From the NCBI GenBank assembly GCA_030913385.1, contig CP133159.1, positions 124,001-188,000 on the forward strand: 64,000 nt of DNA. The letters run 5' to 3'. This DNA comes from Cytophagaceae bacterium ABcell3 (GTDB taxonomy: Bacteria > Bacteroidota > Bacteroidia > Cytophagales > Cytophagaceae). Made by a program: the position numbers and the translations under genes. The notes below the pieces were generated by a model. That model made no database searches. It saw only the letters and a program-made list of their open reading frames with translations, and had not been told where the DNA came from. Numbering within the stretch: the stretch's first letter is position 1; each line of letters opens with the position of its first letter. Below, piece after piece: positions 1 through 64,000 of the stretch.

Positions 1-49
1 ACCGCTCAGGGTCAATTTTCTTTTTTAACAGGTATTCCTTAAACTCCAT
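1..49 (-). CDS. N-terminus of small conserved hypothetical protein (partial)
   Basis: A minus-strand ATG at 49 opens a frame that runs off the window edge after 16 codons and begins MEFKEYLLKKKIDPER. From memory, this resembles the start of small Bacteroidota proteins of unknown function that begin M-x-F-x-x-Y-L-x-x-K-K-I-D. No function can be given. Identification rests only on this short N-terminus. Confidence 0.5.
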   Translation of the reverse strand, partial: MEFKEYLLKKKIDPER

Positions 50-181
50 AGTTGTATTACAGGCTCTTTATTACCTAAACCAGAAATATGCAATAATTTT
101 TTCTATTTAGGTAGCAAAATAAAAAAGTCCGGCGATATACCGGACTATAAATATCATTTAAACAATTGTACTTATAATGGT

Positions 182-757
182 TTACAACAACTGCTGTAAT
201 AATCCAACCAGTGCAATAATTAATCCTATAACGGCAACCAAATTACCAATCATCCAAAAACCACTACCAAGCATTCCTAATATTAACATGATAAGCAAAC
301 CAACAGCTAAGAGGATTAAACCAACTCTCATCAGTTCATTAATTACAATATTAGACTTGCCAGTCGCCTCCGCACTTTGAATTTTATTGATCTTTTTAAC
401 AGCATGCTTTAATGCCAATCTTTCTGCAAAATTAAGATTGTTTTCTTTGGCTATTTTTTTCACATCAGACTTTGTGATTTGTGGAGCCTCAGCAACCTCC
501 TTTTCTACATACTTTTCCTCAAAGGTAGGCTCTTCATATTCAATATGAGCATTGTCAAATTCTACTTCTTCAACTTGGCTCAAGTTGATATCACTTTCTT
601 TGCTAGGCGCAGCTGCCGACGCTTTGCTCATCGAATTGTTGGTTTTTTCCTGTAAAGCTTTGTTAGCAAGCATTGTCTGACGCTTACAAGATGATGCAAA
701 AACAATTACAAAAATCAAAGTCAGTATTCCAAAAGTAGAAGTAAGGGTTCTTTTCAT
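182..757 (-). CDS. lipoprotein with C-terminal membrane segments
   Basis: 191 aa, not a family I can name. The N-terminus is a lipoprotein signal: basic MKRTLTSTF, a hydrophobic stretch and a lipobox ending FASSC at about residue 24. An acidic low-complexity middle (about 60-105, many E and V) follows. The last 50 residues are strongly hydrophobic and Gly/Leu/Ile-rich and could form two membrane-spanning helices. The layout suggests an envelope protein tethered by its lipid with a membrane-active tail. It is monocistronic; the flanking genes are over 100 bp away. Confidence 0.7.
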   Translation of the reverse strand: MKRTLTSTFGILTLIFVIVFASSCKRQTMLANKALQEKTNNSMSKASAAAPSKESDINLSQVEEVEFDNAHIEYEEPTFEEKYVEKEVAEAPQITKSDVKKIAKENNLNFAERLALKHAVKKINKIQSAEATGKSNIVINELMRVGLILLAVGLLIMLILGMLGSGFWMIGNLVAVIGLIIALVGLLQQLL

Positions 758-882
758 AGTTTTAAAAAATTTAACAATTAGTTTAACAATTCGAAATTTA
801 ACAAAATTGTTTATCCGAAACTGTAAAAATTGTTAAAAAAAATAAGTCAAAAGACAAAACAATAAAATAACTACACCTAATA

Positions 883-1929
883 TTAAGTCTTGTTGGCGAG
901 CTGCCCACAAGCCGCATCAATATCTTTCCCCCTGCTCCTTCTCACATTTACTACCACTCCTCTACGCTCCAGATAATTCTTAAAAATATCGAGCTTGTCT
1001 ACTTTAGTATTTACAAAAGTAGCTTCCGCAATAGGGTTATACTCTATGATATTAACTTTACATGGAACATGTTTTGTAAAAGCATACAGTTCTTTAGCAT
1101 CTTCAATATTGTCATTGAAGTTATGGAAAACAATATACTCAAAAGTGATTTTTCCTTTGGTCTTGCTGTAAAAATGTTGCAGGGCATCACGCAACACATC
1201 AAGGTTATTGGTCTCATTAATGGGCATAATCTGGTTTCTCTTTTCATCATTTGCCGCATGCAGAGAAAGCGCTAGATTAAACTTGACATGATCGTCTCCT
1301 AGTTTTCTGATCATTTTGGCAATGCCCGCAGTAGAAACCGTTATTCTTTTTGAGGCCATATTAAGGCCTGTCTCTGAGGTTATTTTCTCTATACCTTTTA
1401 ACAAATTAGTATAATTAAGTAGTGGCTCGCCCATACCCATAAATACTATATTTGTCAACGGTTGATTATAATGGCTTTCCGCCTGCTCATTAATAAGTAC
1501 CACCTGGTCATAGATTTCAGCAGGGTCTACATTCCTTTTGCGGTCCATGTACCCTGTAGCACAAAACTTGCAAGACAGCGAACATCCCACCTGAGAAGAA
1601 ACACATGCAGTCATTCGTCCATCTGCCGGAATAAGCACACCTTCTATTATATGCCCGTCGTGTAAGCGAAAAGCCGTTTTAATGGTGCCATCTTTACTTA
1701 CCTGCTTAGTATCTACTATAACATTGTTAATTACAAAACACTCCTTTAGCATCTCTCTGGTTTGAACAGAAAGATTCGTCATATCTTCAAAGTCGATAGA
1801 GGATTTTTTCCATAACCAATCGTACACTTGTTTGGCACGAAAAGCTTTATCTCCATTTTGAATAAAGAAGTCCTTTAGTTGATCAAGCGTCAACTGCCTT
1901 ATATCTTGTTTGATTATACCCGGCTCCAT
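883..1929 (-). CDS. rlmN: 23S rRNA (adenine2503-C2)-methyltransferase RlmN
   Basis: 348 aa. Radical-SAM enzyme that methylates C2 of A2503 in 23S rRNA and, in characterised homologues, A37 of some tRNAs. The CxxxCxxC cluster motif reads CSLSCKFC at about residues 116-123. It is followed by the family stretches GMGEP and SLHAANDEKR, and the conserved C-terminal cysteine lies in DAACGQLA close to the end, so both catalytic cysteines are present. An upstream TTG at 1947 would add six residues; I prefer the ATG at 1929, which gives the usual family start. The thioesterase gene lies upstream on the same strand, 50 bp away. Confidence 0.95.
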   Translation of the reverse strand: MEPGIIKQDIRQLTLDQLKDFFIQNGDKAFRAKQVYDWLWKKSSIDFEDMTNLSVQTREMLKECFVINNVIVDTKQVSKDGTIKTAFRLHDGHIIEGVLIPADGRMTACVSSQVGCSLSCKFCATGYMDRKRNVDPAEIYDQVVLINEQAESHYNQPLTNIVFMGMGEPLLNYTNLLKGIEKITSETGLNMASKRITVSTAGIAKMIRKLGDDHVKFNLALSLHAANDEKRNQIMPINETNNLDVLRDALQHFYSKTKGKITFEYIVFHNFNDNIEDAKELYAFTKHVPCKVNIIEYNPIAEATFVNTKVDKLDIFKNYLERRGVVVNVRRSRGKDIDAACGQLANKT

Positions 1930-1979
1930 ATTCCCAAATTTACACAATAAAATCTACACTTGATATAAAACAGACGTAA

Positions 1980-2408
1980 TCATGATAAATTCCACATTTC
2001 TGGAATATTTGCGGGAAGTGCAGTAACTTTTCTGGTATTATAATCAAAGCAGACCATACCGGTTTTAGCTAATAAAATTTCTTGTCCCGTAGCTTTGTCG
2101 ACAATCCTATAATAAAGATCAAAGCCGTACTTAGTGAAATCTGCCGGTGTAATTTCCACCTGCAAAGTCATGCCGTAATAAGCTTCACTTTTATATACCA
2201 CAGCGCTATCGCTCATAATTAAGGCCGTACCAACAAAATCAAGCTCTCCCAAGTTATAACTTTGCAAAAAGCGCATTCTAGCTTCATGAATAATAGAAAG
2301 GTAGGCATCATTGCCAACATGCCGGCCATAGTTTATATCAGTAATGCGGACAGCAATATCTGTGGAAAATAACACGGATTCGGGAAAATCTATTTTAATA
2401 CGTCCCAT
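1980..2408 (-). CDS. acyl-CoA thioesterase, hotdog fold (YbgC/4HBT-like)
   Basis: 142 aa, the usual length of a single-hotdog thioesterase. The segment VRITDINYGRHVGNDAYL (about 21-38) matches the 4-hydroxybenzoyl-CoA thioesterase signature in which an Asp/Tyr/Gly/His cluster precedes the long helix IIHEARMRFL. Such enzymes hydrolyse short or aromatic acyl-CoAs; the substrate cannot be read from sequence. It sits just upstream of rlmN on the same strand and could share its transcript. Confidence 0.85.
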   Translation of the reverse strand: MGRIKIDFPESVLFSTDIAVRITDINYGRHVGNDAYLSIIHEARMRFLQSYNLGELDFVGTALIMSDSAVVYKSEAYYGMTLQVEITPADFTKYGFDLYYRIVDKATGQEILLAKTGMVCFDYNTRKVTALPANIPEMWNLS

Positions 2409-2487
2409 TATTATTATAATTTATATTAAAATTAGATATTTTTTAATATTTTTGACATAGCCCATTATTGACTCTGAACTAAAGTTT

Positions 2488-3258
2488 ATGAAAAAACTTC
2501 TATTATTTATAGCTTTCTCAATATTATCAAGTATTGGCTTATACGCCCAGTACGACAAATATATGGAGATTGGGGCTGTATATACCCCACAAGTAACCTC
2601 TATTCTTACACCTTCCCATAGCCACCCTATATACCAAAACAGGTTAACGTTTGCAGGAGCCGGAGGTTTAACTTTTAGTTACAACTTTAATAAAAACTTT
2701 GGACTTCAAACTGGACTGCTTTACAGCTCACACAATCAAAAATTCAGATCTGAGATCAGGGAAGGTGATGGAGGAACTTTTGAATCTACAGGAAAAAAAA
2801 GGCTAGACTATTTAAACCTACCCCTACTCGTAAAGCTAAACTTTCCATTTGCATATAAAAGAAGGATCAGCACTACAGTCTATTTTGGGCCTCAAATAGG
2901 TTATTTGCTGAAAGGGGACGGAGCCGTAGTCGTATGGCGTCACTTTGACAACCACGATTTTTACGACCTCCCGGAGTCTAACAGCGATTACTACAACCGT
3001 TTCGTGCTTGACGGAGTCGCAGGCTTTGGATTTGAATATAGGGTATCAAGATTCATAACCCTTCATACCAGCATTAGGGCAGAGTTTAGTCTAACAGACA
3101 TAGAAAACAAGGACATGCCATATAGAGAAAATGACCTGTTTTACTACTTTGGAGATCCAGACAGAGGCTCTACGCATAATTTGGCTATTGGTATACAGTT
3201 CGGTGTGGCCTATAGGTTTAACCCAGAATGCTTGACATGCCCTTCTCTAAGATGGTAA
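2488..3258 (+). CDS. outer-membrane beta-barrel protein (PorT-like)
   Basis: 256 aa. Signal peptide MKKLLLFIAFSILSSIGLYA with cleavage near residue 20. The remainder alternates hydrophobic and polar residues with many aromatics (FGLQTGLLYSS, VYFGPQIGYLL, LHTSIRAEFSL) and ends with strand-like GIQFGVAYRF. This fits the small 8-10 stranded barrels (outer-membrane beta-barrel domain 2 / PorT-like) common in Bacteroidota. The exact role is unknown. It is divergent from the thioesterase gene with about 80 bp between them. Confidence 0.8.
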   Translation: MKKLLLFIAFSILSSIGLYAQYDKYMEIGAVYTPQVTSILTPSHSHPIYQNRLTFAGAGGLTFSYNFNKNFGLQTGLLYSSHNQKFRSEIREGDGGTFESTGKKRLDYLNLPLLVKLNFPFAYKRRISTTVYFGPQIGYLLKGDGAVVVWRHFDNHDFYDLPESNSDYYNRFVLDGVAGFGFEYRVSRFITLHTSIRAEFSLTDIENKDMPYRENDLFYYFGDPDRGSTHNLAIGIQFGVAYRFNPECLTCPSLRW

Positions 3259-3360
3259 TATTTATAGTTCTTAAAGATATTCCAGACTGCAACCTTTTTC
3301 TCTGCTAATATTTTTTTAAGTTATTTTTCAAACAATTTTTACTATTTCCCGCTTAAAACA

Positions 3361-3420
3361 AGACAATTTGTCCTGAAAAACATCTTAAAACGAGCAAAGT
3401 AGGACAAAAAGTCCGATTTA
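3361..3420. promoter_or_regulatory. inverted-repeat cluster upstream of clpB
   Basis: The 219-bp leader of clpB contains TTTGTCCT (3367-3374) and its exact reverse complement AGGACAAA (3401-3408). It also holds a small GGAC-AAAAA-GTCC hairpin (3402-3414) and a further TTGGACTTGG just downstream. No CIRCE element is visible. The repeats may be an operator or a 5' UTR structure for heat-shock control; this is inference. Confidence 0.3.
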
Positions 3421-3477
3421 TGCAATTGGACTTGGTTTTGCAAAGACTTAAAAGAAAACATTAAACTTTTAAGAATT

Positions 3478-6090
3478 ATGAATTTCAACAACTATACGAT
3501 AAAAGCGCAGGAGGTAATCCAAAAAGCTGCTGAAGTAGCTGGGGGCTACCAACAGCAAGCGATTGAAACAGGGCATTTGCTAAAAGCTATTTTACAAACC
3601 GATGAAAATATTGCGGGTTTTATATTCAAAAAACTTAACATCAACAAAGAACCTCTTGAGTCAAAGCTGGAAGAGGTTATCAAATCTTACCCAAAGGTAA
3701 GCGGCGGCAACCCTTATTTATCCAACGAGGCCCACAAAGCCTTACAGCAAGCAACAAATTACCTAAAGGACTTTGGCGATGAATATGTTGCTGTAGAGCA
3801 TATCCTTTTAGGTATATTGGCGGGAACAGACAAAGTGGCAACACTATTGAAAGATGCCGGTGTTACCAAAAAAGAACTAAAAGCGGCTGTTAACGAGCTA
3901 CGTGGAGGAAGCAAAGTTACAGACCAAAATGCAGAAGCTAAATACAGGTCTTTAGAACGTTATTCCAAAAACTTAAATGCATTAGCAAGAGCGGGCAAGA
4001 TCGACCCTGTAATAGGAAGAGACGAGGAAATCAGAAGGGTTTTACAAATCTTGTCCAGGAGAACCAAAAATAACCCGATTCTATTGGGTGAACCTGGCGT
4101 AGGAAAAACAGCCATAGTAGAAGGTTTGGCCCAAAGAATCGTACAGGGGGATGTGCCTGAAAACCTGAAAACTAAAACCATTGTTTCCCTGGACATGGGG
4201 CTATTGGTAGCAGGAGCAAAATACAAAGGGGAATTTGAGGAGCGATTGAAATCTGTTATTAAAGAGGTTACCGACTCTGACGGGGAAATTATATTGTTCA
4301 TTGATGAGATACACACCTTAATTGGCGCTGGTGGCGGCGGAGAAGGTGCAATGGATGCTGCAAATTTATTAAAACCTGCACTGGCCAGAGGCGAACTTCA
4401 TGCAATAGGCGCTACTACCCTAAAGGAATATCAAAAATATATAGAAAAAGACAAAGCGCTAGAAAGGCGGTTCCAGTCTGTAATAGTAGAAGAACCTGAC
4501 ACCTCTGATGCTATTTCTATCCTAAGGGGCATTAAAGATAAGTATGAAGTACACCACGGGGTCAGGATAAAGGATGATGCGATTATTGCTTCCGTAGAGC
4601 TATCGCACAGGTATATTTCCGACCGTTATTTACCAGACAAGGCGATAGACCTTATGGACGAAGCAGCCTCAAAACTTAGGCTCGAAATAGACTCTCTGCC
4701 AGAAGAGCTGGATGAAGTTCAAAGAAGGATCATGCAGCTGGAAATTGAACGAGAGGCTATCAGAAGAGAAAATGACCATGACAAAGAACTACAGCTATCA
4801 AAAGATATAGCTGACCTAAGTGAGAAAAAAGATAGCTTGAAAGCGAAATGGCAAGAAGAAAAAAATGTCATCGAGGGCATTCAGAGGGAAAAAGAAAATA
4901 TTGAGAAGTTCAGAATTGAAGCTGAACAAGCAGAAAGGGCCGGTGACTATGGAAGGGTCGCAGAGCTTAGGTATGGAAAGATAAAAGATAGCGAAAGCAA
5001 ACTGGAGCAGTTAAAACAGCAGCTTGCTGATATGCAAACAAGCGGTTCAATGCTAAAAGAAGAAGTGACTTCTGAAGATATTGCTGAAGTTGTGGCCAAA
5101 TGGACTGGTATACCTGTTTCTAAGATGCTACAAAGTGACAGAGAGAAACTTTTGAACTTAGAAAAAGAGCTGAGCAAAAAAGTAGCAGGCCAAGAAGAAG
5201 CTATTTCAGCTATTGCTGATGCCGTAAGACGAAGCCGGGCCGGTCTACAAGATCCCAAAAGGCCGATTGGTTCTTTTATCTTTCTCGGCACTACCGGTGT
5301 AGGTAAAACAGAGCTAGCAAAAGCTTTGGCCGACTTCTTGTTCAACGACGAAAACTCAATGGTCCGCATAGACATGTCTGAGTACCAGGAAAGGCATGCT
5401 GTTAGCAGGCTCATTGGCGCGCCTCCAGGATATGTTGGATATGACGAAGGTGGACAGTTAACAGAAGCGGTACGTAGAAAACCTTATTCTGTGATCCTAC
5501 TCGACGAAATAGAAAAAGCACACCCTGATGTATTCAACATATTGCTTCAGGTGCTTGACGACGGAAGGCTTACAGATAACAAAGGTAGGATAGCCAACTT
5601 CAAAAACACGATCATTATTATGACCTCCAATATTGGAGCACACTTGATCCGTGAGAATTTTGAAGGAATTAAAGAAGAAAATGAAGAACAAGTGGTAGAC
5701 AGTACAAAAGAACAAGTGTTTGACTTATTAAAGAAAACTGTGAGGCCTGAGTTCCTGAACAGGGTAGACGAACTGATAATGTTCAAACCATTGTCCAGAA
5801 GAGAAATAAGAAAAATTGTGGACATCCAGTTCAGGATTATACAGAAACGCTTGGAAGAAAGTGGTATAAAACTGGAAGCTTCAGACGATGTGCTTGACCT
5901 GTTAGGAGAAATGGGTTATGACCCACAATTTGGAGCGAGGCCGTTGAAACGGGTTATGCAAAGAATGTTGTTAAATGAACTTTCTAAAGAAATCCTTGCC
6001 GGAAAAGTCAAAAAAGATGGGGTGATAGGAATAACACTGGGCGAGAACAAGGAAATAAAATTCCTAAATTTGGAAGAAGTAAGCATATAA
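3478..6090 (+). CDS. clpB: ATP-dependent chaperone ClpB
   Basis: 870 aa, full family length. Disaggregase that works with DnaK to pull proteins out of aggregates. Order: Clp N-domain (1-145), AAA+ module 1 with Walker A GEPGVGKT (204-211) and Walker B ILFIDEIH, the long M-domain coiled coil (about 400-530, rich in E, K and R) that separates ClpB from ClpA/ClpC, AAA+ module 2 with Walker A GTTGVGKT (about 604-611) and Walker B VILLDEIEKAH, then the C-terminal small domain. No ClpP-binding loop is evident. The gene is monocistronic and ends in a strong hairpin terminator. Confidence 0.97.
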   Translation: MNFNNYTIKAQEVIQKAAEVAGGYQQQAIETGHLLKAILQTDENIAGFIFKKLNINKEPLESKLEEVIKSYPKVSGGNPYLSNEAHKALQQATNYLKDFGDEYVAVEHILLGILAGTDKVATLLKDAGVTKKELKAAVNELRGGSKVTDQNAEAKYRSLERYSKNLNALARAGKIDPVIGRDEEIRRVLQILSRRTKNNPILLGEPGVGKTAIVEGLAQRIVQGDVPENLKTKTIVSLDMGLLVAGAKYKGEFEERLKSVIKEVTDSDGEIILFIDEIHTLIGAGGGGEGAMDAANLLKPALARGELHAIGATTLKEYQKYIEKDKALERRFQSVIVEEPDTSDAISILRGIKDKYEVHHGVRIKDDAIIASVELSHRYISDRYLPDKAIDLMDEAASKLRLEIDSLPEELDEVQRRIMQLEIEREAIRRENDHDKELQLSKDIADLSEKKDSLKAKWQEEKNVIEGIQREKENIEKFRIEAEQAERAGDYGRVAELRYGKIKDSESKLEQLKQQLADMQTSGSMLKEEVTSEDIAEVVAKWTGIPVSKMLQSDREKLLNLEKELSKKVAGQEEAISAIADAVRRSRAGLQDPKRPIGSFIFLGTTGVGKTELAKALADFLFNDENSMVRIDMSEYQERHAVSRLIGAPPGYVGYDEGGQLTEAVRRKPYSVILLDEIEKAHPDVFNILLQVLDDGRLTDNKGRIANFKNTIIIMTSNIGAHLIRENFEGIKEENEEQVVDSTKEQVFDLLKKTVRPEFLNRVDELIMFKPLSRREIRKIVDIQFRIIQKRLEESGIKLEASDDVLDLLGEMGYDPQFGARPLKRVMQRMLLNELSKEILAGKVKKDGVIGITLGENKEIKFLNLEEVSI

Positions 6091-6110
6091 CCTTATCCCT
6101 TTACTAATAA

Positions 6111-6154
6111 AATACAAAAGAGGCCTTCATTTTAGGGCCTCTTTTGTATTTTAC
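6111..6154 (+). terminator. rho-independent terminator of clpB
   Basis: A perfect 15-bp stem, AATACAAAAGAGGCC (6111-6125) with GGCCTCTTTTGTATT (6136-6150), has a 10-base loop and is followed by TTTT. It lies 20 bp after the clpB stop codon. Confidence 0.9.
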
Positions 6155-6220
6155 CCTTATAATTTTCTATTTTCAAAATAAAATTTGTAGTTTTATAATA
6201 ATTTAATATAAAATTGTACC

Positions 6221-6799
6221 ATGCAAAGCTGGCTTGACTATTTTACGCTCGGAATGCAAAGCATCGTTCACCTGAATGGCTATGGACATCTGCTATTCAT
6301 AATTGCGATGTGTGGTATATATACCCTCACAACCTGGAAAAAGGTTACTTCTCTCATGCTGTATTTTGTAGCAGCTTTTATAATTACTTTTATCATATCT
6401 GCCTATAACCTATTAGAGTTCCCCGAAAACATTTTTACCTACTTAGTACCATTTACTATACTCTTTACTGCCATAAGTAACTTTAATAGAAAAAAGCAAG
6501 CCTTTACCAACAGATACCCAACCCAAAACTACAGGTACTACTTATCATTTTTGTCCGGATTGGTACACGGTTTTGCATTTCAAAATGCACTTAATTTTGT
6601 GAACCAAAGCCAATTACAAAACCATATTTTCTCTTTTGTTTTAGGCATTGTAATTACCTTAGGGTTGATCGTATTTTTCCTTCTAGTAGCTGTTTTCATA
6701 ATAACCTATTTCCTCCGTTTCCATTTAAGAGAGTGGAACCTGATCATTTCTGGAGGTTGTGCAGGCATTGCTATTTATATATTGCTCAGTTTACTGTAA
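6221..6799 (+). CDS. HupE/UreJ-like multi-span membrane protein
   Basis: 192 aa with about six hydrophobic helices. The N-terminal GMQSIVHLNGYGHLLFI and later SGLVHGFAFQNAL carry the paired His-containing motifs typical of the HupE/UreJ family, whose members are proposed nickel or cobalt permeases. Proteins of this size in Bacteroidota are usually annotated only as HupE/UreJ family. No metalloenzyme genes are nearby, so the substrate is unknown. Confidence 0.75.
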   Translation: MQSWLDYFTLGMQSIVHLNGYGHLLFIIAMCGIYTLTTWKKVTSLMLYFVAAFIITFIISAYNLLEFPENIFTYLVPFTILFTAISNFNRKKQAFTNRYPTQNYRYYLSFLSGLVHGFAFQNALNFVNQSQLQNHIFSFVLGIVITLGLIVFFLLVAVFIITYFLRFHLREWNLIISGGCAGIAIYILLSLL

Positions 6800-6833
6800 A
6801 CAGCGTAAACAACATTCTATAAGGAGGTTTTAT

Positions 6834-7733
6834 TTAATCTACAGAACCTGACTGCGCCAAAGGAGTTTCTTGCTTTTCAAGAATCCGAACATTAGTCTGG
6901 TTATAAGCAGGGAATCTGATGCCTTCTCTATCAAACCTTTGTTTGATAGCCTTATTTAAATCAGCAGAAAGAATAAAAGCTGATGGAGGATTTTTTGCCC
7001 AAACAAATGCCCTAAGGTGGATAGATGCCTCGCCAAAACCCATGACCCGCACAGCCACTATAGGCGCACCTAACTCTTTCTCTTCGTCTTTTCTCATATC
7101 AATCAGTTCAGGGTGTGCCAGCGCTTCCTCCTGAATCACCTGAATGGCATGGTCAATATTAGACTCACCTCCGACCATGAAATCCATAAGCCGGCAAGTA
7201 CGTTCATCGGTAATATTGGCATTATAAATAACTTCCTGCCCAATGACTGAGTTAGGGATAATTACACGACGGTTCTCAAAGTTCCTTAGTACGGTATGTC
7301 TTAAGGTAATATCTTCTACAACACCAGTAATGTTTCCCCGAATTTCCAAGCGGTCATCTACCCGAAATGGTTTAAAAATAACAATAAATATCCCGCTGAC
7401 GATATTAGAAAAAGCCTGTTGCGAAGCAAAGCCTATGATAGCAGCAAAGATACCAGCACCAGTAAACAAAGAAAGGGACAAACTTCTGAGCGCTGGTATG
7501 GAGTAGATGGCCACCCCCACACCGATCAAGTAAATAAGGGCACTAATAAGATGCTTAAGAAACTTATATTGCGTAGGGTCTGCTTTTAACAGTAGCGAGT
7601 TGTTGTCAAAAAAACGGGTGAGAATTTTTCTAACAACTGCCGCACATAGGTAAGTAGCAATTAATATAGAAAAAATAAAGATGACCCTAAGAAAATACCC
7701 GGTGACGTCATCACTATTATATATATCTGACAT
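6834..7733 (-). CDS. small-conductance mechanosensitive channel (MscS family)
   Basis: 299 aa. Two to three N-terminal helices are followed by the pore-lining Gly/Ala-rich helix (GAGIFAAIIGFASQQAFSNI, about 92-111). The MscS beta-domain comes next (PFRVDDRLEIRGNITGVVEDI, VIIPNSVI), then a C-terminal alpha/beta domain. It should act as an osmotic-downshock release valve in the inner membrane. It is convergent with the HupE-like gene, and the CarboxypepD_reg protein gene lies 18 bp upstream, so the two are probably co-transcribed. Confidence 0.92.
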   Translation of the reverse strand: MSDIYNSDDVTGYFLRVIFIFSILIATYLCAAVVRKILTRFFDNNSLLLKADPTQYKFLKHLISALIYLIGVGVAIYSIPALRSLSLSLFTGAGIFAAIIGFASQQAFSNIVSGIFIVIFKPFRVDDRLEIRGNITGVVEDITLRHTVLRNFENRRVIIPNSVIGQEVIYNANITDERTCRLMDFMVGGESNIDHAIQVIQEEALAHPELIDMRKDEEKELGAPIVAVRVMGFGEASIHLRAFVWAKNPPSAFILSADLNKAIKQRFDREGIRFPAYNQTNVRILEKQETPLAQSGSVD

Positions 7734-7751
7734 ACTTATTGAAGGAAAGTG

Positions 7752-8384
7752 TTAGTCATCTAAATCAGGGCTTTGGAGGCCACCACGCCTGACGTCATTA
7801 ATAAACTGACGCCATGCAAAAGGGTTAAGGAAACTGAACGTAGGACTGAAGAACCTAGTTTCGGTCTTTACAACTTGCTGCTGCAAGAAATACCGATGGT
7901 TCATACCCGATCCAGCAGGAGTGTTTGCCAACATTCTACGCATTACTTGATCGTTTAAGTTACGTTGCATATTGTCAAGCTCCTCTTCGGGAAGCTCCAA
8001 GGCAAGAAAAGCCTGTCTAAACAACTGCTCTGTTGGAAATGGGAAAACCTCAACTTCTGGCAACATGGCAGTGTCAGCAACAAGCTCTACCACTACGGAT
8101 ATACTTGTACGGCCATCGTCTGGAACAAGGAAAAAATTTTCCTGAAACCCTATAGAACGCACCACTATGCTGTCGCCCGCAACGGCCGGCAAAGAAAAAT
8201 AGCCTACGTGGTTAGTTGTAGTTCCTCTACCAGTTTGGGGGACCACCACATATGCACCCGGAAGACCATAAAGACTATCCCCTCCTACCACTATACCAGA
8301 CACCTGAACAAGCGATTCATCGTCCTGGCTGTACAATGACAGTGAAAATAAAAACAAAAAACTGGTTAGGAGAAACTTTTTCAA
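7752..8384 (-). CDS. secreted protein with carboxypeptidase-regulatory-like domain
   Basis: 210 aa. Signal peptide with core LLTSFLFLFSLSLYSQ, then a CarboxypepD_reg-like beta-sandwich (about 28-110): VQVSGIVVGGDSLYGLPGAYVVV, TTNHVGYFSLPAVAGDSIVVRSIGF. This domain is common in Bacteroidota cell-surface proteins and at the front of TonB-dependent receptors. The C-terminal 90 residues are family-specific. There is no ATG: the frame opens with TTG at 8384 immediately before the signal peptide, and TTG fits best. It probably forms an operon with the MscS gene 18 bp downstream. Confidence 0.8.
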   Translation of the reverse strand: MKKFLLTSFLFLFSLSLYSQDDESLVQVSGIVVGGDSLYGLPGAYVVVPQTGRGTTTNHVGYFSLPAVAGDSIVVRSIGFQENFFLVPDDGRTSISVVVELVADTAMLPEVEVFPFPTEQLFRQAFLALELPEEELDNMQRNLNDQVMRRMLANTPAGSGMNHRYFLQQQVVKTETRFFSPTFSFLNPFAWRQFINDVRRGGLQSPDLDD

Positions 8385-8499
8385 GGATTTTTATATTTTC
8401 TTTTAACTACAACGACAGCTACCTGCAAAAGTTGGCTTTACGTAAGCCAAATATATCAAAAAAATAACAAAACAGGAACCGCCATTCATATTTGTTGCA

Positions 8500-8507
8500 T
8501 ATATTTG
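8500..8507 (+). promoter_or_regulatory. possible -7 box of the ArsR-family gene
   Basis: TATATTTG matches the Bacteroidota -7 consensus TAnnTTTG and lies 19 bp before the chosen start of the regulator gene. No convincing -33 TTTG at normal spacing was seen, so this is tentative. Confidence 0.3.
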
Positions 8508-8525
8508 CTTAGACAAATTTGCTAT

Positions 8526-8927
8526 ATGATAAGGGTCAAAAACTTCGAATTAAAAACCGGCGCAGAAATATTTAAAGCATTCAGCGATGAGTCTAGAATA
8601 AGGATAATGCACCTCATTTTTAGGAACGAAGAAATGTGCATTTCCGATCTAGAGTTGATTCTTGACTTTACACAAACTAAAACATCAAGGCACCTCATTT
8701 ATTTAAAAAATTCGAGATTGTTAAAGCCCCAAAAATCAGACCAGTGGGTATACTACCGCATCAACGAGGCTTACCTTGACATCATAACCCAAATTTTTGC
8801 TTTTCTCGAGAAAGACCCCATTTTATTAAAAGACCTCGAAGAGTATAGAACCCTGTATTCGAACAACGAACTAGCAATAAGGAAAAAGCACAACATGCTA
8901 AAAATTTATAAACTCCCTGCTTTATAA
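8526..8927 (+). CDS. ArsR/SmtB-family transcriptional regulator
   Basis: 133 aa from the ATG at 8526; a TTG at 8505 would add seven unlikely residues. Winged-helix ArsR fold: IFKAFSDESRIRIMHLI (helix 1-2), CISDLELIL, then the recognition helix TQTKTSRHLIYLKNSRLL and the beta-wing SDQWVYYRI. A lone cysteine in MCISDL sits where metal-sensing members carry CxC or CVC, so classical metal binding is not assured. No transporter or resistance gene is next to it, hence the regulated target is unknown. Confidence 0.88.
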   Translation: MIRVKNFELKTGAEIFKAFSDESRIRIMHLIFRNEEMCISDLELILDFTQTKTSRHLIYLKNSRLLKPQKSDQWVYYRINEAYLDIITQIFAFLEKDPILLKDLEEYRTLYSNNELAIRKKHNMLKIYKLPAL

Positions 8928-9203
8928 AAATAAACCTAAACCTTGTTTTTGAACAAGCTCCCAAACATCAACATTAGACGCAAACATCAGTAAGATAGCT
9001 GACTTAGCTTAATTTCTCTACGTACTAGAAAGAGGTTTAAGTATTTCCGCTTTAGGGAAAGCCTATGGCTATTTTACGGACAATAAACCTTATAAAGATC
9101 TATCCGCATTTACGTAAACATTAAGTGGCCCTTCCCCGTTAGAAAAACTAGCAAATTCATTATAAATTGAAGGCGTGTTTTTTCCTTTTTGGAGGTAAGG
9201 TAA

Positions 9204-9902
9204 ATGAGCAAACAATCAGACATATTTTTTGACCTGGATCATACCCTTTGGGACTTTGACAGGAACTGTTCTGAAACCTTAGAAGAACTTTTTCACCATT
9301 ATAACCTTCCTCAATATGGAGAAATAAAACTGAGCAATTTTATAGCAACATATAAAGAGATAAACAAGGAAATGTGGCGGCTAATAAATACCGGTAAAGC
9401 AACAATACAGGACATAAGAAGCCAAAGGTTCCCTTTGACCTTTAAAAGGTTGGGCATTTCCGGAGCCAACATTCCAAAATCAATCAATGAGGACTTCATG
9501 AGGTTATGTCCAGAAAAGAGCAACCTCATGCCGTATGTCCATGAAACGTTAAGTTATCTGCAAAAAAGGTACAACCTATATATACTAACCAACGGGTTCT
9601 TTGAAACTCAAACATTAAAAATCACGAATACAGGAATAGGAAAGTATTTCAAAGGTGTATTTCACTCCGATTCCTGTGGATATTTCAAACCTGACAAGAG
9701 GATGTTTTTGTATGCACTCGAGCAGGCCAAAGTAACAGATTGCTCCAGATGCACCATGGTAGGTGACGACCTAGACGCCGATGTGATAGGGGCAAGAAAC
9801 GCAGGAATGAACACAGTGTACTACAATCCAGAAAAAAAGCAGCACACGGAGAAAACCACTTTTGAAATAAACTGCCTAAGTGAGCTAAAAGCAATTTTAT
9901 AA
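9204..9902 (+). CDS. HAD hydrolase, YjjG-family noncanonical pyrimidine nucleotidase
   Basis: 232 aa. HAD motif I FFDLDHTLWDFDRN (about 8-21, nucleophile D10 and acid/base D12), motif II LTNGF (about 131), motif III lysine near YFKPDKR, and motif IV VGDDLDADVIGARNAGM. The HTLWDFDRN form and length fit YjjG/YfnB-type 5'-nucleotidases that clear noncanonical pyrimidine nucleotides. It is preceded by GGAGGTAAGGTAA, an unusually good Shine-Dalgarno for this phylum. The dehydrogenase gene follows after 39 bp. Confidence 0.9.
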   Translation: MSKQSDIFFDLDHTLWDFDRNCSETLEELFHHYNLPQYGEIKLSNFIATYKEINKEMWRLINTGKATIQDIRSQRFPLTFKRLGISGANIPKSINEDFMRLCPEKSNLMPYVHETLSYLQKRYNLYILTNGFFETQTLKITNTGIGKYFKGVFHSDSCGYFKPDKRMFLYALEQAKVTDCSRCTMVGDDLDADVIGARNAGMNTVYYNPEKKQHTEKTTFEINCLSELKAIL

Positions 9903-9941
9903 ACAGTTAAATTTTTTTTCAAATTTTTAACCCTGAAGATC

Positions 9942-11564
9942 ATGAGTTATAAATATCCTTTACCTATCAATGAGCCGGTACTACCGTACACTCCTGGATC
10001 GCCAGAGAAAAAGGCGATAAAAGAAGCTTTGGAAAAAGCAAGGTCCGAAGTAATAGAAATACCTATGTATATAGGCAGTGAAAAAGTTTTCACCGGGAAC
10101 AAAGAGCCTGTAAGCCCTCCACATGACCACCAACACAAGTTGGGCTATTTTCACAAAGGTGACAAGCAGCATGTAGAGCAGGCTATCAATGAGGCATTGA
10201 AAGCCAAAGCCCAATGGGCTGCATTGCCACAGGAGGCTCGCGCATCCATATTTCTCAAGGCTGCGGACATGATAGCAGGCCCCTACCGCGCAAAAATAAA
10301 TGCGGCAACGATGCTGGGGCAGTCGAAAAACATTTTTCAAGCTGAAATTGACTCTGCATGCGAATTAATAGACTTCTTTAAGTTCAACGCTTATTATGCA
10401 GACCAGTTGACATCCATACAACCTGACTCAGATGAAAACACTTGGAACAGGCTGGATTATAGGCCACTGGAAGGTTTCGTGTTTGCGTTGACTCCTTTCA
10501 ATTTTACGGCCATTGCAGGAAACTTGCCAGCAGCCCCTGCCTTAATGGGCAATACTGTGGTATGGAAACCTGCCTTTACCCAAGTGTATGCAGCAAATCT
10601 GATTATGGAAATTCTTCTTGAGGCAGGGTTACCACCTGGGGTAATAAACCTAGTATTTACAGAAGGCCCTGAAACAGGAGAGGTAGTTTTTAACCATAAA
10701 GATTTTGCTGGGATTCACTTTACAGGAAGTACGGAAGTGTTTAAAAATATCTGGAAGCAAATCGGGGAAAACATTCATAAGTATAGAACTTATCCAAGAA
10801 TCGTAGGGGAAACAGGAGGAAAAGACTTTATCCTTGCCCATGAGTCTGCCCATGTAGAGGAAGTTGGCACAGCTATAATAAGAGGCGCTTTTGAATTCCA
10901 AGGGCAAAAATGCTCTGCTGCTTCAAGGGTATATATTCCATCGTCGATGTGGGAGCCATTAAAGGATTTCATGTTCAAAAAATTAGACGAAGTAAAAGTT
11001 GGTCCGCCCGAAGACTTTACAAATTTTGTTAATGCAGTCATAGATGAAAAATCCTTTAACAAAATTACCAGCTATATAGAAGAGGCTAGAGAATCTCCTG
11101 ATGCGGAAATTATTTACGGCGGAACTTATGATAAATCTGTAGGGTACTTCGTAAACCCAACTGTTATCCTGACCAGAGATCCTTTCTATAAAACCATGTG
11201 CGAGGAAATCTTTGGCCCTGTAGTTACGCTTTACATTTATGACCCAGCAGAGTTTGACAATATAGTAGAAACAATTGACAAAACATCTCCTTATGGGCTT
11301 ACAGGCGCAGTATTCTCTAAAGACAGGTATTTGCTAGAACAAGTATCTCAGAAACTGAGAAATGCAGCCGGAAACTTTTACTTAAACGATAAACCGACAG
11401 GTGCAGTGGTGGGACAACAGCCATTTGGTGGCGCCAGGGCGTCTGGTACCAATGACAAGGCCGGTTCTATCTTTAATATGATCCGTTGGATGTCTCCTCG
11501 AAATATTAAAGAAAACTTCGTTCCGCCGAGAGACTTCCCTTACCCATTTATGCAAGAGCCATAA
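9942..11564 (+). CDS. pruA: L-glutamate gamma-semialdehyde dehydrogenase
   Basis: 540 aa, the length of the stand-alone Bacteroidota and eukaryote-like 1-pyrroline-5-carboxylate dehydrogenase. It oxidises glutamate-5-semialdehyde to glutamate with NAD+, the second step of proline breakdown. Visible features are the NAD-binding GNTVVWKPA, FTGSTEVF, the catalytic Glu in GETGGKD (about 290), the catalytic Cys in GQKCSAASR (about 322), and EEIFGPV. The long N-terminal segment INEPVLPYTPGSPEK is typical of this subfamily. No proline dehydrogenase gene is adjacent. Confidence 0.95.
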   Translation: MSYKYPLPINEPVLPYTPGSPEKKAIKEALEKARSEVIEIPMYIGSEKVFTGNKEPVSPPHDHQHKLGYFHKGDKQHVEQAINEALKAKAQWAALPQEARASIFLKAADMIAGPYRAKINAATMLGQSKNIFQAEIDSACELIDFFKFNAYYADQLTSIQPDSDENTWNRLDYRPLEGFVFALTPFNFTAIAGNLPAAPALMGNTVVWKPAFTQVYAANLIMEILLEAGLPPGVINLVFTEGPETGEVVFNHKDFAGIHFTGSTEVFKNIWKQIGENIHKYRTYPRIVGETGGKDFILAHESAHVEEVGTAIIRGAFEFQGQKCSAASRVYIPSSMWEPLKDFMFKKLDEVKVGPPEDFTNFVNAVIDEKSFNKITSYIEEARESPDAEIIYGGTYDKSVGYFVNPTVILTRDPFYKTMCEEIFGPVVTLYIYDPAEFDNIVETIDKTSPYGLTGAVFSKDRYLLEQVSQKLRNAAGNFYLNDKPTGAVVGQQPFGGARASGTNDKAGSIFNMIRWMSPRNIKENFVPPRDFPYPFMQEP

Positions 11565-11568
11565 TAGG

Positions 11569-13842
11569 TTAGTGGAGTACCGCCATTTTTGACACCAAAG
11601 TTTCTTCTCCTTGGGCATCCGAGGAGAAGATCAAATATACACCAGGCTTGGCCCGTTGGCCGTCATAGTTTCTGACGTTCCATACGGCCATGCCTCCATT
11701 TGCCCTTGTTTCATATATGAGCTGCCCATATATATCCGTAATTTTCACATAAGCATCTCTTACAAGCCCCTTGATACCTACTTCACCAGAAAAGCCGTTT
11801 TCCACAGGGTTTGGGAAAACAATCACATCAGAATGCTGCCTTTGCGCTTCGGTGGCACTCCCCCTAAAGGAGCACACCCCTTTGTCTGTACCAAAAAAGA
11901 CTTCTCCTGTTTCGCCATTTATGCCAATAGTACTTACCAAATCCGAAAGCAAAGGGCTATTTGAAGCATTAAAACGGTGAATAGTTTCAGTACCGGAAGG
12001 GTTCAACAGCCAAACTCCATTGTTGGTTGCTACCCATTTTCTATTGCCTCCGTCAACTGCAATATCATTTATAACCTGTGTGTTTAGCAGCGGGAACCCT
12101 TCGTAGATAGGCAAATGAAATTCAAAACTTCGATCAAAAGCACGTGCTGGGTTCTGAAAAACAGCAATTCCTTCATTAGTACCCGCCCAAATCTCTCCTG
12201 TTTTTGCCTTTGCTAAACAGTTTACGTTCCTGTTAGGAAGCCCGCCCTGCGAAGCGTTAAAGAAGCGACGTTGATTACCGTCTTCATTGAACACCATTAT
12301 ACCTCGTACATTTCCTGCGTTCCCCAACCTGATCCATTTATTGTCCATGTCGTCTATGACAATTTGTACGGGAGAGCGGGCGTCATTTTCGGGGAAAGTA
12401 TACTTCTGCCACTCACCCTGAAGGTCTTTACTGAGTAGTGAAGGCTTTCCACTTGGTACTGAATGGTTTCCTACCCAAAGCTTTCCTCTGCTATCGTAAG
12501 CCACACAAGAGACTCTTACCTGGTCGCTAGAACTCACAGGTTCAAAAACCTCACTGCCGGTAATCTTAAACCCTCCATCGTGTTTGGCCGTAATAAGTCC
12601 CGTAATATATGTTGCAATATAAAGATTCCGATCAGAGGGATTATAAACTGCATCTACAAAATCTACGGCATAAGGAAAACCTGGTACCCAGCCAGAGTTA
12701 ATGATCGACCACCTATTGTTCTTTAACTCAAACATGCCAGTAGTCCTATAAAAAGGCACATATGACCTAGTATATCCACCTGTTAAGGTCAAAACCTTAC
12801 CATTGTAAGAGTATATATTAAAACAATCAGCCGTTACTGGGCCATTAGGATTATAGAAATCTACAGATCCGCCTTTCACCCTTAAAAGTCCTGAAGACTT
12901 ATCCCCAACCCACAAGGCGCCACTACCATCAAAAATAGCAGCCGTAGGCTCTACGATATTTTTATGCTTTACCTTTTCACTACTGCCATCTTTAGCCAGT
13001 TTCAATATGTAGTTAGCAGCACAAATCAAAAGGGTCTCATTATTTACATATAAGCTCCTAATCTCCTCCCCTTCTCCTATCAGTTCTGTTCTTTCCCAAG
13101 TTTCACCATGAAGCTTATAAACTCCATCTTTATTTACCGAAGCATAAATGGTATCATTAAAGTTAATAACACCCCGCACCTCCTGTAATGGCATCCCCTC
13201 ATCTTCTGAATATTTATGCCAATTATTATAATCAAGTAAATTAACAGAAGCGTTATAAGGTGCACTAAAAAGCCCATCTTCGGTAGCAATAAAGATACTG
13301 TCTTTGTAGCTATTGAGCGTAGAAGCGTAAATAGGGTTTACAGTACCATCGGGAGTAAGGTTAAGAACAGTGCGCCGAACCTCAAAGCGCTCAAGGTTAA
13401 TAAATGCCAGCCCAAAGTCGGCAGAAAGTAATGCTTGGTTACCATCTAAAGCTATATGGTTAATCTTTTTTGAGCCTGATATGGCAGAAGACCTCAAAAT
13501 GTCGTTGACATTGACCAATTCTCCATCCTTATACAAGTCGAGGTTACCATTTTCATAAGCAATAATCAGCTGGCGTGTTTTTGGAGAAAATTTTAGTTGG
13601 TTTATACCAATATCACTTAACCCATCAACTTTGTTAAAACTACTATAAGAAAAGTCTTCAGTATCTAAAAAGCCAGACGAAAAAGGCGATGCAGCATATA
13701 TATAACCATTTACCAATGCCAAGGTGGTAACGGAAGAAGAAGGCAAATGGTAGCGCCAAGTACCTACACCACCCCCTGAACCCTGTCCGTAACCGAATGA
13801 ACAATTTATCAGGGCCAGCAGTATAATAAATATTTTTTTCAT
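11569..13842 (-). CDS. porZ: PorZ-like two-beta-propeller protein with T9SS sorting domain
   Basis: 757 aa. Signal peptide (cleavage near residue 19), then repeated propeller blades of the two-component-regulator type (LWVGDKSSGLLR, IWAGTNEGIAVF, KWVATNNGVWLL), and a type IX sorting domain over the last 75 residues (VFPNPVENGFSGEV, VKITDIYGQLIYE, GVYLIF, KMAVLH). The N-terminal section (WRYHLPSSS, VNDILRS, KKINHIALDGNQALLSADFGLA) resembles PorZ of Porphyromonas, a surface T9SS component that delivers A-LPS to the sortase PorU. Convergent with the dehydrogenase gene. A generic propeller protein is the alternative. Confidence 0.8.
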   Translation of the reverse strand: MKKIFIILLALINCSFGYGQGSGGGVGTWRYHLPSSSVTTLALVNGYIYAASPFSSGFLDTEDFSYSSFNKVDGLSDIGINQLKFSPKTRQLIIAYENGNLDLYKDGELVNVNDILRSSAISGSKKINHIALDGNQALLSADFGLAFINLERFEVRRTVLNLTPDGTVNPIYASTLNSYKDSIFIATEDGLFSAPYNASVNLLDYNNWHKYSEDEGMPLQEVRGVINFNDTIYASVNKDGVYKLHGETWERTELIGEGEEIRSLYVNNETLLICAANYILKLAKDGSSEKVKHKNIVEPTAAIFDGSGALWVGDKSSGLLRVKGGSVDFYNPNGPVTADCFNIYSYNGKVLTLTGGYTRSYVPFYRTTGMFELKNNRWSIINSGWVPGFPYAVDFVDAVYNPSDRNLYIATYITGLITAKHDGGFKITGSEVFEPVSSSDQVRVSCVAYDSRGKLWVGNHSVPSGKPSLLSKDLQGEWQKYTFPENDARSPVQIVIDDMDNKWIRLGNAGNVRGIMVFNEDGNQRRFFNASQGGLPNRNVNCLAKAKTGEIWAGTNEGIAVFQNPARAFDRSFEFHLPIYEGFPLLNTQVINDIAVDGGNRKWVATNNGVWLLNPSGTETIHRFNASNSPLLSDLVSTIGINGETGEVFFGTDKGVCSFRGSATEAQRQHSDVIVFPNPVENGFSGEVGIKGLVRDAYVKITDIYGQLIYETRANGGMAVWNVRNYDGQRAKPGVYLIFSSDAQGEETLVSKMAVLH

Positions 13843-13998
13843 AATTACATTCTACCTCGTTCCCTATAACTAAAAACCAACTTAAATATTATGGAAAAAG
13901 GTATACTTAACTTAAAAAACACCTTTATTTGAAGGCGATTATATAACTTTTTACTAATTTAACTGTAAATTTTCAAAAAAAGAGGATAAGGACAAATT

Positions 13999-15111
13999 AT
14001 GATCAATAAGGAGCAGCTACATTCCTACAGCTTGGCATTAGCAGAGAAGATTACTACGGAATATTTTTCCAAAAAAAGTGAGATTACTGGTAAGGAAATC
14101 ATTTCACTTACCGCAATAGAGCAGCTCAATTTTTTTATCCTAAAAACGCTTTTTGGGCGCTGGAAAGATGAAGAAGATAAATTGCGCAGCCCTTACTTCA
14201 ACTATGAGGACAAAGCTGTTAAAGAAGCCTTGGCCAACCTGCTCATACAATTGAGCAATAACATCAGCATTAAGCGTGAATTTTTCAGACCATTGCTCAG
14301 CAAAGCTATCTATGATACATTGTTTTATGCGCTAGAGCCTTCAGAGTACTTGCAGGAGTACTTTTCCTCAAGAAAAACTGTTTCACCAAACGACATCCGA
14401 AAAGAAGCAAAATACTTTAAGATCAATACCGACTTTTTTCATGATATTTTGACAAGAGTTGAGCAGTCAGGCAAAAACGACCTTTCAGGTAAGGAGACGG
14501 CGCAAATAATCAAAGAGGCTTCAGGAACTGTCAGTGCCCAGGACGCTGAAAAAACGTTGAACGGCTTTTCAAAACTTTTAAAAATAGAGATTGAAGATGT
14601 GGCTATAAAGCCAAAAGTGGAGAGCAGCAGTCCGGTAATCAGCATGAAGTTACCAGAAAAGTCTGTCGAAGAAACGCCTCCACAACCAACAACAGAAGTG
14701 CCACAAGAAGCCCCTACACCTAAACAAACAGATACTTCTGAAAAGCCGGCAGAGGAAACAGTTGCCAAGCAAACAGAACCAGAGCAAAAAGCCACAGAAG
14801 AGCCGGCTACATTAAACGACCTGTTTAAAAAAAGGGAAGAAAACTCCCTGGCGGAAACTTTTAGAAAAAACAAGCTACGCCAGTTTAGGAGCTACATCAC
14901 TTTAAACCAGCGTTTCCTGTTCGCAGGAAGCCTTTTCGGTAATGATCAAGACGCATTCAACAAGTCCATAGACATCATAGAGGCCGCCGACTCTTATGCT
15001 GATGCAAAAGATATGCTTTATGGCACCTTTGCTGAAAAGTACAATTGGAAAGAAGAGCCCGAAGAACTTCAGGAATTCCTGAAGCTGATCCAGTTACGCT
15101 TTGAGGTTTAA
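13999..15111 (+). CDS. conserved hypothetical cytoplasmic protein
   Basis: 370 aa, no named domain recognised. An alpha-helical N-terminal half (1-205) has no signal peptide. A low-complexity linker rich in Pro, Glu, Thr and Gln (about 215-270) connects it to a compact C-terminal helical domain containing ETFRKNKLRQFRSYITLNQRFLF and a terminal EEPEELQEFLKLIQLRFEV. From memory, related proteins occur in other Cytophagales without assigned role. It is divergent from porZ, and its last four bases overlap the rodA 3' end on the other strand. Confidence 0.8.
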   Translation: MINKEQLHSYSLALAEKITTEYFSKKSEITGKEIISLTAIEQLNFFILKTLFGRWKDEEDKLRSPYFNYEDKAVKEALANLLIQLSNNISIKREFFRPLLSKAIYDTLFYALEPSEYLQEYFSSRKTVSPNDIRKEAKYFKINTDFFHDILTRVEQSGKNDLSGKETAQIIKEASGTVSAQDAEKTLNGFSKLLKIEIEDVAIKPKVESSSPVISMKLPEKSVEETPPQPTTEVPQEAPTPKQTDTSEKPAEETVAKQTEPEQKATEEPATLNDLFKKREENSLAETFRKNKLRQFRSYITLNQRFLFAGSLFGNDQDAFNKSIDIIEAADSYADAKDMLYGTFAEKYNWKEEPEELQEFLKLIQLRFEV

Positions 15112-16403
15112 TGGCTCAACACTTGTTTCCTATGTGAATCCAGCTTCAAGAAGATAAACAAGAGCATGGTAAAAGAAAGCAGTGAAGATCCCCCGTAACT
15201 AAAGAAAGGCAAAGGAATACCTATAATAGGGAATACACCTATGGTCATACCTATGTTTACCATAAAATGGAAAAAGATAATAGATGCTACGGAATATCCA
15301 AATATCCTGGAAAACTTATCCTTTTGCCGTTCTGCAAGAAAAACCAAACGGCACAAGAACACTACATATAAAGCAATGAGGAGACTGCTTCCGATCCAGC
15401 CATGTTCCTCGCCTATAGTGCAAAAAATAAAGTCTGTACTTTGCTCAGGCACAAAATCAAATTTGGTTTGTGTGCCCTGCAAAAAACCTTTTCCTGCAAA
15501 TCCACCGGAACCAATAGCTGTTTTAGATTGAATGACATTCCATCCAAAACCCTGAGGGTCTGACTCAGGGTCCAGCAATGCCTTAATCCGGGCCTGCTGG
15601 TGAGGCTGCAAAACATCATTGACAAAAAAGTCTGTTCCATAAACCACCCCTATAGAAACAACCGCCAAGCCAGCAGCAATCAAAATCCTATTGATCACAA
15701 GCCGTTTTAAAGTACGTTTTCTTAGTTTATACAACTGGCTTATAATAAAAATGGATGTCATAGCCAACAGAGCGAAAACAATATAAAGGTTTTCTTCGAC
15801 CACAAGGGCCACAACAAACAACACAACACAGCCAATACCGGCAACTAATAGAACCGGCGACAACCCCTCTCTATACAACACCAGCACAAAAGCTGAAAAT
15901 ACCAGCACAGTTCCTGTTTCATTCTGAAGTAAGATAAGTATAGATGGCAGCAAAATTAAGAAAGCAACCATCCGCTGTGTTTTAAACTTAGAAAGCTTCA
16001 TATTGACTTGTCCCAGATAGCTGGATATGGCCAATGCAGTCCCTAGTTTTGCAAATTCGGCAGGCTGGAGCCTTATTGGCCCTAATACAAGCCACGACCT
16101 AGACCCCTTGATGTCCGGTGCAAACAAACAGGTGAGGACAAGTACCACTATAACCGCCCCGTATATAAAAAAGGCAAATGAGCTATAAAACTTATAGTCA
16201 ATAATAAAGATTGCAAAGATCAGCAGTGTAGCAATCCCGATCCACATGAGCTGCTTTCCGGAATTAATAGAAAAATCAAAAATGCTCATTTGTGCATCAT
16301 GATCATAAACGGCAGCAAATATGTTGAACCAGCCAAATGTTACAAAAGTGGCATAAAGTGCAATCGTCAGCCAATCAATATTTTTAGAAAGATTATCTCT
16401 CAA
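15108..16403 (-). CDS. rodA: peptidoglycan glycosyltransferase RodA
   Basis: 431 aa, ten or so membrane helices. SEDS-family polymerase of the elongasome, paired with the transpeptidase encoded just upstream. Family stretches seen: RLQPAEFAKLG, NETGTVLVF, FVPEQSTDFIFCTIGEEHGWIG and the C-terminal GIPLPFFSYGGSSLL. The start is a TTG that overlaps the mrdA stop as TTGA, indicating translational coupling; no ATG exists in that position. The 3' end overlaps the convergent hypothetical gene by four bases. Confidence 0.95.
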   Translation of the reverse strand: MRDNLSKNIDWLTIALYATFVTFGWFNIFAAVYDHDAQMSIFDFSINSGKQLMWIGIATLLIFAIFIIDYKFYSSFAFFIYGAVIVVLVLTCLFAPDIKGSRSWLVLGPIRLQPAEFAKLGTALAISSYLGQVNMKLSKFKTQRMVAFLILLPSILILLQNETGTVLVFSAFVLVLYREGLSPVLLVAGIGCVVLFVVALVVEENLYIVFALLAMTSIFIISQLYKLRKRTLKRLVINRILIAAGLAVVSIGVVYGTDFFVNDVLQPHQQARIKALLDPESDPQGFGWNVIQSKTAIGSGGFAGKGFLQGTQTKFDFVPEQSTDFIFCTIGEEHGWIGSSLLIALYVVFLCRLVFLAERQKDKFSRIFGYSVASIIFFHFMVNIGMTIGVFPIIGIPLPFFSYGGSSLLSFTMLLFIFLKLDSHRKQVLSH

Positions 16404-18232
16404 TTTATATCTAATATTTGATCTTCGTAGAATTTCTTATCCAGGATATATTTCTCCAAATGTGGCCTGGTAATAGTATCTGAAATATATTTCTCTATCA
16501 TTAAAGAGGCAATTGGTGCCGCCCATGTACCTCCAAAACCTGCGTTTTCAACAAAAACCGCAATGGCTATTTTAGGGTCATCTTTTGGCGCAAATGCAAT
16601 AAATACAGAGTGGTCTTCGCCATGCGGGTTTTGGGCTGTACCGGTTTTCCCGCACATAGGGATCCCTTTAATTCGAGAACGCATCGCTGTTCCTGAAGTG
16701 ACCACTTTTTCCATTCCGTCAATTACCACATCAAAATGCTTCGGGTCTACTCCTGTATCATGCTTCTTGCGATATTCCGCCAATGGCTTTCCTTCCTCCC
16801 CGATTGCTTTTATAAAGTGCGGAGTGTAATAGTGTCCCTTATTGGCAATAATAGCAGCAAGGTTAGCCATTTGCAGCGGCACTGCTCCGATTTCACCCTG
16901 ACCAATACCAAGAGAATAGATAGTGGTAAACTTCCAACGTAGATCACCATAAATACGGTCATAATAACTATTGCTAGGAATATTTCCTGGTTTCTCACTA
17001 GGAATATCAATGCCTAAGCGGTTTCCAAAGCCAAAACGGGTAATATGTTCACGCCATTTGTCAAAGCCGATTTCCGTATCTTTATACTTATTAGGGTCAA
17101 GATCCTGATTAAGAATATTTTTAAACACTAGGTAATAATATGGGTTACATGAGTGCTGTATTGATCCCATTACGTCGACCGGAGAGTCATGAGGGTGACA
17201 TTTCACCAGTGCTTTATTACAAGGATATTTGGTATTTTCATTAAGCACGCCCATTTGCATGGCAATAAGGGCCTGAGGGATCTTGAAAATAGAGCCCGGA
17301 GGATACATGGCCATAAGAGGCCTGTTAAACAAAGGCTTCAAAGTATCCCTTTCAAGCCTCAAATAGTTTTCTCCAAAATTACGGCCTGTCAAGGCGTTAG
17401 GATCATAAGATGGCGCAGAAACAAAAGAAAGGATTTCGCCCGTAGAAGGTTCGATAGCCACAACACTACCTCTTTTATTCCTCATCAACTTCTCACCGTA
17501 TTTCTGAAGTTCCAAATCTATAGAAGCGGTGAGGTTTTCGCCTGGTACAGACAAAGTATCATACATTCCGCCCTTAAAAGGTCCTTTTTCTACACCTTTT
17601 ACATTTACCATTACATGTCGCACCCCTCTTCTACCTCTCAAATGTTTTTCATAATGCAACTCCAATCCGCTCTTACCGATATAGTCACCGCTTGAATAGT
17701 AATTGTCTTCCTGCCTATCAAGTTGTGCTTTGTCAATTTCACGGATATACCCTAAGGCATTTGCTAAGCTTTGGTGAGGATAAGACCTAACAGTCCTGGC
17801 CTGGGTATAAAAACCTTTAAAGTCTACAAGATAGTCTTGAACTTTTGCAAAATCTTTGATTGAAAGCTGTTTGATAAACGGCCAAGGCTTAGACCAAGAT
17901 CCTTTAGGAGGAGTCACAGCATCTTTCATCTTCACTTCAAACTCTTCTTTGGTCAACTTGAATAACCTGCAAAAAGCTGTGGTGTCAAGGTCTTTCACCT
18001 CTCTAGGAACGACCATCAGGTCAAACACCGGATTGTTATATACAAGCTCTTTACCGTTTCGATCATAAATAAGTCCCCTGTAAGGGTACTCTACGATACG
18101 GCGTTTAATATTTTTCTGGGCTTTCATCTTATAGTTATCGTCAAACATCTGCAATGACAAAAGTTTGATGATATAGACTAGACCTACCAGAACAAATATT
18201 CCCTGTACAACTATTTTCCGGTTTTCAAACAT
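16400..18232 (-). CDS. mrdA: penicillin-binding protein 2, elongation-specific transpeptidase
   Basis: 610 aa. Single N-terminal helix (VVQGIFVLVGLVYIIKLLSL), PBP dimerisation domain, and a transpeptidase domain. The active-site motifs are SIFK in PPGSIFKIPQAL (SxxK), SCN in HSCNPYYY (SxN), and KTG in CGKTGTAQNPHG. It cross-links peptidoglycan on the outer face of the inner membrane with RodA during rod elongation. It overlaps mreD by one base and rodA by four, so it is part of the same transcript. Confidence 0.95.
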   Translation of the reverse strand: MFENRKIVVQGIFVLVGLVYIIKLLSLQMFDDNYKMKAQKNIKRRIVEYPYRGLIYDRNGKELVYNNPVFDLMVVPREVKDLDTTAFCRLFKLTKEEFEVKMKDAVTPPKGSWSKPWPFIKQLSIKDFAKVQDYLVDFKGFYTQARTVRSYPHQSLANALGYIREIDKAQLDRQEDNYYSSGDYIGKSGLELHYEKHLRGRRGVRHVMVNVKGVEKGPFKGGMYDTLSVPGENLTASIDLELQKYGEKLMRNKRGSVVAIEPSTGEILSFVSAPSYDPNALTGRNFGENYLRLERDTLKPLFNRPLMAMYPPGSIFKIPQALIAMQMGVLNENTKYPCNKALVKCHPHDSPVDVMGSIQHSCNPYYYLVFKNILNQDLDPNKYKDTEIGFDKWREHITRFGFGNRLGIDIPSEKPGNIPSNSYYDRIYGDLRWKFTTIYSLGIGQGEIGAVPLQMANLAAIIANKGHYYTPHFIKAIGEEGKPLAEYRKKHDTGVDPKHFDVVIDGMEKVVTSGTAMRSRIKGIPMCGKTGTAQNPHGEDHSVFIAFAPKDDPKIAIAVFVENAGFGGTWAAPIASLMIEKYISDTITRPHLEKYILDKKFYEDQILDIN

Positions 18233-18750
18233 CAGATTCGTTTCGGACTTTTGAACAAGTACTGTAATAACGTAATTACAAATACTGTAAAGATACTACT
18301 GGCAAAAGTTTTTAATAATATTCTTCCAAAATTGGAAATGCTAAGTACTTCAAGGAAAAACAGGGCAAAATGATGGGTAAAAACCAATATACCCGCATAG
18401 GTAATAAACCACTGAAAGCCGAGAGATTGCACAGAAATTTCTATTCCTGTATCATATCCACCTCTTGGCGTAAGCAAATTTATGACATGCGCCCTGATAT
18501 AGGCTATTAACACAGAAGCAGCAGCATGAATTCCCAAAGTGTCATAAAAAATATCAACGACCAGACCAATGGCAAAGGCAGAGAGCATCTGCACCACCTT
18601 TGAAGTTTCTATAGGCAACAGCAGTATAAAACCTATATAGACAAAGCAGAATGCCACATTGAACAAGGAAACATTGAGAAAAAGTACAACCTGTAAACCT
18701 GCAAACAGGAGAAAATATAAAAAGTACTTAAGCGTATTTTGAGATTTCAT
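18232..18750 (-). CDS. mreD: rod-shape-determining protein MreD
   Basis: 172 aa with five to six predicted membrane helices and almost no soluble part, as in MreD. The segment FVYIGFILLLPIETSKVVQMLSAFAIGLVVDIFYDTLGIHAAASV has the conserved G-(L/V)-x-x-D pattern of the family. It starts directly after mreC, with no intergenic base, and overlaps mrdA by one base. Sequence identity in this family is low; position in the operon supports the call. Confidence 0.88.
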   Translation of the reverse strand: MKSQNTLKYFLYFLLFAGLQVVLFLNVSLFNVAFCFVYIGFILLLPIETSKVVQMLSAFAIGLVVDIFYDTLGIHAAASVLIAYIRAHVINLLTPRGGYDTGIEISVQSLGFQWFITYAGILVFTHHFALFFLEVLSISNFGRILLKTFASSIFTVFVITLLQYLFKSPKRI

Positions 18751-19590
18751 TTATTTGCCTTCTTTTGGCCTTGATATCAATTCCAGAGAATCCCTTTCCT
18801 GTCTTAGGGAATTATCAATAGCATAAACATAAGATAGTTTAGTAAAATCTACAGAGAGCCTGACCCGGATATCATAATCGCTCCTGCCTTGATCTAACTT
18901 GAAGTCCTCTATAGTACCTATCATGACACCAGCGGGGTATATGGCATTATATTCGGAAGTCACGATAGTATCTCCGACAGAGATTTTATGGTGCCTCACA
19001 ACATACAAAAGATTGGCAACGGCAGGGTCAGCGCCATCCCACTCAACAGTACAATCAATATTTTTACCTTTGATCTTAGAGGCCACTTTCATGCCTGAGT
19101 TCAGGAGAGAGACTACAGTAGAGAAGTTATTAGAAACAGCTTTTACCCTTCCCACTACACCACCGGCAGCTATCACACCCATATCAGGCTTAATGCCATC
19201 TTTAGCACCTTTATTCAAGGTAATAAAGTTATTGGCCCTGGCCACAGAATTGTTGATTACCTTGGCAGGGATAAAACTAAATTGATTTTCTCGCAAAAAA
19301 TCAACGGTATCTAAAGAAGTGTTCTGTTCGGATTGCTGATAGCGAATCAATAGTTCTCTCAATTGTGCATTTTCGTAAGCCATGTTTCTATTTACATCCG
19401 TAAGCTTAAAATAGCCGGCCACGTTATTTCTGGCAGAAAGCACCTGACCGGCATAATAATTAGATGTATTAAAGAACGAAGCTCCTTGATAACCATTATG
19501 CTTCACTATCAGCCACAGGCAAAACGTTTCCAATGCAAGGAAAAACAGAAAAGACCTGTGCCGATAAAAGAATTGAAATAAACTATGCAT
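18751..19590 (-). CDS. mreC: rod-shape-determining protein MreC
   Basis: 279 aa. One N-terminal helix (SFLFFLALETFCLWLIV), a coiled-coil stretch (ENAQLRELLIRYQQSEQ, about 73-89), then the two small beta-barrels of MreC with VINNSVARANNFITLNKGAKDGIKPDMGVIA and GVVGRVKAVSNNFSTVVSLL. It links MreB inside the cell to the periplasmic PBP2. It lies nine bases after mreB and abuts mreD. Confidence 0.95.
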   Translation of the reverse strand: MHSLFQFFYRHRSFLFFLALETFCLWLIVKHNGYQGASFFNTSNYYAGQVLSARNNVAGYFKLTDVNRNMAYENAQLRELLIRYQQSEQNTSLDTVDFLRENQFSFIPAKVINNSVARANNFITLNKGAKDGIKPDMGVIAAGGVVGRVKAVSNNFSTVVSLLNSGMKVASKIKGKNIDCTVEWDGADPAVANLLYVVRHHKISVGDTIVTSEYNAIYPAGVMIGTIEDFKLDQGRSDYDIRVRLSVDFTKLSYVYAIDNSLRQERDSLELISRPKEGK

Positions 19591-19599
19591 TAAGAGATT

Positions 19600-20628
19600 T
19601 TATGACATCAATACTGCTTTATAGCTATTAATATCTTTAATAGCTATCCCCGTACCGCGCACGACAGCTCTCAGTGGATCTTCGGCCACATGTATTGGGA
19701 GCTTAGTTTTCAGTGCAAGGCGCTTATCCAGCCCTCTTAATAACGCACCTCCACCGGTAAGATGTATTCCATTGTCATAAATATCTGCAGACAATTCTGG
19801 CGGTGAAATCTCCAACGCCTTCAAAACAGCCTCCTCTATCTTAGAGATGGATTTATCTAAAGCAAAAGCGATCTCAGAATAGCTAACTTTGATTACCTTA
19901 GGAATTCCTGTCATCAAGTCACGGCCACGAATTTCATAATCCTCAGGTGGCGTATCAAGTTCTGTCAGGGCAGATCCCACTTCGATCTTGACCCGCTCGG
20001 CAGAACGCTCACCAATCAGAAGGTTGTGCTGTCTTCTCATATAGTCGAGAATATCTTTGTTAAAGACATCACCTGCCACACGTATAGACTGTTCACACAC
20101 AATACCAGAAAGTGCAATAACCGCAATCTCTGTTGTACCCCCTCCAATATCAACAATCATAGAACCCATAGGCTGCTCAATGTCAATGCCCAAACCAATG
20201 GCCGCAGCAATTGGCTCGTGAATCATATACACCTCTTTAGCCCCGGCATGCTCAGCAGAGTCGCGAACAGCTCTTTTCTCAACTTCAGTAATACCCGAAG
20301 GGATACATATGACCATACGATGAGAAGTAGCGCCAACAAGCTTTTTATTGCTGTCAATCATTTTGATCATGCCCCTGATCATATGCTCGGCAGCATGGAA
20401 GTCAGCAATCACTCCATCTTTAAGTGGACGGATGGTCTTGATGTTCTCATGCGTCTTTTCGTGCATTTGCATCGCCTCACGCCCTATGGCCAGCACTTTG
20501 CCCGAAACTTTATCCAGAGCAATTATAGACGGCTCATCAACTACGATCTTATCTTTATGGATAATTAAGGTATTGGCTGTACCTAGATCTATGGCTATGT
20601 CACTGGTAAAAAAATCAAATAAACCCAT
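19600..20628 (-). CDS. mreB: rod-shape-determining actin homologue MreB
   Basis: 342 aa, full length. Bacterial actin that forms membrane-associated filaments guiding the elongasome. Phosphate-1 motif DLGTANTLI (about 14-22), phosphate-2 VDIGGGTTEIAVIAL, adenosine motif TGGGALLRGLD, and the MreB stretch IREPIAAAIG-like IHEPIAAAIGLG. The N-terminal MGLFDFFTSDIAIDLG is characteristic of Bacteroidota MreB. It heads the mreBCD-mrdA-rodA block, with purH upstream on the same strand across a 130-bp gap that probably carries its own promoter. Confidence 0.97.
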   Translation of the reverse strand: MGLFDFFTSDIAIDLGTANTLIIHKDKIVVDEPSIIALDKVSGKVLAIGREAMQMHEKTHENIKTIRPLKDGVIADFHAAEHMIRGMIKMIDSNKKLVGATSHRMVICIPSGITEVEKRAVRDSAEHAGAKEVYMIHEPIAAAIGLGIDIEQPMGSMIVDIGGGTTEIAVIALSGIVCEQSIRVAGDVFNKDILDYMRRQHNLLIGERSAERVKIEVGSALTELDTPPEDYEIRGRDLMTGIPKVIKVSYSEIAFALDKSISKIEEAVLKALEISPPELSADIYDNGIHLTGGGALLRGLDKRLALKTKLPIHVAEDPLRAVVRGTGIAIKDINSYKAVLMS

Positions 20629-20758
20629 GTTTTATTCTACTTTAAGGATAAGGTTATACCTCTGTCAAATGATAAAAATCAAAAATTAGTTTCAAAAACA
20701 GCATATTTACAAACTGTTTTTTATAAAACGCCCAAAGATCAAATATATTCAATCTGTA

Positions 20759-22285
20759 TTAATGTTTAAAATGTCTCAGACCTGTAAATACCATTGCCAT
20801 GCCTCTAAGGTTACAAAAATCTATAGATTCTTGATCTTTTACTGATCCCCCAGGTTGAATTACTGCTTTAATGCCTGAATTGAAGGCAATTTCTACACAG
20901 TCAGGAAATGGGAAAAATGCATCAGAAGCCATAACTACTTTGCTGTCTAACTTAAAGCCAAATCCTTCTGCCTTTTCAATGGCTTGTTTCAAAGCATCTA
21001 CCCTGGAGGTTTGACCCACACCACTGGAAATTAACTGATCTTCGGTAGCAAGAACAATGGCATTGGACTTCGTGTGTTTACAAATCTTAGCAGCAAATAT
21101 CAAAGCCTTTTTCTCTGCATCTGAAGGAGAAGCAATGGTTACCGTCCTAAGGTCAGAAACCTTCTCTGTCTTCAAGTCTTTGTCCTGCTGAATAACACCG
21201 TTCAACAAGCTCTTGAACTGCACCTTTGGAAGCTGTACGTCTTTTCTTTTTAATATGATTCTGTTTTTCTTAGACTTCAGAAGCTCCAAAGCATCATCAG
21301 CGAAAGATGGGGCTATTAAAACTTCGCAGAAAAGTTTGTTCAACTCTTCGGCAGCAGCCATATCCACTGGCCCATTTGTCACAAGGACACCTCCAAAAGC
21401 AGAGATAGGATCAGCGGCCAATGCCTTTAAATAAGCTTCTTTCACTGTACTGCCCAATGCCACTCCACATGCATTGGTATGTTTAAGAATAGCAAAAGCC
21501 GTTTCCTCAAACTCATCTATTAAGGCAACTGCTGCATCCATATCAACTAGATTGTTATACGACAATTCCTTACCGTTGAGTTTCTCAAACATTTCACTTA
21601 GGTTACCATAGTAATACCCATTTTGATGCGGATTTTCGCCATACCTAAGCATGCCGGTAGTTTGAATACTGCTTTTGAAAGATGGCAGGTCTATATCTTT
21701 GGTAAAATATTGATAAATAGCAGAGTCATAATGAGAAGAAGTGTCAAATGCAAGTGCAGCGAACATTTTCCTGTCAGATAGGTCTGTAGCACCATTTTTT
21801 TCGCGCAAAACATCTTCCAACACCGAGTAGTGGTTTCTTGAAGATAATATTACCACATCCTTATAGTTCTTGGCCGCTGCCCGGATTAGCGAAATACCTC
21901 CAATATCTATTTTTTCGATGATTTGATCATCTGATGCTCCAGAAGCCACTGTTTCCTCAAAAGGATATAGATCCACAATAACCAAGTCAATTTCAGGAAT
22001 ATCAAACTCTGCAGCTTGTTTCTTATCGTTCTCAAGGTCTCTCCTATGCAGGATGCCACCAAAAACTTTAGGGTGAAGCGTTTTGACCCTGCCTCCAAAA
22101 ATTGAAGGGTAACTAGTCAAGTCTTCAACCGCTGTTACTTCCACGCCCAGCTCTTCAATAAACTTTTGGGTACCTCCTGTAGAGTATATTTTGACGCCAT
22201 TTTCATTCAACAAACGTACCAGTGATTCCAGGCCATCTTTGTAGAATACAGAAATTAATGCAGATTTGATTTTTTTGGATTCCAT
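20759..22285 (-). CDS. purH: bifunctional AICAR formyltransferase/IMP cyclohydrolase
   Basis: 508 aa. Catalyses the last two steps of de novo IMP synthesis. The N-terminal cyclohydrolase (MGS-like) domain shows SALISVFYKDGLESLVRLL, STGGTQKFIEELG and GGRVKTLHPKVFGGIL. The C-terminal transformylase domain shows LRYGENPHQ, ILKHTNACGVALG, SNAIVLA and the end FPDCVEIAFNSGIKAVIQPGGSVKDQESI. It lies five bases after purN, so the two purine genes are co-transcribed, and it is followed by mreB, an adjacency I recall from other Bacteroidota. Confidence 0.97.
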   Translation of the reverse strand: MESKKIKSALISVFYKDGLESLVRLLNENGVKIYSTGGTQKFIEELGVEVTAVEDLTSYPSIFGGRVKTLHPKVFGGILHRRDLENDKKQAAEFDIPEIDLVIVDLYPFEETVASGASDDQIIEKIDIGGISLIRAAAKNYKDVVILSSRNHYSVLEDVLREKNGATDLSDRKMFAALAFDTSSHYDSAIYQYFTKDIDLPSFKSSIQTTGMLRYGENPHQNGYYYGNLSEMFEKLNGKELSYNNLVDMDAAVALIDEFEETAFAILKHTNACGVALGSTVKEAYLKALAADPISAFGGVLVTNGPVDMAAAEELNKLFCEVLIAPSFADDALELLKSKKNRIILKRKDVQLPKVQFKSLLNGVIQQDKDLKTEKVSDLRTVTIASPSDAEKKALIFAAKICKHTKSNAIVLATEDQLISSGVGQTSRVDALKQAIEKAEGFGFKLDSKVVMASDAFFPFPDCVEIAFNSGIKAVIQPGGSVKDQESIDFCNLRGMAMVFTGLRHFKH

Positions 22286-22290
22286 TACTC

Positions 22291-22893
22291 TTATCCTTTT
22301 ATACTTTGGGTTATTAATTCGTCAATGATTCTTGGGTAGTGTTGATGCTCAAGGGACTGTACTTTTTTGGCGACCATTTCTGGAGAATAACAGTCTCCTA
22401 TGTCGCAAGCCGCCTGAAAAATAATTTCCCCCTCGTCGTAATTTTCATTTATGTAATGTACGGTTATACCAGTTTGCTTTTCTTTAGCATCCAGCACAGC
22501 CTGGTGTACATACATTCCATACATACCTTTGCCACCATAAGCAGGCAAAAGTGCAGGATGGATATTGATGATTTTACCAGGAAAAGCCTCTAAAAGCCTA
22601 TCAGGTATTAGCCACAAAAAACCGGCAAGAATTACCCAATCGGTTTTTAATGCTTTGAGCTCATTGACAATTACGTCACTATGAGCAAATTCTTCTTTGT
22701 TAAAAACCCGTGTCGGGATATTAAACTTTTTTGCACGTTCTAAAGCATATGCATCCTTTTTATTACACATAGTAGCTACTATGTTCACATCTTTCCTGTC
22801 ACGGAAATATTCAAAAATTTTTTGAGCATTGCTTCCTGAGCCGGAACAAAATACAGCGATGTTTATCTGAGAGTCTTTCACGAAAATATTCAA
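22291..22893 (-). CDS. purN: phosphoribosylglycinamide formyltransferase
   Basis: About 200 aa. Transfers formyl from 10-formyl-THF to GAR in purine synthesis. Motifs: VFCSGSGSNAQKIFEYF, AGFLWLIPDRLLEAFPGKIINIHPALLPAYGGKGMYG with catalytic His, and ITVHYINENYDEGEII with catalytic Asp. No ATG is available: the frame opens with TTG at 22893 and has GTG at 22881. GTG gives a protein starting VKDSQINIAVF. Either start leaves the active site intact. Directly upstream of purH. Confidence 0.95.
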   Translation of the reverse strand: MNIFVKDSQINIAVFCSGSGSNAQKIFEYFRDRKDVNIVATMCNKKDAYALERAKKFNIPTRVFNKEEFAHSDVIVNELKALKTDWVILAGFLWLIPDRLLEAFPGKIINIHPALLPAYGGKGMYGMYVHQAVLDAKEKQTGITVHYINENYDEGEIIFQAACDIGDCYSPEMVAKKVQSLEHQHYPRIIDELITQSIKG

Positions 22894-22915
22894 AAGACAA
22901 ATATAATTATTCTAT

Positions 22916-23791
22916 TTATATAAATATCATGCCCGCAAGTCCTGAAAGCATAATAATCTTACACAAGACGCTAACTTTATGAAATTCTTTGATAGTATCA
23001 GCATTTGACAACTGATACAGCAGGTAGCTTACAGGAAAAATTACCAAAACAATCAGCGCTACAAATAGTTGACTGCTGATAAAAAACGAAGCATAAAGTA
23101 TAAAGGAAAGAAAAATTCCGGAAATTATGAAAATGAAATTTCTGGTACGCCTTATCCCCCACAAAACAGGAAGTGTTTTGCAGCCAAAAGAGGCATCTCC
23201 CCTTGCATCTTCCATATCTTTAACAATTTCACGTATCAAAGATATAAAAAATGCAAAACCTCCATAAACCAGTGCATGCGCCAGCCCAGCCTGAAAATAG
23301 TACGATGGCAAAACGACGGCTACCCCTGTCAATAAAGCTACCACAAAATTGCCGCTAAACGGCTGACGCTTCAGCTCATTGGAGTATAACCATAGAGCAC
23401 CCCCGCAAGCTATATTAATAAGCATGATTCTCCAATTTAAAGCTGCCCCCAAAAGCACCCCTGCTACAGTAAACCCCAAGTGGGCCACCATGGCTATTCG
23501 GCGATTTAGGTACCTGCCAACTACAACTTTCTGAGGCTTGTTTATGATGTCTATTTTTACATCATAATAATCATTGATAATATACCCTCCCGCAGCTATT
23601 GATACCGTAGAACATACCAAAATGAATAAATCAAAAGAAAACAACGTTTCTAAGTGCGGAAGGTATTTTCCTACTATAAAAAGGGCAACAAAATACTGAC
23701 TAAGGGCTATAATAACAAGGTTCTGCAAACGCACGAGACGATAAATAACTCTAAGTACATATCTTAGATGTTTAAGTAAGTTATTTTTCAT
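22916..23791 (-). CDS. UbiA-family prenyltransferase (geranylgeranylglycerol-phosphate type)
   Basis: 291 aa, eight to nine helices. First aspartate-rich motif NDYYDVKIDIINKP (about 69-82), second motif around REIVKDMEDARGD (about 187-199). Bacteroidota members with this gene neighbourhood are commonly annotated as geranylgeranylglycerol-phosphate geranylgeranyltransferase; the true prenyl acceptor is unproven. It lies between the KdsC-like phosphatase gene and purN on the same strand. Confidence 0.85.
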   Translation of the reverse strand: MKNNLLKHLRYVLRVIYRLVRLQNLVIIALSQYFVALFIVGKYLPHLETLFSFDLFILVCSTVSIAAGGYIINDYYDVKIDIINKPQKVVVGRYLNRRIAMVAHLGFTVAGVLLGAALNWRIMLINIACGGALWLYSNELKRQPFSGNFVVALLTGVAVVLPSYYFQAGLAHALVYGGFAFFISLIREIVKDMEDARGDASFGCKTLPVLWGIRRTRNFIFIISGIFLSFILYASFFISSQLFVALIVLVIFPVSYLLYQLSNADTIKEFHKVSVLCKIIMLSGLAGMIFI

Positions 23792-23961
23792 GAGTCTCTT
23801 GCAGCCCTATTTTTAAGGAAATGATTTTCGATCTTAAATTACAACATAAAACAATCTAGTAAAAGAAACCTGAAAATTTTAGATAAGCTTTCCCCAAAAA
23901 TCATATATATATGTATAGGTCAACTATTTTCCATATGGCGCAACAGAGCTTTGTCCAGCAA

Positions 23962-24462
23962 CTACCAGTTTTCAGGTGTCCATTTACCTTGCGCTTTCAT
24001 GACTTTTTCTATTACATCGCGCACAGCTCCTCTACCGCCATCTTTTGGGCTGATGTAGGAACAAATAGGTTTAATGTCTTCTGCTGCATCATTAGGGCAA
24101 GTTGGCAGCCCTGCCAGTTTCAACATTTTATAGTCAGGAATATCATCGCCCATATAGAGGATGGACTCATTATCTATTTTCTTACCTTTAATATATTCAT
24201 TAAAGACCTTAATCTTATCCTTTACACCCATGAAAATATCCCTAATGCCGAGAAACGTTAACCTGTTTTTGACCCCTTCTTCAAAACCACCAGTAATAAT
24301 AATAATGTTATATCCGTTCTGGACAGCTTTTTCTAAAGCATAGCCATCCTTAATATAGAACCTACGTGCATGCTCGCCATTAGCATAAGACACAACGCTG
24401 CCGTCTGTTAACACACCGTCAACATCAAGAATAAAGGTAGAGATTTTACTGAAATCAGCCAT
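23962..24462 (-). CDS. HAD-family phosphatase, KdsC-like
   Basis: 166 aa, the length of KdsC (3-deoxy-manno-octulosonate-8-phosphate phosphatase), a capless HAD enzyme forming tetramers. Motif I ILDVDGVLTDG (about 11-21), motif II ITGGFEEGV where KdsC has the TGR form, motif III lysine in VKDKIKVF, motif IV YMGDDIPDYKML, and a KdsC-like tail GGRGAVRDVIEKVMKAQGKW. A role in KDO synthesis for lipid A core is likely but could also be a related sugar acid. Same strand as the DUF2520 gene upstream (33 bp). Confidence 0.85.
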   Translation of the reverse strand: MADFSKISTFILDVDGVLTDGSVVSYANGEHARRFYIKDGYALEKAVQNGYNIIIITGGFEEGVKNRLTFLGIRDIFMGVKDKIKVFNEYIKGKKIDNESILYMGDDIPDYKMLKLAGLPTCPNDAAEDIKPICSYISPKDGGRGAVRDVIEKVMKAQGKWTPENW

Positions 24463-24495
24463 AATAATAGGATTTACAGTAAATGTAGGAGAAAA

Positions 24496-25272
24496 TTACT
24501 CCTTTCTCAATAATCGTTTGGTCAAAATTTTATAAAGGTCTTTCAACGCCGGCTGGCCTGATAAATAAGAAAGGTGCTTCTCCAACGTTTTCACATCTTT
24601 GCGAACGGCTGGCCCTGTTTGCGCTTCGGCAGGAGATAAAAGAAAAGCCTTTTCCATTGTTTCTGCAATCAAAGGCTTCAACACATCAAATGGCAGGTTT
24701 GCCTGTTTGAGTATATTATCAGAAATGCCATATAAATGATTGGTAAAATTGCAGGCAAAAACTGCTGCCACATGCAGAGAAAGGCGGTCAGCAGATGATG
24801 CTCTATAAATATGCTTACTGACAGCACTTACCAATATTTCAATTAATTCATATACCTGCTCATCAGACCCTTCTAAAAAAAAGGGTACATTATCCAACTG
24901 AACAGCCTTAGACTTAGAAAAAGTCTGCAATGGATACATAACACCAAATTGCTTAATACCATCAAGTACCTCAAGGGGAGCGGTACCTGAAGTGTGCACA
25001 ACTATAGAATGGTCAGGAACTTGTAATTGCGCTACTACTTCCGAAATGTAATCGTCGGGTACGGCAATAACAATAACATCTGATTTACTGGAAGAAAAAT
25101 CTGGACAGTCTAGTGCAATGGCATCATAAAGCCTATGCGTTAAGTTTTGGGCATGGTCTTTATTTCTGCTGTATATTTCTTCTACTTTAATACCAGCATT
25201 TTCAAAAGCCGGTGCCAGATTCCATGCTACGTTTCCGGCACCGACAAAAGATATTTTATATGAGGCGGGCAT
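24496..25272 (-). CDS. Rossmann-like DUF2520-domain protein
   Basis: 258 aa. N-terminal NAD(P)-binding Rossmann motif FVGAGNVAWNLA (about 9-20) and a C-terminal helical DUF2520 domain (HVAAVFACNFTNHLYGISD, SPAEAQTGPAVRKD) related to the 6-phosphogluconate and ketopantoate reductase C-domains. The fold predicts an NAD(P)H-dependent reductase of unknown substrate. The start codon overlaps the ccmF stop (TAATG), showing tight coupling to the cytochrome maturation cluster. Confidence 0.88.
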   Translation of the reverse strand: MPASYKISFVGAGNVAWNLAPAFENAGIKVEEIYSRNKDHAQNLTHRLYDAIALDCPDFSSSKSDVIVIAVPDDYISEVVAQLQVPDHSIVVHTSGTAPLEVLDGIKQFGVMYPLQTFSKSKAVQLDNVPFFLEGSDEQVYELIEILVSAVSKHIYRASSADRLSLHVAAVFACNFTNHLYGISDNILKQANLPFDVLKPLIAETMEKAFLLSPAEAQTGPAVRKDVKTLEKHLSYLSGQPALKDLYKILTKRLLRKE

Positions 25273-27827
25273 TACTCCAAGCCTTTGTCTCTCATTTTAG
25301 CGAACTCAGTATACCTTCTATAAACAGCCATACCTATACCCAACATAAGTACTAGAGTTCCAATCCATAGCACATTGATAAGTGGTTTTTCAATGGCTTT
25401 TAAGATGATATAATCCTTTTGCGTAGTATTTACCTTAAAGTGGAACTCTCCCGTCTCGGTATTTACATTCACAAGAGTAATTTTTAAACCAAGGTCTTCA
25501 AAAACTTCAGGTATCTGCCCAATCATTTCATCCTTAACAACAAACATAGGCTCTGCAACAATGTCCTCGTCAGTTTTTAAGATGGCAAGTTTAGACTTAA
25601 CGGCAAACTCCTTTTCATTGAACGTAAGTCCAGGAAGGTCTTTCTCTAAATCCACACCTTTAAAGACAGTGATATAGTCATTCCACACAACAGTATCGCC
25701 TACCTGCAGGTGATAGTCCTGATCTTCGCTCCACTTTTTATCATCATCTGCTACCGGAATAGAAGACACGTGGGTATACAGGTCTTTTCCAAAATACCTT
25801 TTAATATCAGGCGAAGCCAAAAGCCCCATCTGAGGGTTTATCTGAGCTCTTGGGAAAAGTGTAAATACCTGCCCATTGTCTTTACGGTACTCTACTTCAA
25901 AATAGATGTTTTCGCCATAAATGTTAACGGTATCCCCTTTGCTGAAAAGCTTCTTGTCCTTATTATAAATATCTTTTTTGGCCAAAACTATATCCGCATC
26001 CATCGTTTCAACAAAGGCATTTTTAGGGAAGAAACCAGACATCCCTCTAACCTCAAGCCTCGGGCCTTTGTAAATAAGCTCATAGTCGTCCATGCGCATC
26101 GCTTCATTTCTCCACAAAAGGACGTTTTCCTGATTCATCTGATCAGAAAACTCTTTGGAATAAAGCATACCTGAGTTATTTAGAGAAATAACCTTAGAGT
26201 ATCCTGATGAAAACAAGATCCCTATCAGCATTAGGCCTACACCAATGTGGGCAAAAGCACCGCCAGCCAGTTTGTAGTTGTTTCGGAAGACATTATATAA
26301 AATAGAGCCATTGCACAAAACAGAAAAGACTGCTGCGGTAGTCAATAAGATGTAGGAAAGCTGAGAAAGCTCTGCAAAAAAGATAATAGCACTAGAAACT
26401 ACCAATGTCAAAATCAAAGGAATGGCAATAGCATCCCATAGTTTTGCTGGGTTCATTTTTTTCCACCAGAAAAACTGTCCAATACCAGAAAGAATGGCAA
26501 TACCAATGGCAAACCATATCTGCCAATTGCTATAGTAGATTTCCTGATCTGCTGGCGGAGCTATGTTAGACTCACCGCCAAAAGCTTTTATGATGGCATT
26601 GAATACAGGAATAGAAGTTGTGTAAATAACCTGGAATGCAGCAAGGCAAAGCACTGAAATACCTGCAAAGACCCAGAATTCACGAGAATATACCGTTGTT
26701 TCTTTCTCAGTAACCGGAAGCGCTTTCCATCTCCATGCGATCATAAAGATAGATATAAAGACAAAGAACAACAGGTATATGAGCAACTGTCCGCTAAGTC
26801 CTAGGTCAGTAAAAGAGTGTACGGAGGCATCGCCTAATATACCGCTACGTGTCAGAAACGTAGAGTATAAAATGAGTATAAAAGTAGTACAAACAAGAAT
26901 GACAGACAGTTTTAAAGCGCTACCACTGTTTTTGAAACTAATCATTCCATGAATACTACCAATCAAAATCAACCAAGGCACGTAAACAGCATTTTCTACC
27001 GGATCCCAGTTCCAATAGCCACCAAAGTTAAGTGTTTCATAAGCCCAGTAGCCACCCATTAAAATACCAGCACCTAAAGTAATAGCTGCAAACAACGCCC
27101 ATGGCAATGCCGGCCTAATCCATTCTTTATATCTTTTTTGCCACAGTCCTGCCATACAATAAGCAAAAGGGACTAAAGTAGCGGCAAAACCAAGGAAAAG
27201 CACCGGAGGGTGAATAACCATCCATATATTTTGAAGCAACGGATTCAGCCCGCTTCCATCTTCTGGAATAAAATCAGGGTTACTGACAAAGACCGGCAAG
27301 TCTGCCATCTGCTCTCGTAACAAGACAAAAGGCGAACTACCTATTTTAAGATCTATCAAAGGAATAACCGCACCAATAACCATAGAGGCCAGAAATGCCT
27401 GCACAGCACAGAATATGGTCATTACTGGCGTTTCCCATGTTTTATTGACTTTAATAAGTACTACCCCTAACAAAACATGCCAAAACATCCACAGCAAGAA
27501 GCTACCCTCTTGCCCTTCCCAGAAGGCAGAAATCATGTAGTAAAAAGGAAGTGTTTGGGAAGAGTGACTCCAAGCGTAATGGTATTCGTAATAATGGTTG
27601 CTGATAATCACATACAGTGATGTCACCACCCCCATAACAGCAACGGCATGGATGTAAAAAAAGACTCTGGCAAATGATCGCCAGCTTTTTAATTTATCTT
27701 CATTATCCAACGATGCTGATTTTTCCAGAACAGTAGAACGGAAAAATGCAATAGTTGCAATTACGGCGGAGAGGAACGCAGTAAGGACAAGAAAGTGCCC
27801 AACGTCCCCAATAATAGATCTAAACAT
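25272..27827 (-). CDS. ccmF: cytochrome c heme lyase subunit CcmF
   Basis: 851 aa. Large multi-span protein of the CcmF/CcsA heme-handling superfamily. The WWD-type heme-binding motif appears as GGYWNWDPVENAVYVPW (about 269-285), with QEGSFLLWMFWHVLL and VIHPPVLFLGFAA (His ligands) upstream. A large periplasmic domain (about 560-800) follows, and the last helix precedes RYTEFAKMRDKG. It attaches heme from holo-CcmE to CxxCH apocytochromes. It is 12 bp after ccmE in the same transcript. Confidence 0.94.
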   Translation of the reverse strand: MFRSIIGDVGHFLVLTAFLSAVIATIAFFRSTVLEKSASLDNEDKLKSWRSFARVFFYIHAVAVMGVVTSLYVIISNHYYEYHYAWSHSSQTLPFYYMISAFWEGQEGSFLLWMFWHVLLGVVLIKVNKTWETPVMTIFCAVQAFLASMVIGAVIPLIDLKIGSSPFVLLREQMADLPVFVSNPDFIPEDGSGLNPLLQNIWMVIHPPVLFLGFAATLVPFAYCMAGLWQKRYKEWIRPALPWALFAAITLGAGILMGGYWAYETLNFGGYWNWDPVENAVYVPWLILIGSIHGMISFKNSGSALKLSVILVCTTFILILYSTFLTRSGILGDASVHSFTDLGLSGQLLIYLLFFVFISIFMIAWRWKALPVTEKETTVYSREFWVFAGISVLCLAAFQVIYTTSIPVFNAIIKAFGGESNIAPPADQEIYYSNWQIWFAIGIAILSGIGQFFWWKKMNPAKLWDAIAIPLILTLVVSSAIIFFAELSQLSYILLTTAAVFSVLCNGSILYNVFRNNYKLAGGAFAHIGVGLMLIGILFSSGYSKVISLNNSGMLYSKEFSDQMNQENVLLWRNEAMRMDDYELIYKGPRLEVRGMSGFFPKNAFVETMDADIVLAKKDIYNKDKKLFSKGDTVNIYGENIYFEVEYRKDNGQVFTLFPRAQINPQMGLLASPDIKRYFGKDLYTHVSSIPVADDDKKWSEDQDYHLQVGDTVVWNDYITVFKGVDLEKDLPGLTFNEKEFAVKSKLAILKTDEDIVAEPMFVVKDEMIGQIPEVFEDLGLKITLVNVNTETGEFHFKVNTTQKDYIILKAIEKPLINVLWIGTLVLMLGIGMAVYRRYTEFAKMRDKGLE

Positions 27828-27839
27828 TTACTAAGTTAT

Positions 27840-28256
27840 TTAATATCCGGCTTTTACTTCATTTTCTTCATATTTAGACGGACACTTTAGAAGAATCTTA
27901 TCCGCCACAAATATATCGCCTCTTGCACTACCTACAATTACAACCTGTTCAGACCTTTCTATATCTTGAGGTTTAGGTTGGCCATATTGCACAATAGTTT
28001 CCCTATTCTTATTGTCTACAAGTACAAACTCAAAGAAGTTCGGATCCATTTCAGGCCTATATTTCATGCCTTGAATGTTGCCTTCACTATCTTTCTTAAG
28101 CTGCCCAACCACGTGCACCTTGGCACTACTGCCACTTTCAGCCAAAGCAAAAGCTTCGCCGAAATCTACATATTGGCTAGTGTTTCCAGAGGTAGAAACT
28201 ATTATAGAAATAGCTATACCAATAATTACAACGGCAAGAATATGAGACTTTTTCAT
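27840..28256 (-). CDS. ccmE: heme chaperone CcmE, CxxxY variant
   Basis: 138 aa. One N-terminal anchor helix (ILAVVIIGIAISIIVST) and an OB-fold domain (VHVVGQLKKDSEGNIQG, FVLVDNKNRETIVQYG, QVVIVGSARGDIFVADKILLKCPSKY). Proteobacterial CcmE binds heme through His in HxxxY; here that position reads CPSKY, the CxxxY form described for archaeal and deltaproteobacterial 'System I*' proteins. The C-terminal tail is short. It overlaps the ccmD-like gene by four bases and lies 12 bp from ccmF. Confidence 0.9.
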   Translation of the reverse strand: MKKSHILAVVIIGIAISIIVSTSGNTSQYVDFGEAFALAESGSSAKVHVVGQLKKDSEGNIQGMKYRPEMDPNFFEFVLVDNKNRETIVQYGQPKPQDIERSEQVVIVGSARGDIFVADKILLKCPSKYEENEVKAGY

Positions 28257-28507
28257 ACGTATTCGGGGTTATCGACGTTCTTTTCAACCTTGCTGATCCT
28301 TCTGTCCAGAATGAACAGATAAAGCGCTATTCCTAGAAAGATCAACAGCATTACAGCAACTACTACAAATATCTTACCATCTTCTCTAAAAGTGTCAGCC
28401 ATTTCTACATGTGAAGACGATTGACCAGGAGCGCCTGCCCCAGGATGCTGCCCAAATGCCGTAAAGCTGAGCATAAACATCATTATTATGTACAATAACT
28501 TTTTCAT
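28253..28507 (-). CDS. small CcmD-like membrane protein
   Basis: 84 aa. Signal-peptide-like start (LLYIIMMFMLSFTAFG), a Gly/Ala/Pro linker, then a single helix (FVVVAVMLLIFLGIALYLFILDRRISKVEKNV). The helix followed by RRI-S-K-V-E is the pattern of CcmD-like proteins that stabilise CcmC-CcmE in the heme transfer complex. Position between ccmC and ccmE supports this; the sequence alone would be weak evidence. Confidence 0.7.
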   Translation of the reverse strand: MKKLLYIIMMFMLSFTAFGQHPGAGAPGQSSSHVEMADTFREDGKIFVVVAVMLLIFLGIALYLFILDRRISKVEKNVDNPEYV

Positions 28508-28509
28508 GA

Positions 28510-29175
28510 TTATTCTATACCGCGTAGTTTATATTCAATATTTTTTAAACGTATTCTTAATGTAGAGACCCATACTCCTAAAAGGGTAAAACCTATCACT
28601 GCAGGGTAAAATATCGCTCTCATTCTACTGTCCAGATCATAAGCGTTAAAACCAGGGTTACCTCCATTGCCAGGATGCAGAGAGTCTTGAAGCCTTGGCA
28701 GCACAAAAATCAGTGCGATCAAGGTAGGAAAAGCAAATATATTATAAACGGCACTTATACGCGCACGCTGCTGGTCATCGCTAAATGCGCCTCTAAGAAC
28801 AAAATATGCAAAGTATATCAACAAACCGATGGCGGCAGAATCCTGTTTGGGGTCTCGGCTCCAATAATCGCCCCAGGTATAGCGCGCCCAAATCATGCCG
28901 GTGACTATGCCCAAAATCCCAAATAAAACCCCTGTATTAGCAAACTCTACGGCCTTTACATCAAGTTCTGAACGGAACCCTAACAAGTATTTTATGGAGT
29001 AAATGACAGAAACAAAGAGTAAGATAACCATCCCAAACCACATAGGAACATGAAAATATAGATTCCTAATGGTTTCATTAAGGATATCCATCCTCGGTAC
29101 CTCAAAAAGTAAACCTGCTATAATTACATAAATTAAGAGCAGTACAGTCAATATTTTCCACCAATTCTTTTTCAT
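28510..29175 (-). CDS. ccmC: heme exporter/handling protein CcmC
   Basis: 221 aa, six helices. The tryptophan-rich WWD segment appears as ARYTWGDYWSRDPKQDSAAIG (about 97-117), flanked by histidines in LYFHVPMWFGM and DSLHPG. CcmC loads heme onto CcmE. Two bases separate it from the ccmD-like gene; ccmB lies 60 bp upstream. Confidence 0.9.
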   Translation of the reverse strand: MKKNWWKILTVLLLIYVIIAGLLFEVPRMDILNETIRNLYFHVPMWFGMVILLFVSVIYSIKYLLGFRSELDVKAVEFANTGVLFGILGIVTGMIWARYTWGDYWSRDPKQDSAAIGLLIYFAYFVLRGAFSDDQQRARISAVYNIFAFPTLIALIFVLPRLQDSLHPGNGGNPGFNAYDLDSRMRAIFYPAVIGFTLLGVWVSTLRIRLKNIEYKLRGIE

Positions 29176-29235
29176 GTTCTAAGATTAAGAAAATTCCTTA
29201 GAGTTAAACAGCGTATTTTTAACAAAAACCTTTCA

Positions 29236-29901
29236 TCAACTTTTCCAGATAAACGGGAACAACAAATACGAGACAGCCACTACCATTGCATTTATCGCTA
29301 CCAATATCATCAGGTCATTATATATAAGACTTCTTTCAAGGCCATCTATAGAGTTGCGCGAGCACCTTATCAATAAGACCAAAACGGGTATTATCACTGG
29401 AAAACTAAGAACAGCCATTAACATGCTTCCGTTCCCAGATTTAGATGCTATTCCTGAAATTAATGTCAATGTACCAGAAAAAGACATCGCCCCTAATAAA
29501 AGGACAAGCAAAAACATGCCCAAGTCTTCTACCGGATTGCCCAATACCAAAGAGTAAAACAAGTAAGCTGTAAAAGCTAGTATAATCATCAACAAGACAT
29601 TATATATTATCTTAGATAGAATGATTACCCTTGGGCTCGTCAAATTATAATAATATAAATTTCTCGCTTGTCGCTCTTGCATAAAGCTTTTCGTAATGGC
29701 ATTTACCGCTGTAAAAAGCATTATGATCCAAAGAAGTGCATTCCAGGTAAAAATAGACAAATCACCGGCCCGAACCCCAATGCTCAAATAGCATATAAAG
29801 ACCGTACTGCCTGCAAAAAGCAGCATTCCGTTTAGAGCGTAACGCTGTCTCCATTCGAGCATTATCTCTTTTTTTATCTGAGCTGAAATTTCTCTGACCA
29901 T
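29236..29901 (-). CDS. ccmB: heme exporter subunit CcmB
   Basis: 221 aa from the ATG at 29901; a TTG at 29913 would add four residues. Six hydrophobic helices after a basic amphipathic start (EISAQIKKEIMLEWRQRYALNG), which is the CcmB N-terminal pattern. It is the membrane partner of the ATPase CcmA. No ccmA is found next to it or anywhere in this window, so the ATPase must lie elsewhere. First gene of the ccm transcript. Confidence 0.88.
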   Translation of the reverse strand: MVREISAQIKKEIMLEWRQRYALNGMLLFAGSTVFICYLSIGVRAGDLSIFTWNALLWIIMLFTAVNAITKSFMQERQARNLYYYNLTSPRVIILSKIIYNVLLMIILAFTAYLFYSLVLGNPVEDLGMFLLVLLLGAMSFSGTLTLISGIASKSGNGSMLMAVLSFPVIIPVLVLLIRCSRNSIDGLERSLIYNDLMILVAINAMVVAVSYLLFPFIWKS

Positions 29902-30032
29902 AATCAAAAACAAATTTCAGATATTTTTACTGAACAACCTATGCAAAATGTCATTTTTAAACCTGACAAATGTAAACTTTTCTACATACCAAGGGTAATA
30001 TTTAATAGGAAGGCTAAAAGAGGAAATGAATT

Positions 30033-30713
30033 ATGAGAAGATATTTGTTGGTAGCAGGGTTGGTAGTATGCTTAATTAACAAGGGATTTGCCCAAGAAGA
30101 CAATGAACTGTTTCAAGATAACGACGAGGAAATAGAAGCGCTGGAAGAAGAAGACGTTGAAGAGCTTGAAGATGAAGAAATCGAAGAGCTAGACGAAGAG
30201 GAAAGGCAAGCGCTGGAAATACCAGAAAGACGAAACACTGTCAAATTCAATACATTAAGTCCATTTGTAAGTTCAATATCCGGGTTTTATGAAAGAGGGA
30301 TTACTACAAATATGAGTGCCCAGATTGGCCTATTTTATACAGGCTACTCACTCACCGGCTCTAGCTGGAGAGGATATGGTATAACGCCAGAATTCAGGTA
30401 CTATTTAACAAGCGAAGAAACATATAATGAAGGACTTTACGTAGCACCTTTCTTCAGATATCAGCAACTTGAAGTAACACGCCACATACAGGAAGCGAAC
30501 ATCAGCTCTTTGATGAACACCTTTGGCGGTGGTGTAGTTGGCGGATACCAGTTTAAAATTGCTGACAGGTTCGCTTTGGATGCTTTCTTAGGGCCGGCAA
30601 TCGATATTGGAACTTTCAGGTATGAAGAAGGCATGGAAAACGTGGAGTTTGATGGAGGGCCTTTCTCCGGCTTTAACTTAAGGGTTGGCCTATCAGTAGG
30701 ATACTCATTTTAG
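30033..30713 (+). CDS. outer-membrane beta-barrel protein with acidic N-terminal linker
   Basis: 226 aa. Signal peptide (cleavage after GFAQ, near residue 21), then about 45 residues of which more than half are Glu or Asp (about 22-68), then a barrel-like domain with alternating strands (SAQIGLFYTGYSL, YVAPFFRYQQLEV, FGGGVVGGYQF, LRVGLSVGYSF). The barrel resembles the DUF3575-like family. The acidic segment would lie in the periplasm and may bind cations or a basic partner; that is inference. Divergent from ccmB. Confidence 0.75.
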   Translation: MRRYLLVAGLVVCLINKGFAQEDNELFQDNDEEIEALEEEDVEELEDEEIEELDEEERQALEIPERRNTVKFNTLSPFVSSISGFYERGITTNMSAQIGLFYTGYSLTGSSWRGYGITPEFRYYLTSEETYNEGLYVAPFFRYQQLEVTRHIQEANISSLMNTFGGGVVGGYQFKIADRFALDAFLGPAIDIGTFRYEEGMENVEFDGGPFSGFNLRVGLSVGYSF

Positions 30714-30749
30714 AAAAACTGAGTTTAGGGCTTTTCTTGAATAAAAAAC

Positions 30750-30812
30750 GCAATAGGGTTTGTTCACACAGCTATGCAATAGGAACTGCTATTGCACGAC
30801 AAGCCCTATTGC
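30750..30812. repeat. nested inverted repeat (cruciform-like) before pheS
   Basis: An outer 14-base arm GCAATAGGGTTTGT (30750-30763) pairs with ACAAGCCCTATTGC (30799-30812), one G-T wobble. Inside it GCAATAG (30776-30782) pairs with CTATTGC (30789-30795). The heptamer GCAATAG thus occurs four times, twice in each orientation. It may end the upstream transcript or act in the pheS leader; there is no long U-tract. Confidence 0.6.
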
Positions 30813-30989
30813 TTATTACAGAATTGAACCTCACCTGCCTCCTTGCAATATTAATGCTGCTTAGAAAATTTCATCAAACAAAGCAAATCATGCATTTAGC
30901 GCAGTGGCCTAATTTTGCAATTTCCAGTACTTTTAAGCCTGTTTCTGAAAATAATCCTGTAAATTTGTCGGGCTAATTCATGAAAAGTT

Positions 30990-32015
30990 ATGCTTGATAA
31001 AATTTCTCAGTTGCAAAAAGAGGCTGAAGCTTTTGATATTAAAGATGAAAAATCACTCGAAGCGTTCCGTTTGGCCTTTATTAGTAAAAAGGGTAAACTA
31101 ACTTCTTTGTTTGATGAATTAAAGAGCGTTCCCCGCGAGCAAAAAAAGGAAGTTGGCATGAGCTTAAACAAGCTTAAAGTTTATGCTAAAGAGAAGTTTG
31201 ACACTGCCACCCAAGAGGTCCAGTCAAAGCAAGGGGATAAAGGCGAAAAAAGTGACCAAGACCTCACCTTGCCTTCCATTCCACATGCCTTAGGGTCACG
31301 CCACCCGCTCACCATTGTGAAGGAAAGAATTGTCGAAATATTTGCGCGCATGGGATTCAACCTTTCTGAAGGGCCCGAGATCGAAGATGACTGGCACAAC
31401 TTTACAGCCCTTAACTTTCCTGAAAACCATCCTGCCAGAGAAATGCAGGACACCTTCTTTATAGAAAGAAAACCAGATATTACTTTAAGGACACATACGT
31501 CTTCTGTTCAGGTTAGGGTAATGGAAAACCAAAAACCTCCTATCAGGACATTGTCCCCGGGCAGGGTATTTAGAAACGAAGCTATTTCTGCCCGTGCCCA
31601 TTGTGTGTTCCATCAAATAGAAGGTTTATATATTGATGAAAAAGTGAGCTTTGCTGACCTTAAGCAAACACTTTATTACTTTGTAAAAGAAATGTTCGGA
31701 AAGGATATTAAAGTCAGGTTCAGGCCTTCTTTCTTCCCTTTCACGGAACCGAGCGCTGAAATGGACATTACTTGCCTGATTTGCAAAGGCAAAGGGTGCA
31801 ACATATGCAAGCAGTCTGGATGGGTGGAAATAGGAGGTGCAGGTATGGTAGACCCTAATGTGTTGCAAAACTGCGGTATAGACCCTGAAAAATACAGTGG
31901 CTTTGCTTTCGGTATGGGCATAGAAAGGATTACCATGCTAAAATACCAAATAAAGGACTTAAGGCTATTTACAGAGAATGACGTAAGGTTCTTGAGGCAG
32001 TTTACGCATTTATAA
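30990..32015 (+). CDS. pheS: phenylalanine-tRNA ligase alpha subunit
   Basis: 341 aa, normal length. Charges tRNA-Phe as the alpha2-beta2 enzyme. N-terminal coiled coil (1-85), class II motif 2 around [24 protein letters not shown], motif 3 [16 protein letters not shown], plus the Phe-site stretch [14 protein letters not shown] small cysteine cluster [16 protein letters not shown] (about 256-271) is present, as in many Bacteroidota PheS, and could bind zinc. pheT is not adjacent. Confidence 0.96.
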
Positions 32016-32041
32016 GGCCTGACTGTGTTGTCTAATAAACT

Positions 32042-32075
32042 TGTGCCCTATAGCAATTTGATACTATAGGGCACA
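32042..32075. terminator. hairpin between convergent pheS and TPR-like gene
   Basis: A perfect 12-bp stem, TGTGCCCTATAG (32042-32053) with CTATAGGGCACA (32064-32075), has a 10-base loop. It sits between convergent genes and could stop both transcripts, though neither side has a proper U-run. Confidence 0.6.
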
Positions 32076-32109
32076 GGTTCAGATAGGACTCATACTCTTT
32101 TCAAGTACT

Positions 32110-32985
32110 TTACATTTTTATTTCCTCAAACAAACGGTTGTTCAGCAACTTCTGCTTAAACTTCTTTTTGTTAAATTTCTTATTGGATGACCCAATATTA
32201 AAGCTCCTCCCTTCAAAAATAAAAGTTGCGAGTTTAGCTTTAGAGTTGTCATCACCAACTTTGGTTCTTTTCACCTTCACTTGGCGAATGGCATCTTTCA
32301 GTTTGTCTTCAAACGCCGCAAAACCATAATGCTCCTCGATCATGGGAATAATGTCTTCAATAAGTCCTGCATAAAAATCAACATTAGTAAAGCTTGCAGC
32401 ATCTGGCTTTCTGAAGAAAACATCATTGTCTAAGATTTTTTCCAACATTGTAAAGAGCGCTTCTTTTTCATCCCCCTTTAGCTTCCATAACTCTGCTTTG
32501 TAATAAGTGATCAGAACAGCCCTTTTCTCAAAAGATGTAGCGCTAAAGGTTTGATAGGGAAACTCGTGCTCTGCTAGTTCAATATATTCAAAACTTTCTT
32601 CGAGTTCACCTTCCTCTTTAAGCAACTGCGACATTCTTAAGCAAGCATTGTGTTTGTAGTTGGCATAAGGAGCCATTATACTGTTTCCTTCATCCAAATC
32701 ATTCAATTCGGAGTCCAAGATTTTTCGGTACCACGCTTTGGCTTTTTCAATATTACCAATCTGAGCGTAAACTACTGGAATATTGTTAAAGCTTCTTCCA
32801 TAACAATTAGAAGTATCAGGGTATTCCCGAACAACTTTCTTCCATACATACAATGCACTATCAAACTTCTCATGCTGAACAAAGTCAACCCCTTTATTCA
32901 ATAAATCACACTCCCACTCCTGAGCTTGAGCCATTTGAACGGACAAAAAGGACAAGAAGATTAATTGCAGAACTTTATATTTCAT
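32110..32985 (-). CDS. secreted TPR-like hypothetical protein
   Basis: 291 aa from the ATG at 32985, which places a signal peptide (VLQLIFLSFLSVQMAQAQ) at the start; the frame is open 11 codons further. Helix pairs with TPR-like character follow (GVDFVQHEKFDSALYVWKKVVREYPD, IPVVYAQIGNIEKAKAWYRKIL, LRMSQLLKEEGELEESFEYIELAE). The C-terminus is basic. No specific function is evident. It is the first of a run of minus-strand accessory genes. Confidence 0.7.
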   Translation of the reverse strand: MKYKVLQLIFLSFLSVQMAQAQEWECDLLNKGVDFVQHEKFDSALYVWKKVVREYPDTSNCYGRSFNNIPVVYAQIGNIEKAKAWYRKILDSELNDLDEGNSIMAPYANYKHNACLRMSQLLKEEGELEESFEYIELAEHEFPYQTFSATSFEKRAVLITYYKAELWKLKGDEKEALFTMLEKILDNDVFFRKPDAASFTNVDFYAGLIEDIIPMIEEHYGFAAFEDKLKDAIRQVKVKRTKVGDDNSKAKLATFIFEGRSFNIGSSNKKFNKKKFKQKLLNNRLFEEIKM

Positions 32986-33048
32986 CTCAATGCTGGTTAG
33001 TAAGTCATTACATGGCAATATAAGGTAAAAATTTAATTCACACCTTCT

Positions 33049-33327
33049 TTAGGTAGGCAATCGTGCTCTTTTGTTTAACGCATCCACCGTAATAATTCTA
33101 TAAGTAAATGAGTTAACCGTAATTCTCAAACTTCTTTCGTAGTTGGTGATATAAATGTTTTTCCCTCTTTTCTGAAACTGCGACTCATCTGTTGCACCAA
33201 GCACGTCGAGTATCATCTTTTCAATCTCGTCTTTTGACAAACTGGTACTCAATTTTTTACTGATCCTTCCGTACACAAGTTTAGTGTAGCAAATATTGAT
33301 CAAAACCTCTTTTTTATAATTTTTCAT
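33049..33327 (-). CDS. DUF3781-family small protein
   Basis: 92 aa. The stretch INICYTKLVYGRISKKLSTSLSKDEIEKMI, the ATDESQFQKRGKNIYITN segment and RITVNSFTYRIITVDALNK fit my memory of DUF3781, a family of small soluble proteins of unknown function present in Firmicutes and Bacteroidota. No catalytic motif is visible. It sits between the TPR-like gene and the SUFU-like gene on the same strand. Confidence 0.65.
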   Translation of the reverse strand: MKNYKKEVLINICYTKLVYGRISKKLSTSLSKDEIEKMILDVLGATDESQFQKRGKNIYITNYERSLRITVNSFTYRIITVDALNKRARLPT

Positions 33328-33359
33328 TTTAGCCCTACAGGGAACTATTAGTGAAATAT

Positions 33360-34025
33360 TTATACCACAGGCTGCCTTTCTAGGTCACTGTATGGGTAGT
33401 GTCCAGCCTGCTTTAGGAGATCGATTAGTTGTTCACTACCGTTTCCCCTTGCAAAGTCCATTTCACTTTTAAAAATCTGTAAGCACAACAGTAAATGATG
33501 CTGTCTATCACCAACTTTAAATTTCTTACTGCCGGGTTCATACAAGTCAAACAACAAACAAGTGTTCTCTTTCCCGTCTCCGTTTGGCAACTCACATGTG
33601 TCATACGGGTTTAATACTGCCTCCCTGGAATAAAACCCAATGGCAGTAAATAAACCACATATTTTTCTTTCAATAATATTAAATGCTCCTTTAGAATCTT
33701 CGTTATTATCGTATTCGTGTTTGGTAAATGCAACAAGCTCATAAGTGCCCAGTCGATTTGGAAGAGGGCCTGTTCCATCCGGCTCTAAAAGCTCCATAGT
33801 TGCAAAACCAGTCCCTTTTATATGGTTTAGGAAATAATACATATCAACTGCACCACCAACTGAAAACGGAATTAGTGCATGCCCAACTAAATTGTGCATG
33901 CGCCCAAGTACATTTTCAAGTCCTTTTGATTTTAGGTCATAACCTTGTTCATACTCTTCCTCAGTAAAGTCTTGTGGGGCTTGCTTCTGGCTTTTACTAA
34001 ACAGTTTCTTAAAAAAATTTATCAT
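33360..34025 (-). CDS. SUFU-like (suppressor of fused) domain protein
   Basis: 221 aa, soluble. The ordered features GTGFATMELLEPDGTG, LGTYELVAFTKHEY, FNIIERKICGLFTAIGFYSREAVLNPYDTCELP and CLLFDLYEPGSKKFKVGDRQHHLLLCLQIFKSEMDFA resemble bacterial SUFU-domain proteins. This family is known in bacteria mainly as immunity proteins in polymorphic toxin loci. No toxin gene is adjacent, so it would be an orphan. The family call is by pattern memory. Confidence 0.6.
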   Translation of the reverse strand: MINFFKKLFSKSQKQAPQDFTEEEYEQGYDLKSKGLENVLGRMHNLVGHALIPFSVGGAVDMYYFLNHIKGTGFATMELLEPDGTGPLPNRLGTYELVAFTKHEYDNNEDSKGAFNIIERKICGLFTAIGFYSREAVLNPYDTCELPNGDGKENTCLLFDLYEPGSKKFKVGDRQHHLLLCLQIFKSEMDFARGNGSEQLIDLLKQAGHYPYSDLERQPVV

Positions 34026-34071
34026 AGCAAATTACATTTAAAAAAATCGCCTCAATGTGCTTAGCCATTGA

Positions 34072-35775
34072 TCATTTAACCTCAATAAAAGTACCAGGAT
34101 AAGGTGCCGGTGTTGGGAAAAAGTCGGAAGGGGAGGTAACTGTTTCCATTGTTGCTGACTTTTTATCCAAACGGTAATGACTTATGGTTCCCTCTTTAAT
34201 ATTATGTGCATCCGAAGTGGTAATAATAAAACATTCGGTCTTTTCAACTATTTCTATAGGATAAGCTATTTCTTCAGGGTCTTTTATATATTCTAAAAGT
34301 TTGGCTTTTAGAAACTTTATGGTCTCGGCGTCTTCTTTTGTAGGAAAATAAAGCTTAGATAAGTTTTGCCCTATCGTCTGGGTAACCAAATTCACCACAA
34401 AATCATATTGATAACCATCCTTTTCACTATGCCTTAATGGGACGAATTTAACCAACCTTTTAAATTTGACTTTTACCTCGTCTTTGCTGGATTCTGATTT
34501 TATGATATAGTCGTCTACGTTAATTCCGGAAATAACCTCCTTCAAGATACCCAAAGCCATATCTGTTAAAGGCTTGCTGTATTCAGGTTTAATAGGGAAA
34601 AAGCCATTCATTCTTGCATACTGCTCCTTTAAGGAAATATCCTCACGATTATTGACGGGTAAATTGTAAGACTCATAATCAAAAATGACTTCATGAGTCT
34701 TTTTGTCAATAAAATATCTTTTGACCGATTCTTCTGAAATACTGACGATAAAGAAATAATCATCATTTTCTGAAACGGTGTGTTCCATTTTGGGTCCCAA
34801 AGGAAGAGGTATAATATCTTGTACTGAATGTATAAGATCAAAATCCGCTTTGGTCGGCGTGTAAAAAGCTACATCAGATGAGTCAAAAGGAAATATTTCT
34901 TTAGTGATAATATTGACAGCAAGATCATAAACCCTTTTTTCATTCCTGTTTTTGAACCTAACATTGCGCCTATATTTTACAATGATATCTTTATAATTAC
35001 CCAAGATTACAATGTCAAAGTCTTTCGGGTCTATTTTCAAGTGTGGCTGTTTAACAGCTAAGATAGATGAGGCGATTTTCACTAATTCCCCAACATGGCC
35101 CGACATCTCACCTTCCTCATTTAGAATAATGTATAGGTCTTTATTGTAATAATGTTTAAATGTGCGCTGGGTAAGATAATAAAAAGGGTTTGTTCCTTTA
35201 AACCTTAAGGTTTTTCCGCTTTTTTTACTAATTAATGTTTTTTCCAAATAGGGCTTTTCCTCTTCGTTATTGAGAAAGCCTTTATCAATATGTGGAACAT
35301 CGTTAAAACAAGAAATCAAATAGTACTCCTCATTCTCCGCAATACTATACTCTATATCTGCCTGTATCTCTTCAGGCAAAAAGTTCTTTTCCTTTAATTC
35401 AGCAATAACTTCTTCTTCCTCCGTAGATGCCAGCCATAGCCCTGTTTCTGAATCATCTAAAGGGTTTATTTCCTTGGTATGTAAGTTTACGGTGATATCA
35501 TATGTGGTGCTTTTTATAGGGTTAGATATATAGCGCACACCCCTTCGGAAAAAACCTTTGGTAACTCCATAAGTGTCTTTCCAAACGCTGATATAAAAAT
35601 CACTATAATCTATAGCTATTTCCGGATACTTTTCTTCTAAAATATCCTGAGCCATAACAATCAGCTCCTCTCTGCTTCTCGTATCTAGGTTTTCCATATT
35701 AAGATGGTTTTCTTGGGCATCTAAACAAAATATGTTAAAAATTAAAAGAAATAGTACCCTATAGCATTGGATCAT
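34072..35775 (-). CDS. secreted protein with three internal repeats, unknown function
   Basis: 567 aa from the ATG at 35775, which directly precedes a signal peptide (VLFLLIFNIFCLDAQ); a weaker start lies 21 bp upstream. Three repeats of about 170-180 residues each carry a core of the form Y-D-(I/L/F)-x-V-N-(L/I)-x-T-(K/Q), at TYDITVNLHTKEI, VYDLAVNIITKEI and QYDFVVNLVTQTI. Each core is preceded by a basic strand (GFFRRGVRYI, VKYRRNVRF, VKFKRLVKF). I do not recognise the family. It is followed by the SUFU-like gene at 46 bp. Confidence 0.7.
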   Translation of the reverse strand: MIQCYRVLFLLIFNIFCLDAQENHLNMENLDTRSREELIVMAQDILEEKYPEIAIDYSDFYISVWKDTYGVTKGFFRRGVRYISNPIKSTTYDITVNLHTKEINPLDDSETGLWLASTEEEEVIAELKEKNFLPEEIQADIEYSIAENEEYYLISCFNDVPHIDKGFLNNEEEKPYLEKTLISKKSGKTLRFKGTNPFYYLTQRTFKHYYNKDLYIILNEEGEMSGHVGELVKIASSILAVKQPHLKIDPKDFDIVILGNYKDIIVKYRRNVRFKNRNEKRVYDLAVNIITKEIFPFDSSDVAFYTPTKADFDLIHSVQDIIPLPLGPKMEHTVSENDDYFFIVSISEESVKRYFIDKKTHEVIFDYESYNLPVNNREDISLKEQYARMNGFFPIKPEYSKPLTDMALGILKEVISGINVDDYIIKSESSKDEVKVKFKRLVKFVPLRHSEKDGYQYDFVVNLVTQTIGQNLSKLYFPTKEDAETIKFLKAKLLEYIKDPEEIAYPIEIVEKTECFIITTSDAHNIKEGTISHYRLDKKSATMETVTSPSDFFPTPAPYPGTFIEVK

Positions 35776-35804
35776 TTTATAAAAATTGCAAAACATAAGA
35801 TACG

Positions 35805-36260
35805 CTATAATAAGCGAAACTGCTTAAAATGGTGTGAGAAATGTTTGTTATGAAACCTTGTCCACTCCTCTCTGTCCAGTTCACCCATTGCTAGGTTTAC
35901 AGGTTTTGCGTCTGGATTGTTCAAAAAGTATAGTTCAAATTCATCTAACGCTAAATATAGCTTTTTTAAAGCGGCACCAAGATCTGAGCAAACCAGCTTA
36001 GGCAATGTATCTCCAAGCATAGGAGCTTTAAAACCCATAGGAAGCTCATTGTCTGTGTATATTACAGCACGTTTTATTTGCTCCGCTTTTTCTTTAGGAA
36101 AATATAACTTCTGATCTAGCGCACCATTAGAAGACATCACGGCAAATGCTAGATGCTCTACCATGTGCTGAGCGGTCATACGCCCCCACACAGGATCACT
36201 GTCTGACTTTAACCCCTTCAGTTTATGCACTAGTCCCTGTCGGTTTTGAATATCTATCAT
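35805..36260 (-). CDS. DUF1569/DinB-like putative metal-binding protein
   Basis: 151 aa. A four-helix DinB-like pattern with histidines spaced as in DUF1569: WGRMTAQHMVEHLAFAVM (about 25-42) near the N-terminus and REEWTRFHNKHFSHHFKQF at the C-terminus. In this superfamily such His residues hold a metal ion for thiol-dependent transferase or hydrolase chemistry; substrate unknown. It precedes the triple-repeat gene by about 30 bp on the same strand. Confidence 0.7.
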   Translation of the reverse strand: MIDIQNRQGLVHKLKGLKSDSDPVWGRMTAQHMVEHLAFAVMSSNGALDQKLYFPKEKAEQIKRAVIYTDNELPMGFKAPMLGDTLPKLVCSDLGAALKKLYLALDEFELYFLNNPDAKPVNLAMGELDREEWTRFHNKHFSHHFKQFRLL

Positions 36261-36376
36261 AAAAATTTATTAAAAAAAATACACAGGTAATCCCGTATCT
36301 CCGACATCCAAGATGAACAAACATAAAATTTCATCCAATTTTTTTTCATAAAAAATTAAAACAGACAACGGCCTCT

Positions 36377-37330
36377 TCAAAGCCATTTTTGAACCTGCTC
36401 TTCAGTTAAATTCCCACCACATATCACACTGCAAACATTCTTTTTACTAAATAAAGTAGGGTTTTCTAATATGGCAGCTATTCCAACTGCAGCCGATGGC
36501 TCTGCTCTCAATCCTTCATACCTATTCAATACCCTAATTCCCTCAACAATACTCTCGTCGCTAACCAATATACCTTCGTCAATCAAACCTCTCATATCCT
36601 CAACAACTTCAGGAATAGGCAACCGAACGGCAATACCATCTGCAATTGTATCTGCACCTAACAAGTTAACCACCTCACCTTTCTTCCAAGATTCAATCAT
36701 CGCTGGCGCTCCCCTAGCCTGAACCACAATTATTTTTGTTTCTGGAGAATAATGTTTGAAAACTTTCGCTATTCCTGTTGCTAGTGCGCCATTCCCAAGC
36801 GCAATCAGCAAGTACTCTATTTTACTTGGCAGATTCAGCAGTTCTAGCCCAATAGTCCCAGCGCCTTCTACAGTCTCAATATTAAGGCTATCTTCCACAA
36901 AACCAATATTATATTTTCCTGCAAAAGCCTTAGCTTCTGACTTGGCCTCATCAAAATCATTTCCATATAAAATGACCTTAGCCCCTAAAGATTGCATTTT
37001 TTTTACCTTTAGACTATTGGCATTTATACTTGCAAATACTGTTACCTTAACGCCCTTTTTTTTGCATGAGTAAGCTAGGGCTTGGCCGAAATTACCGGCA
37101 CTTGCGCAAACCAATTCTGAATTATAGCCCAAACCTGAAACCAACAGCTCTGCTCCCCTGCCTTTGAAAGAACCAATAGGGTTTTGGGTCTCGTCTTTTA
37201 AATACATTTTACACTGTAAAAGATCAGAAAGTGACCCAGAAAGAAACTGTGGAGAATTTAAAAACGCCTTGTCGATTTCACTGACGGCATATTTTATTCT
37301 GGATAACAAGATCCTGTCTGTCGTTTTCAT
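36377..37330 (-). CDS. PLP-dependent threonine/serine dehydratase-like enzyme
   Basis: 317 aa, fold-type II PLP enzyme. The Schiff-base lysine lies in QNPIGSFKGRGA (about 51-62), the substrate loop in CASAGNFGQALAYS (about 75-88), and the phosphate loop in ALGNGALATG (about 177-186). The length fits a catabolic threonine or serine dehydratase without a C-terminal ACT domain; threonine synthase-like or other ammonia-lyase activity is possible. No partner genes in the same pathway are close. Confidence 0.88.
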   Translation of the reverse strand: MKTTDRILLSRIKYAVSEIDKAFLNSPQFLSGSLSDLLQCKMYLKDETQNPIGSFKGRGAELLVSGLGYNSELVCASAGNFGQALAYSCKKKGVKVTVFASINANSLKVKKMQSLGAKVILYGNDFDEAKSEAKAFAGKYNIGFVEDSLNIETVEGAGTIGLELLNLPSKIEYLLIALGNGALATGIAKVFKHYSPETKIIVVQARGAPAMIESWKKGEVVNLLGADTIADGIAVRLPIPEVVEDMRGLIDEGILVSDESIVEGIRVLNRYEGLRAEPSAAVGIAAILENPTLFSKKNVCSVICGGNLTEEQVQKWL

Positions 37331-37361
37331 ATTTTACCTCAAACAAGCACTTGCAAAGAAA

Positions 37362-38042
37362 TTACTTTATCCTCGATATCTTAATGCCTACTATGCAATC
37401 TAATATCCATTCAGGAATATCTGCTGTATCTGTCTCAATCGCACTATACATCAACAACTCCTCTTTGCTTGCAAAAAACAACTTTTCAATTCCTACACTT
37501 TCTACTTTTAAGTTATATGGCTCAAGCAAATCATTAATGTCGGCGGCAAGTTTAGATTGAGTCAAGAACGCTGACGTTTCTTGGTAGTTTTTAACAGCTT
37601 CTACCGTTGGGAACTCCTCTTTATACGCTTTGGTCACTTCGATCGCGAGGTCTCCTGTTTGAACTAAACGCCCGACCAAAAAACTACTCAAAGAGTCAAG
37701 GTTATAGTCAGAGGCTGCTACAGGAAGAATAAGTTTTAGCTCTTCGAGCCGTTGCCTATGGGTGGTGTTAGATTTAGCATAGGGGATATTCAGGAATAGG
37801 CTTACATGTCCATTTTCTTTATACTCTTTGAAAACAGGTCGGAAATCTGAGGTGTCACTTTTGTTCAGGACAAAATATTCTGTCGCTCTTTCCAAATAGC
37901 TAGAACCCGCAACTTCTCCTTCGACCTTCCTACTGCCCACATTAACATTATCGGAATGTTGCCTTTCTACACTTTCTTTCAGATCTCCGTTACAGCTAAA
38001 AAGTCCAAAAGCTATTAGCCAAACCCCTAAGATTCTTTTCAT
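37362..38042 (-). CDS. lipoprotein of unknown function
   Basis: 226 aa from the ATG at 38042. Lipoprotein signal MKRILGVWLIAFGLFSC with lipobox LFSC (Cys about 17). The mature part is charged and mostly helical with no domain I recognise. An in-frame upstream start at 38132 would bury the lipobox and is rejected. It is 31 bp upstream of the dehydratase gene on the same strand. Confidence 0.7.
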   Translation of the reverse strand: MKRILGVWLIAFGLFSCNGDLKESVERQHSDNVNVGSRKVEGEVAGSSYLERATEYFVLNKSDTSDFRPVFKEYKENGHVSLFLNIPYAKSNTTHRQRLEELKLILPVAASDYNLDSLSSFLVGRLVQTGDLAIEVTKAYKEEFPTVEAVKNYQETSAFLTQSKLAADINDLLEPYNLKVESVGIEKLFFASKEELLMYSAIETDTADIPEWILDCIVGIKISRIK

Positions 38043-38348
38043 TAATTCGCAATTACAATTGACCAACAAGCCCATAAATGGTTTTACGCCAAGTCGAAGC
38101 CTTACATTCCTAAAGATAACGATAAAAAGCAAAAATCAACGATTACACACGCACTTTGAAGCATTCAATACTGCACCGCCACGACCAACACTGATCCAGT
38201 ATTAGCTTTCGAATACCTCCCCTTACGAAGGCATTTATCAGAAAATAATTAAATTTTACATGGTGCAGCCGTAGCAAGATCTTTTCAACGTAAGCCACTG
38301 AATTGGAGTTGCCCGAGTGATATAATTGCATCGAAACAAGGTGTCGAA
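38043..38348. other. gene-free stretch
   Basis: About 300 bp between the lipoprotein and MepB genes. The only open frame (minus, 38143-38352) has an unnatural composition with scattered Cys, Trp and His and no start context. No promoter, repeat or RNA could be identified. Confidence 0.5.
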
Positions 38349-38858
38349 TCAAAACAAACTTTCTATAAAATCTTGTCTAGCAGCAATTTCCTTATTGATC
38401 AAAACAAAATATTTTGTCTGCCAACTTTGGCTTTTTTCTGCTTGTTTATTTGTAGGAGTGTCCCAAGGTGGATAAACCCTGAGCCCACGCTTTCCTGCAT
38501 TGCTTTGGTGTGAGATAATGCCTTTCTCAACCAAAACAGATTTGGGGAAAATAAACTGCCCTATGCCTGTCTCGGACTTTGAGGTTATTATCATAAAGTC
38601 AACAGGATCTAAACTGCTAAAAGGTTCGGTTGCGCCATCTTCATTCCGTTTCCAAGTGGCAACAAATTGGCCTGTTTTTGTAGGTGTAATTTTAGAAACC
38701 CTATGCTCAACTTTGCGCCCCCTTAGTTCAAAAGAACAAGCCCCATACTCAGTACTTTCAGAATGGATCTTCAGGTTACCAAATGACAAGTTGAGTTTGT
38801 CATAAAACAGCTCCCGAGCAGTTAGCAGGTCGTCTTGAAGGGCATTAACAGATGTCAT
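38349..38858 (-). CDS. MepB-family protein
   Basis: 169 aa. The order EYGACSFELRGRKVEHRVSKITPTKTGQFVATWKR, then FMIITSKSETGIGQFIFPKSVLVEKGII and GKRGLRVYPPWDTPTNKQAEKSQSWQTKYF matches the MepB family, named after the third gene of the staphylococcal mepRAB operon. The biochemical role of that family is not established. Here there is no MATE pump or MarR gene beside it, so the gene is isolated. Confidence 0.85.
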   Translation of the reverse strand: MTSVNALQDDLLTARELFYDKLNLSFGNLKIHSESTEYGACSFELRGRKVEHRVSKITPTKTGQFVATWKRNEDGATEPFSSLDPVDFMIITSKSETGIGQFIFPKSVLVEKGIISHQSNAGKRGLRVYPPWDTPTNKQAEKSQSWQTKYFVLINKEIAARQDFIESLF

Positions 38859-38973
38859 AGGTAATAAAAGATGTTAAGATATTTAGAGACACTTACACTG
38901 CTGAGTAGCACTATGGCATAGCTCCTAGGTTTTACAGCATTTAAACATCCGTCGGAGGTGAAAGGCTGCAAAA

Positions 38974-38991
38974 GAGCTGAGCGCTCAGCTC
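38974..38991. repeat. 18-bp perfect palindrome
   Basis: GAGCTGAGCGCTCAGCTC is its own reverse complement. It lies in a GC-richer patch (38930-39035) between the MepB gene and an antitoxin-like remnant. It could be a protein-binding site, a hairpin, or the tip of a decayed mobile element. Confidence 0.6.
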
Positions 38992-39041
38992 CCACTGTAC
39001 CGGGGAAGGACGATAGTATGCAGTGTAGGCGGCTGAACATA

Positions 39042-39200
39042 TTATTTCTCCGAGGATTTGGAACCTTGTGATTTTAGTTTTGACTCCATATACTTCTTGA
39101 ATTCTTTAAAATCCATGTTTTCCGTATCCTTAAAAACCTTATCCCTGATCTCCCCCATCATCTTTACAGAATCAAATCTTTTTCCAGTTTTAGTCTTTAT
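39042..39200 (-). pseudogene. antitoxin-like remnant lacking its start codon
   Basis: A 52-residue minus-strand frame reads (I)KTKTGKRFDSVKMMGEIRDK and continues with KVFKDTENMDFKEFKKYMESKL to a stop at 39042. This resembles short antitoxins that begin M-K-x-K with a D-(S/A)-V-K-x-x-R-x-I-R-D-K motif and pair with PIN toxins. At the expected start the codon is ATA (39198-39200), with an in-frame stop two codons further upstream, so an ATG appears to have been lost. The internal ATG-ATG (at K-M-M) would give a truncated product. No toxin gene follows. Confidence 0.45.
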
Positions 39201-39308
39201 AATTAATCAGTTCTAGAGGACTTCTGATTTTAATAATCGGGTATCCTGATCTCAAAATTTATAGATCTGGCAAGCTGATCAGAAAAGGAAATTCAACAAA
39301 GTACTACA

Positions 39309-39664
39309 TTATTCTTGCGACATAGTAGCTTTTTCAGATTCACTAAAATAGCAATGAATCATATACCAGTCCATTGCTCCATGACTTCTAATTTCTTTTA
39401 TTTTCGAATTACTGACCCTTGAGTTAAGATAGATTTTATTATTAACGGCTCTATCAATCTGGTGTTTATCAAAAAGCGCACTTTCTATAAAATAGAAAGC
39501 TACTGGTTTGTAGCTAATTCTATTTTTATTTTTAAGACACAATAATTCTCATTTTGCTCATTCATGTACTTCTCAAATGAAATTTGATAATGAACACCAT
39601 ATCCTATCAAAAGAAGACTGAGAGTTGAAATAATAATGATGGAGGTCGTGAACAAAATTTTCAT
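39309..39664 (-). pseudogene. small membrane-anchored protein, broken by one missing base
   Basis: From the ATG at 39664 a frame encodes an N-terminal helix (LFTTSIIIISTLSLLLIGYGVHY) and continues to ENYCVLK, then reaches a stop at 39500. The next frame carries on without a break as NKNRISYKPVAFYFIESALF and ends at 39309 with SESEKATMSQE. The switch lies in an A-rich tract near 39535-39545, and one added A restores a single protein of about 118 residues. Function unknown. Decay is favoured by similar lesions in neighbours. Confidence 0.6.
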
Positions 39665-39850
39665 TAAATGCTAATAAATATTGCCGTGATTCAAATTGTC
39701 GCATAGCGGTGAGCAGCTAAGGCTATGATCTGTGGTCATTGTAAAACTACTTCACTATCCGCCCCAGATAAAGATAGTGAATAGCTGAAAGTTTTCTGTC
39801 ACCTAAAAACCAGCCATAGATTATAGCCTCGTGTTGTGTGCATGTAATTT

Positions 39851-40500
39851 TTAGTCTTCTGGTCTCCAGCCTTCAACTTTTTTCCAAGGCTTTCCTTTAT
39901 CTTCTCGTTCAAATACAGCCCCAACACCTCCTTTCAATGGAGTAATTAAAGTAGGATCCTTATCAAGCATATATTTAATATTCTAATATTTTCAGGATTA
40001 TTAGTATAATCATCGTCTTCCAATCCGCTAAACATTCTCCATCCACTATCTTCATCCCTATCAGTTTTTTCTCTATATAAAAAACGCACTAATCCGGTAT
40101 ATTCAAAACACTTTTTAGATACTAGTGCACTTTTTTCGGCAGAATCTATCCAACATGGGCTATCTTTTTTTACTATAGTTTGAGCAATGTGCTTTGGCTT
40201 GAAATGTATTTCATCTCCTTCATTTAGACCATTTATATAAACCGGCTGGTTAACAAGAACTCCTTTATAACCAGAAAACAATCCCTTCCCTTTCGTGACC
40301 CTTACCCACATTCTTTCAGTACTTGGATAATTTTCCTCTGGATTTTTAATTATAAAATGAAGTCTAACCTCATCACCTATTTTTTGAGTAACTCTTTCTT
40401 CTTTTGACGGGATAAAAAATGACTCAGGATTTTCTTTAGCTGTTAATTCAATATCTTCTAATTCCCATGCTTTCATTGCCTGTTTGTGGGTTGAAATCAT
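39851..40500 (-). pseudogene. DUF2314 + DUF2185 (Imm33-like) immunity protein, frameshifted
   Basis: The frame from 40500 reads through a DUF2314-like part (ERMWVRVTKGKG, GYKGVLVNQPVYINGLNEGDEIHF) into a DUF2185-like part (ALVSKKCFEYTG, DEDSGWRMFSGLEDDDY, NNPENIRI) and then goes out of phase, stopping at 39946. A neighbouring frame supplies the missing end NIKYMLDKDPTLITP...GVGAVFERE and stops at 39851. One added base near 39985 gives about 216 residues. DUF2185 is, as I recall, the Imm33 immunity family. Without the last quarter the domain is probably not functional. Confidence 0.65.
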
Positions 40501-40502
40501 TG

Positions 40503-40655
40503 CACATAACTAAATCTGAAACACATACACCTGCCCTTATCTCCTTATTATCTTGAATCTACTGCAAATATCTGATAGATTCAACAAGACTATCGGCACC
40601 AGTATTACATTGAACACTAATAATATTCCTTATATCCATTGATTTACTATTAATG
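40503..40655. repeat. diverged 150-bp repeat, copy A
   Basis: This block, beginning next to the start of the frameshifted Imm33-like gene, aligns along its length with 44219-44375. Shared landmarks in order are GCACA(T/C)AACTA, ACACCTGC, ACTGCAAATA(T/C)CTGATA, ATATCCAT(T/A)GATTT. I estimate roughly 70 % identity by eye. No coding capacity is conserved between copies. The rest of the gap up to 40871 holds only a 24-codon frame (40650-40724) of unknown meaning. Confidence 0.55.
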
Positions 40656-40871
40656 CACCTCAGTAAGATCCTTTATGTTAGGCACTTCAACAGAGAAGGT
40701 TTTGGATTTCTCTTTGCTATACATCTCCTTTGCTATCTGAAAGCAACTATAGGTTATGACTTTAAATTACAGCTTACTGCCGTTTTATAACTCAGCTACA
40801 CAGGTGTGACAAAGAGTATGCCATGGAAGGTTGCACATTGACTTAAAACTCATAGTATTTTTTTAAAATCA

Positions 40872-41191
40872 TTAATTATGACTGTTAAAAACCCCAACAC
40901 CAATAAACAGAAAAAATAAATGACCAATAAAATACTTAAACCTAGTTATTGAAAGACCTTCTTTCCGTGTGTAACTTTTCCAACTATAATAAAGGCCGAT
41001 TGGGGGCAGTATAAATACCGAAAGCATTGGTAAGGCAATTAACAAATCGTATAAATCTGGATGTTTATTTTTTTTAAAAATGGCCTTGCAAAAACAGTCA
41101 TTAGTATAGAAAATATAAAAAAGCCCAAATATACTTTATAAATCTTTAATGACTTTTTTAAATACTTTAGCTCTACAGGTTTGGTTTCCAT
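40872..41191 (-). pseudogene. small two-helix membrane protein frameshifted in an A8 run
   Basis: The ATG at 41191 opens METKPVELKYLKKSLKIYKV, one helix (YLGFFIFSILMTVFA), then PFLKK; it meets an early stop after the A8 run at 41068-41075. With one extra A the frame continues NKHPDLYDLLIALPMLSVFI, a second membrane section with LPPIGLYYSW, and a third, FIGHLFFLFIGVGVF, ending at 40872. The restored protein is about 106 aa. The homopolymer position allows slippage or phase variation as well as loss of function. Confidence 0.55.
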
Positions 41192-41243
41192 ATATTTATT
41201 ATCTAGCCTCGAAAGGCGAATGCTCGTTTTTATATTGTTGTAC

Positions 41244-41533
41244 CTAGTCCTTTTTCCTCTTTCCGTTATATAATATTTCTACTCTCTTTAGCTTTCCTCT
41301 TTTGTTATAGAATTTTACTTCACCTTCTTGAATTCCACTTTCGTTATAAAACTCTTCAAGGGCTAACTTTCCATTTTTGTAGTACTTTCTAGAAATCCCA
41401 GAATCTTTGTCATTCTTAAATGATCCGGTTCGCTTAATACCACCATCTGGATAATAAAAAGTATATGGGCCACTTAGCTTTCCATTCTTGTAACTAAATA
41501 TTTTTTCTTTATTCCCATTTTTATAATAGGACT
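41244..41533 (-). pseudogene. C-terminal part of a YwqK/MORN-repeat antitoxin-like protein split by IS66
   Basis: This minus-strand segment encodes MORN_2-type repeats (YYKNGNKEKIFSYKNGKLSG, YYPDGGIKRTGSFKNDKDSG, KYYKNGKLALEEFYNESG) and ends with NGKRKKD. The upstream end lies at the IS66 boundary. The N-terminal part is at 43815-44096. Removing 41534-43814 and one copy of the duplication ATAGGACT joins the two parts in frame as NGEFKSY-YKNGNK, giving 187 residues. YwqK-type proteins are proposed antitoxins. The C-terminal part now has no native start. Confidence 0.85.
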
Positions 41534-41556
41534 GTATACCTACGGCCAAGTACATC
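41534..41556 (+). repeat. left terminal inverted repeat of the IS66 element
   Basis: Starts GTATACCT immediately after the target copy ATAGGACT and pairs with 43792-43814 with about six mismatches in 23 bases. Confidence 0.88.
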
Positions 41557-41612
41557 TTTATTCCCAAAAAATGACGCCATAAGTTTGCATTACAAACTAT
41601 AACAGCAAAATA

Positions 41613-41912
41613 ATGGCAACAAACACAAAAGTATCTGACCAGATGCGTGAGCTTTATCAGCTTTGGCAACAAAGCGGTATCAGTAAAAAAGAATTTAGCC
41701 TTCGGCAGAACATCAATTATCAAAAATTCATCTATTGGTGCGGCAAATATAGAACAGAGGAGCCCGGTACCGGATTTGTCCCTCTGAAAGTAAGCAGCCC
41801 TGATGAAATTAACCCTGCGGCCGGCAACATGGAAGTTGTCTTTCCTTCCGGTGCCAAGGTCATATTCCACGGCATGGCAGATCCATCATTTGTTAAACAA
41901 TTAGTCAGCTAG
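41613..41912 (+). CDS. tnpA: IS66 accessory protein TnpA
   Basis: 99 aa. A small helix-turn-helix-like protein (MRELYQLWQQSGISKKEFSL, YQKFIYWCGKYR) followed by a beta segment ending MEVVFPSGAKVIFHG, typical of the first gene of IS66 elements. Required with TnpB for transposition in characterised members, mechanism unclear. tnpB begins two bases after its stop, suggesting coupled translation. Confidence 0.9.
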   Translation: MATNTKVSDQMRELYQLWQQSGISKKEFSLRQNINYQKFIYWCGKYRTEEPGTGFVPLKVSSPDEINPAAGNMEVVFPSGAKVIFHGMADPSFVKQLVS

Positions 41913-41914
41913 CC

Positions 41915-42274
41915 ATGCTTTCATTGTCTCACCAGTGCAGGTACTTTCTCTATTCGGGCAAAACCGACATGCGGAAAGGGTTTGACAGCCTATCAGGTAT
42001 TGTAAGGAGCAAACTTAACGAAAACCCCATGAACGGGGACATTTTTATTTTCCTGAACCGAAACCGAAACCATGTCAAGCTCCTTTTATGGGAAGGCGAC
42101 GGTTTCAGTATGTATCACAAACGCCTTGAAAGAGGGACTTATGAAATACCTGTCCATTGCAAAAATGTGACCAAATCTGAAATATCCGCCTCGGTATTGC
42201 AACTGGTCTTACAAGGGATTTCCCTTGAGTCGGTCAGGCACCGCAAAAGATATAAAAGTCCTGGAAATCTTTAA
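41915..42274 (+). CDS. tnpB: IS66 Orf2 protein TnpB
   Basis: 119 aa. The signature YSGKTDMRKGFDSLSGIV (about 14-31) and FLNRNRNHVKLLLWEGDGFSMYHKRLERG (about 46-74) identifies the IS66 Orf2 family without doubt. It is an essential accessory protein of the element. It ends 56 bp before tnpC. Confidence 0.95.
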   Translation: MLSLSHQCRYFLYSGKTDMRKGFDSLSGIVRSKLNENPMNGDIFIFLNRNRNHVKLLLWEGDGFSMYHKRLERGTYEIPVHCKNVTKSEISASVLQLVLQGISLESVRHRKRYKSPGNL

Positions 42275-42330
42275 ACTTATTCTTTTTTTCCTAATACCAC
42301 CTACATAGGTATATTATTTATCTTTGCAAC

Positions 42331-43785
42331 ATGCTTGCCGAAGGTATAGACTATAAAGAAAAATATGAGGAGGCGATGTCCGAGATCGCACTTTTGAAGT
42401 TTGAGCTCAAAGAGCTGAAGCGCCTCATATATGGCACCAAAAGCGAGCGTTTTGTGCCTTCGTCCGCACCGGAACAGTTAAACCTGGGACTTGGTGAAGA
42501 GCAGGCAACTGCCCCTGAAAAAGAGGAGGTCGTCAGGTTTAAGCGTGTCAAAAAAGAAACAGCCCGCAAGCACCCGGGCCGCCTCCCTATACCGGCACAT
42601 GTACCAAGGGTGGAAGAGGTTGTTGAGCCTGAAGAAGATACCTCAGGCATGAAAAAAATTGGGGAAGAGGTGACAGAGGTTCTTGAATATACCACCGGAA
42701 AGTTTCATGTGCGCAAAATTGTACGCCCGAAATACGCAAAACCTGAAGGGGAGGGTGTTGCCATTGGAGAATTGCCATACAGGGCGATAGAGAAAGGGAT
42801 AGCCGGAGCAAGCCTTGTCGCTTTCCTTGTTGTCAGCAAGTATGTTGACCACCTTCCTTTATACCGCCAGATACAGATATTTAAGAGAGAAGGCCTTAAT
42901 TTTCCTTCTTCCACAATGTCAGACTGGGTAAAACAAGGGGTAAACAAGCTTAAAATCTTATACGAACTGCATAAAAAGAGGACACTGCAAGCCGGTTACC
43001 TGATGGCAGACGAGACACCCATAAAAGTTCTCGACAAGGATAAAAAAAGTAAAATCCACCGGGGGTATTACTGGGTATATTATGACCCTGTCGGGAAACA
43101 GGTGCTGTTCGACTATCGTCCCGGGCGCGGGAGCGAAGGGCCATCAGATATACTGAAGGGTTTTCAGGGATACCTGCAATGTGACGGGTATAACGTATAT
43201 GATATGTTTGCCAACATCAAGGGCATAACATTGTTCCATTGTATGGCACATGCCAGAAGGATGTTTGAGAAAGCATTGGACAATGACAAAGAAAATGCAG
43301 AACATGCCTTGAAAGAATTTCAGAAGTTATATGATATTGAGCGTAAAGCAAGGGAGGCCGGGATGTCTTTTGAAGAAAGAAAGGAATCAAGGCTTGATGC
43401 AAAAACAACATTGGACGACCTGGAAGAATGGATGAAAAACCTGTACCCTAATATTGCCCCTAGGAGTCCTATTGGAAAGGCGCTCGAATACTCCTTGAGC
43501 AGATGGGAAAGGCTCTCCATATATCTTGAGGATGGCAAGCTGGAGATAGATAACAATCTGGTGGAAAACTCAATAAGGCCAGTAGCCATAGGAAGGAAAA
43601 ATTATCTGTTTGCCGGTTCACATGATGCTGCCCAGAGAGCCGCCCAAATATACTCGCTTGTGGCAAGCTGCAAAATCAACGGTGTAAACCCATTGGAATG
43701 GATGAAAGATGTTCTGGAAAGAATAGACAATCACCCGGTAAACAGGCTGGAAGAACTGCTACCCGGGAAGTGGGTAAAATTATAA
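42331..43785 (+). CDS. tnpC: IS66 transposase TnpC
   Basis: 484 aa DDE transposase. N-terminal coiled coil (about 8-30, KYEEAMSEIALLKFELKELKR), then a central region with HPGRLPIPAHVPR. The catalytic core has the first Asp in LMADETPIKVL (about 224), the second in LQCDGYNVY (about 288) and the Glu in LEIDNNLVENSIRPVAIGRKNYLFAGS (about 428). The C-terminal IS66 tail ISLVASCKINGVNP-like YSLVASCKINGVNP is present. Appears full length. Confidence 0.95.
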   Translation: MLAEGIDYKEKYEEAMSEIALLKFELKELKRLIYGTKSERFVPSSAPEQLNLGLGEEQATAPEKEEVVRFKRVKKETARKHPGRLPIPAHVPRVEEVVEPEEDTSGMKKIGEEVTEVLEYTTGKFHVRKIVRPKYAKPEGEGVAIGELPYRAIEKGIAGASLVAFLVVSKYVDHLPLYRQIQIFKREGLNFPSSTMSDWVKQGVNKLKILYELHKKRTLQAGYLMADETPIKVLDKDKKSKIHRGYYWVYYDPVGKQVLFDYRPGRGSEGPSDILKGFQGYLQCDGYNVYDMFANIKGITLFHCMAHARRMFEKALDNDKENAEHALKEFQKLYDIERKAREAGMSFEERKESRLDAKTTLDDLEEWMKNLYPNIAPRSPIGKALEYSLSRWERLSIYLEDGKLEIDNNLVENSIRPVAIGRKNYLFAGSHDAAQRAAQIYSLVASCKINGVNPLEWMKDVLERIDNHPVNRLEELLPGKWVKL

Positions 43786-43791
43786 AATCAA

Positions 43792-43814
43792 CATGCACTT
43801 GCCCGAAGGCTTAC
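43792..43814 (-). repeat. right terminal inverted repeat of the IS66 element
   Basis: Read inward on the minus strand it begins GTAAGCCTTCGGGCAAGTGC. The target copy ATAGGACT follows at 43815-43822. Confidence 0.88.
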
Positions 43815-44096
43815 ATAGGACTTAAATTCACCATTAGGACTCCCTTGCTCAAAATACTGGTAGGCTTGTATTTTTCCAGATTTATAATATTTAATTTGTT
43901 TACCTACAGCAAGGTATATTGTGTCACCACCTTCTGTAGGATTTAAAATATACCAACCCACTAACTTTTTATTTCCATTACTGTAATAGTCAATAATTTC
44001 AACAGAGTCTTTGACAGTGAATACTTTGTAAGATTTACCTAGCGAAAATTGGCTGGAGACAAAAAGTAGAATTAAGGATATGACTGCTGTTCTCAT
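43815..44096 (-). pseudogene. N-terminal part of the split YwqK/MORN protein
   Basis: 94 codons from the ATG at 44096: signal peptide (VISLILLFVSSQFSLG), then SVEIIDYYSNGNKKLVGWYI and a first MORN-like unit (KYYKSGKIQAYQYFEQGSPNG), reaching the IS66 target site at GEFKSY. As it stands translation would run nine codons into the element (VSLRASAC) and stop. The truncated product lacks most repeats. See the matching C-terminal part at 41244-41533. Confidence 0.85.
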
Positions 44097-44218
44097 TGGT
44101 TTAGTATATAAAGTAATTTATAAACAGCTAAACACCTACCTTCCGGTAGGCTTAAAAGCGATTTACTTTTTTCTTCAAGGTAGTTTAGAGTTTATCGGAT
44201 TTATACTCCTTCAAATAG

Positions 44219-44375
44219 CACACAACTAGACATTAAACACAGACACCTGCACCTATCCCCCATTTCTTTAAATTTACTGCAAATACCTGATAAACTCAAT
44301 CCTTTGACAGGGCTATTATTACCTGTCATACATCGCAAATTAATAGACATACACTATATCCATAGATTTGGCGTT
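44219..44375. repeat. diverged 150-bp repeat, copy B
   Basis: Partner of 40503-40655, same orientation. It lies about 120 bp upstream of the split YwqK gene, whereas copy A lies directly upstream of the Imm33-like gene, so both copies precede minus-strand immunity-type genes. It may be a remnant of a duplicated cassette end. Confidence 0.55.
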
Positions 44376-44389
44376 AACAGGCATTGCTT

Positions 44390-44665
44390 CTAAAATGGCA
44401 GATCATCTTCAGGATCAAGTATTTGAATATCTTGCTTGCCGTTGGAATGGCTTGTGATCTTTTTGTCATGAGTGATCAACTCATAATCTTCATTCATAAA
44501 GAAATCAATATCAGAAGCATTCTTCTCATAAAACTCATCAGCCGGAATGCCATCTATTACAAAAACTCTATGAAATTTCATTTTCCCACCGACAAAATAA
44601 GACCTCTTTATGTAATTACGGCCTTTTTTATCTTGATAGATTTTCTTTTTCTTATTATTTTTCAA
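44390..44665 (-). CDS. small hypothetical protein
   Basis: 91 aa, soluble, very basic N-terminus (KNNKKKKIYQDKKGRNYIKR) and acidic C-terminus (ILDPEDDLPF). No family recognised. The start is a TTG at 44665, because no ATG precedes the conserved-looking part; it overlaps the end of the DUF6434 pseudogene by 11 bases. Protein-like composition favours this strand over the antisense frame. It could also be a fragment. Confidence 0.45.
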   Translation of the reverse strand: MKNNKKKKIYQDKKGRNYIKRSYFVGGKMKFHRVFVIDGIPADEFYEKNASDIDFFMNEDYELITHDKKITSHSNGKQDIQILDPEDDLPF

Positions 44666-45189
44666 TTGTCCTTACCGTCAAATAGTTACTATAGTCTGTT
44701 GGATTGTCTTGCAGAAAGTCCCGAATATAAGCATTGTATTCAAACTGGGGAGCAATTTCTTTTTGGCGATTTATCCATGTTGACAGTTATTTCTATCCAT
44801 TTATTAACTGCGTCACCCAATGGTTTCTCTCTGCACTTTTAATCCAATTCATGAACCTCACATTGAACTTAAACCTTTACTCGCCCTTTAAAAAGGCTCT
44901 TACATTTTCAGTATTTTTGTAATTATCTGGTCATTAAGGCTTTTTCAGTTAGTTTTTCTGTATTCCAGTCAAACTTAGAAGTCTTTCTAGTCGTTAGCTT
45001 TTTATGTTTTATTCTAAATCCTGATTTAAGGTATTCTTCTATTCTTTCAGCCAATTCAAGCTTAATCACTTACCCCCCTTTATCCAAATTTTCACTTCTA
45101 CAAAATTCAACAAGTTCCTCTTTATACCAGTAAAAGTCTCGGAAATCTTTTACCGATAAATCTTTAGCCAGTTTTGGTCTTACTTCCAT
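44655..45189 (-). pseudogene. SAP-domain DUF6434-type gene with multiple lesions
   Basis: Pieces in successive frames reassemble a SAP/DUF6434 protein: EVRPKLAKDLSVKDFRDFYWYKEELVEFCR, a TAA at 45070, ELAERIEEYLKSGF and KTSKFDWNTEKLT, a frameshift at about 44924, DNYKNTENVRAFLKGE, a TAA at 44877, RFKFNVRFMNWIK, a frameshift near 44828, KPLGDAVNKW, a frameshift near 44750, APQFEYNAYIRDFLQDNP, end at 44655. The intact family order is preserved although the gene is dead. DNA-binding SAP domains bind AT-rich DNA; the role of DUF6434 is unknown. Confidence 0.75.
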
Positions 45190-45337
45190 ATCATAATTCA
45201 CTGCGTAATCAATTGCTAAAATGTGGCACAAGCAATAGTCGTAAATTCTGCTGACTGTTTCTGACGTTATCATGGTGCTTTACAGCTCTGTTGGCGGCAG
45301 TTCATTCTATCTTGCCTGTAAAAGGCTTTCTTAACTG

Positions 45338-45922
45338 TTAGTAAATATCCCTTTCATATTTCTTTTCTTTTGTTCTGATAACATACTTTCCATTTTCATC
45401 CTGTTTTATTAAATCATATGTGCCAGAAACATATCCAAAGGAAGGACAGCAATTAGGGTCGTCCTTATGCCACAGTCCATAAGTAAAAGTAATTTTATCA
45501 TCGTAGAATTCCCGATACTCTCCTTTAAAAATTTTTATACTATCAGCTAAGTGCTTCGACTCAACACTTGATTCCTTAATTAAGTCTACAGGTATTAGCT
45601 TACAGCTACTGTCTATATGAAAAATATAATCATCATTAATATAACCTGTCCCTTTAGTTATCTCATGAATCCTTAAAAACTTTTCACCTTTATATGTGAA
45701 CATAATAGGATCTTCAAAATATGCCAATTCGTCTGTAGTAAAGGTTTCTAACGTTTCCTTTGTCTTGTAATCGCCTATTTTTATTAATTGAGAAGTGTCA
45801 TTTTGAAAAAAACTAATAAATATAGTACAAGATGGACTTACAACTTCATTTCGTGATACTTGTCCAAGTAATGAAGAATTTACAATATATAGTAGGAAGA
45901 TGGTTATAATTAAAATTTTCAT
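45338..45922 (-). CDS. secreted hypothetical protein
   Basis: 194 aa from the ATG at 45922 (a TTG one codon upstream is ignored). Signal peptide MKILIITIFLLYIVNSSLLG. The mature part is rich in Asp, Lys and Tyr with likely beta structure (IMFTYKGEKFLRIHEITKGTGYI, KITFTYGLWHKDDPNCCPSFGYVSGTYDLIK). No family recognised. It appears intact, in contrast to its neighbours. Confidence 0.6.
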   Translation of the reverse strand: MKILIITIFLLYIVNSSLLGQVSRNEVVSPSCTIFISFFQNDTSQLIKIGDYKTKETLETFTTDELAYFEDPIMFTYKGEKFLRIHEITKGTGYINDDYIFHIDSSCKLIPVDLIKESSVESKHLADSIKIFKGEYREFYDDKITFTYGLWHKDDPNCCPSFGYVSGTYDLIKQDENGKYVIRTKEKKYERDIY

Positions 45923-46324
45923 CAATGTGAAATAAAGTTAAAAATTATGTCTTTATGAGCAGTTTCCCGAATCTTCCTGATTTAGAAAAAAACGATAAAA
46001 TTAGTCGCTTCAATCCACTTTCTAGGTATCAAGTAAAACTGTTAATCGGGGTTGTGTAAGCTTTCCCAAAGCCCTCTAATCACAGCTGTATTTCTGTTAC
46101 GCATCCATTTCTAATATGGTCTTCATGTTCCTCACCCCTTACCATATATGTAAGGCAAGTATAATCTTCACTATTCTGTCAATTATGGCTGTACCTACCA
46201 ATACCACAACAAACACTATCTTCTACTGGCAGGATAATCCACAAGCACAAAGTATAAAACCCGATGGCTTACAAAAAAATTATTGAACCCTTAACTACTT
46301 TATATTCAATAGCAGTCTCGCTTT
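45923..46324. other. gene-free stretch
   Basis: About 400 bp between the secreted-protein gene and the lipoprotein fragment. Frames on both strands are short and interrupted. No hairpin or repeat matching other parts of the window was found. Confidence 0.5.
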
Positions 46325-46798
46325 TTAATGAAGCCATTTCAACGCACTAATTCTTATACCTCTAAAGCAATCATCCACGCATCCAACTGGCGAGAACCCA
46401 CATAGTGTCATCAACCCGTCTAATTCTGTTTCAAAAGTTACGCTGTTGTCTTCTTCATCAACTGTCAAGTATTCACTTGTACATAAGTGGTAAAGGTCAT
46501 CAATAGTTAATGGTTTTGCACCTTTTTCACGACTCCCTAAGTTGCTCTTTGTTTCAGTATATGAATCCACTATTTCTCGTTCATGTGACTCATTTGTTAT
46601 GAACTCTTGATAAACCCTAGATACCACTTTGCCATCTTTTATTTTAAGCTCAGTGACACTACCGTAGCCAGACCATGAAGTAAAAGTGGTTTGATAGATG
46701 TATGAATTACCGTTTTTACTTTTTAAATCATTCAATTTTTCTATACAGTCAGAGTATGGAGTTCCACTTTCTCCTGACAATGGTGGCAAATTAGATAC
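46325..46798 (-). pseudogene. C-terminal part of a lipoprotein gene split by the IS4-family element
   Basis: About 158 codons read VSNLPPLSGESGTPYSDCIE, LKIKDGKVVSRVYQEFI, and end CFRGIRISALKWLH, with no family recognised. The apparent TTG start lies exactly on the IS edge. Removing 46799-49694 and one target copy joins this in frame to GLLFSCEKKNDEVPKNE at 49695-49782. The open region totals 184 codons including the stop. The gene is disrupted. Confidence 0.85.
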
Positions 46799-46824
46799 CA
46801 ATGTCGTTTAGTTAGTGATAATGG

Positions 46825-47035
46825 TCACAGTTTTTTATAGTTCATCGAGTGTGGTTTTTTTATTTTTTTAGGTCGATCTACTTTTCTGTCTGGCCTTACA
46901 ACTTCTTTGGTTCTGGAGACAATATCATCAAATGCTTTAACGGCTTTTCGGTATTTTCTTTTAAGGAAAATTGGGATAAGCATGTCCATTAAGTTTGCTA
47001 AAGCATTTGTCTTATTAGGTTTTTGCCGGTATTTT
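46825..47035 (-). pseudogene. C-terminal fragment of the IS4 transposase
   Basis: Reading minus from the inner element's edge, the frame gives YRQKPNKTNALANLMDMLIP, FLKRKYRKAVKAFDDIVSRT and a basic tail ending SMNYKKL, stop at 46825. This is the tail missing from the transposase at 48413-49468. Joining 49468-48454 to 47027-46825 gives 1218 nt, exactly 406 codons, in frame. Confidence 0.9.
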
Positions 47036-47090
47036 GGCTCACACGTAAAAGTTGGGGAGTTTTGGTTTGATTTGTTAATTTTAAGGCAAG

Positions 47091-47477
47091 ATGAAAGAAA
47101 ATATTATTGCCCCTTTTTTGCCGGAAGGCATACTAGATTTTTTTGAAATAGAAGCTGTAATAGAGCTATGTGACCTGAACAGCAAAAGATCCTTTTATAA
47201 AATCAACCTCATTGAGCAGAACCGGCTATTAGGAAAACATAATCCTGAAGAGTACGAGTCTAAAGGTTTTTATGAACCTAAAATTGTGCAAGATTTCCCT
47301 ATAAGGGGAAAAGCCGTTTATCTTGAATTTAAGCGACGAAGGTGGAGGCATAAAACATGCAAGAACAAAATAGTTTACAATGACTATTCATTTGTAGCTG
47401 AAGGCTCTAAAATCACTCAAGAGCTTTCAGATTTTTTAAAAGGTACAGGTCGAGACCCGCGAAGATACCATTGGTAA
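47091..47477 (+). CDS. ISL3-type transposase, N-terminal region protein
   Basis: 128 aa. Begins MKENIIAPFLPEGILDFFEI and includes a zinc-finger-poor DNA-binding region with RGKAVYLEFKRRRWRHKTC. It corresponds to the separate 'N-terminal region' protein that, as I recall, accompanies ISAon1-type transposases in Bacteroidota. The frame ends at 47477; the main transposase frame is already open from 47440, so the two overlap by about 38 bases and a +1 shift would fuse them. Confidence 0.75.
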   Translation: MKENIIAPFLPEGILDFFEIEAVIELCDLNSKRSFYKINLIEQNRLLGKHNPEEYESKGFYEPKIVQDFPIRGKAVYLEFKRRRWRHKTCKNKIVYNDYSFVAEGSKITQELSDFLKGTGRDPRRYHW

Positions 47478-48429
47478 CATTGGCAGCTATTATGAGGTCA
47501 AAGGGGATTTGTTGAGGAGGCACTATAAGAAGAAAAGCAGTGGGTTTAAGCAGTGGGAACAAAAAGAGCATGCAGAAGACTATTTGGTCTTTCCGGACAA
47601 TATCGGAGAGCATCTCAGTATAGACGAAGTTGCACTGTCAAAAGGAGAGTTGTACACTTTTATTACCAATAAAAACGGGAGAGGCAAAAGAGGCTCTTTG
47701 GTAGCTTCTGTAAAAGGCACATTGTCGGCAAATATCATACAAGTTCTGGAGAAAATCCCTCTGGAACAAAGGAATAAAGTAAAGGAAGTAACCCTTGACA
47801 TGGCAAAAAACATGGAGTCATCCGCAAGAACATGTTTCCCCATGGCAAATTTGGTTACAGACCGCTTTCATGTAGTAAGGCTGGCCCTGGAGGCTCTACA
47901 ACATATAAGGGTCAATCAAAGATGGGTTGAACTGGATATGGAAAACAAGGCTATCGAAGCTGCCAAAAAGAATGGCGTTAGGTATAAAGCACCCTTATTG
48001 CCCAATGGGGACACCCCAAAGCAACTTTTGGCCCGCTGCAGGTATGTCTTTGCCAAAAAGAAAGCTGATTGGACTCAAAGCCAAGAGCAGAGAGCCAACA
48101 TAGCTTTTGAAAATTATCCAGACCTCAAAAAAGCTTATGACCATGTTCTTGAGTTTAGGCTAATATATGAAAGCAACACAAAAATTTCCGCTGAAAAAAA
48201 GTTTAATGAATGGATCAATAAAACTCATGAGATGGAAATTAAAGAATTTTTAACGGTAGCAAATACAGTAAGCAACCATATGAGCAATATTCTAAACTTC
48301 TTTGACAATAGATCTACCAATGCAAATGCGGAATCTTTTAATTCAAAAATAAAGCTCTTCAGGGCAAACTTAAGAGGCGTTGTAGATACCAGGTTTTTCT
48401 TGTTCAGGCTCTCTAAGCTTTTTGCTTAA
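47440..48429 (+). CDS. ISL3-family transposase, catalytic part
   Basis: About 329 codons open from 47440; the first plausible separate start is the TTG at 47509 (306 aa). DDE core: first Asp in LSIDEVALSKGELYTF, second in LVTDRFHVVRLALEAL after the conserved LDMAKNMESSAR, and the C-terminal Glu in STNANAESFNSKIKLFRANLRGV. These are ISL3 features. The C-terminus ends 24 bp before the element's right end. Whether it is made by frameshift or internal start is undecided. Confidence 0.82.
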   Translation, partial: KVQVETREDTIGNIGSYYEVKGDLLRRHYKKKSSGFKQWEQKEHAEDYLVFPDNIGEHLSIDEVALSKGELYTFITNKNGRGKRGSLVASVKGTLSANIIQVLEKIPLEQRNKVKEVTLDMAKNMESSARTCFPMANLVTDRFHVVRLALEALQHIRVNQRWVELDMENKAIEAAKKNGVRYKAPLLPNGDTPKQLLARCRYVFAKKKADWTQSQEQRANIAFENYPDLKKAYDHVLEFRLIYESNTKISAEKKFNEWINKTHEMEIKEFLTVANTVSNHMSNILNFFDNRSTNANAESFNSKIKLFRANLRGVVDTRFFLFRLSKLFA

Positions 48430-49468
48430 ATCCCCAGAAAAATACGGTGACCCGGTATTTTCGCTTCTTTTTTCCTTTCTCTTCTTTCTGTTCCTCTTCC
48501 TTTTGTTCCTGTTCCTTTTGCTCCTCCTCATATTCAGCCAGGACTTTAGCTTCAATAGGATGGCAATATGCTGCACATAGTGTTAAAAGGAAAACTTTGG
48601 CATGAAAATCCTGACGTACAGCCTTTGCCGTTTTTCCAGAAAAAGATTCCAGATCAAGACGACTTTTCAGTAATTTATAGCACTCTTCCTCATTCCACCG
48701 ATAATGATAAAGCCGCTTAAACTCCTCAATATCGTATTTTTTTAAATCTGTCAGGGAAGTACAAAGTATTTCTGTCTCACCTGTTTCAAGCTTTACTTTT
48801 ATAAGCCTGCAGTCTATTTCTTGACTGATAATTTCCGGGTATTCACTCAGTTTACCATGGTCTTTTTTAGGGAGCCGAAACTTCACTATGCGTTCCTGTT
48901 CAGGGCTGGCCATCAGACTTTCAACTTCTTTCCACCATTCATTCTCAAGCCTTATGCAAAACTCTACCCCCTTGGCTTTAAGCAGAAAAAACAACCAAAA
49001 ACAAGGATATCCCCTGTCCAGAAGGAGCAAATCGCCCTTTTCAACTTTTTTAAGGTGCTGTACAAGCAAATCTCTTTCGCTTGAAGCATAAGGTGCTATT
49101 TCTGCATCGAGAGTTATGTGATTAAGTACATCATAAAGCATAGAACCCATTGCCATAGAGCGAGGAGTGCTTGCTTTAGGCCCAAACATATATTCCCCAA
49201 ATTCTTCTTTTACTGTGGGATGATTTGGAAGTTGAAGACGGGTGCCATCAACAGCAAGAGTACGCATGCCATGCCATGTGTAATAGGAGGCCTTTTTGTA
49301 GAAAAAATCCACACTTATTTCGTTCAACCTAACAAATGCCCATGGATTTAGCTTGGATCTGGACTGAGAAAGGGCGCTTTTAGTAACCTCGCGAATATTA
49401 AAATCGCTATTGGACATTGCTTTGTAAAATCTGTCAAGATCACGTTGCAATGCTGACTTAAAAGACAT
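48413..49468 (-). pseudogene. IS4-family transposase truncated by the ISL3 insertion
   Basis: 351 codons as read, of which the last 13 (VTVFFWGFKQKA) derive from the inserted element. DDE residues: Asp in AVDGTRLQLP, Asp in LLLDRGYP, and the IS4 YREK signature as YHYRWNEEECYKLLK (Y-x2-R-x3-E-x6-K). A low-complexity Glu/Lys/Gln stretch precedes the breakpoint at GKKKRKYR. The true C-terminal tail lies at 46825-47035. Restored length is 405 aa. Catalytic residues remain, but loss of the tail probably abolishes function. Confidence 0.9.
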
Positions 49469-49694
49469 GATAAAAACAATTAACTTCCTGATATCCAGCT
49501 TTCTTTGTCTAGAGAATACCCTTTCACAGCCGTCTTTAACACGGCTAATGAACTCTTTACAGTTAATCTCATGGCTGATATGTTTGGTTAGTTCTTCTCT
49601 ATAGTCAGAGTTTTTATTAGTCCCTATATACCCTCACAATTTACAAAAAAATATCTTACCAATACAACAAGAAAAGCTTAACTAAACGACATTG

Positions 49695-49782
49695 AATTAG
49701 ATACTTCATTCTTGGGAACTTCGTCATTTTTCTTTTCACAGGAAAAAAGCAGTCCTATCAGGACAAGATTAAAAGTGATAAG
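49695..49782 (-). pseudogene. N-terminal part of the IS-split lipoprotein gene
   Basis: Minus-strand codons LITFNLVLIGLLFSCEKKND lead to a lipobox (LLFSC) and continue EVPKNE into the IS target site. There is no ATG, GTG or TTG between the preceding stop codon (TAG at 49783, the end of the upstream gene in the same frame) and the lipobox, so the original start codon may have mutated or is a rare one. The partner is at 46325-46798. Confidence 0.7.
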
Positions 49783-51258
49783 CTACTTTTCTACTATTGC
49801 TTCTAATGATTGCTCTTTAGCGTTTTCTATTATTATAAGCTGTCCATGAGAAGTGTTAATAATTGTATTCAAATAATCTTTATATTTTGAATTTAAAGAA
49901 TTTTCTATTAAGGAATCATAAAGTAAATGGCTGTATTGAATAGACTTGCTTTTATAGGCATTTTTAAGATTTTTCAAATTAAGGATTAAAAGGCTTGCAG
50001 AGCCGTTATACCAATCCCCTTCTAATTGAAAGTACCTTTGTGTAACGTTTCCTCCGGTAGTAATTGAGGAAGACATTCCTAAAGTATTAATCCAATCTGC
50101 AAAGTCAATTCTCGCAACATTTAATTCATTGTTAATATGTGTAATATATGCACGTTTAGGTTTTAATAAAACATTAGTTAGTAAATAGCTGTTGTTTCTA
50201 CCATCATAAAATATGTTTTCACAAACCTTTCTAGGGCCAGATTTATAGTTGTTGGGATATTTAGTTTCAAAAGGTATCAAAGAACCTATTTCAGAAAGTG
50301 TGTGAGTTTTTGAAGTTATTTCATTCCCGGTTTTATCTGTAATGATAAACTCCAGAGAGCTATTCTTTGTAAGAGCTACAGTGAAGAATTCATTCTTTTG
50401 CTCATTATATAAACATTGAACTTCAAAATAATTTACAGGAGTTAAAGAGAAAGACGTTTTGATATGCTCTGAAAAATTTCCTTCGGAGTTTAGTAGTAAT
50501 GCTTCGGAGGAAATATAACTGCCTGTTTTCATATTTCCTGCATATGATCTAATTAAACGAATTCCATTCTCAAGAGACGCAAAAGGATCGTTTGCTCTCC
50601 ATAAGCCAGAAATCGTTTCGTAAGCGCCTACTTGAAATGCAACTGGTTTTTCAGCCTTATCTTTAGGGAGGTAAATTTGTTTTACAGTGTGCTTTAAGTC
50701 TGATCCTGAAAAACTTCCTAAGTAATATGTAATCTCATTTTTTTTAGAATCAACATCGCAATAGACATAATGAAAACCTTTAGAGCTGCCAAAAGTGCCT
50801 AGTATTACAACTCCACTACTTTCTAAAGAAGCATTTGCTACCTCTGTACTGCCATCTTTAATGCTGATTTTTGTTAAGGTAATTTCTTTTTCTTTATTTG
50901 TCTTACGTCCTAATTCAAAAAAAAAGATATTGTCTGAATTAGAAGTGGTATATTCTGAAGGAAAATGTTTCAAACCATAATTTTGCTTTAGCGTCTTTTC
51001 CCATTTCTTTTCGAGGTTGCTGTCAAAATATTGAAAGGTTAAACCGTTTCGCCTCATAAAGCCTCCATTGTTTATGGGCAGGTAATCATATTGTAAGTAA
51101 CCTACAGAACCTTTGATTGTTGTTTTTAACCCCCCTGGTTGTGTAACCTCTTTATTATCTGCGTAGCCTTTCGGAATCAAGGCTTTTCTTTCTATTTGAG
51201 AATAAGATGTTCCTGTAAGAGTTAGTAGGAGAATGATTGGGAAAACCAATTTTTTCAT
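49783..51258 (-). CDS. secreted hypothetical protein
   Basis: 491 aa. Signal peptide MKKLVFPIILLLTLTGTSYS. The rest is predominantly beta and polar (VGYLQYDYLPINNGGFMRRN, LTFQYFDSNLEKKWEKTLKQ, HYVYCDVDSKKNEITYYLG, FVTVALTKNSSLEFIITDK-like FFTVALTKNSSLEFIITDK), suggesting a propeller-like or WD-type surface protein of unknown role. It ends immediately before the split lipoprotein gene, in the same frame, so the two may have been co-transcribed. No sorting domain is seen. Confidence 0.7.
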   Translation of the reverse strand: MKKLVFPIILLLTLTGTSYSQIERKALIPKGYADNKEVTQPGGLKTTIKGSVGYLQYDYLPINNGGFMRRNGLTFQYFDSNLEKKWEKTLKQNYGLKHFPSEYTTSNSDNIFFFELGRKTNKEKEITLTKISIKDGSTEVANASLESSGVVILGTFGSSKGFHYVYCDVDSKKNEITYYLGSFSGSDLKHTVKQIYLPKDKAEKPVAFQVGAYETISGLWRANDPFASLENGIRLIRSYAGNMKTGSYISSEALLLNSEGNFSEHIKTSFSLTPVNYFEVQCLYNEQKNEFFTVALTKNSSLEFIITDKTGNEITSKTHTLSEIGSLIPFETKYPNNYKSGPRKVCENIFYDGRNNSYLLTNVLLKPKRAYITHINNELNVARIDFADWINTLGMSSSITTGGNVTQRYFQLEGDWYNGSASLLILNLKNLKNAYKSKSIQYSHLLYDSLIENSLNSKYKDYLNTIINTSHGQLIIIENAKEQSLEAIVEK

Positions 51259-51458
51259 TAAAATATAAATATAGATGATATTGCAATATAGTAAGAAAAA
51301 AAATTATAGCTGCGAATTATTTTACTTGATCTTAAATTCCCGCACGTTCTCCCTTGTAGCCAGCATCTTTATTAGTAAGTTTTTTTGCCGGTTGAACTGG
51401 CAAAAGGGCGAGTAATTTGTAAAAGAAAACAAAGCAACTATTCAGCAGGGCTTAATTG

Positions 51459-51758
51459 TTAGCCCACGTTTGTTTTTATTTTTTCAATATTATTCAGTTC
51501 TTCAATTATTTGATTTTGTTCTTCTTCAATATCAAAATCATCCTGTAAGCCTAGCCAAAATTTAGGAGTTGTTCCAAAGTATTTGCTTAACCTTAGGGCA
51601 GTATCAGCTGTAATTCTTCTCCTACCTTTTACAATCTCGCTAATTCTTGTTTGAGGAATATTTATATCTTTTGATAGTCTATATGCTGAAATTTTTAATG
51701 GTTTTAAAAACTCTTCATTCAAAACCTCTCCAGGATGTATATTGCTTAATTTTTTCAT
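51459..51758 (-). CDS. higA: HigA-family antitoxin
   Basis: 99 aa XRE-type helix-turn-helix protein: NIHPGEVLNEEFLKPLKISAYRLSKDINIPQTRISEIVKGRRRITADTALRL contains the family start 'IHPGE-x-L' and the DNA-reading helix at about 31-47. It binds and neutralises the toxin encoded ten bases upstream and represses their shared promoter. Order toxin then antitoxin is the standard higBA order. The terminal GLQDDFDIEEEQ is typical. Confidence 0.93.
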   Translation of the reverse strand: MKKLSNIHPGEVLNEEFLKPLKISAYRLSKDINIPQTRISEIVKGRRRITADTALRLSKYFGTTPKFWLGLQDDFDIEEEQNQIIEELNNIEKIKTNVG

Positions 51759-51768
51759 AAGTCGTTAA

Positions 51769-52050
51769 TTAATGATAATCCATAATCTTTACTTCAGAAG
51801 CATTCCCATCAGACCATTTGAAGACAATTCTCCATTGATCATTAATCCGAATGCTATAAACCCCTTTTAAATCACCAGATAACTTTTCAAGTCTATTTGA
51901 TGGTGGTATTCTTAGGTCAGCAATGTTTTGATAGTTATTAAGCATTCTCAGCTTTCTTCTACCGACTTCTTGAATTTCTAAAGGCCACTTTGGCACACGT
52001 TCACCATTCCAGACTTTTTCAGTTTCCTTAGATCCGAAACCTACAATCAT
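51769..52050 (-). CDS. higB: HigB-family toxin (RelE-type mRNA interferase)
   Basis: 93 aa. Short RelE/HigB fold with GFGSKETEKVWNGERVPKWP at the start and LEKLSGDLKGVYSIRINDQWRIVFKWSDG in the C-terminal half, the latter being the diagnostic strand pair (active-site Arg and basic residues). In studied cases it cleaves mRNA on the ribosome. Intact, ten bases from higA, and probably functional, which could help stabilise the surrounding accessory DNA. Confidence 0.92.
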   Translation of the reverse strand: MIVGFGSKETEKVWNGERVPKWPLEIQEVGRRKLRMLNNYQNIADLRIPPSNRLEKLSGDLKGVYSIRINDQWRIVFKWSDGNASEVKIMDYH

Positions 52051-52328
52051 TACGCCTTACGTTAGTAACGTTAAAGATAAGTAAAAGGTTTTATTTAAGA
52101 AAGTGGGAATGATGGCTTTTTTTACGTAAACTAACCAGGTGTTAAACACCGGCCTCTGTCTTTAATAGCCTTTTTTTTCAATTTGACAGACTCCTCGCCC
52201 CTCGGGATGACCGGTTATTAACAAAATTGGTTTATCAACCTCTACAGCGAGACGCTATCTGGAATCTGCGCAATAGCTGAAATGCTGCGACTAAAGGCGA
52301 CTTAACTTGCATAAATACAGAACCTAAC
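52051..52328. other. gene-free stretch before the repeat remnants
   Basis: No plausible gene. It contains a CCCCTCGGGATGACCGGTTA patch (about 52199-52218), which resembles the edges of dispersed GC-rich repeats seen further on, and otherwise AT-rich sequence. The higBA promoter probably lies in 52051-52110. Confidence 0.4.
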
Positions 52329-52520
52329 CGTCATTGCGAGGCAGAAGGTAGCGGTGAAAAAAGCTCTTGGTGGAAAATTCAAAGGTTTAGTTTCATATGA
52401 AAAAATGCCACGGCAATCTGGTGGCGGTAAGCTCTGTTGGTTGACTGGTTGGGCTTAAACACTAAGCCTAGCCATGAAATTGCTTCGTTGTTACCTTTCC
52501 CCCAAAGACGTGACGGGGTG
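52329..52520. repeat. degenerate dispersed-repeat remnant
   Basis: Begins CCGTCATTGCGAGGCAGAAG (52329-52348) and ends with AAATTGCTTCGTTGTTACCT ... GACGTGACGGGG (52479-52516), which read in reverse gives CCCCGTCACGTC and AACGAAGCAATTT. The pairing of a 'GTCATTGCGAGGC' end with a reversed 'GAAGCAAT' core is the pattern of widespread palindromic extragenic repeats. The copy is imperfect and has no coding function. Confidence 0.4.
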
Positions 52521-52560
52521 ATGTTACGAAGTGTGTACAGGCTACACGAAAAGAAGTCTC

Positions 52561-52734
52561 GCCCCGGGTGGGGCTGTTTAATTTCGTGTAGATTTCCCTA
52601 CCGGTATATCGCCCTTATGAGGGCTTTTTTCTTTCCCTCCTAGCTAAACTACACTTCATGTCATATAACGCCCCTTCAGGGCTATTTTAAAATGCGATTA
52701 ATTGTTCTATAATCATATCACCCTTTCGGGGCTT
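52561..52734. repeat. four tandem GC-rich hairpins
   Basis: Four short hairpins at about 50-60 bp spacing: GCCCC-GGGT-GGGGC (52561-52574), GCCCT-TATG-AGGGC then TTTTTT (52611-52630), GCCCCTTCAGGGC (52670-52682), and CCC-TTTC-GGGG then CTTT (52721-52734). The last three share the leader ATA(T/A)C directly before the stem. The repetition suggests a small interspersed repeat family or stacked terminators in the gap between higB and sodB. Confidence 0.55.
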
Positions 52735-52922
52735 TGAGTATATACGCCTCCATAAGTTATAAGCACAGATCCAGTAGTGCCGATTTGTTATCGGCACCCA
52801 CCGATTTATAAAGCCTTTTGTTTCGACGAAGAAGAAAGTCTAAAAATTAGAGAATGAGAAATAGATAACACAGACCCATCTAGAAATACCTGTCAGCGTA
52901 TTAAAGAATACCACCTTTATAA

Positions 52923-52960
52923 AAACAGAAAACCCGGCTCTCACCGGGTTTGTCTGTTTT
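52923..52960 (-). terminator. terminator of sodB
   Basis: On the minus strand a stem built from AAACAGACAAACCCGG and CCGGGTTTTCTGTTT, one bulge, with loop TGAGAG, is followed by TTTTTAT. It lies about 30 bp past the sodB stop. Confidence 0.82.
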
Positions 52961-52990
52961 GGAAGCAAGTAACTATTAATTAAAAAAGTC

Positions 52991-53599
52991 TTACAGGGCG
53001 GCTTCGTATCTTTTAGAAACCTCGTCCCAGTTGACTACATTCCAGAATGCACTGATGTAGTCAGGTCTTTTGTTTTGATATTTTAGGTAGTAAGCATGTT
53101 CCCATACGTCTAGTCCTAATATTGGCGTACCAGGGCATTCAGCATTGTCCATAACAGGGTTGTCCTGATTAGGAGTAGAGCAAACGCAAAGTTCTTTGTT
53201 GCCTTGTACAACCAACCATGCCCAACCAGAACCAAATCTGGTAGCGGCTGCGTTGTTAAACTCTTCTTTGAACTTATCAAAAGAGCCAAATTTTTTGTCA
53301 ATGGCTTCGGCCAATTTTCCAGAAGGCTTTCCTCCACCGTTAGGAGAAAGGATAGACCAGAAAAGTGAGTGGTTGTAATGTCCACCACCATTATTTCTAA
53401 CTGCAGGAGAGGCTTTGCTTACCTGCTTCATGATTTCGTCAATAGATTTACCTTCTAGTTCAGATCCAGCAATAGCGTCGTTAAGTTTAGTAACGTAAGC
53501 ATTGTGGTGTTTACCATGGTGGATTTCCATAGTAGCTTTATCAATATGTGGCTCCAGGGCATCAGGAGCATAAGGCAAAGGTTGTAGTTCAAAAGCCAT
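52991..53599 (-). CDS. sodB: superoxide dismutase [Fe/Mn]
   Basis: 202 aa. Converts superoxide to oxygen and peroxide. Metal ligands are visible: His in [12 protein letters not shown] (about 27), His in [10 protein letters not shown] (about 77), and Asp and His in [20 protein letters not shown] (about 163 and 167). The [10 protein letters not shown]-like [10 protein letters not shown] and [13 protein letters not shown] stretches are normal for the family. Fe versus Mn preference cannot be decided by eye. Monocistronic with its own terminator. Confidence 0.96.
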
Positions 53600-53645
53600 A
53601 GTCTAGAAAAAAATTTTAAATGTTAAACATTATTAAAATATAACC

Positions 53646-53653
53646 CAAAGTTA
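53646..53653 (-). promoter_or_regulatory. possible -7 box of sodB
   Basis: On the minus strand TAACTTTG fits TAnnTTTG and lies 47 bp before the sodB start. The -33 element is not clear. Confidence 0.35.
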
Positions 53654-54103
53654 TCAATTTCTTAGTTTATTGAAAAAATTCTGCAACAACTGTTCACTTT
53701 CTTTTTCCATTACGCCCGAAACTACCTTAGTCTTAGGGTGCAGCAGGTTGTTATTTATTAAGCTAAAACCTTTCTTTTTATCAGATGCCCCATAAATAAC
53801 CCTTTTTATCTGCGACCAGTGCAATGCACCGGCACACATAACACAAGGTTCGAGCGTAACATACAAGTCACAGTCGGGAAGGTATTTGCTACCCATAAAA
53901 TTAAAAGCCGAGGTCAGTGCCAGCATTTCTGCGTGGGCGGTGCAGTCTTTCAATACCTCCGTTTGGTTAGAAGCACGTGCAATGATACGGTTCTTGCAAA
54001 CCACTACCGCCCCTACAGGAACCTCGTTGTTGTCATAGGCATGTAAGGCCTCTTTATATGCCTCCTTCATAAAATGCCCGTCACTATAAACAGATAAGCT
54101 CAT
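53654..54103 (-). CDS. tadA: tRNA(A34) adenosine deaminase / nucleoside deaminase
   Basis: 149 aa, cytidine-deaminase fold. Zinc motif 1 CTAHAEMLAL (His and catalytic Glu, about 56-65) and motif 2 TLEPCVMCAGALHWSQIKRVIYG (two Cys, about 88-91). This matches TadA, which makes inosine at the wobble base of tRNA-Arg(ACG). Other nucleoside deaminases share the motifs but the LEPCVMCAGA and length favour TadA. Co-directional with sodB and the secreted-protein gene upstream (9 bp). Confidence 0.92.
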   Translation of the reverse strand: MSLSVYSDGHFMKEAYKEALHAYDNNEVPVGAVVVCKNRIIARASNQTEVLKDCTAHAEMLALTSAFNFMGSKYLPDCDLYVTLEPCVMCAGALHWSQIKRVIYGASDKKKGFSLINNNLLHPKTKVVSGVMEKESEQLLQNFFNKLRN

Positions 54104-54112
54104 GAAATGTTT

Positions 54113-54766
54113 TTATCTGAATGTTGGTACATCTTCTTGTTGTGCCGGATCCTTAGGCTTGGTCGGTGTTTTTGGCTCTGTAGGTACAGGACGTGGCTCT
54201 GGCTCTACCTGCTTAGGCACCTCAAGCTTTCTAAGCTTATTAGGGTTAACCTTAATGGACTCCATTACTTCATGTGCCACAGGCGCCCATTTCTGTTTGC
54301 CCTGCACCGGACACATCATATGAAAAACAAAGATCCTGTCATGCACGATAATATACTGAACATAAAAATAGTTTTTGATCCTGTCCACATTCGATGTAAA
54401 CTCCAAAAATGCATATTCCTGCCCATTAACAGTTTTGACACCTTCATTGATCAAGTCTACCTTATTGAACATGCTCAACACAGTGGCTTTATAAAATTTC
54501 CTCAGAAGCTCCAAATCGGTAAATTGCCAGCTTACAGAGGCTATGTTAAAACCAAAACCAATATTCCTGTCTTCTGAAGTATACAGAGCCAATGGTTTCT
54601 TATGTGTATAATATCTTACTACTATATCATCGTCTGTCATCTTGGTAAAGTCTTTAGGCAGGGCAACCTTTACGCCGTCGGCCACCTTTCTTTTGCCCAA
54701 CTGTTGCGCCGAAACAGAGGATATGACAATGATAAATAGAAAGCAAAAAGATATAATCTTCTTCAT
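54113..54766 (-). CDS. secreted hypothetical protein with Pro-rich tail
   Basis: 217 aa. Signal peptide MKKIISFCFLFIIVISSVSA, then a compact alpha/beta domain (VALPKDFTKMTDDDIVVRYY, GFNIASVSWQFTDLELLRKF, YIIVHDRIFVFHMMC), similar in outline to a generic PsbP-like fold. The last 35 residues are Pro, Glu, Lys and Thr-rich and likely disordered (EPRPVPTEPKTPTKPKDPAQ). Function unknown. It precedes tadA by nine bases. Confidence 0.7.
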   Translation of the reverse strand: MKKIISFCFLFIIVISSVSAQQLGKRKVADGVKVALPKDFTKMTDDDIVVRYYTHKKPLALYTSEDRNIGFGFNIASVSWQFTDLELLRKFYKATVLSMFNKVDLINEGVKTVNGQEYAFLEFTSNVDRIKNYFYVQYIIVHDRIFVFHMMCPVQGKQKWAPVAHEVMESIKVNPNKLRKLEVPKQVEPEPRPVPTEPKTPTKPKDPAQQEDVPTFR

Positions 54767-54860
54767 TATAGGAGATTTTATAGCAATTAGAAACTTCTTT
54801 AAGAAAAGAAAAAATAATAAAGGAACTTTTTTTATCCTTTATAACGCCAAAACATTTGTT

Positions 54861-54868
54861 TAAATTTG
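54861..54868 (+). promoter_or_regulatory. probable -7 box of aspS
   Basis: TAAATTTG matches TAnnTTTG and lies 33 bp before the aspS ATG at 54902, a normal leader length in this phylum. Confidence 0.45.
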
Positions 54869-54901
54869 CCTCTTTCAATTTTTTTTAAAATTAATCAAAA
54901 T

Positions 54902-56662
54902 ATGCTCAGAACCCATACCTGCGGCGAATTAAGAATAGCCGATGTAAATAAAGAAACTGTACTCTGTGGATGGGTACAAAGAATCAGAGACAAAGGCGGC
55001 ATGATCTGGATTGACCTCAGAGACCGCTATGGCATTACACAATTGCTCATTGAAGAAAAAAAATCAGCCCCCAAGGTAATAGAGGCTGCCAGGTCGTTGA
55101 ACAGGGAGTTTGTGATAAAAGCTTCAGGCAAAATTATAGAAAGGGTTTCTAAAAACCCTAAAATACCTACAGGAGACATAGAGGTGCTGGCAGAAGATAT
55201 AGAAATCCTCAATGCTGCCAAAATACCTCCATTTATTATTGAAGACGAAACAGACGGTGGCGATGAACTGCGCATGAAGTACCGCTATCTGGACTTAAGG
55301 AGAAGTGTAGTAAGGAAAAACTTGGAACTAAGGCACCAGTTGGCAAAAGAAACCAGAAGGTACTTGGACGAACAAGATTTCATGGAAGTAGAAACTCCTG
55401 TTTTGATCAAATCTACACCAGAAGGGGCACGTGACTTTGTGGTTCCTTCAAGACTTAACCCAGGAGAATTTTATGCACTGCCTCAATCACCTCAAACATT
55501 CAAGCAGTTGTTGATGGTTTCTGGCTTTGACCGCTACTATCAAATTGTGAAATGTTTCCGTGACGAAGACCTCCGGGCAGACCGTCAACCAGAGTTCACC
55601 CAAATAGACTGCGAACTTGCCTTTGTTGACCAAGAAGACATAACAGAAATTTTTGAAGGCTTAATAAGAAGGCTCTTTAAAAATGTAAAAGGCATGGACA
55701 TAGGCGAGATCCCAAGAATGCCCTATGCCGATGCCATGAAATACTATGGTAGTGACAAGCCTGACACCCGCTTTGAAATGCGCTTCTCTGAACTGAACGA
55801 TGTAGCGCAAGGAAAAGGGTTTGGTGTTTTTGACAATGCCGAACTAGTAGTGGGCATTTGTGCCAAAGGTTGTGCAAGCTATACCCGTAAACAGGTAGAC
55901 GAACTGACAAACTTTGTAAAACGCCCTCAAGTTGGTGCACAAGGGCTTGTATATGTCAAGTTCAATGAAGACGGGACGATAAAGTCTTCGGTTGACAAAT
56001 TCTTTAGCCCAGAAGACCTCCAAAAATGGGGCGAGCAATTTGGGGCAGAAAAAGGGGATATGCTGCTCATCCTTGCCGGAGAGGCAAACAAAACAAGGGC
56101 AGCCCTTAATGAACTGCGCCTGGAAATGGGCACAAGGCTTGGCTTGAGGGACAAAGACAAGTATAGCATTCTGTGGGTAACTGATTTCCCGCTTCTCGAA
56201 TGGGACGAGGACACCAACAGGTGGTATGCAATGCACCACCCTTTCACTTCACCTAAAGCAGAAGATATAGAACACTTGGAGCATGCAGCAGGTCAAGTAA
56301 GAGCCAATGCATATGACTTAGTAATCAACGGTGTTGAAATAGGCGGCGGTTCCATCAGGATCCACGATAAGAAAATTCAGGAAATGATGTTCGACAGGCT
56401 TGGCTTTACCAAAGAAGAGGCACAGGCACAGTTCGGTTTCTTGTTAGAAGCATTTGAATACGGTGCACCGCCACACGGTGGAATTGCGCTTGGCTTTGAT
56501 AGGTTATGTGCACTTTTTGGAGGTTCTGACACCATAAGGGACTATATAGCTTTTCCTAAAAACAATTCAGGAAGAGACGTAATGATCGACTCTCCGGCGC
56601 CAATAGACGCAACCCAGTTAAAAGAGCTGAGTATTGACATTAAAAACCCTAGCAAAGGTTAA
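54902..56662 (+). CDS. aspS: aspartate-tRNA ligase
   Basis: 586 aa from the ATG at 54902, where [12 protein letters not shown] is the standard start; the frame is open 12 codons further upstream. N-terminal OB-fold anticodon-binding domain ([25 protein letters not shown]), class II motif 2 ([18 protein letters not shown]), the bacterial GAD insertion (about 285-410), and motif 3 ([15 protein letters not shown]). This is the bacterial-type AspRS. Convergent with the pentapeptide gene, stop codons overlapping by four bases. Confidence 0.97.
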
Positions 56663-57567
56663 GCTTTATACGCTTTAGTCAACAAATGCGGAAACTTTTC
56701 AAGTACCTGAGCATATAAGCCTTTATCCATTATCGGCTTGTTCAGGTGCTTAACTTTTTTGAACTGATCTGCAGTTAGCCCACTGGCATTAGTAAAGTCC
56801 GTTCTATAAAAGCTTACATTGTCAAAGTTCGCCCCAGACATGTCACAGCCACTGAAGTCTGCTTCTACAAAAAAAGCACTGTCAAAATTGGCTTTGATCA
56901 GCAGGCTATTTTTAAAGATTGTTTTAATGCCGCGTACAGAAGATAAATTAGCCGCATTCAAATAACATGATTCAAGATTTGACTTATTTAAAGAAGAGCC
57001 CTCTAGATTAATATAGTTCATTCTCGAACCAGAAAATATTGTTTCGTTCAGCACAGAATTGGCCAGGTCGGCATTGTTAAAGTTTGATTCATGAAGGTCC
57101 GCAAAACTTAATTTCACATTTCTCAGATAGCACTGGTGCAAATCCAATTTTCGAACGTTTTCCCGAAGAAGCCTTTTGATGTTTCCCAATATTTTAAAAC
57201 CAGCCTCCTCTGACTTCCAAAGCCGTATATCGTCAATTTCATCTTGGTAATGTTGTACCCTTATCTTCTTCTCCCCCTTTTTATTCAACCAATACAGCAA
57301 TATCCCTATTACTCCCACGTCAAAAAGCATCCCGTGCGCTTCAATAAGTATACTCTTAAAATACTCTACAGGGTCATCTTGAAAATAAGGAAAGGTCAGC
57401 AAAAAAACGAGTACGGAAAGGGCTATAAAAATAAGTGAAGTGGTAAGAATAGGATCCGCAAGAATCCTAGAAGCCGTATTGGACTGAACCTCATAGAATT
57501 TCTTAGGTCTTTTGGCAAAGATCTGTCTTACCTTCACAGCCTTATTTACTCCATTTCCATTTTTCAT
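56659..57567 (-). CDS. membrane-anchored pentapeptide-repeat protein
   Basis: 302 aa from the ATG at 57567. Two N-terminal helices ([35 protein letters not shown]) and a short basic linker precede about 20 pentapeptide units A(N/D)Lxx-style: [65 protein letters not shown]. These form a right-handed quadrilateral helix. Partner unknown; some such proteins protect gyrase but membrane anchoring argues against that. An alternative start at 57645 would add 26 odd residues. Confidence 0.85.
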
Positions 57568-57862
57568 AGCATAGCACAAATCCAAAGAAAATGAAGTATT
57601 CGGAAAAACACTTACCAAGGTTGTGTTTATGACATTAATATTCAACTAAAAATACAGGAGAGAGACCTGCCCGAGGGCAACATGTGCCCTTCACTTCTAC
57701 AAAAAAGCAATGCGAATTTATCATCGCCAAGCCATGTATGGAAATAAGGAGGAAACGAGAAACACTGTTGTCAGTCTAGTATCATCTCGGACATCACGAT
57801 CTTACCCATTGGCTTAACCTAAACATCCACTTCCAGCCTTAACATGAATGAAACCGTTTTTC

Positions 57863-59740
57863 TTATTTATACCTCTTAATTTCCCCTGTCTTAATACGGT
57901 GAAAATAATATTGTAAATCCCTCTTTACTTCAGGAGCCAAAATATACATGCCCAAAATATTAGGGAAAGACATAGCAAAGATCATGGCATCTGAAAACTC
58001 GATTACATTGCCAAGACTCATAGAAGAACCTATTACGATAAATAAGCAGAATATAAACTTATAGCTATAGTCGGATGCTTTGGATGGCCCAAACAAATAA
58101 GTCCAGCTTTTAAGGCCATAATATGACCAAGATAACATGGTAGAGAAAGCAAATAAAATAACAGCAATAGACAGAACAAATGGGAACCACCAGATAACTG
58201 TTTCGAAAGCCGCAGAAGTCAAAGATATACCCACCGTAGTATCAGAGCCTGCCACATCCAAATATTGCCCCGTACTAACGATAGCCAAGGCCGAAATAGA
58301 GCATATTACTACGGTATCAATGAAAGGTTCAAGTAATGCTACTATACCCTCGCTTACTGGCTCGTTGGTTTTAACAGCAGAGTGGGCAATAGATGCAGAG
58401 CCTATACCGGCTTCATTGGAGAAAGCAGCCCTCTTAAAGCCCATAATAAGTACGCCAACCACACCACCATAAGCTGCATCTGGCTGAAAGGCCCCTCTTA
58501 ATATGGTCATAACGGTCTCTGGCAAGATATTAAAATTCACAACCAATACTGCCAAAGCCCCCAGCACATAGATACCACACATGAAAGGTACAATTTTCTC
58601 CGTAACACGGGCAATAGACTTGATTCCTCCTATGATTACCAGAGCTACTAATATGGCCATGATTATACCAATAATCCATGCAGAACCTGCAAATATACTG
58701 TTCTCGCCACCGGTAATATTGATTACTTGTCGCGCAGCTTGGTTGCCTTGGAACATATTCCCCCCACCCAAAGAGCCTCCTACACACATAATGGCAAAAA
58801 ATGCTGCCAATACCCTACCTGTTACTACCCATCCGCGCTTGGCAAGTCCTTTCCGTAAGTAATACATGGGGCCACCTGAAACTGAGCCGTCAGGATTTTC
58901 TATACGGTATTTAACCCCAAGCGTACATTCCAAGAACTTCGATGTCATACCCAGAAAACCAGCCAACACCATCCAAAGAGTTGCCCCAGGGCCTCCGAGA
59001 CTAATAGCAACGGCAACACCTGCTATATTTCCTAAACCTACCGTACCGGACAATGCCGTAGCCAAGGCTTGGAAATGGTTAACCTCCCCTTCATCATTTG
59101 GATTATCATACACCCCCCTGACAATGGCTATTGCATGGCCAAAAGAACGTATATTGATAAATTTCATGAAAATGGTAAAAAATATCGCCGCACCAACCAG
59201 CCAAAACAGAACAAAAGGTGCTTTATGGTTATCAGGACTAGCAGGGAAAAATACTATAGTAGACACCAAAGCTGTTACTGGGCCCAGCGCACGGTTGATA
59301 CGCTCGTCTAAGGTAAGCTCTTCGGGAAAATAAACCGTATAGCCGGTAGCTTCAAGTTCATCAAGCCCAACATCTATCCTTTTCAATATATTATAGCCTT
59401 CTCGTATATCGTCCCAAGAGTAGTTTACAAGGGTATCCGTGCTTAGCACATATATACTGAGGGTATTGTGAGGCAGTTCGGAAAGTACATTCTGCCAACC
59501 ATCACCACTGGAAATATTTAAAGACTCGCCACCTTGCAAATGGTAAAAAGCAGGTCTATGCTCCGGCAATAATGTATCAGGATACTGCCCTTCCCCTTCC
59601 AAGCCAAGAAATATACTGACCTTATAGTTGGCTTCATTTACAAAAAGTAAGTTCTCTTGATTTTCTTCTGCCTTAAGCAGGAAAATTGTGGAGACACTAA
59701 AGATAACAAAAACAAATAAAGTCCTTAACGTTATTTTCAT
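57863..59740 (-). CDS. sodium:alanine symporter family (AgcS) with N-terminal extension
   Basis: 625 aa from the ATG at 59740 (15 bp inside the longest open frame). Residues 150 onward form the AgcS transporter: [64 protein letters not shown]-like [20 protein letters not shown]. It imports alanine or glycine with sodium. Unlike typical members (450-550 aa) it begins with a signal peptide and about 120 soluble residues ([40 protein letters not shown]). The extension would lie outside the inner membrane. Confidence 0.92.
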
Positions 59741-60045
59741 AGAAGCTAAATTCACAACATTGCAAGCACACGAGCATATAAAACAAAATAGACTTCAGAC
59801 AGATCGGCCATAACAGAAAGGTCAGGAAATTGACCAGCAATGTGATGGTCAACATGCACATTACAAGCAAAAAGGCTGACTTAAGATGCATGGTCACACA
59901 ACAGAAGTCTTACGAATGTCTCATGTTTAACTAAAGCTAAATTAATGGATTTATAAGAAAAATAAAAAATAGTGCAAAAATCAAGGATTGTAACCTGTGT
60001 AAAGCTACGCATTTCTGCTTATTAGAAAATACCCAATATCAGAAA

Positions 60046-60074
60046 AAAAGGCTACCCAAAATGAGTAGCCTTTT
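60046..60074 (-). terminator. terminator of secDF
   Basis: AAAAGGCTAC (60046-60055) pairs perfectly with GTAGCCTTTT (60065-60074), loop nine bases. On the minus strand the stem is followed by TTTTT. It lies directly after the secDF stop. Confidence 0.85.
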
Positions 60075-60080
60075 AAATTA

Positions 60081-63000
60081 TTATGCTTTAGCAGTTTCGG
60101 TTGGCACTGCTTCTTTTTTAGCTAGCGAGTCCCGAACATCGGTTTTATTGTCAAGGTCTAAGACCAATGGAGTTGCAATGAAAAGAGATGAATAAGTACC
60201 AAAAATCGTACCGATAATAAGCACCAAAGAGAAACCTCTCAACACTTCACCACCAAAGACAAACAACACAACAGCCACAAACAATACAGTTACCGCAGTA
60301 ATAACAGTCCTGCTCAAGGTGTCATTTAGTGCTTTGTTCATAACAGCACCCATTTCACCTTTAGGGTTCAAGTGTAGGTTTTCCCTAACCCTGTCAAACA
60401 CAACCACTGTATCGTTAATAGAGTAACCAATAATGGTCAGTAGTGCTGCGATAAATATCTGGTCGATCTCAAAAGAGAAACCTAACAGCTCAACAATACC
60501 AAAGATAGCGATAACAATTAACACATCGTGTGCCAAAGCTACCAAACCACCCAAAGAGAACTGCCACTTCTTAAATCTGATAAATACATAAATAAATATG
60601 GCTATCAAAGACAGTACAATAGATATGGCAGAGCTTCTCTTAATGTCGTCAGCGATGGTAGCTCCAACCTTAGACGAACCTAGTACCTGAGGATTCTCTC
60701 CCCCAAACTCGGTAAGTCCAGCGTTTAATGCACTAAGCACTTTAGCATCTGCATCGGTTGATTCTTCATCTATCAAATAACTAGTTGTGATCTTAACAGT
60801 AGAGTTATCTCCAAAAGATTTAACCTCTGTACCTTTGTTGTCAAAGCTACCCATTAAATGCGACTTGATTTCAGAGGCTACTACCGGGCTATCAAAAGAT
60901 ACAATGTATGAGCGACCACCTTTGAAGTCAACACCAAGAGTAAGGCCTTTGACCAAAATAGCCACAACACCTACCGTGATAACTGCTGAAGAGAACAAGT
61001 AGGCCTTCTTTCTACCTCCAATAAAGTTGAAGTTTGGAGTCTTAAACAAACCTCTCGAAATCGAAGTATCGAATGAAGACTCAGAAAGTTTACCTTTCTT
61101 GTCAAGCCATACAAGAATAACCCTTGTAACAAACACTGCTGTAAAGAATGAACAGAATATACCTATAACCAATGTAGTAGCAAAGCCTTGAACCGGTCCT
61201 GAACCTAACCAGAATAGGATAATACCAATCAAGGCAGTGGTCAAGTTTGCGTCAAATATAGAGCTAAATGCTTTTCTATAACCTTCAGCAATGGCTTGCG
61301 TGATCTTTTTGCCAGACCTGAGCTCTTCTCTAATACGTTCAAATATAAGTACGTTGGCATCGACCGCCATACCCATTGTAAGTACGATACCTGCAATACC
61401 TGGCAATGTAAGCGCTGCTGATAGCTGAGCCAAAAGCCCCAGTATAAAGAAGATGTTAAAGACAAGCGCTAGGTTAGCAACTGCTCCACCCTTGCCATAA
61501 TACATGAACATAAACACCACTACAAGCACCATACCCGCCACAGAAGATATCAACCCTTGGCTAATTGCTTCTTGACCTAACGTTGGCCCAATAATACCTT
61601 CCTCTACAATACGAGCAGGGGCAGGGAGCTTACCAGCTTTCAATACATTAGCAAGGTCTCTAGACTCATCCTGAGAGAAGTTACCGGTAATTTGAGAAAT
61701 ACCGTTACCAATCTCACTTTGTACGGTAGGCGCAGAGAATACCACACCGTCTAATACAATAGCAATTCTTCTTTGTACCGCAGGAAGTTCACTAGCGGCA
61801 TCAGCAGTCATCTTTCTCCACTTTCTGGCACCTTCTGCATTCATATACATAGTTACCACAAAACCTTCGCCTCTTTTTTCTGACACATCAGAACGAGCAT
61901 CGGTAATAACCTCACCAGTAAGAGCATTTTGACCAGTACGTGCTTTCTTAACAGGAACTAGTTCAATGTTGCCCTCATCGTCTGCATTCTTCTCCCAAAG
62001 GAAAGCGACATTTCCAGGAATTAATGCCCTAACTTTAGGGTCTTCCAATATCCTGTTAACTTTTGCAGTATCTTTCTGAGCGAAAATTAAAGGGTAAATA
62101 GACTTAGCCATTGATACAAATGAAGAAGTTTGCATCTCTTCTGTAGTATCAGCTTCAATCCCATCACCGTCTTCCTCAGCAGAAGCTTGAAGGGTATCGC
62201 CCTCGCCAGCCAAAGTCTCTTCGTCATCACCAAGAAGTTCATCAGCGCCGTCGCCTAAAAGCTCATCGGCAGCCTTGTCTTCCTCTTTGTTGTCAGAAGA
62301 CTTTTTCTCAGCTTTTTCAACCCCTACCAAATAGTCATTGATAGCGATAATAGTATTCTGAAGCTCCTGAGGGTGCACAACTTCCATAAACTCAAGTTTT
62401 GCAACACCAGACAACAAGTTTCTCACACGCTCTGGATTGTCAGCACCAGGCAGTTCTACTTGCAAACGTCCAGTACCTTGAACCCTTTGAATGTTAGGGT
62501 TAGCAACACCAAAGCGGTCTACCCTAGCCCTCAAAATCTGGAAGGTACGATCGATAGCATCATCAATTTCTCTATCGATATATCTCAGCACCTCGCTATC
62601 AGAAGACGTTCTTTCAATTCTTCCTTTAGTAGAAAGGTTGGCAAAAATTTCAGCCAAATTTCTTTCTGGGGCAACTTCTTTAAAATTTCTATGAAACAAA
62701 GCACTAAAGCTCTCTTGGCTGTTACGCTTTTGCTCCTTTGTACGCTTCATTGCCTCACGGAAGTCCGCATCTTTGCTATCTCCAGACAAAGCAGTGATGA
62801 TGTCAGCCGGAGAAACTTCAAGTGTTACGTGCATACCGCCCTGAAGGTCAAGGCCAAGCTTAAGCTGGTGTTTCTTGATTTCTTGATAAGTATAACCCAA
62901 GAAAACCACCTCGTTATAAATTGAGTCCAAATACTCTTGCTTCTTAGCGAAGTCAACCACGCCGTCTGCTGTAGTAGCAAAGCGGACAGCATCCTTCTGA

Positions 63001-63092
63001 ATCTTGTTAGAGACCAGCGAGAATGACAAAAAGTAAATACATAGTATGGAAACTATGGCCGTTAAAACGATTATGGCACCTTTATTTCGCAT
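60081..63092 (-). CDS. secDF: protein translocase SecDF, fused
   Basis: 1003 aa, SecD and SecF in one chain as usual in Bacteroidota. Proton-driven aid to Sec export. SecD part: YQEIKKHQLKLGLDLQGGMHVTLEV (about 71-95), ELPGADNPERVRNLL, P1 domain, and SecD helices with VLTMGMAVDANVLIFERIREELRSG. SecF part starts about 675: FKGGRSYIVSF, GYSINDTVVVFDRVRENLHL. An unusual acidic insertion at about 240-310 has a repeated ADELLGDG/ADELLGDD unit. Two functional halves appear intact. Confidence 0.96.
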   Translation of the reverse strand: MRNKGAIIVLTAIVSILCIYFLSFSLVSNKIQKDAVRFATTADGVVDFAKKQEYLDSIYNEVVFLGYTYQEIKKHQLKLGLDLQGGMHVTLEVSPADIITALSGDSKDADFREAMKRTKEQKRNSQESFSALFHRNFKEVAPERNLAEIFANLSTKGRIERTSSDSEVLRYIDREIDDAIDRTFQILRARVDRFGVANPNIQRVQGTGRLQVELPGADNPERVRNLLSGVAKLEFMEVVHPQELQNTIIAINDYLVGVEKAEKKSSDNKEEDKAADELLGDGADELLGDDEETLAGEGDTLQASAEEDGDGIEADTTEEMQTSSFVSMAKSIYPLIFAQKDTAKVNRILEDPKVRALIPGNVAFLWEKNADDEGNIELVPVKKARTGQNALTGEVITDARSDVSEKRGEGFVVTMYMNAEGARKWRKMTADAASELPAVQRRIAIVLDGVVFSAPTVQSEIGNGISQITGNFSQDESRDLANVLKAGKLPAPARIVEEGIIGPTLGQEAISQGLISSVAGMVLVVVFMFMYYGKGGAVANLALVFNIFFILGLLAQLSAALTLPGIAGIVLTMGMAVDANVLIFERIREELRSGKKITQAIAEGYRKAFSSIFDANLTTALIGIILFWLGSGPVQGFATTLVIGIFCSFFTAVFVTRVILVWLDKKGKLSESSFDTSISRGLFKTPNFNFIGGRKKAYLFSSAVITVGVVAILVKGLTLGVDFKGGRSYIVSFDSPVVASEIKSHLMGSFDNKGTEVKSFGDNSTVKITTSYLIDEESTDADAKVLSALNAGLTEFGGENPQVLGSSKVGATIADDIKRSSAISIVLSLIAIFIYVFIRFKKWQFSLGGLVALAHDVLIVIAIFGIVELLGFSFEIDQIFIAALLTIIGYSINDTVVVFDRVRENLHLNPKGEMGAVMNKALNDTLSRTVITAVTVLFVAVVLFVFGGEVLRGFSLVLIIGTIFGTYSSLFIATPLVLDLDNKTDVRDSLAKKEAVPTETAKA

Positions 63093-63225
63093 AATTCTTA
63101 ATTATTATAAATATACTTGTTTTGTAAAAATACTATTTTGTAAAGAGACAACTTATTCTTAAGTTAAATCTCGAATAAAGAGTTCACACAGGCTATTTTA
63201 CTGTAAAAAAGCTGCAAGTATTGCG

Positions 63226-63570
63226 TCAGGGCGCATTAGGGGATATTATATAATTAAAGAGGACTTTAAAGAACTTGCCGGTTATTTGAGGGCAAGCTTC
63301 ATATAAAGTATGCGCCGATAAGCGCTCAGAAGGTTTGACTATGAGATGGAAAAACAATTTGTCCAAATCAACGTAAACAAATGGTATTACCGCTTCGATA
63401 GAAGCTTCGGTAATTTTTTCCTGTTGACCGGAATCTGTATCTTCATCTGAAACGACTGACTCAACATGCGAAATACCTGAAAATACCTGTCCCTTCTCTA
63501 ATGAGAATGTCATTAGGGAGAAAAGTATTAAACAAATACTTAAAATTCGTGTAATATATAGAAGTCGCAT
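63226..63570 (-). CDS. small secreted or membrane-anchored hypothetical protein
   Basis: 114 aa from the ATG at 63570; another ATG at 63594 would add eight residues. The start MRLLYITRILSICLILFSLM is a signal peptide or anchor, followed by a soluble part with ISHVESVVSDEDTDSGQQEK and YVDLDKLFFHLIVKPSERLS. No family recognised. It lies between secDF and the pyrophosphatase gene, in its own transcript. Confidence 0.6.
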   Translation of the reverse strand: MRLLYITRILSICLILFSLMTFSLEKGQVFSGISHVESVVSDEDTDSGQQEKITEASIEAVIPFVYVDLDKLFFHLIVKPSERLSAHTLYEACPQITGKFFKVLFNYIISPNAP

Positions 63571-63668
63571 AGTGAGCATCTGAAGTACAAACATAGATAT
63601 TTATAAAAAAATTTCATAATGTAGAAGTTTTATTTCTCAGACTTCAGGCAGATCTTAGTAATTTCCTA

Positions 63669-63676
63669 TATATTTG
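63669..63676 (+). promoter_or_regulatory. possible -7 box of ppa
   Basis: TATATTTG matches TAnnTTTG and lies 33 bp before the ppa start, the same spacing as the box before aspS. Confidence 0.4.
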
Positions 63677-63709
63677 GCAAAAATTTTTTAAATAAATAAA
63701 TGTGATAGT

Positions 63710-64000
63710 ATGAATCCATGGCATAATGTTCCTTTTGGGGAAGACGCTCCACGTACAGTTCAAAGTATAATAGAAATACCTAAAGGATCGAAAGCGAAGT
63801 ATGAACTGGAAAAAGACAGTGGATTAATTAAATTAGACAGGGTTTTATTCTCTGCAGTACACTATCCTGCAAACTATGGATTTATTCCAAAAACCTATTG
63901 TGACGATCAGGATCCTTTAGATATACTGGTTATTTGCTCTATAGATGTTGTGCCAATGTGCCTTATAGAAGCAAAAGTTATAGGGGTAATGCAAATGATA
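63710..64000 (+). CDS. ppa: inorganic pyrophosphatase, N-terminal part
   Basis: 97 codons to the window edge, still open. Starts [20 protein letters not shown], then the family I pyrophosphatase elements [20 protein letters not shown] (catalytic Lys and Glu), [26 protein letters not shown] with the PROSITE-type D-x-D-P-x-D signature read as DDQDPLD. It hydrolyses pyrophosphate in the cytoplasm with magnesium. The gene is cut by the window end, not by mutation. Confidence 0.96.

Follow-up and report, generated by a model that had tools for sequence, protein, structure and literature searches.

The window, a stretch of 64,000 nucleotides from Cytophagaceae bacterium ABcell3, encodes a heme chaperone, CcmE1, whose heme-binding motif seems to read CxxxY instead of HxxxY. 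A preliminary description interpreted the surrounding genes as a System I*-like cytochrome c maturation cluster, with no ccmA, ccmG or ccmH nearby and heme possibly delivered through a cysteine. This raises the questions of whether the cysteine occupies the place of the heme-binding histidine, whether those components are missing from the genome as well as from the cluster, and to which type of maturation system the locus belongs.

The heme-binding position of CcmE1 and its gene cluster

The ccmE1 open reading frame (Table 1) specifies 138 amino acids from an ATG start, free of internal stops, and its sole cysteine, C125, lies within the sequence KCPSKY. The protein has two histidines, H5 and H48, neither of which falls in an invariant column of an alignment of 26 Bacteroidota CcmE proteins, and the stretch from K124 to Y129 is invariant in the same alignment. 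A phmmer search of the PDB sequences with CcmE1 alone gave no match; the profile of the 26 rows succeeded, aligning KCPSKY on KHDENY of E. coli CcmE (1sr3, 8ce8) and KCP on KCP of D. vulgaris CcmE (2kct). It follows from the profile alignment that the cysteine of CcmE1 aligns with the heme-binding histidine. The replacement of HxxxY by CxxxY noted in the preliminary description is thus borne out against characterized proteins of both kinds, with C125 matching the histidine of the E. coli protein and the cysteine of the Desulfovibrio one. Canonical System I has histidine at this position, and both CcmE proteins of the genome have cysteine.

The predicted structure of CcmE1 (mean pLDDT 89.7) combines a membrane helix with an OB fold. 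With this model as the query, Foldseek returned CcmE of 8ce8 as the best match (E 4.5e-4), with 8ce8 and 1lm0 at the top and 1j6q, 1sr3 and 2kct within the first seven matches. VIA-align 2 placed unrelated OB folds equal to or above CcmE, so that the model supports no more than an OB fold with CcmE among the best Foldseek matches.

The order ccmB-C-D-E-F was described correctly: open reading frames and Pfam matches delineate an intact cluster on the minus strand, in which all five products reach the Pfam cut-offs and the start of ccmB is assumed to be the ATG at 29901. None of the five exceeds the stricter cut-offs of NCBIfam, as expected of divergent members, and the naming of the genes therefore rests on Pfam together with gene order; the NCBIfam CcmF/NrfE models likewise do not tell CcmF1 from the second CcmF of this genome, CcmF2. 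A letter-pattern search for the tryptophan-rich motif of CcmC gave no match, nor did Rfam across positions 20000-36000 of the window.

Table 1. Positions of the features discussed. Numbers without a prefix refer to the window; G000 is the genome under study, and the prefixes L015 and L266 mark locus coordinates.
Feature	Position	Strand	Remarks
ccmE1	27840..28256	-	heme chaperone, N-terminal membrane helix and OB-fold domain; Pfam CcmE 40.4 bits (cut-off 24.6)
CPSKY motif	27870..27884	-	codon of heme-binding Cys125 at 27882-27884
ccmD (CcmD_alt family)	28253..28507	-	Pfam PF20077 76.5 bits; 4-base overlap with ccmE
ccmC	28510..29175	-	loads heme onto CcmE; Pfam PF01578 66.7 bits
ccmB	29236..29901	-	membrane subunit of the CcmAB release ATPase; Pfam PF03379 54.5 bits
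ccmF1	25272..27827	-	cytochrome c synthetase, tryptophan-rich motif GGYWNWDP; Pfam PF01578 93 bits and PF16327 50 bits
CcmA-like ATPase	G000:C1:4235206-4235817 (or 4235212-4235823); L266:5204-5818	- (in L266)	profile match
ccmE2-ccmF2 and nrfHA region	L015:6720-12275 = G000:C1 ~411.7-417.3 kb
ccmF2	L015 6720-9371	-
nrfA	L015 10725-12275	+	CWTCK and four CXXCH sites

The cysteine trait turned out to be no peculiarity of this organism and is general in the phylum. CPSKY is present in 62 of 62 Bacteroidota loci (both strands, the two CcmE loci of this genome counted), in all 43 CcmE genes of the wider regions and in all 73 CcmE proteins recognized in 80 named genome_contigs loci, seven of which have no recognized CcmE; the three sets overlap in part, the first two sharing genomes. 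A chance substitution or a misalignment is ruled out by the 62 loci, the invariance of the 26 rows and the profile alignment to PDB sequences. Pfam detects CcmE in 264 of 392 genomes of the phylum and in 213 of 241 of the order. A 2011 review had already reported CPSKY from 25 of 36 System I* genomes, more than any other motif. The holders of the system that it names are delta-proteobacteria, chloroflexi and firmicutes, and its main text contains none of the words Bacteroid-, Cytophaga and Flavobacter- (PMC3601427). Apart from this review, a search of the open-access literature for CPSKY returned only an unrelated paper. The feature in the window can soundly be added to System I*, and by the standards of its phylum it is unremarkable. 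Separately, second CcmE matches were seen in genomes G479, G062 and G294, and a Bacteroidota-type ccmB-C-E-F cluster with CPSKY occurs on a contig titled Salinisphaeraceae (L210, NYTH01000001.1) that is probably mis-binned.

CcmA, CcmH and the assignment to System I*

That ccmA, ccmG and ccmH are missing near the cluster holds locally, in that Pfam recognized none of them among seven proteins scanned around it, but the absence of ccmA does not extend to the genome. In three loci of outer Bacteroidota (L159, L160, L167) an ABC ATPase of 211-214 amino acids immediately precedes ccmB. A first CcmA profile was made from these three ATPases, and its best match in the genome under study, at 164.7 bits, is an ATPase encoded directly after an lpxA-like gene; the next ABC ATPase of this genome scores 112.5 bits. 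The four-gene order is identical in six of six genomes, and the genes that precede the ATPase appear from their sequences to be lpxD, lpxC and lpxA. A profile of six lpxA-linked ATPases (E <= 1e-33) detected the gene in all 21 genomes of the class chosen for having CcmE, versus one of 24 chosen genomes that lack a CcmE match. In the single exception, G509, CcmE may have been overlooked or lost in an assembly gap. Absence of ccmA is ruled out by this unlinked gene, its conserved order and its co-occurrence with CcmE.

We take the lpxA-linked ATPase to be CcmA on the strength of these profile comparisons. It is very improbable that it instead partners another transporter, with CcmB acting without an ATPase or with a different one. 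Such an arrangement would agree with the NCBIfam CcmA model (cut-off 131.6 bits), which no protein of this genome reaches: the best match, at 114.1 bits, is a different ABC ATPase, and the lpxA-linked protein has just 85.2 bits, below other ATPases of the genome. It would also agree with a motif scan of the 80 named loci, 54 of which show ccmB (by best label), in which no ABC ATPase shorter than 260 amino acids was seen; the other loci of the class that were scanned likewise have none next to ccmB. Against it stand the 52 bits by which the lpxA-linked protein is the nearest relative, within this genome, of the ccmB-adjacent CcmA of outer Bacteroidota, and its presence wherever CcmE occurs among the chosen genomes of the class.

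For CcmH (PF03918), the genome-wide search returned nothing at E <= 0.001 and a best match of 14.1 bits (a stretch in L003) against a cut-off of 25, in agreement with the preliminary description. Across the phylum, CcmH exceeds the Pfam cut-off in five of 392 genomes and is detected at E <= 0.001 in 12. Contrary to what the preliminary description implied, its lack does not define System I*, since about one-third of System I* bacteria possess CcmH according to the 2011 review (PMC3601427).

At E <= 0.001 the Cytochrom_C_asm family (PF01578) has three places in the genome, CcmF1, CcmF2 and the ccmC product of the window, the latter being the only CcmC detected, and ResB (PF05140) reaches just 21.9 bits, within CcmF2, against a cut-off of 24.6; thus no System II synthase was found. 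System II as the maturation route is rejected on these searches. With no CcmH over the cut-off and no System II synthase, System I* with a Cys-type CcmE is the best reading, and the delivery of heme by such a CcmE, as initially proposed, is the best account of the locus. The features of that system recognized here are the cysteine of CxxxY at the histidine position, the lack of a CcmH match, which is usual and not required, and a CcmABCDEF core, with B, C, D, E and F encoded in the window and A unlinked. Judged from these sequence comparisons, the locus would represent a System I* with an unlinked CcmA, with a probability of roughly 0.85.

A second CcmE-CcmF pair beside nrfHA

Outside the window, at about 411.7-415.0 kb of G000:C1, the genome encodes a second CcmE (CcmE2, with FKCPSKY) and a second CcmF (CcmF2, 883 amino acids), in a pair that is divergent from nrfH and nrfA. 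Among the 241 genomes of the order, 17 contain a total of 20 strong NrfA loci, seven NrfA matches below 23 bits having been set aside. Every one of the 20 has exactly one linked synthetase, which is of the ResB type in 17 and the ccmE2-ccmF2 pair in three; 19 of the regions were read and one (G496) was assigned by coordinates only. In the 17, ResB lies beside nrfA, fused to CcsA or as separate genes (in G432 it exceeds the cut-off only when frame neighbours are included). The three divergent pairs are those of the genome under study, G557 (L112) and G549 (L123), and G549 holds one nrfHA locus of each kind. ResB has no match in G557, and none over the cut-off in three genomes without NrfA (G457, G482, G418).

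In phylogenetic trees, the three CcmF2 sequences form one clade (100/99), nested in a wider Bacteroidia CcmF group to which L171 and L175 also belong (100/98). CcmE2 of the same three loci likewise forms one clade (100/92). Both are separate from the CcmF1 (19 rows, 100/100) and CcmE1 (21 rows, 98/100) sequences of the order, suggesting uptake of the pair from a different lineage of the Bacteroidia. The three pair-linked nrfA genes are not placed together in the NrfA tree, and no nrfA or nrfH was found in the 80 named CcmF loci, within stretches that are short for some of them.

Given the CWTCK heme site of NrfA (Table 1), CcmE2-CcmF2 is a candidate CXXCK heme lyase, a role that we put at about even odds. 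In the fuller form of this proposal, which we hold with equal reserve, the pair would be a two-gene, CcmH-free System I* lyase dedicated to the CXXCK active-site heme of NrfHA. It would have come from another Bacteroidia lineage and displaced an NrfI-like ResB/CcsA synthase beside nrfHA, and its own Cys-type chaperone may reserve heme for a single site.

Alternatively, and possibly, the pair duplicates the general System I* route, as a redundant branch or a regulated one (for instance, for anaerobic growth), without a special CXXCK role, in which case CcmF1 alone could hemylate CWTCK; we regard this alternative as tenable but tentative. The wider phylum lends it some weight: 49 further nrfHA loci were read, all with CXXCK as the first motif, and nine have a CcsBA/CcsA-like neighbour, none has a CcmE-CcmF pair, and 40 (L274-L286, L288-L306, L308-L314, L317, several clipped at contig ends) have neither in the stretch read. 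A linked, dedicated lyase is therefore not needed everywhere for a CXXCK NrfA, and at these 40 loci the CXXCK heme is presumably attached by the general Ccm set or by a lyase encoded elsewhere. Also against a dedicated role, the pair is carried by only three of the 69 nrfHA loci in the two samples combined. A 2025 review states that CcmF, working with CcmI, may serve both motifs in Shewanella (PMC12285233). A general branch is harder to reconcile with the one linked synthetase, of either type, at each of the 20 loci of the order, and with the common divergent layout of the three pairs and their single clade each for CcmE and CcmF.

Proposed heme delivery and comparison with known systems

In the route that we infer, CcmC and CcmD would put heme on Cys125 of CcmE1, CcmB and the CcmA encoded after the lpxA-like gene would free holo-CcmE, and CcmF1, with no CcmH to assist, would join heme to CXXCH sites. 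CcmE2 is probably loaded by this CcmBCD too and would pass its heme to CcmF2. This pair, placed where the remaining nrfHA loci of the order encode a ResB-type synthase, is probably responsible for the CWTCK active-site heme of NrfA. Precedent for the general scheme is provided by a Desulfovibrio operon with a Cys-type CcmE, which according to the 2011 review functions in E. coli with neither CcmH nor CcmG (PMC3601427).

The chemistry of the link to Cys125 may be covalent or coordinative. D. vulgaris CcmE is reported to bind ferric heme non-covalently via C127 (PMC3884852), and covalent binding cannot be assumed here on that account. If the cysteine held heme by coordination only, the picture of Cys-linked delivery would be wrong. 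We consider this unlikely, given that the cysteine of archaeal CcmE (C120 of the acetivorans protein) is reported to be required for heme attachment and for heme-stained CcmE (PMC9084895).

These results bring the Bacteroidota into the Cys-type Ccm group and point to a natural reduced set, CcmABCDEF with no CcmH found, in bacteria that have cultured relatives; ccmA, as we read it, is not missing but hidden beside lpx-like genes, where it escapes the curated NCBIfam model. The Cys-type CcmE itself was already known, and the nrf-linked CcmE2-CcmF2 is the new lead. A search of the open-access literature found nothing on NrfHA together with CcmF, or on CcmE together with CcmH, in Bacteroidetes. 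If the pair is a CXXCK lyase, one cell would hold two related CcmE-CcmF pairs of the System I* type, each acting on a different substrate, offering a direct route to asking which protein reads CXXCH and which CXXCK. For E. coli, the question of which Nrf protein recognizes CXXCK is described as unclear in the 2025 review (PMC12285233).

Compared with System I* of Desulfovibrio and archaea, the system described here differs in that ccmA is unlinked, behind an lpxA-like gene, that CcmD belongs to the CcmD_alt family and that the host is a member of the Bacteroidota, a phylum that the 2011 review does not name in its main text (PMC3601427). The second pair resembles the CcmF paralogues of ANME archaea, which are encoded beside large multiheme cytochrome genes, in being a case of a cytochrome-specific CcmF linked to its presumed substrate; it differs in the substrate and in the duplication of CcmE, which the accessible part of that report does not describe (PMC9012536). 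It also resembles NrfEFG of E. coli, a dedicated CXXCK heme lyase, in that a CcmF paralogue adjoins an nrfA with a CXXCK site, a likeness of gene position that may or may not extend to kinship, the CcmF tree having been built without NrfE sequences. Unlike in E. coli, the pair has its own Cys-type CcmE, no CcmH/NrfF (PF03918) match exceeds the cut-off in the genome, and nitrite is reduced by an NrfHA-type enzyme. With NrfI of Wolinella, a ResB-ResC fusion of System II, the pair shares its position beside nrfHA and its presumed CXXCK task; unlike NrfI, it is of the System I* type, carried by three loci of an order in which 17 of 20 have a ResB-type gene. The 2025 review assigns NrfHA maturation to System II, with NrfI as its only confirmed CXXCK synthase (PMC12285233), and the ccmE2-ccmF2 pair does not fit this division.
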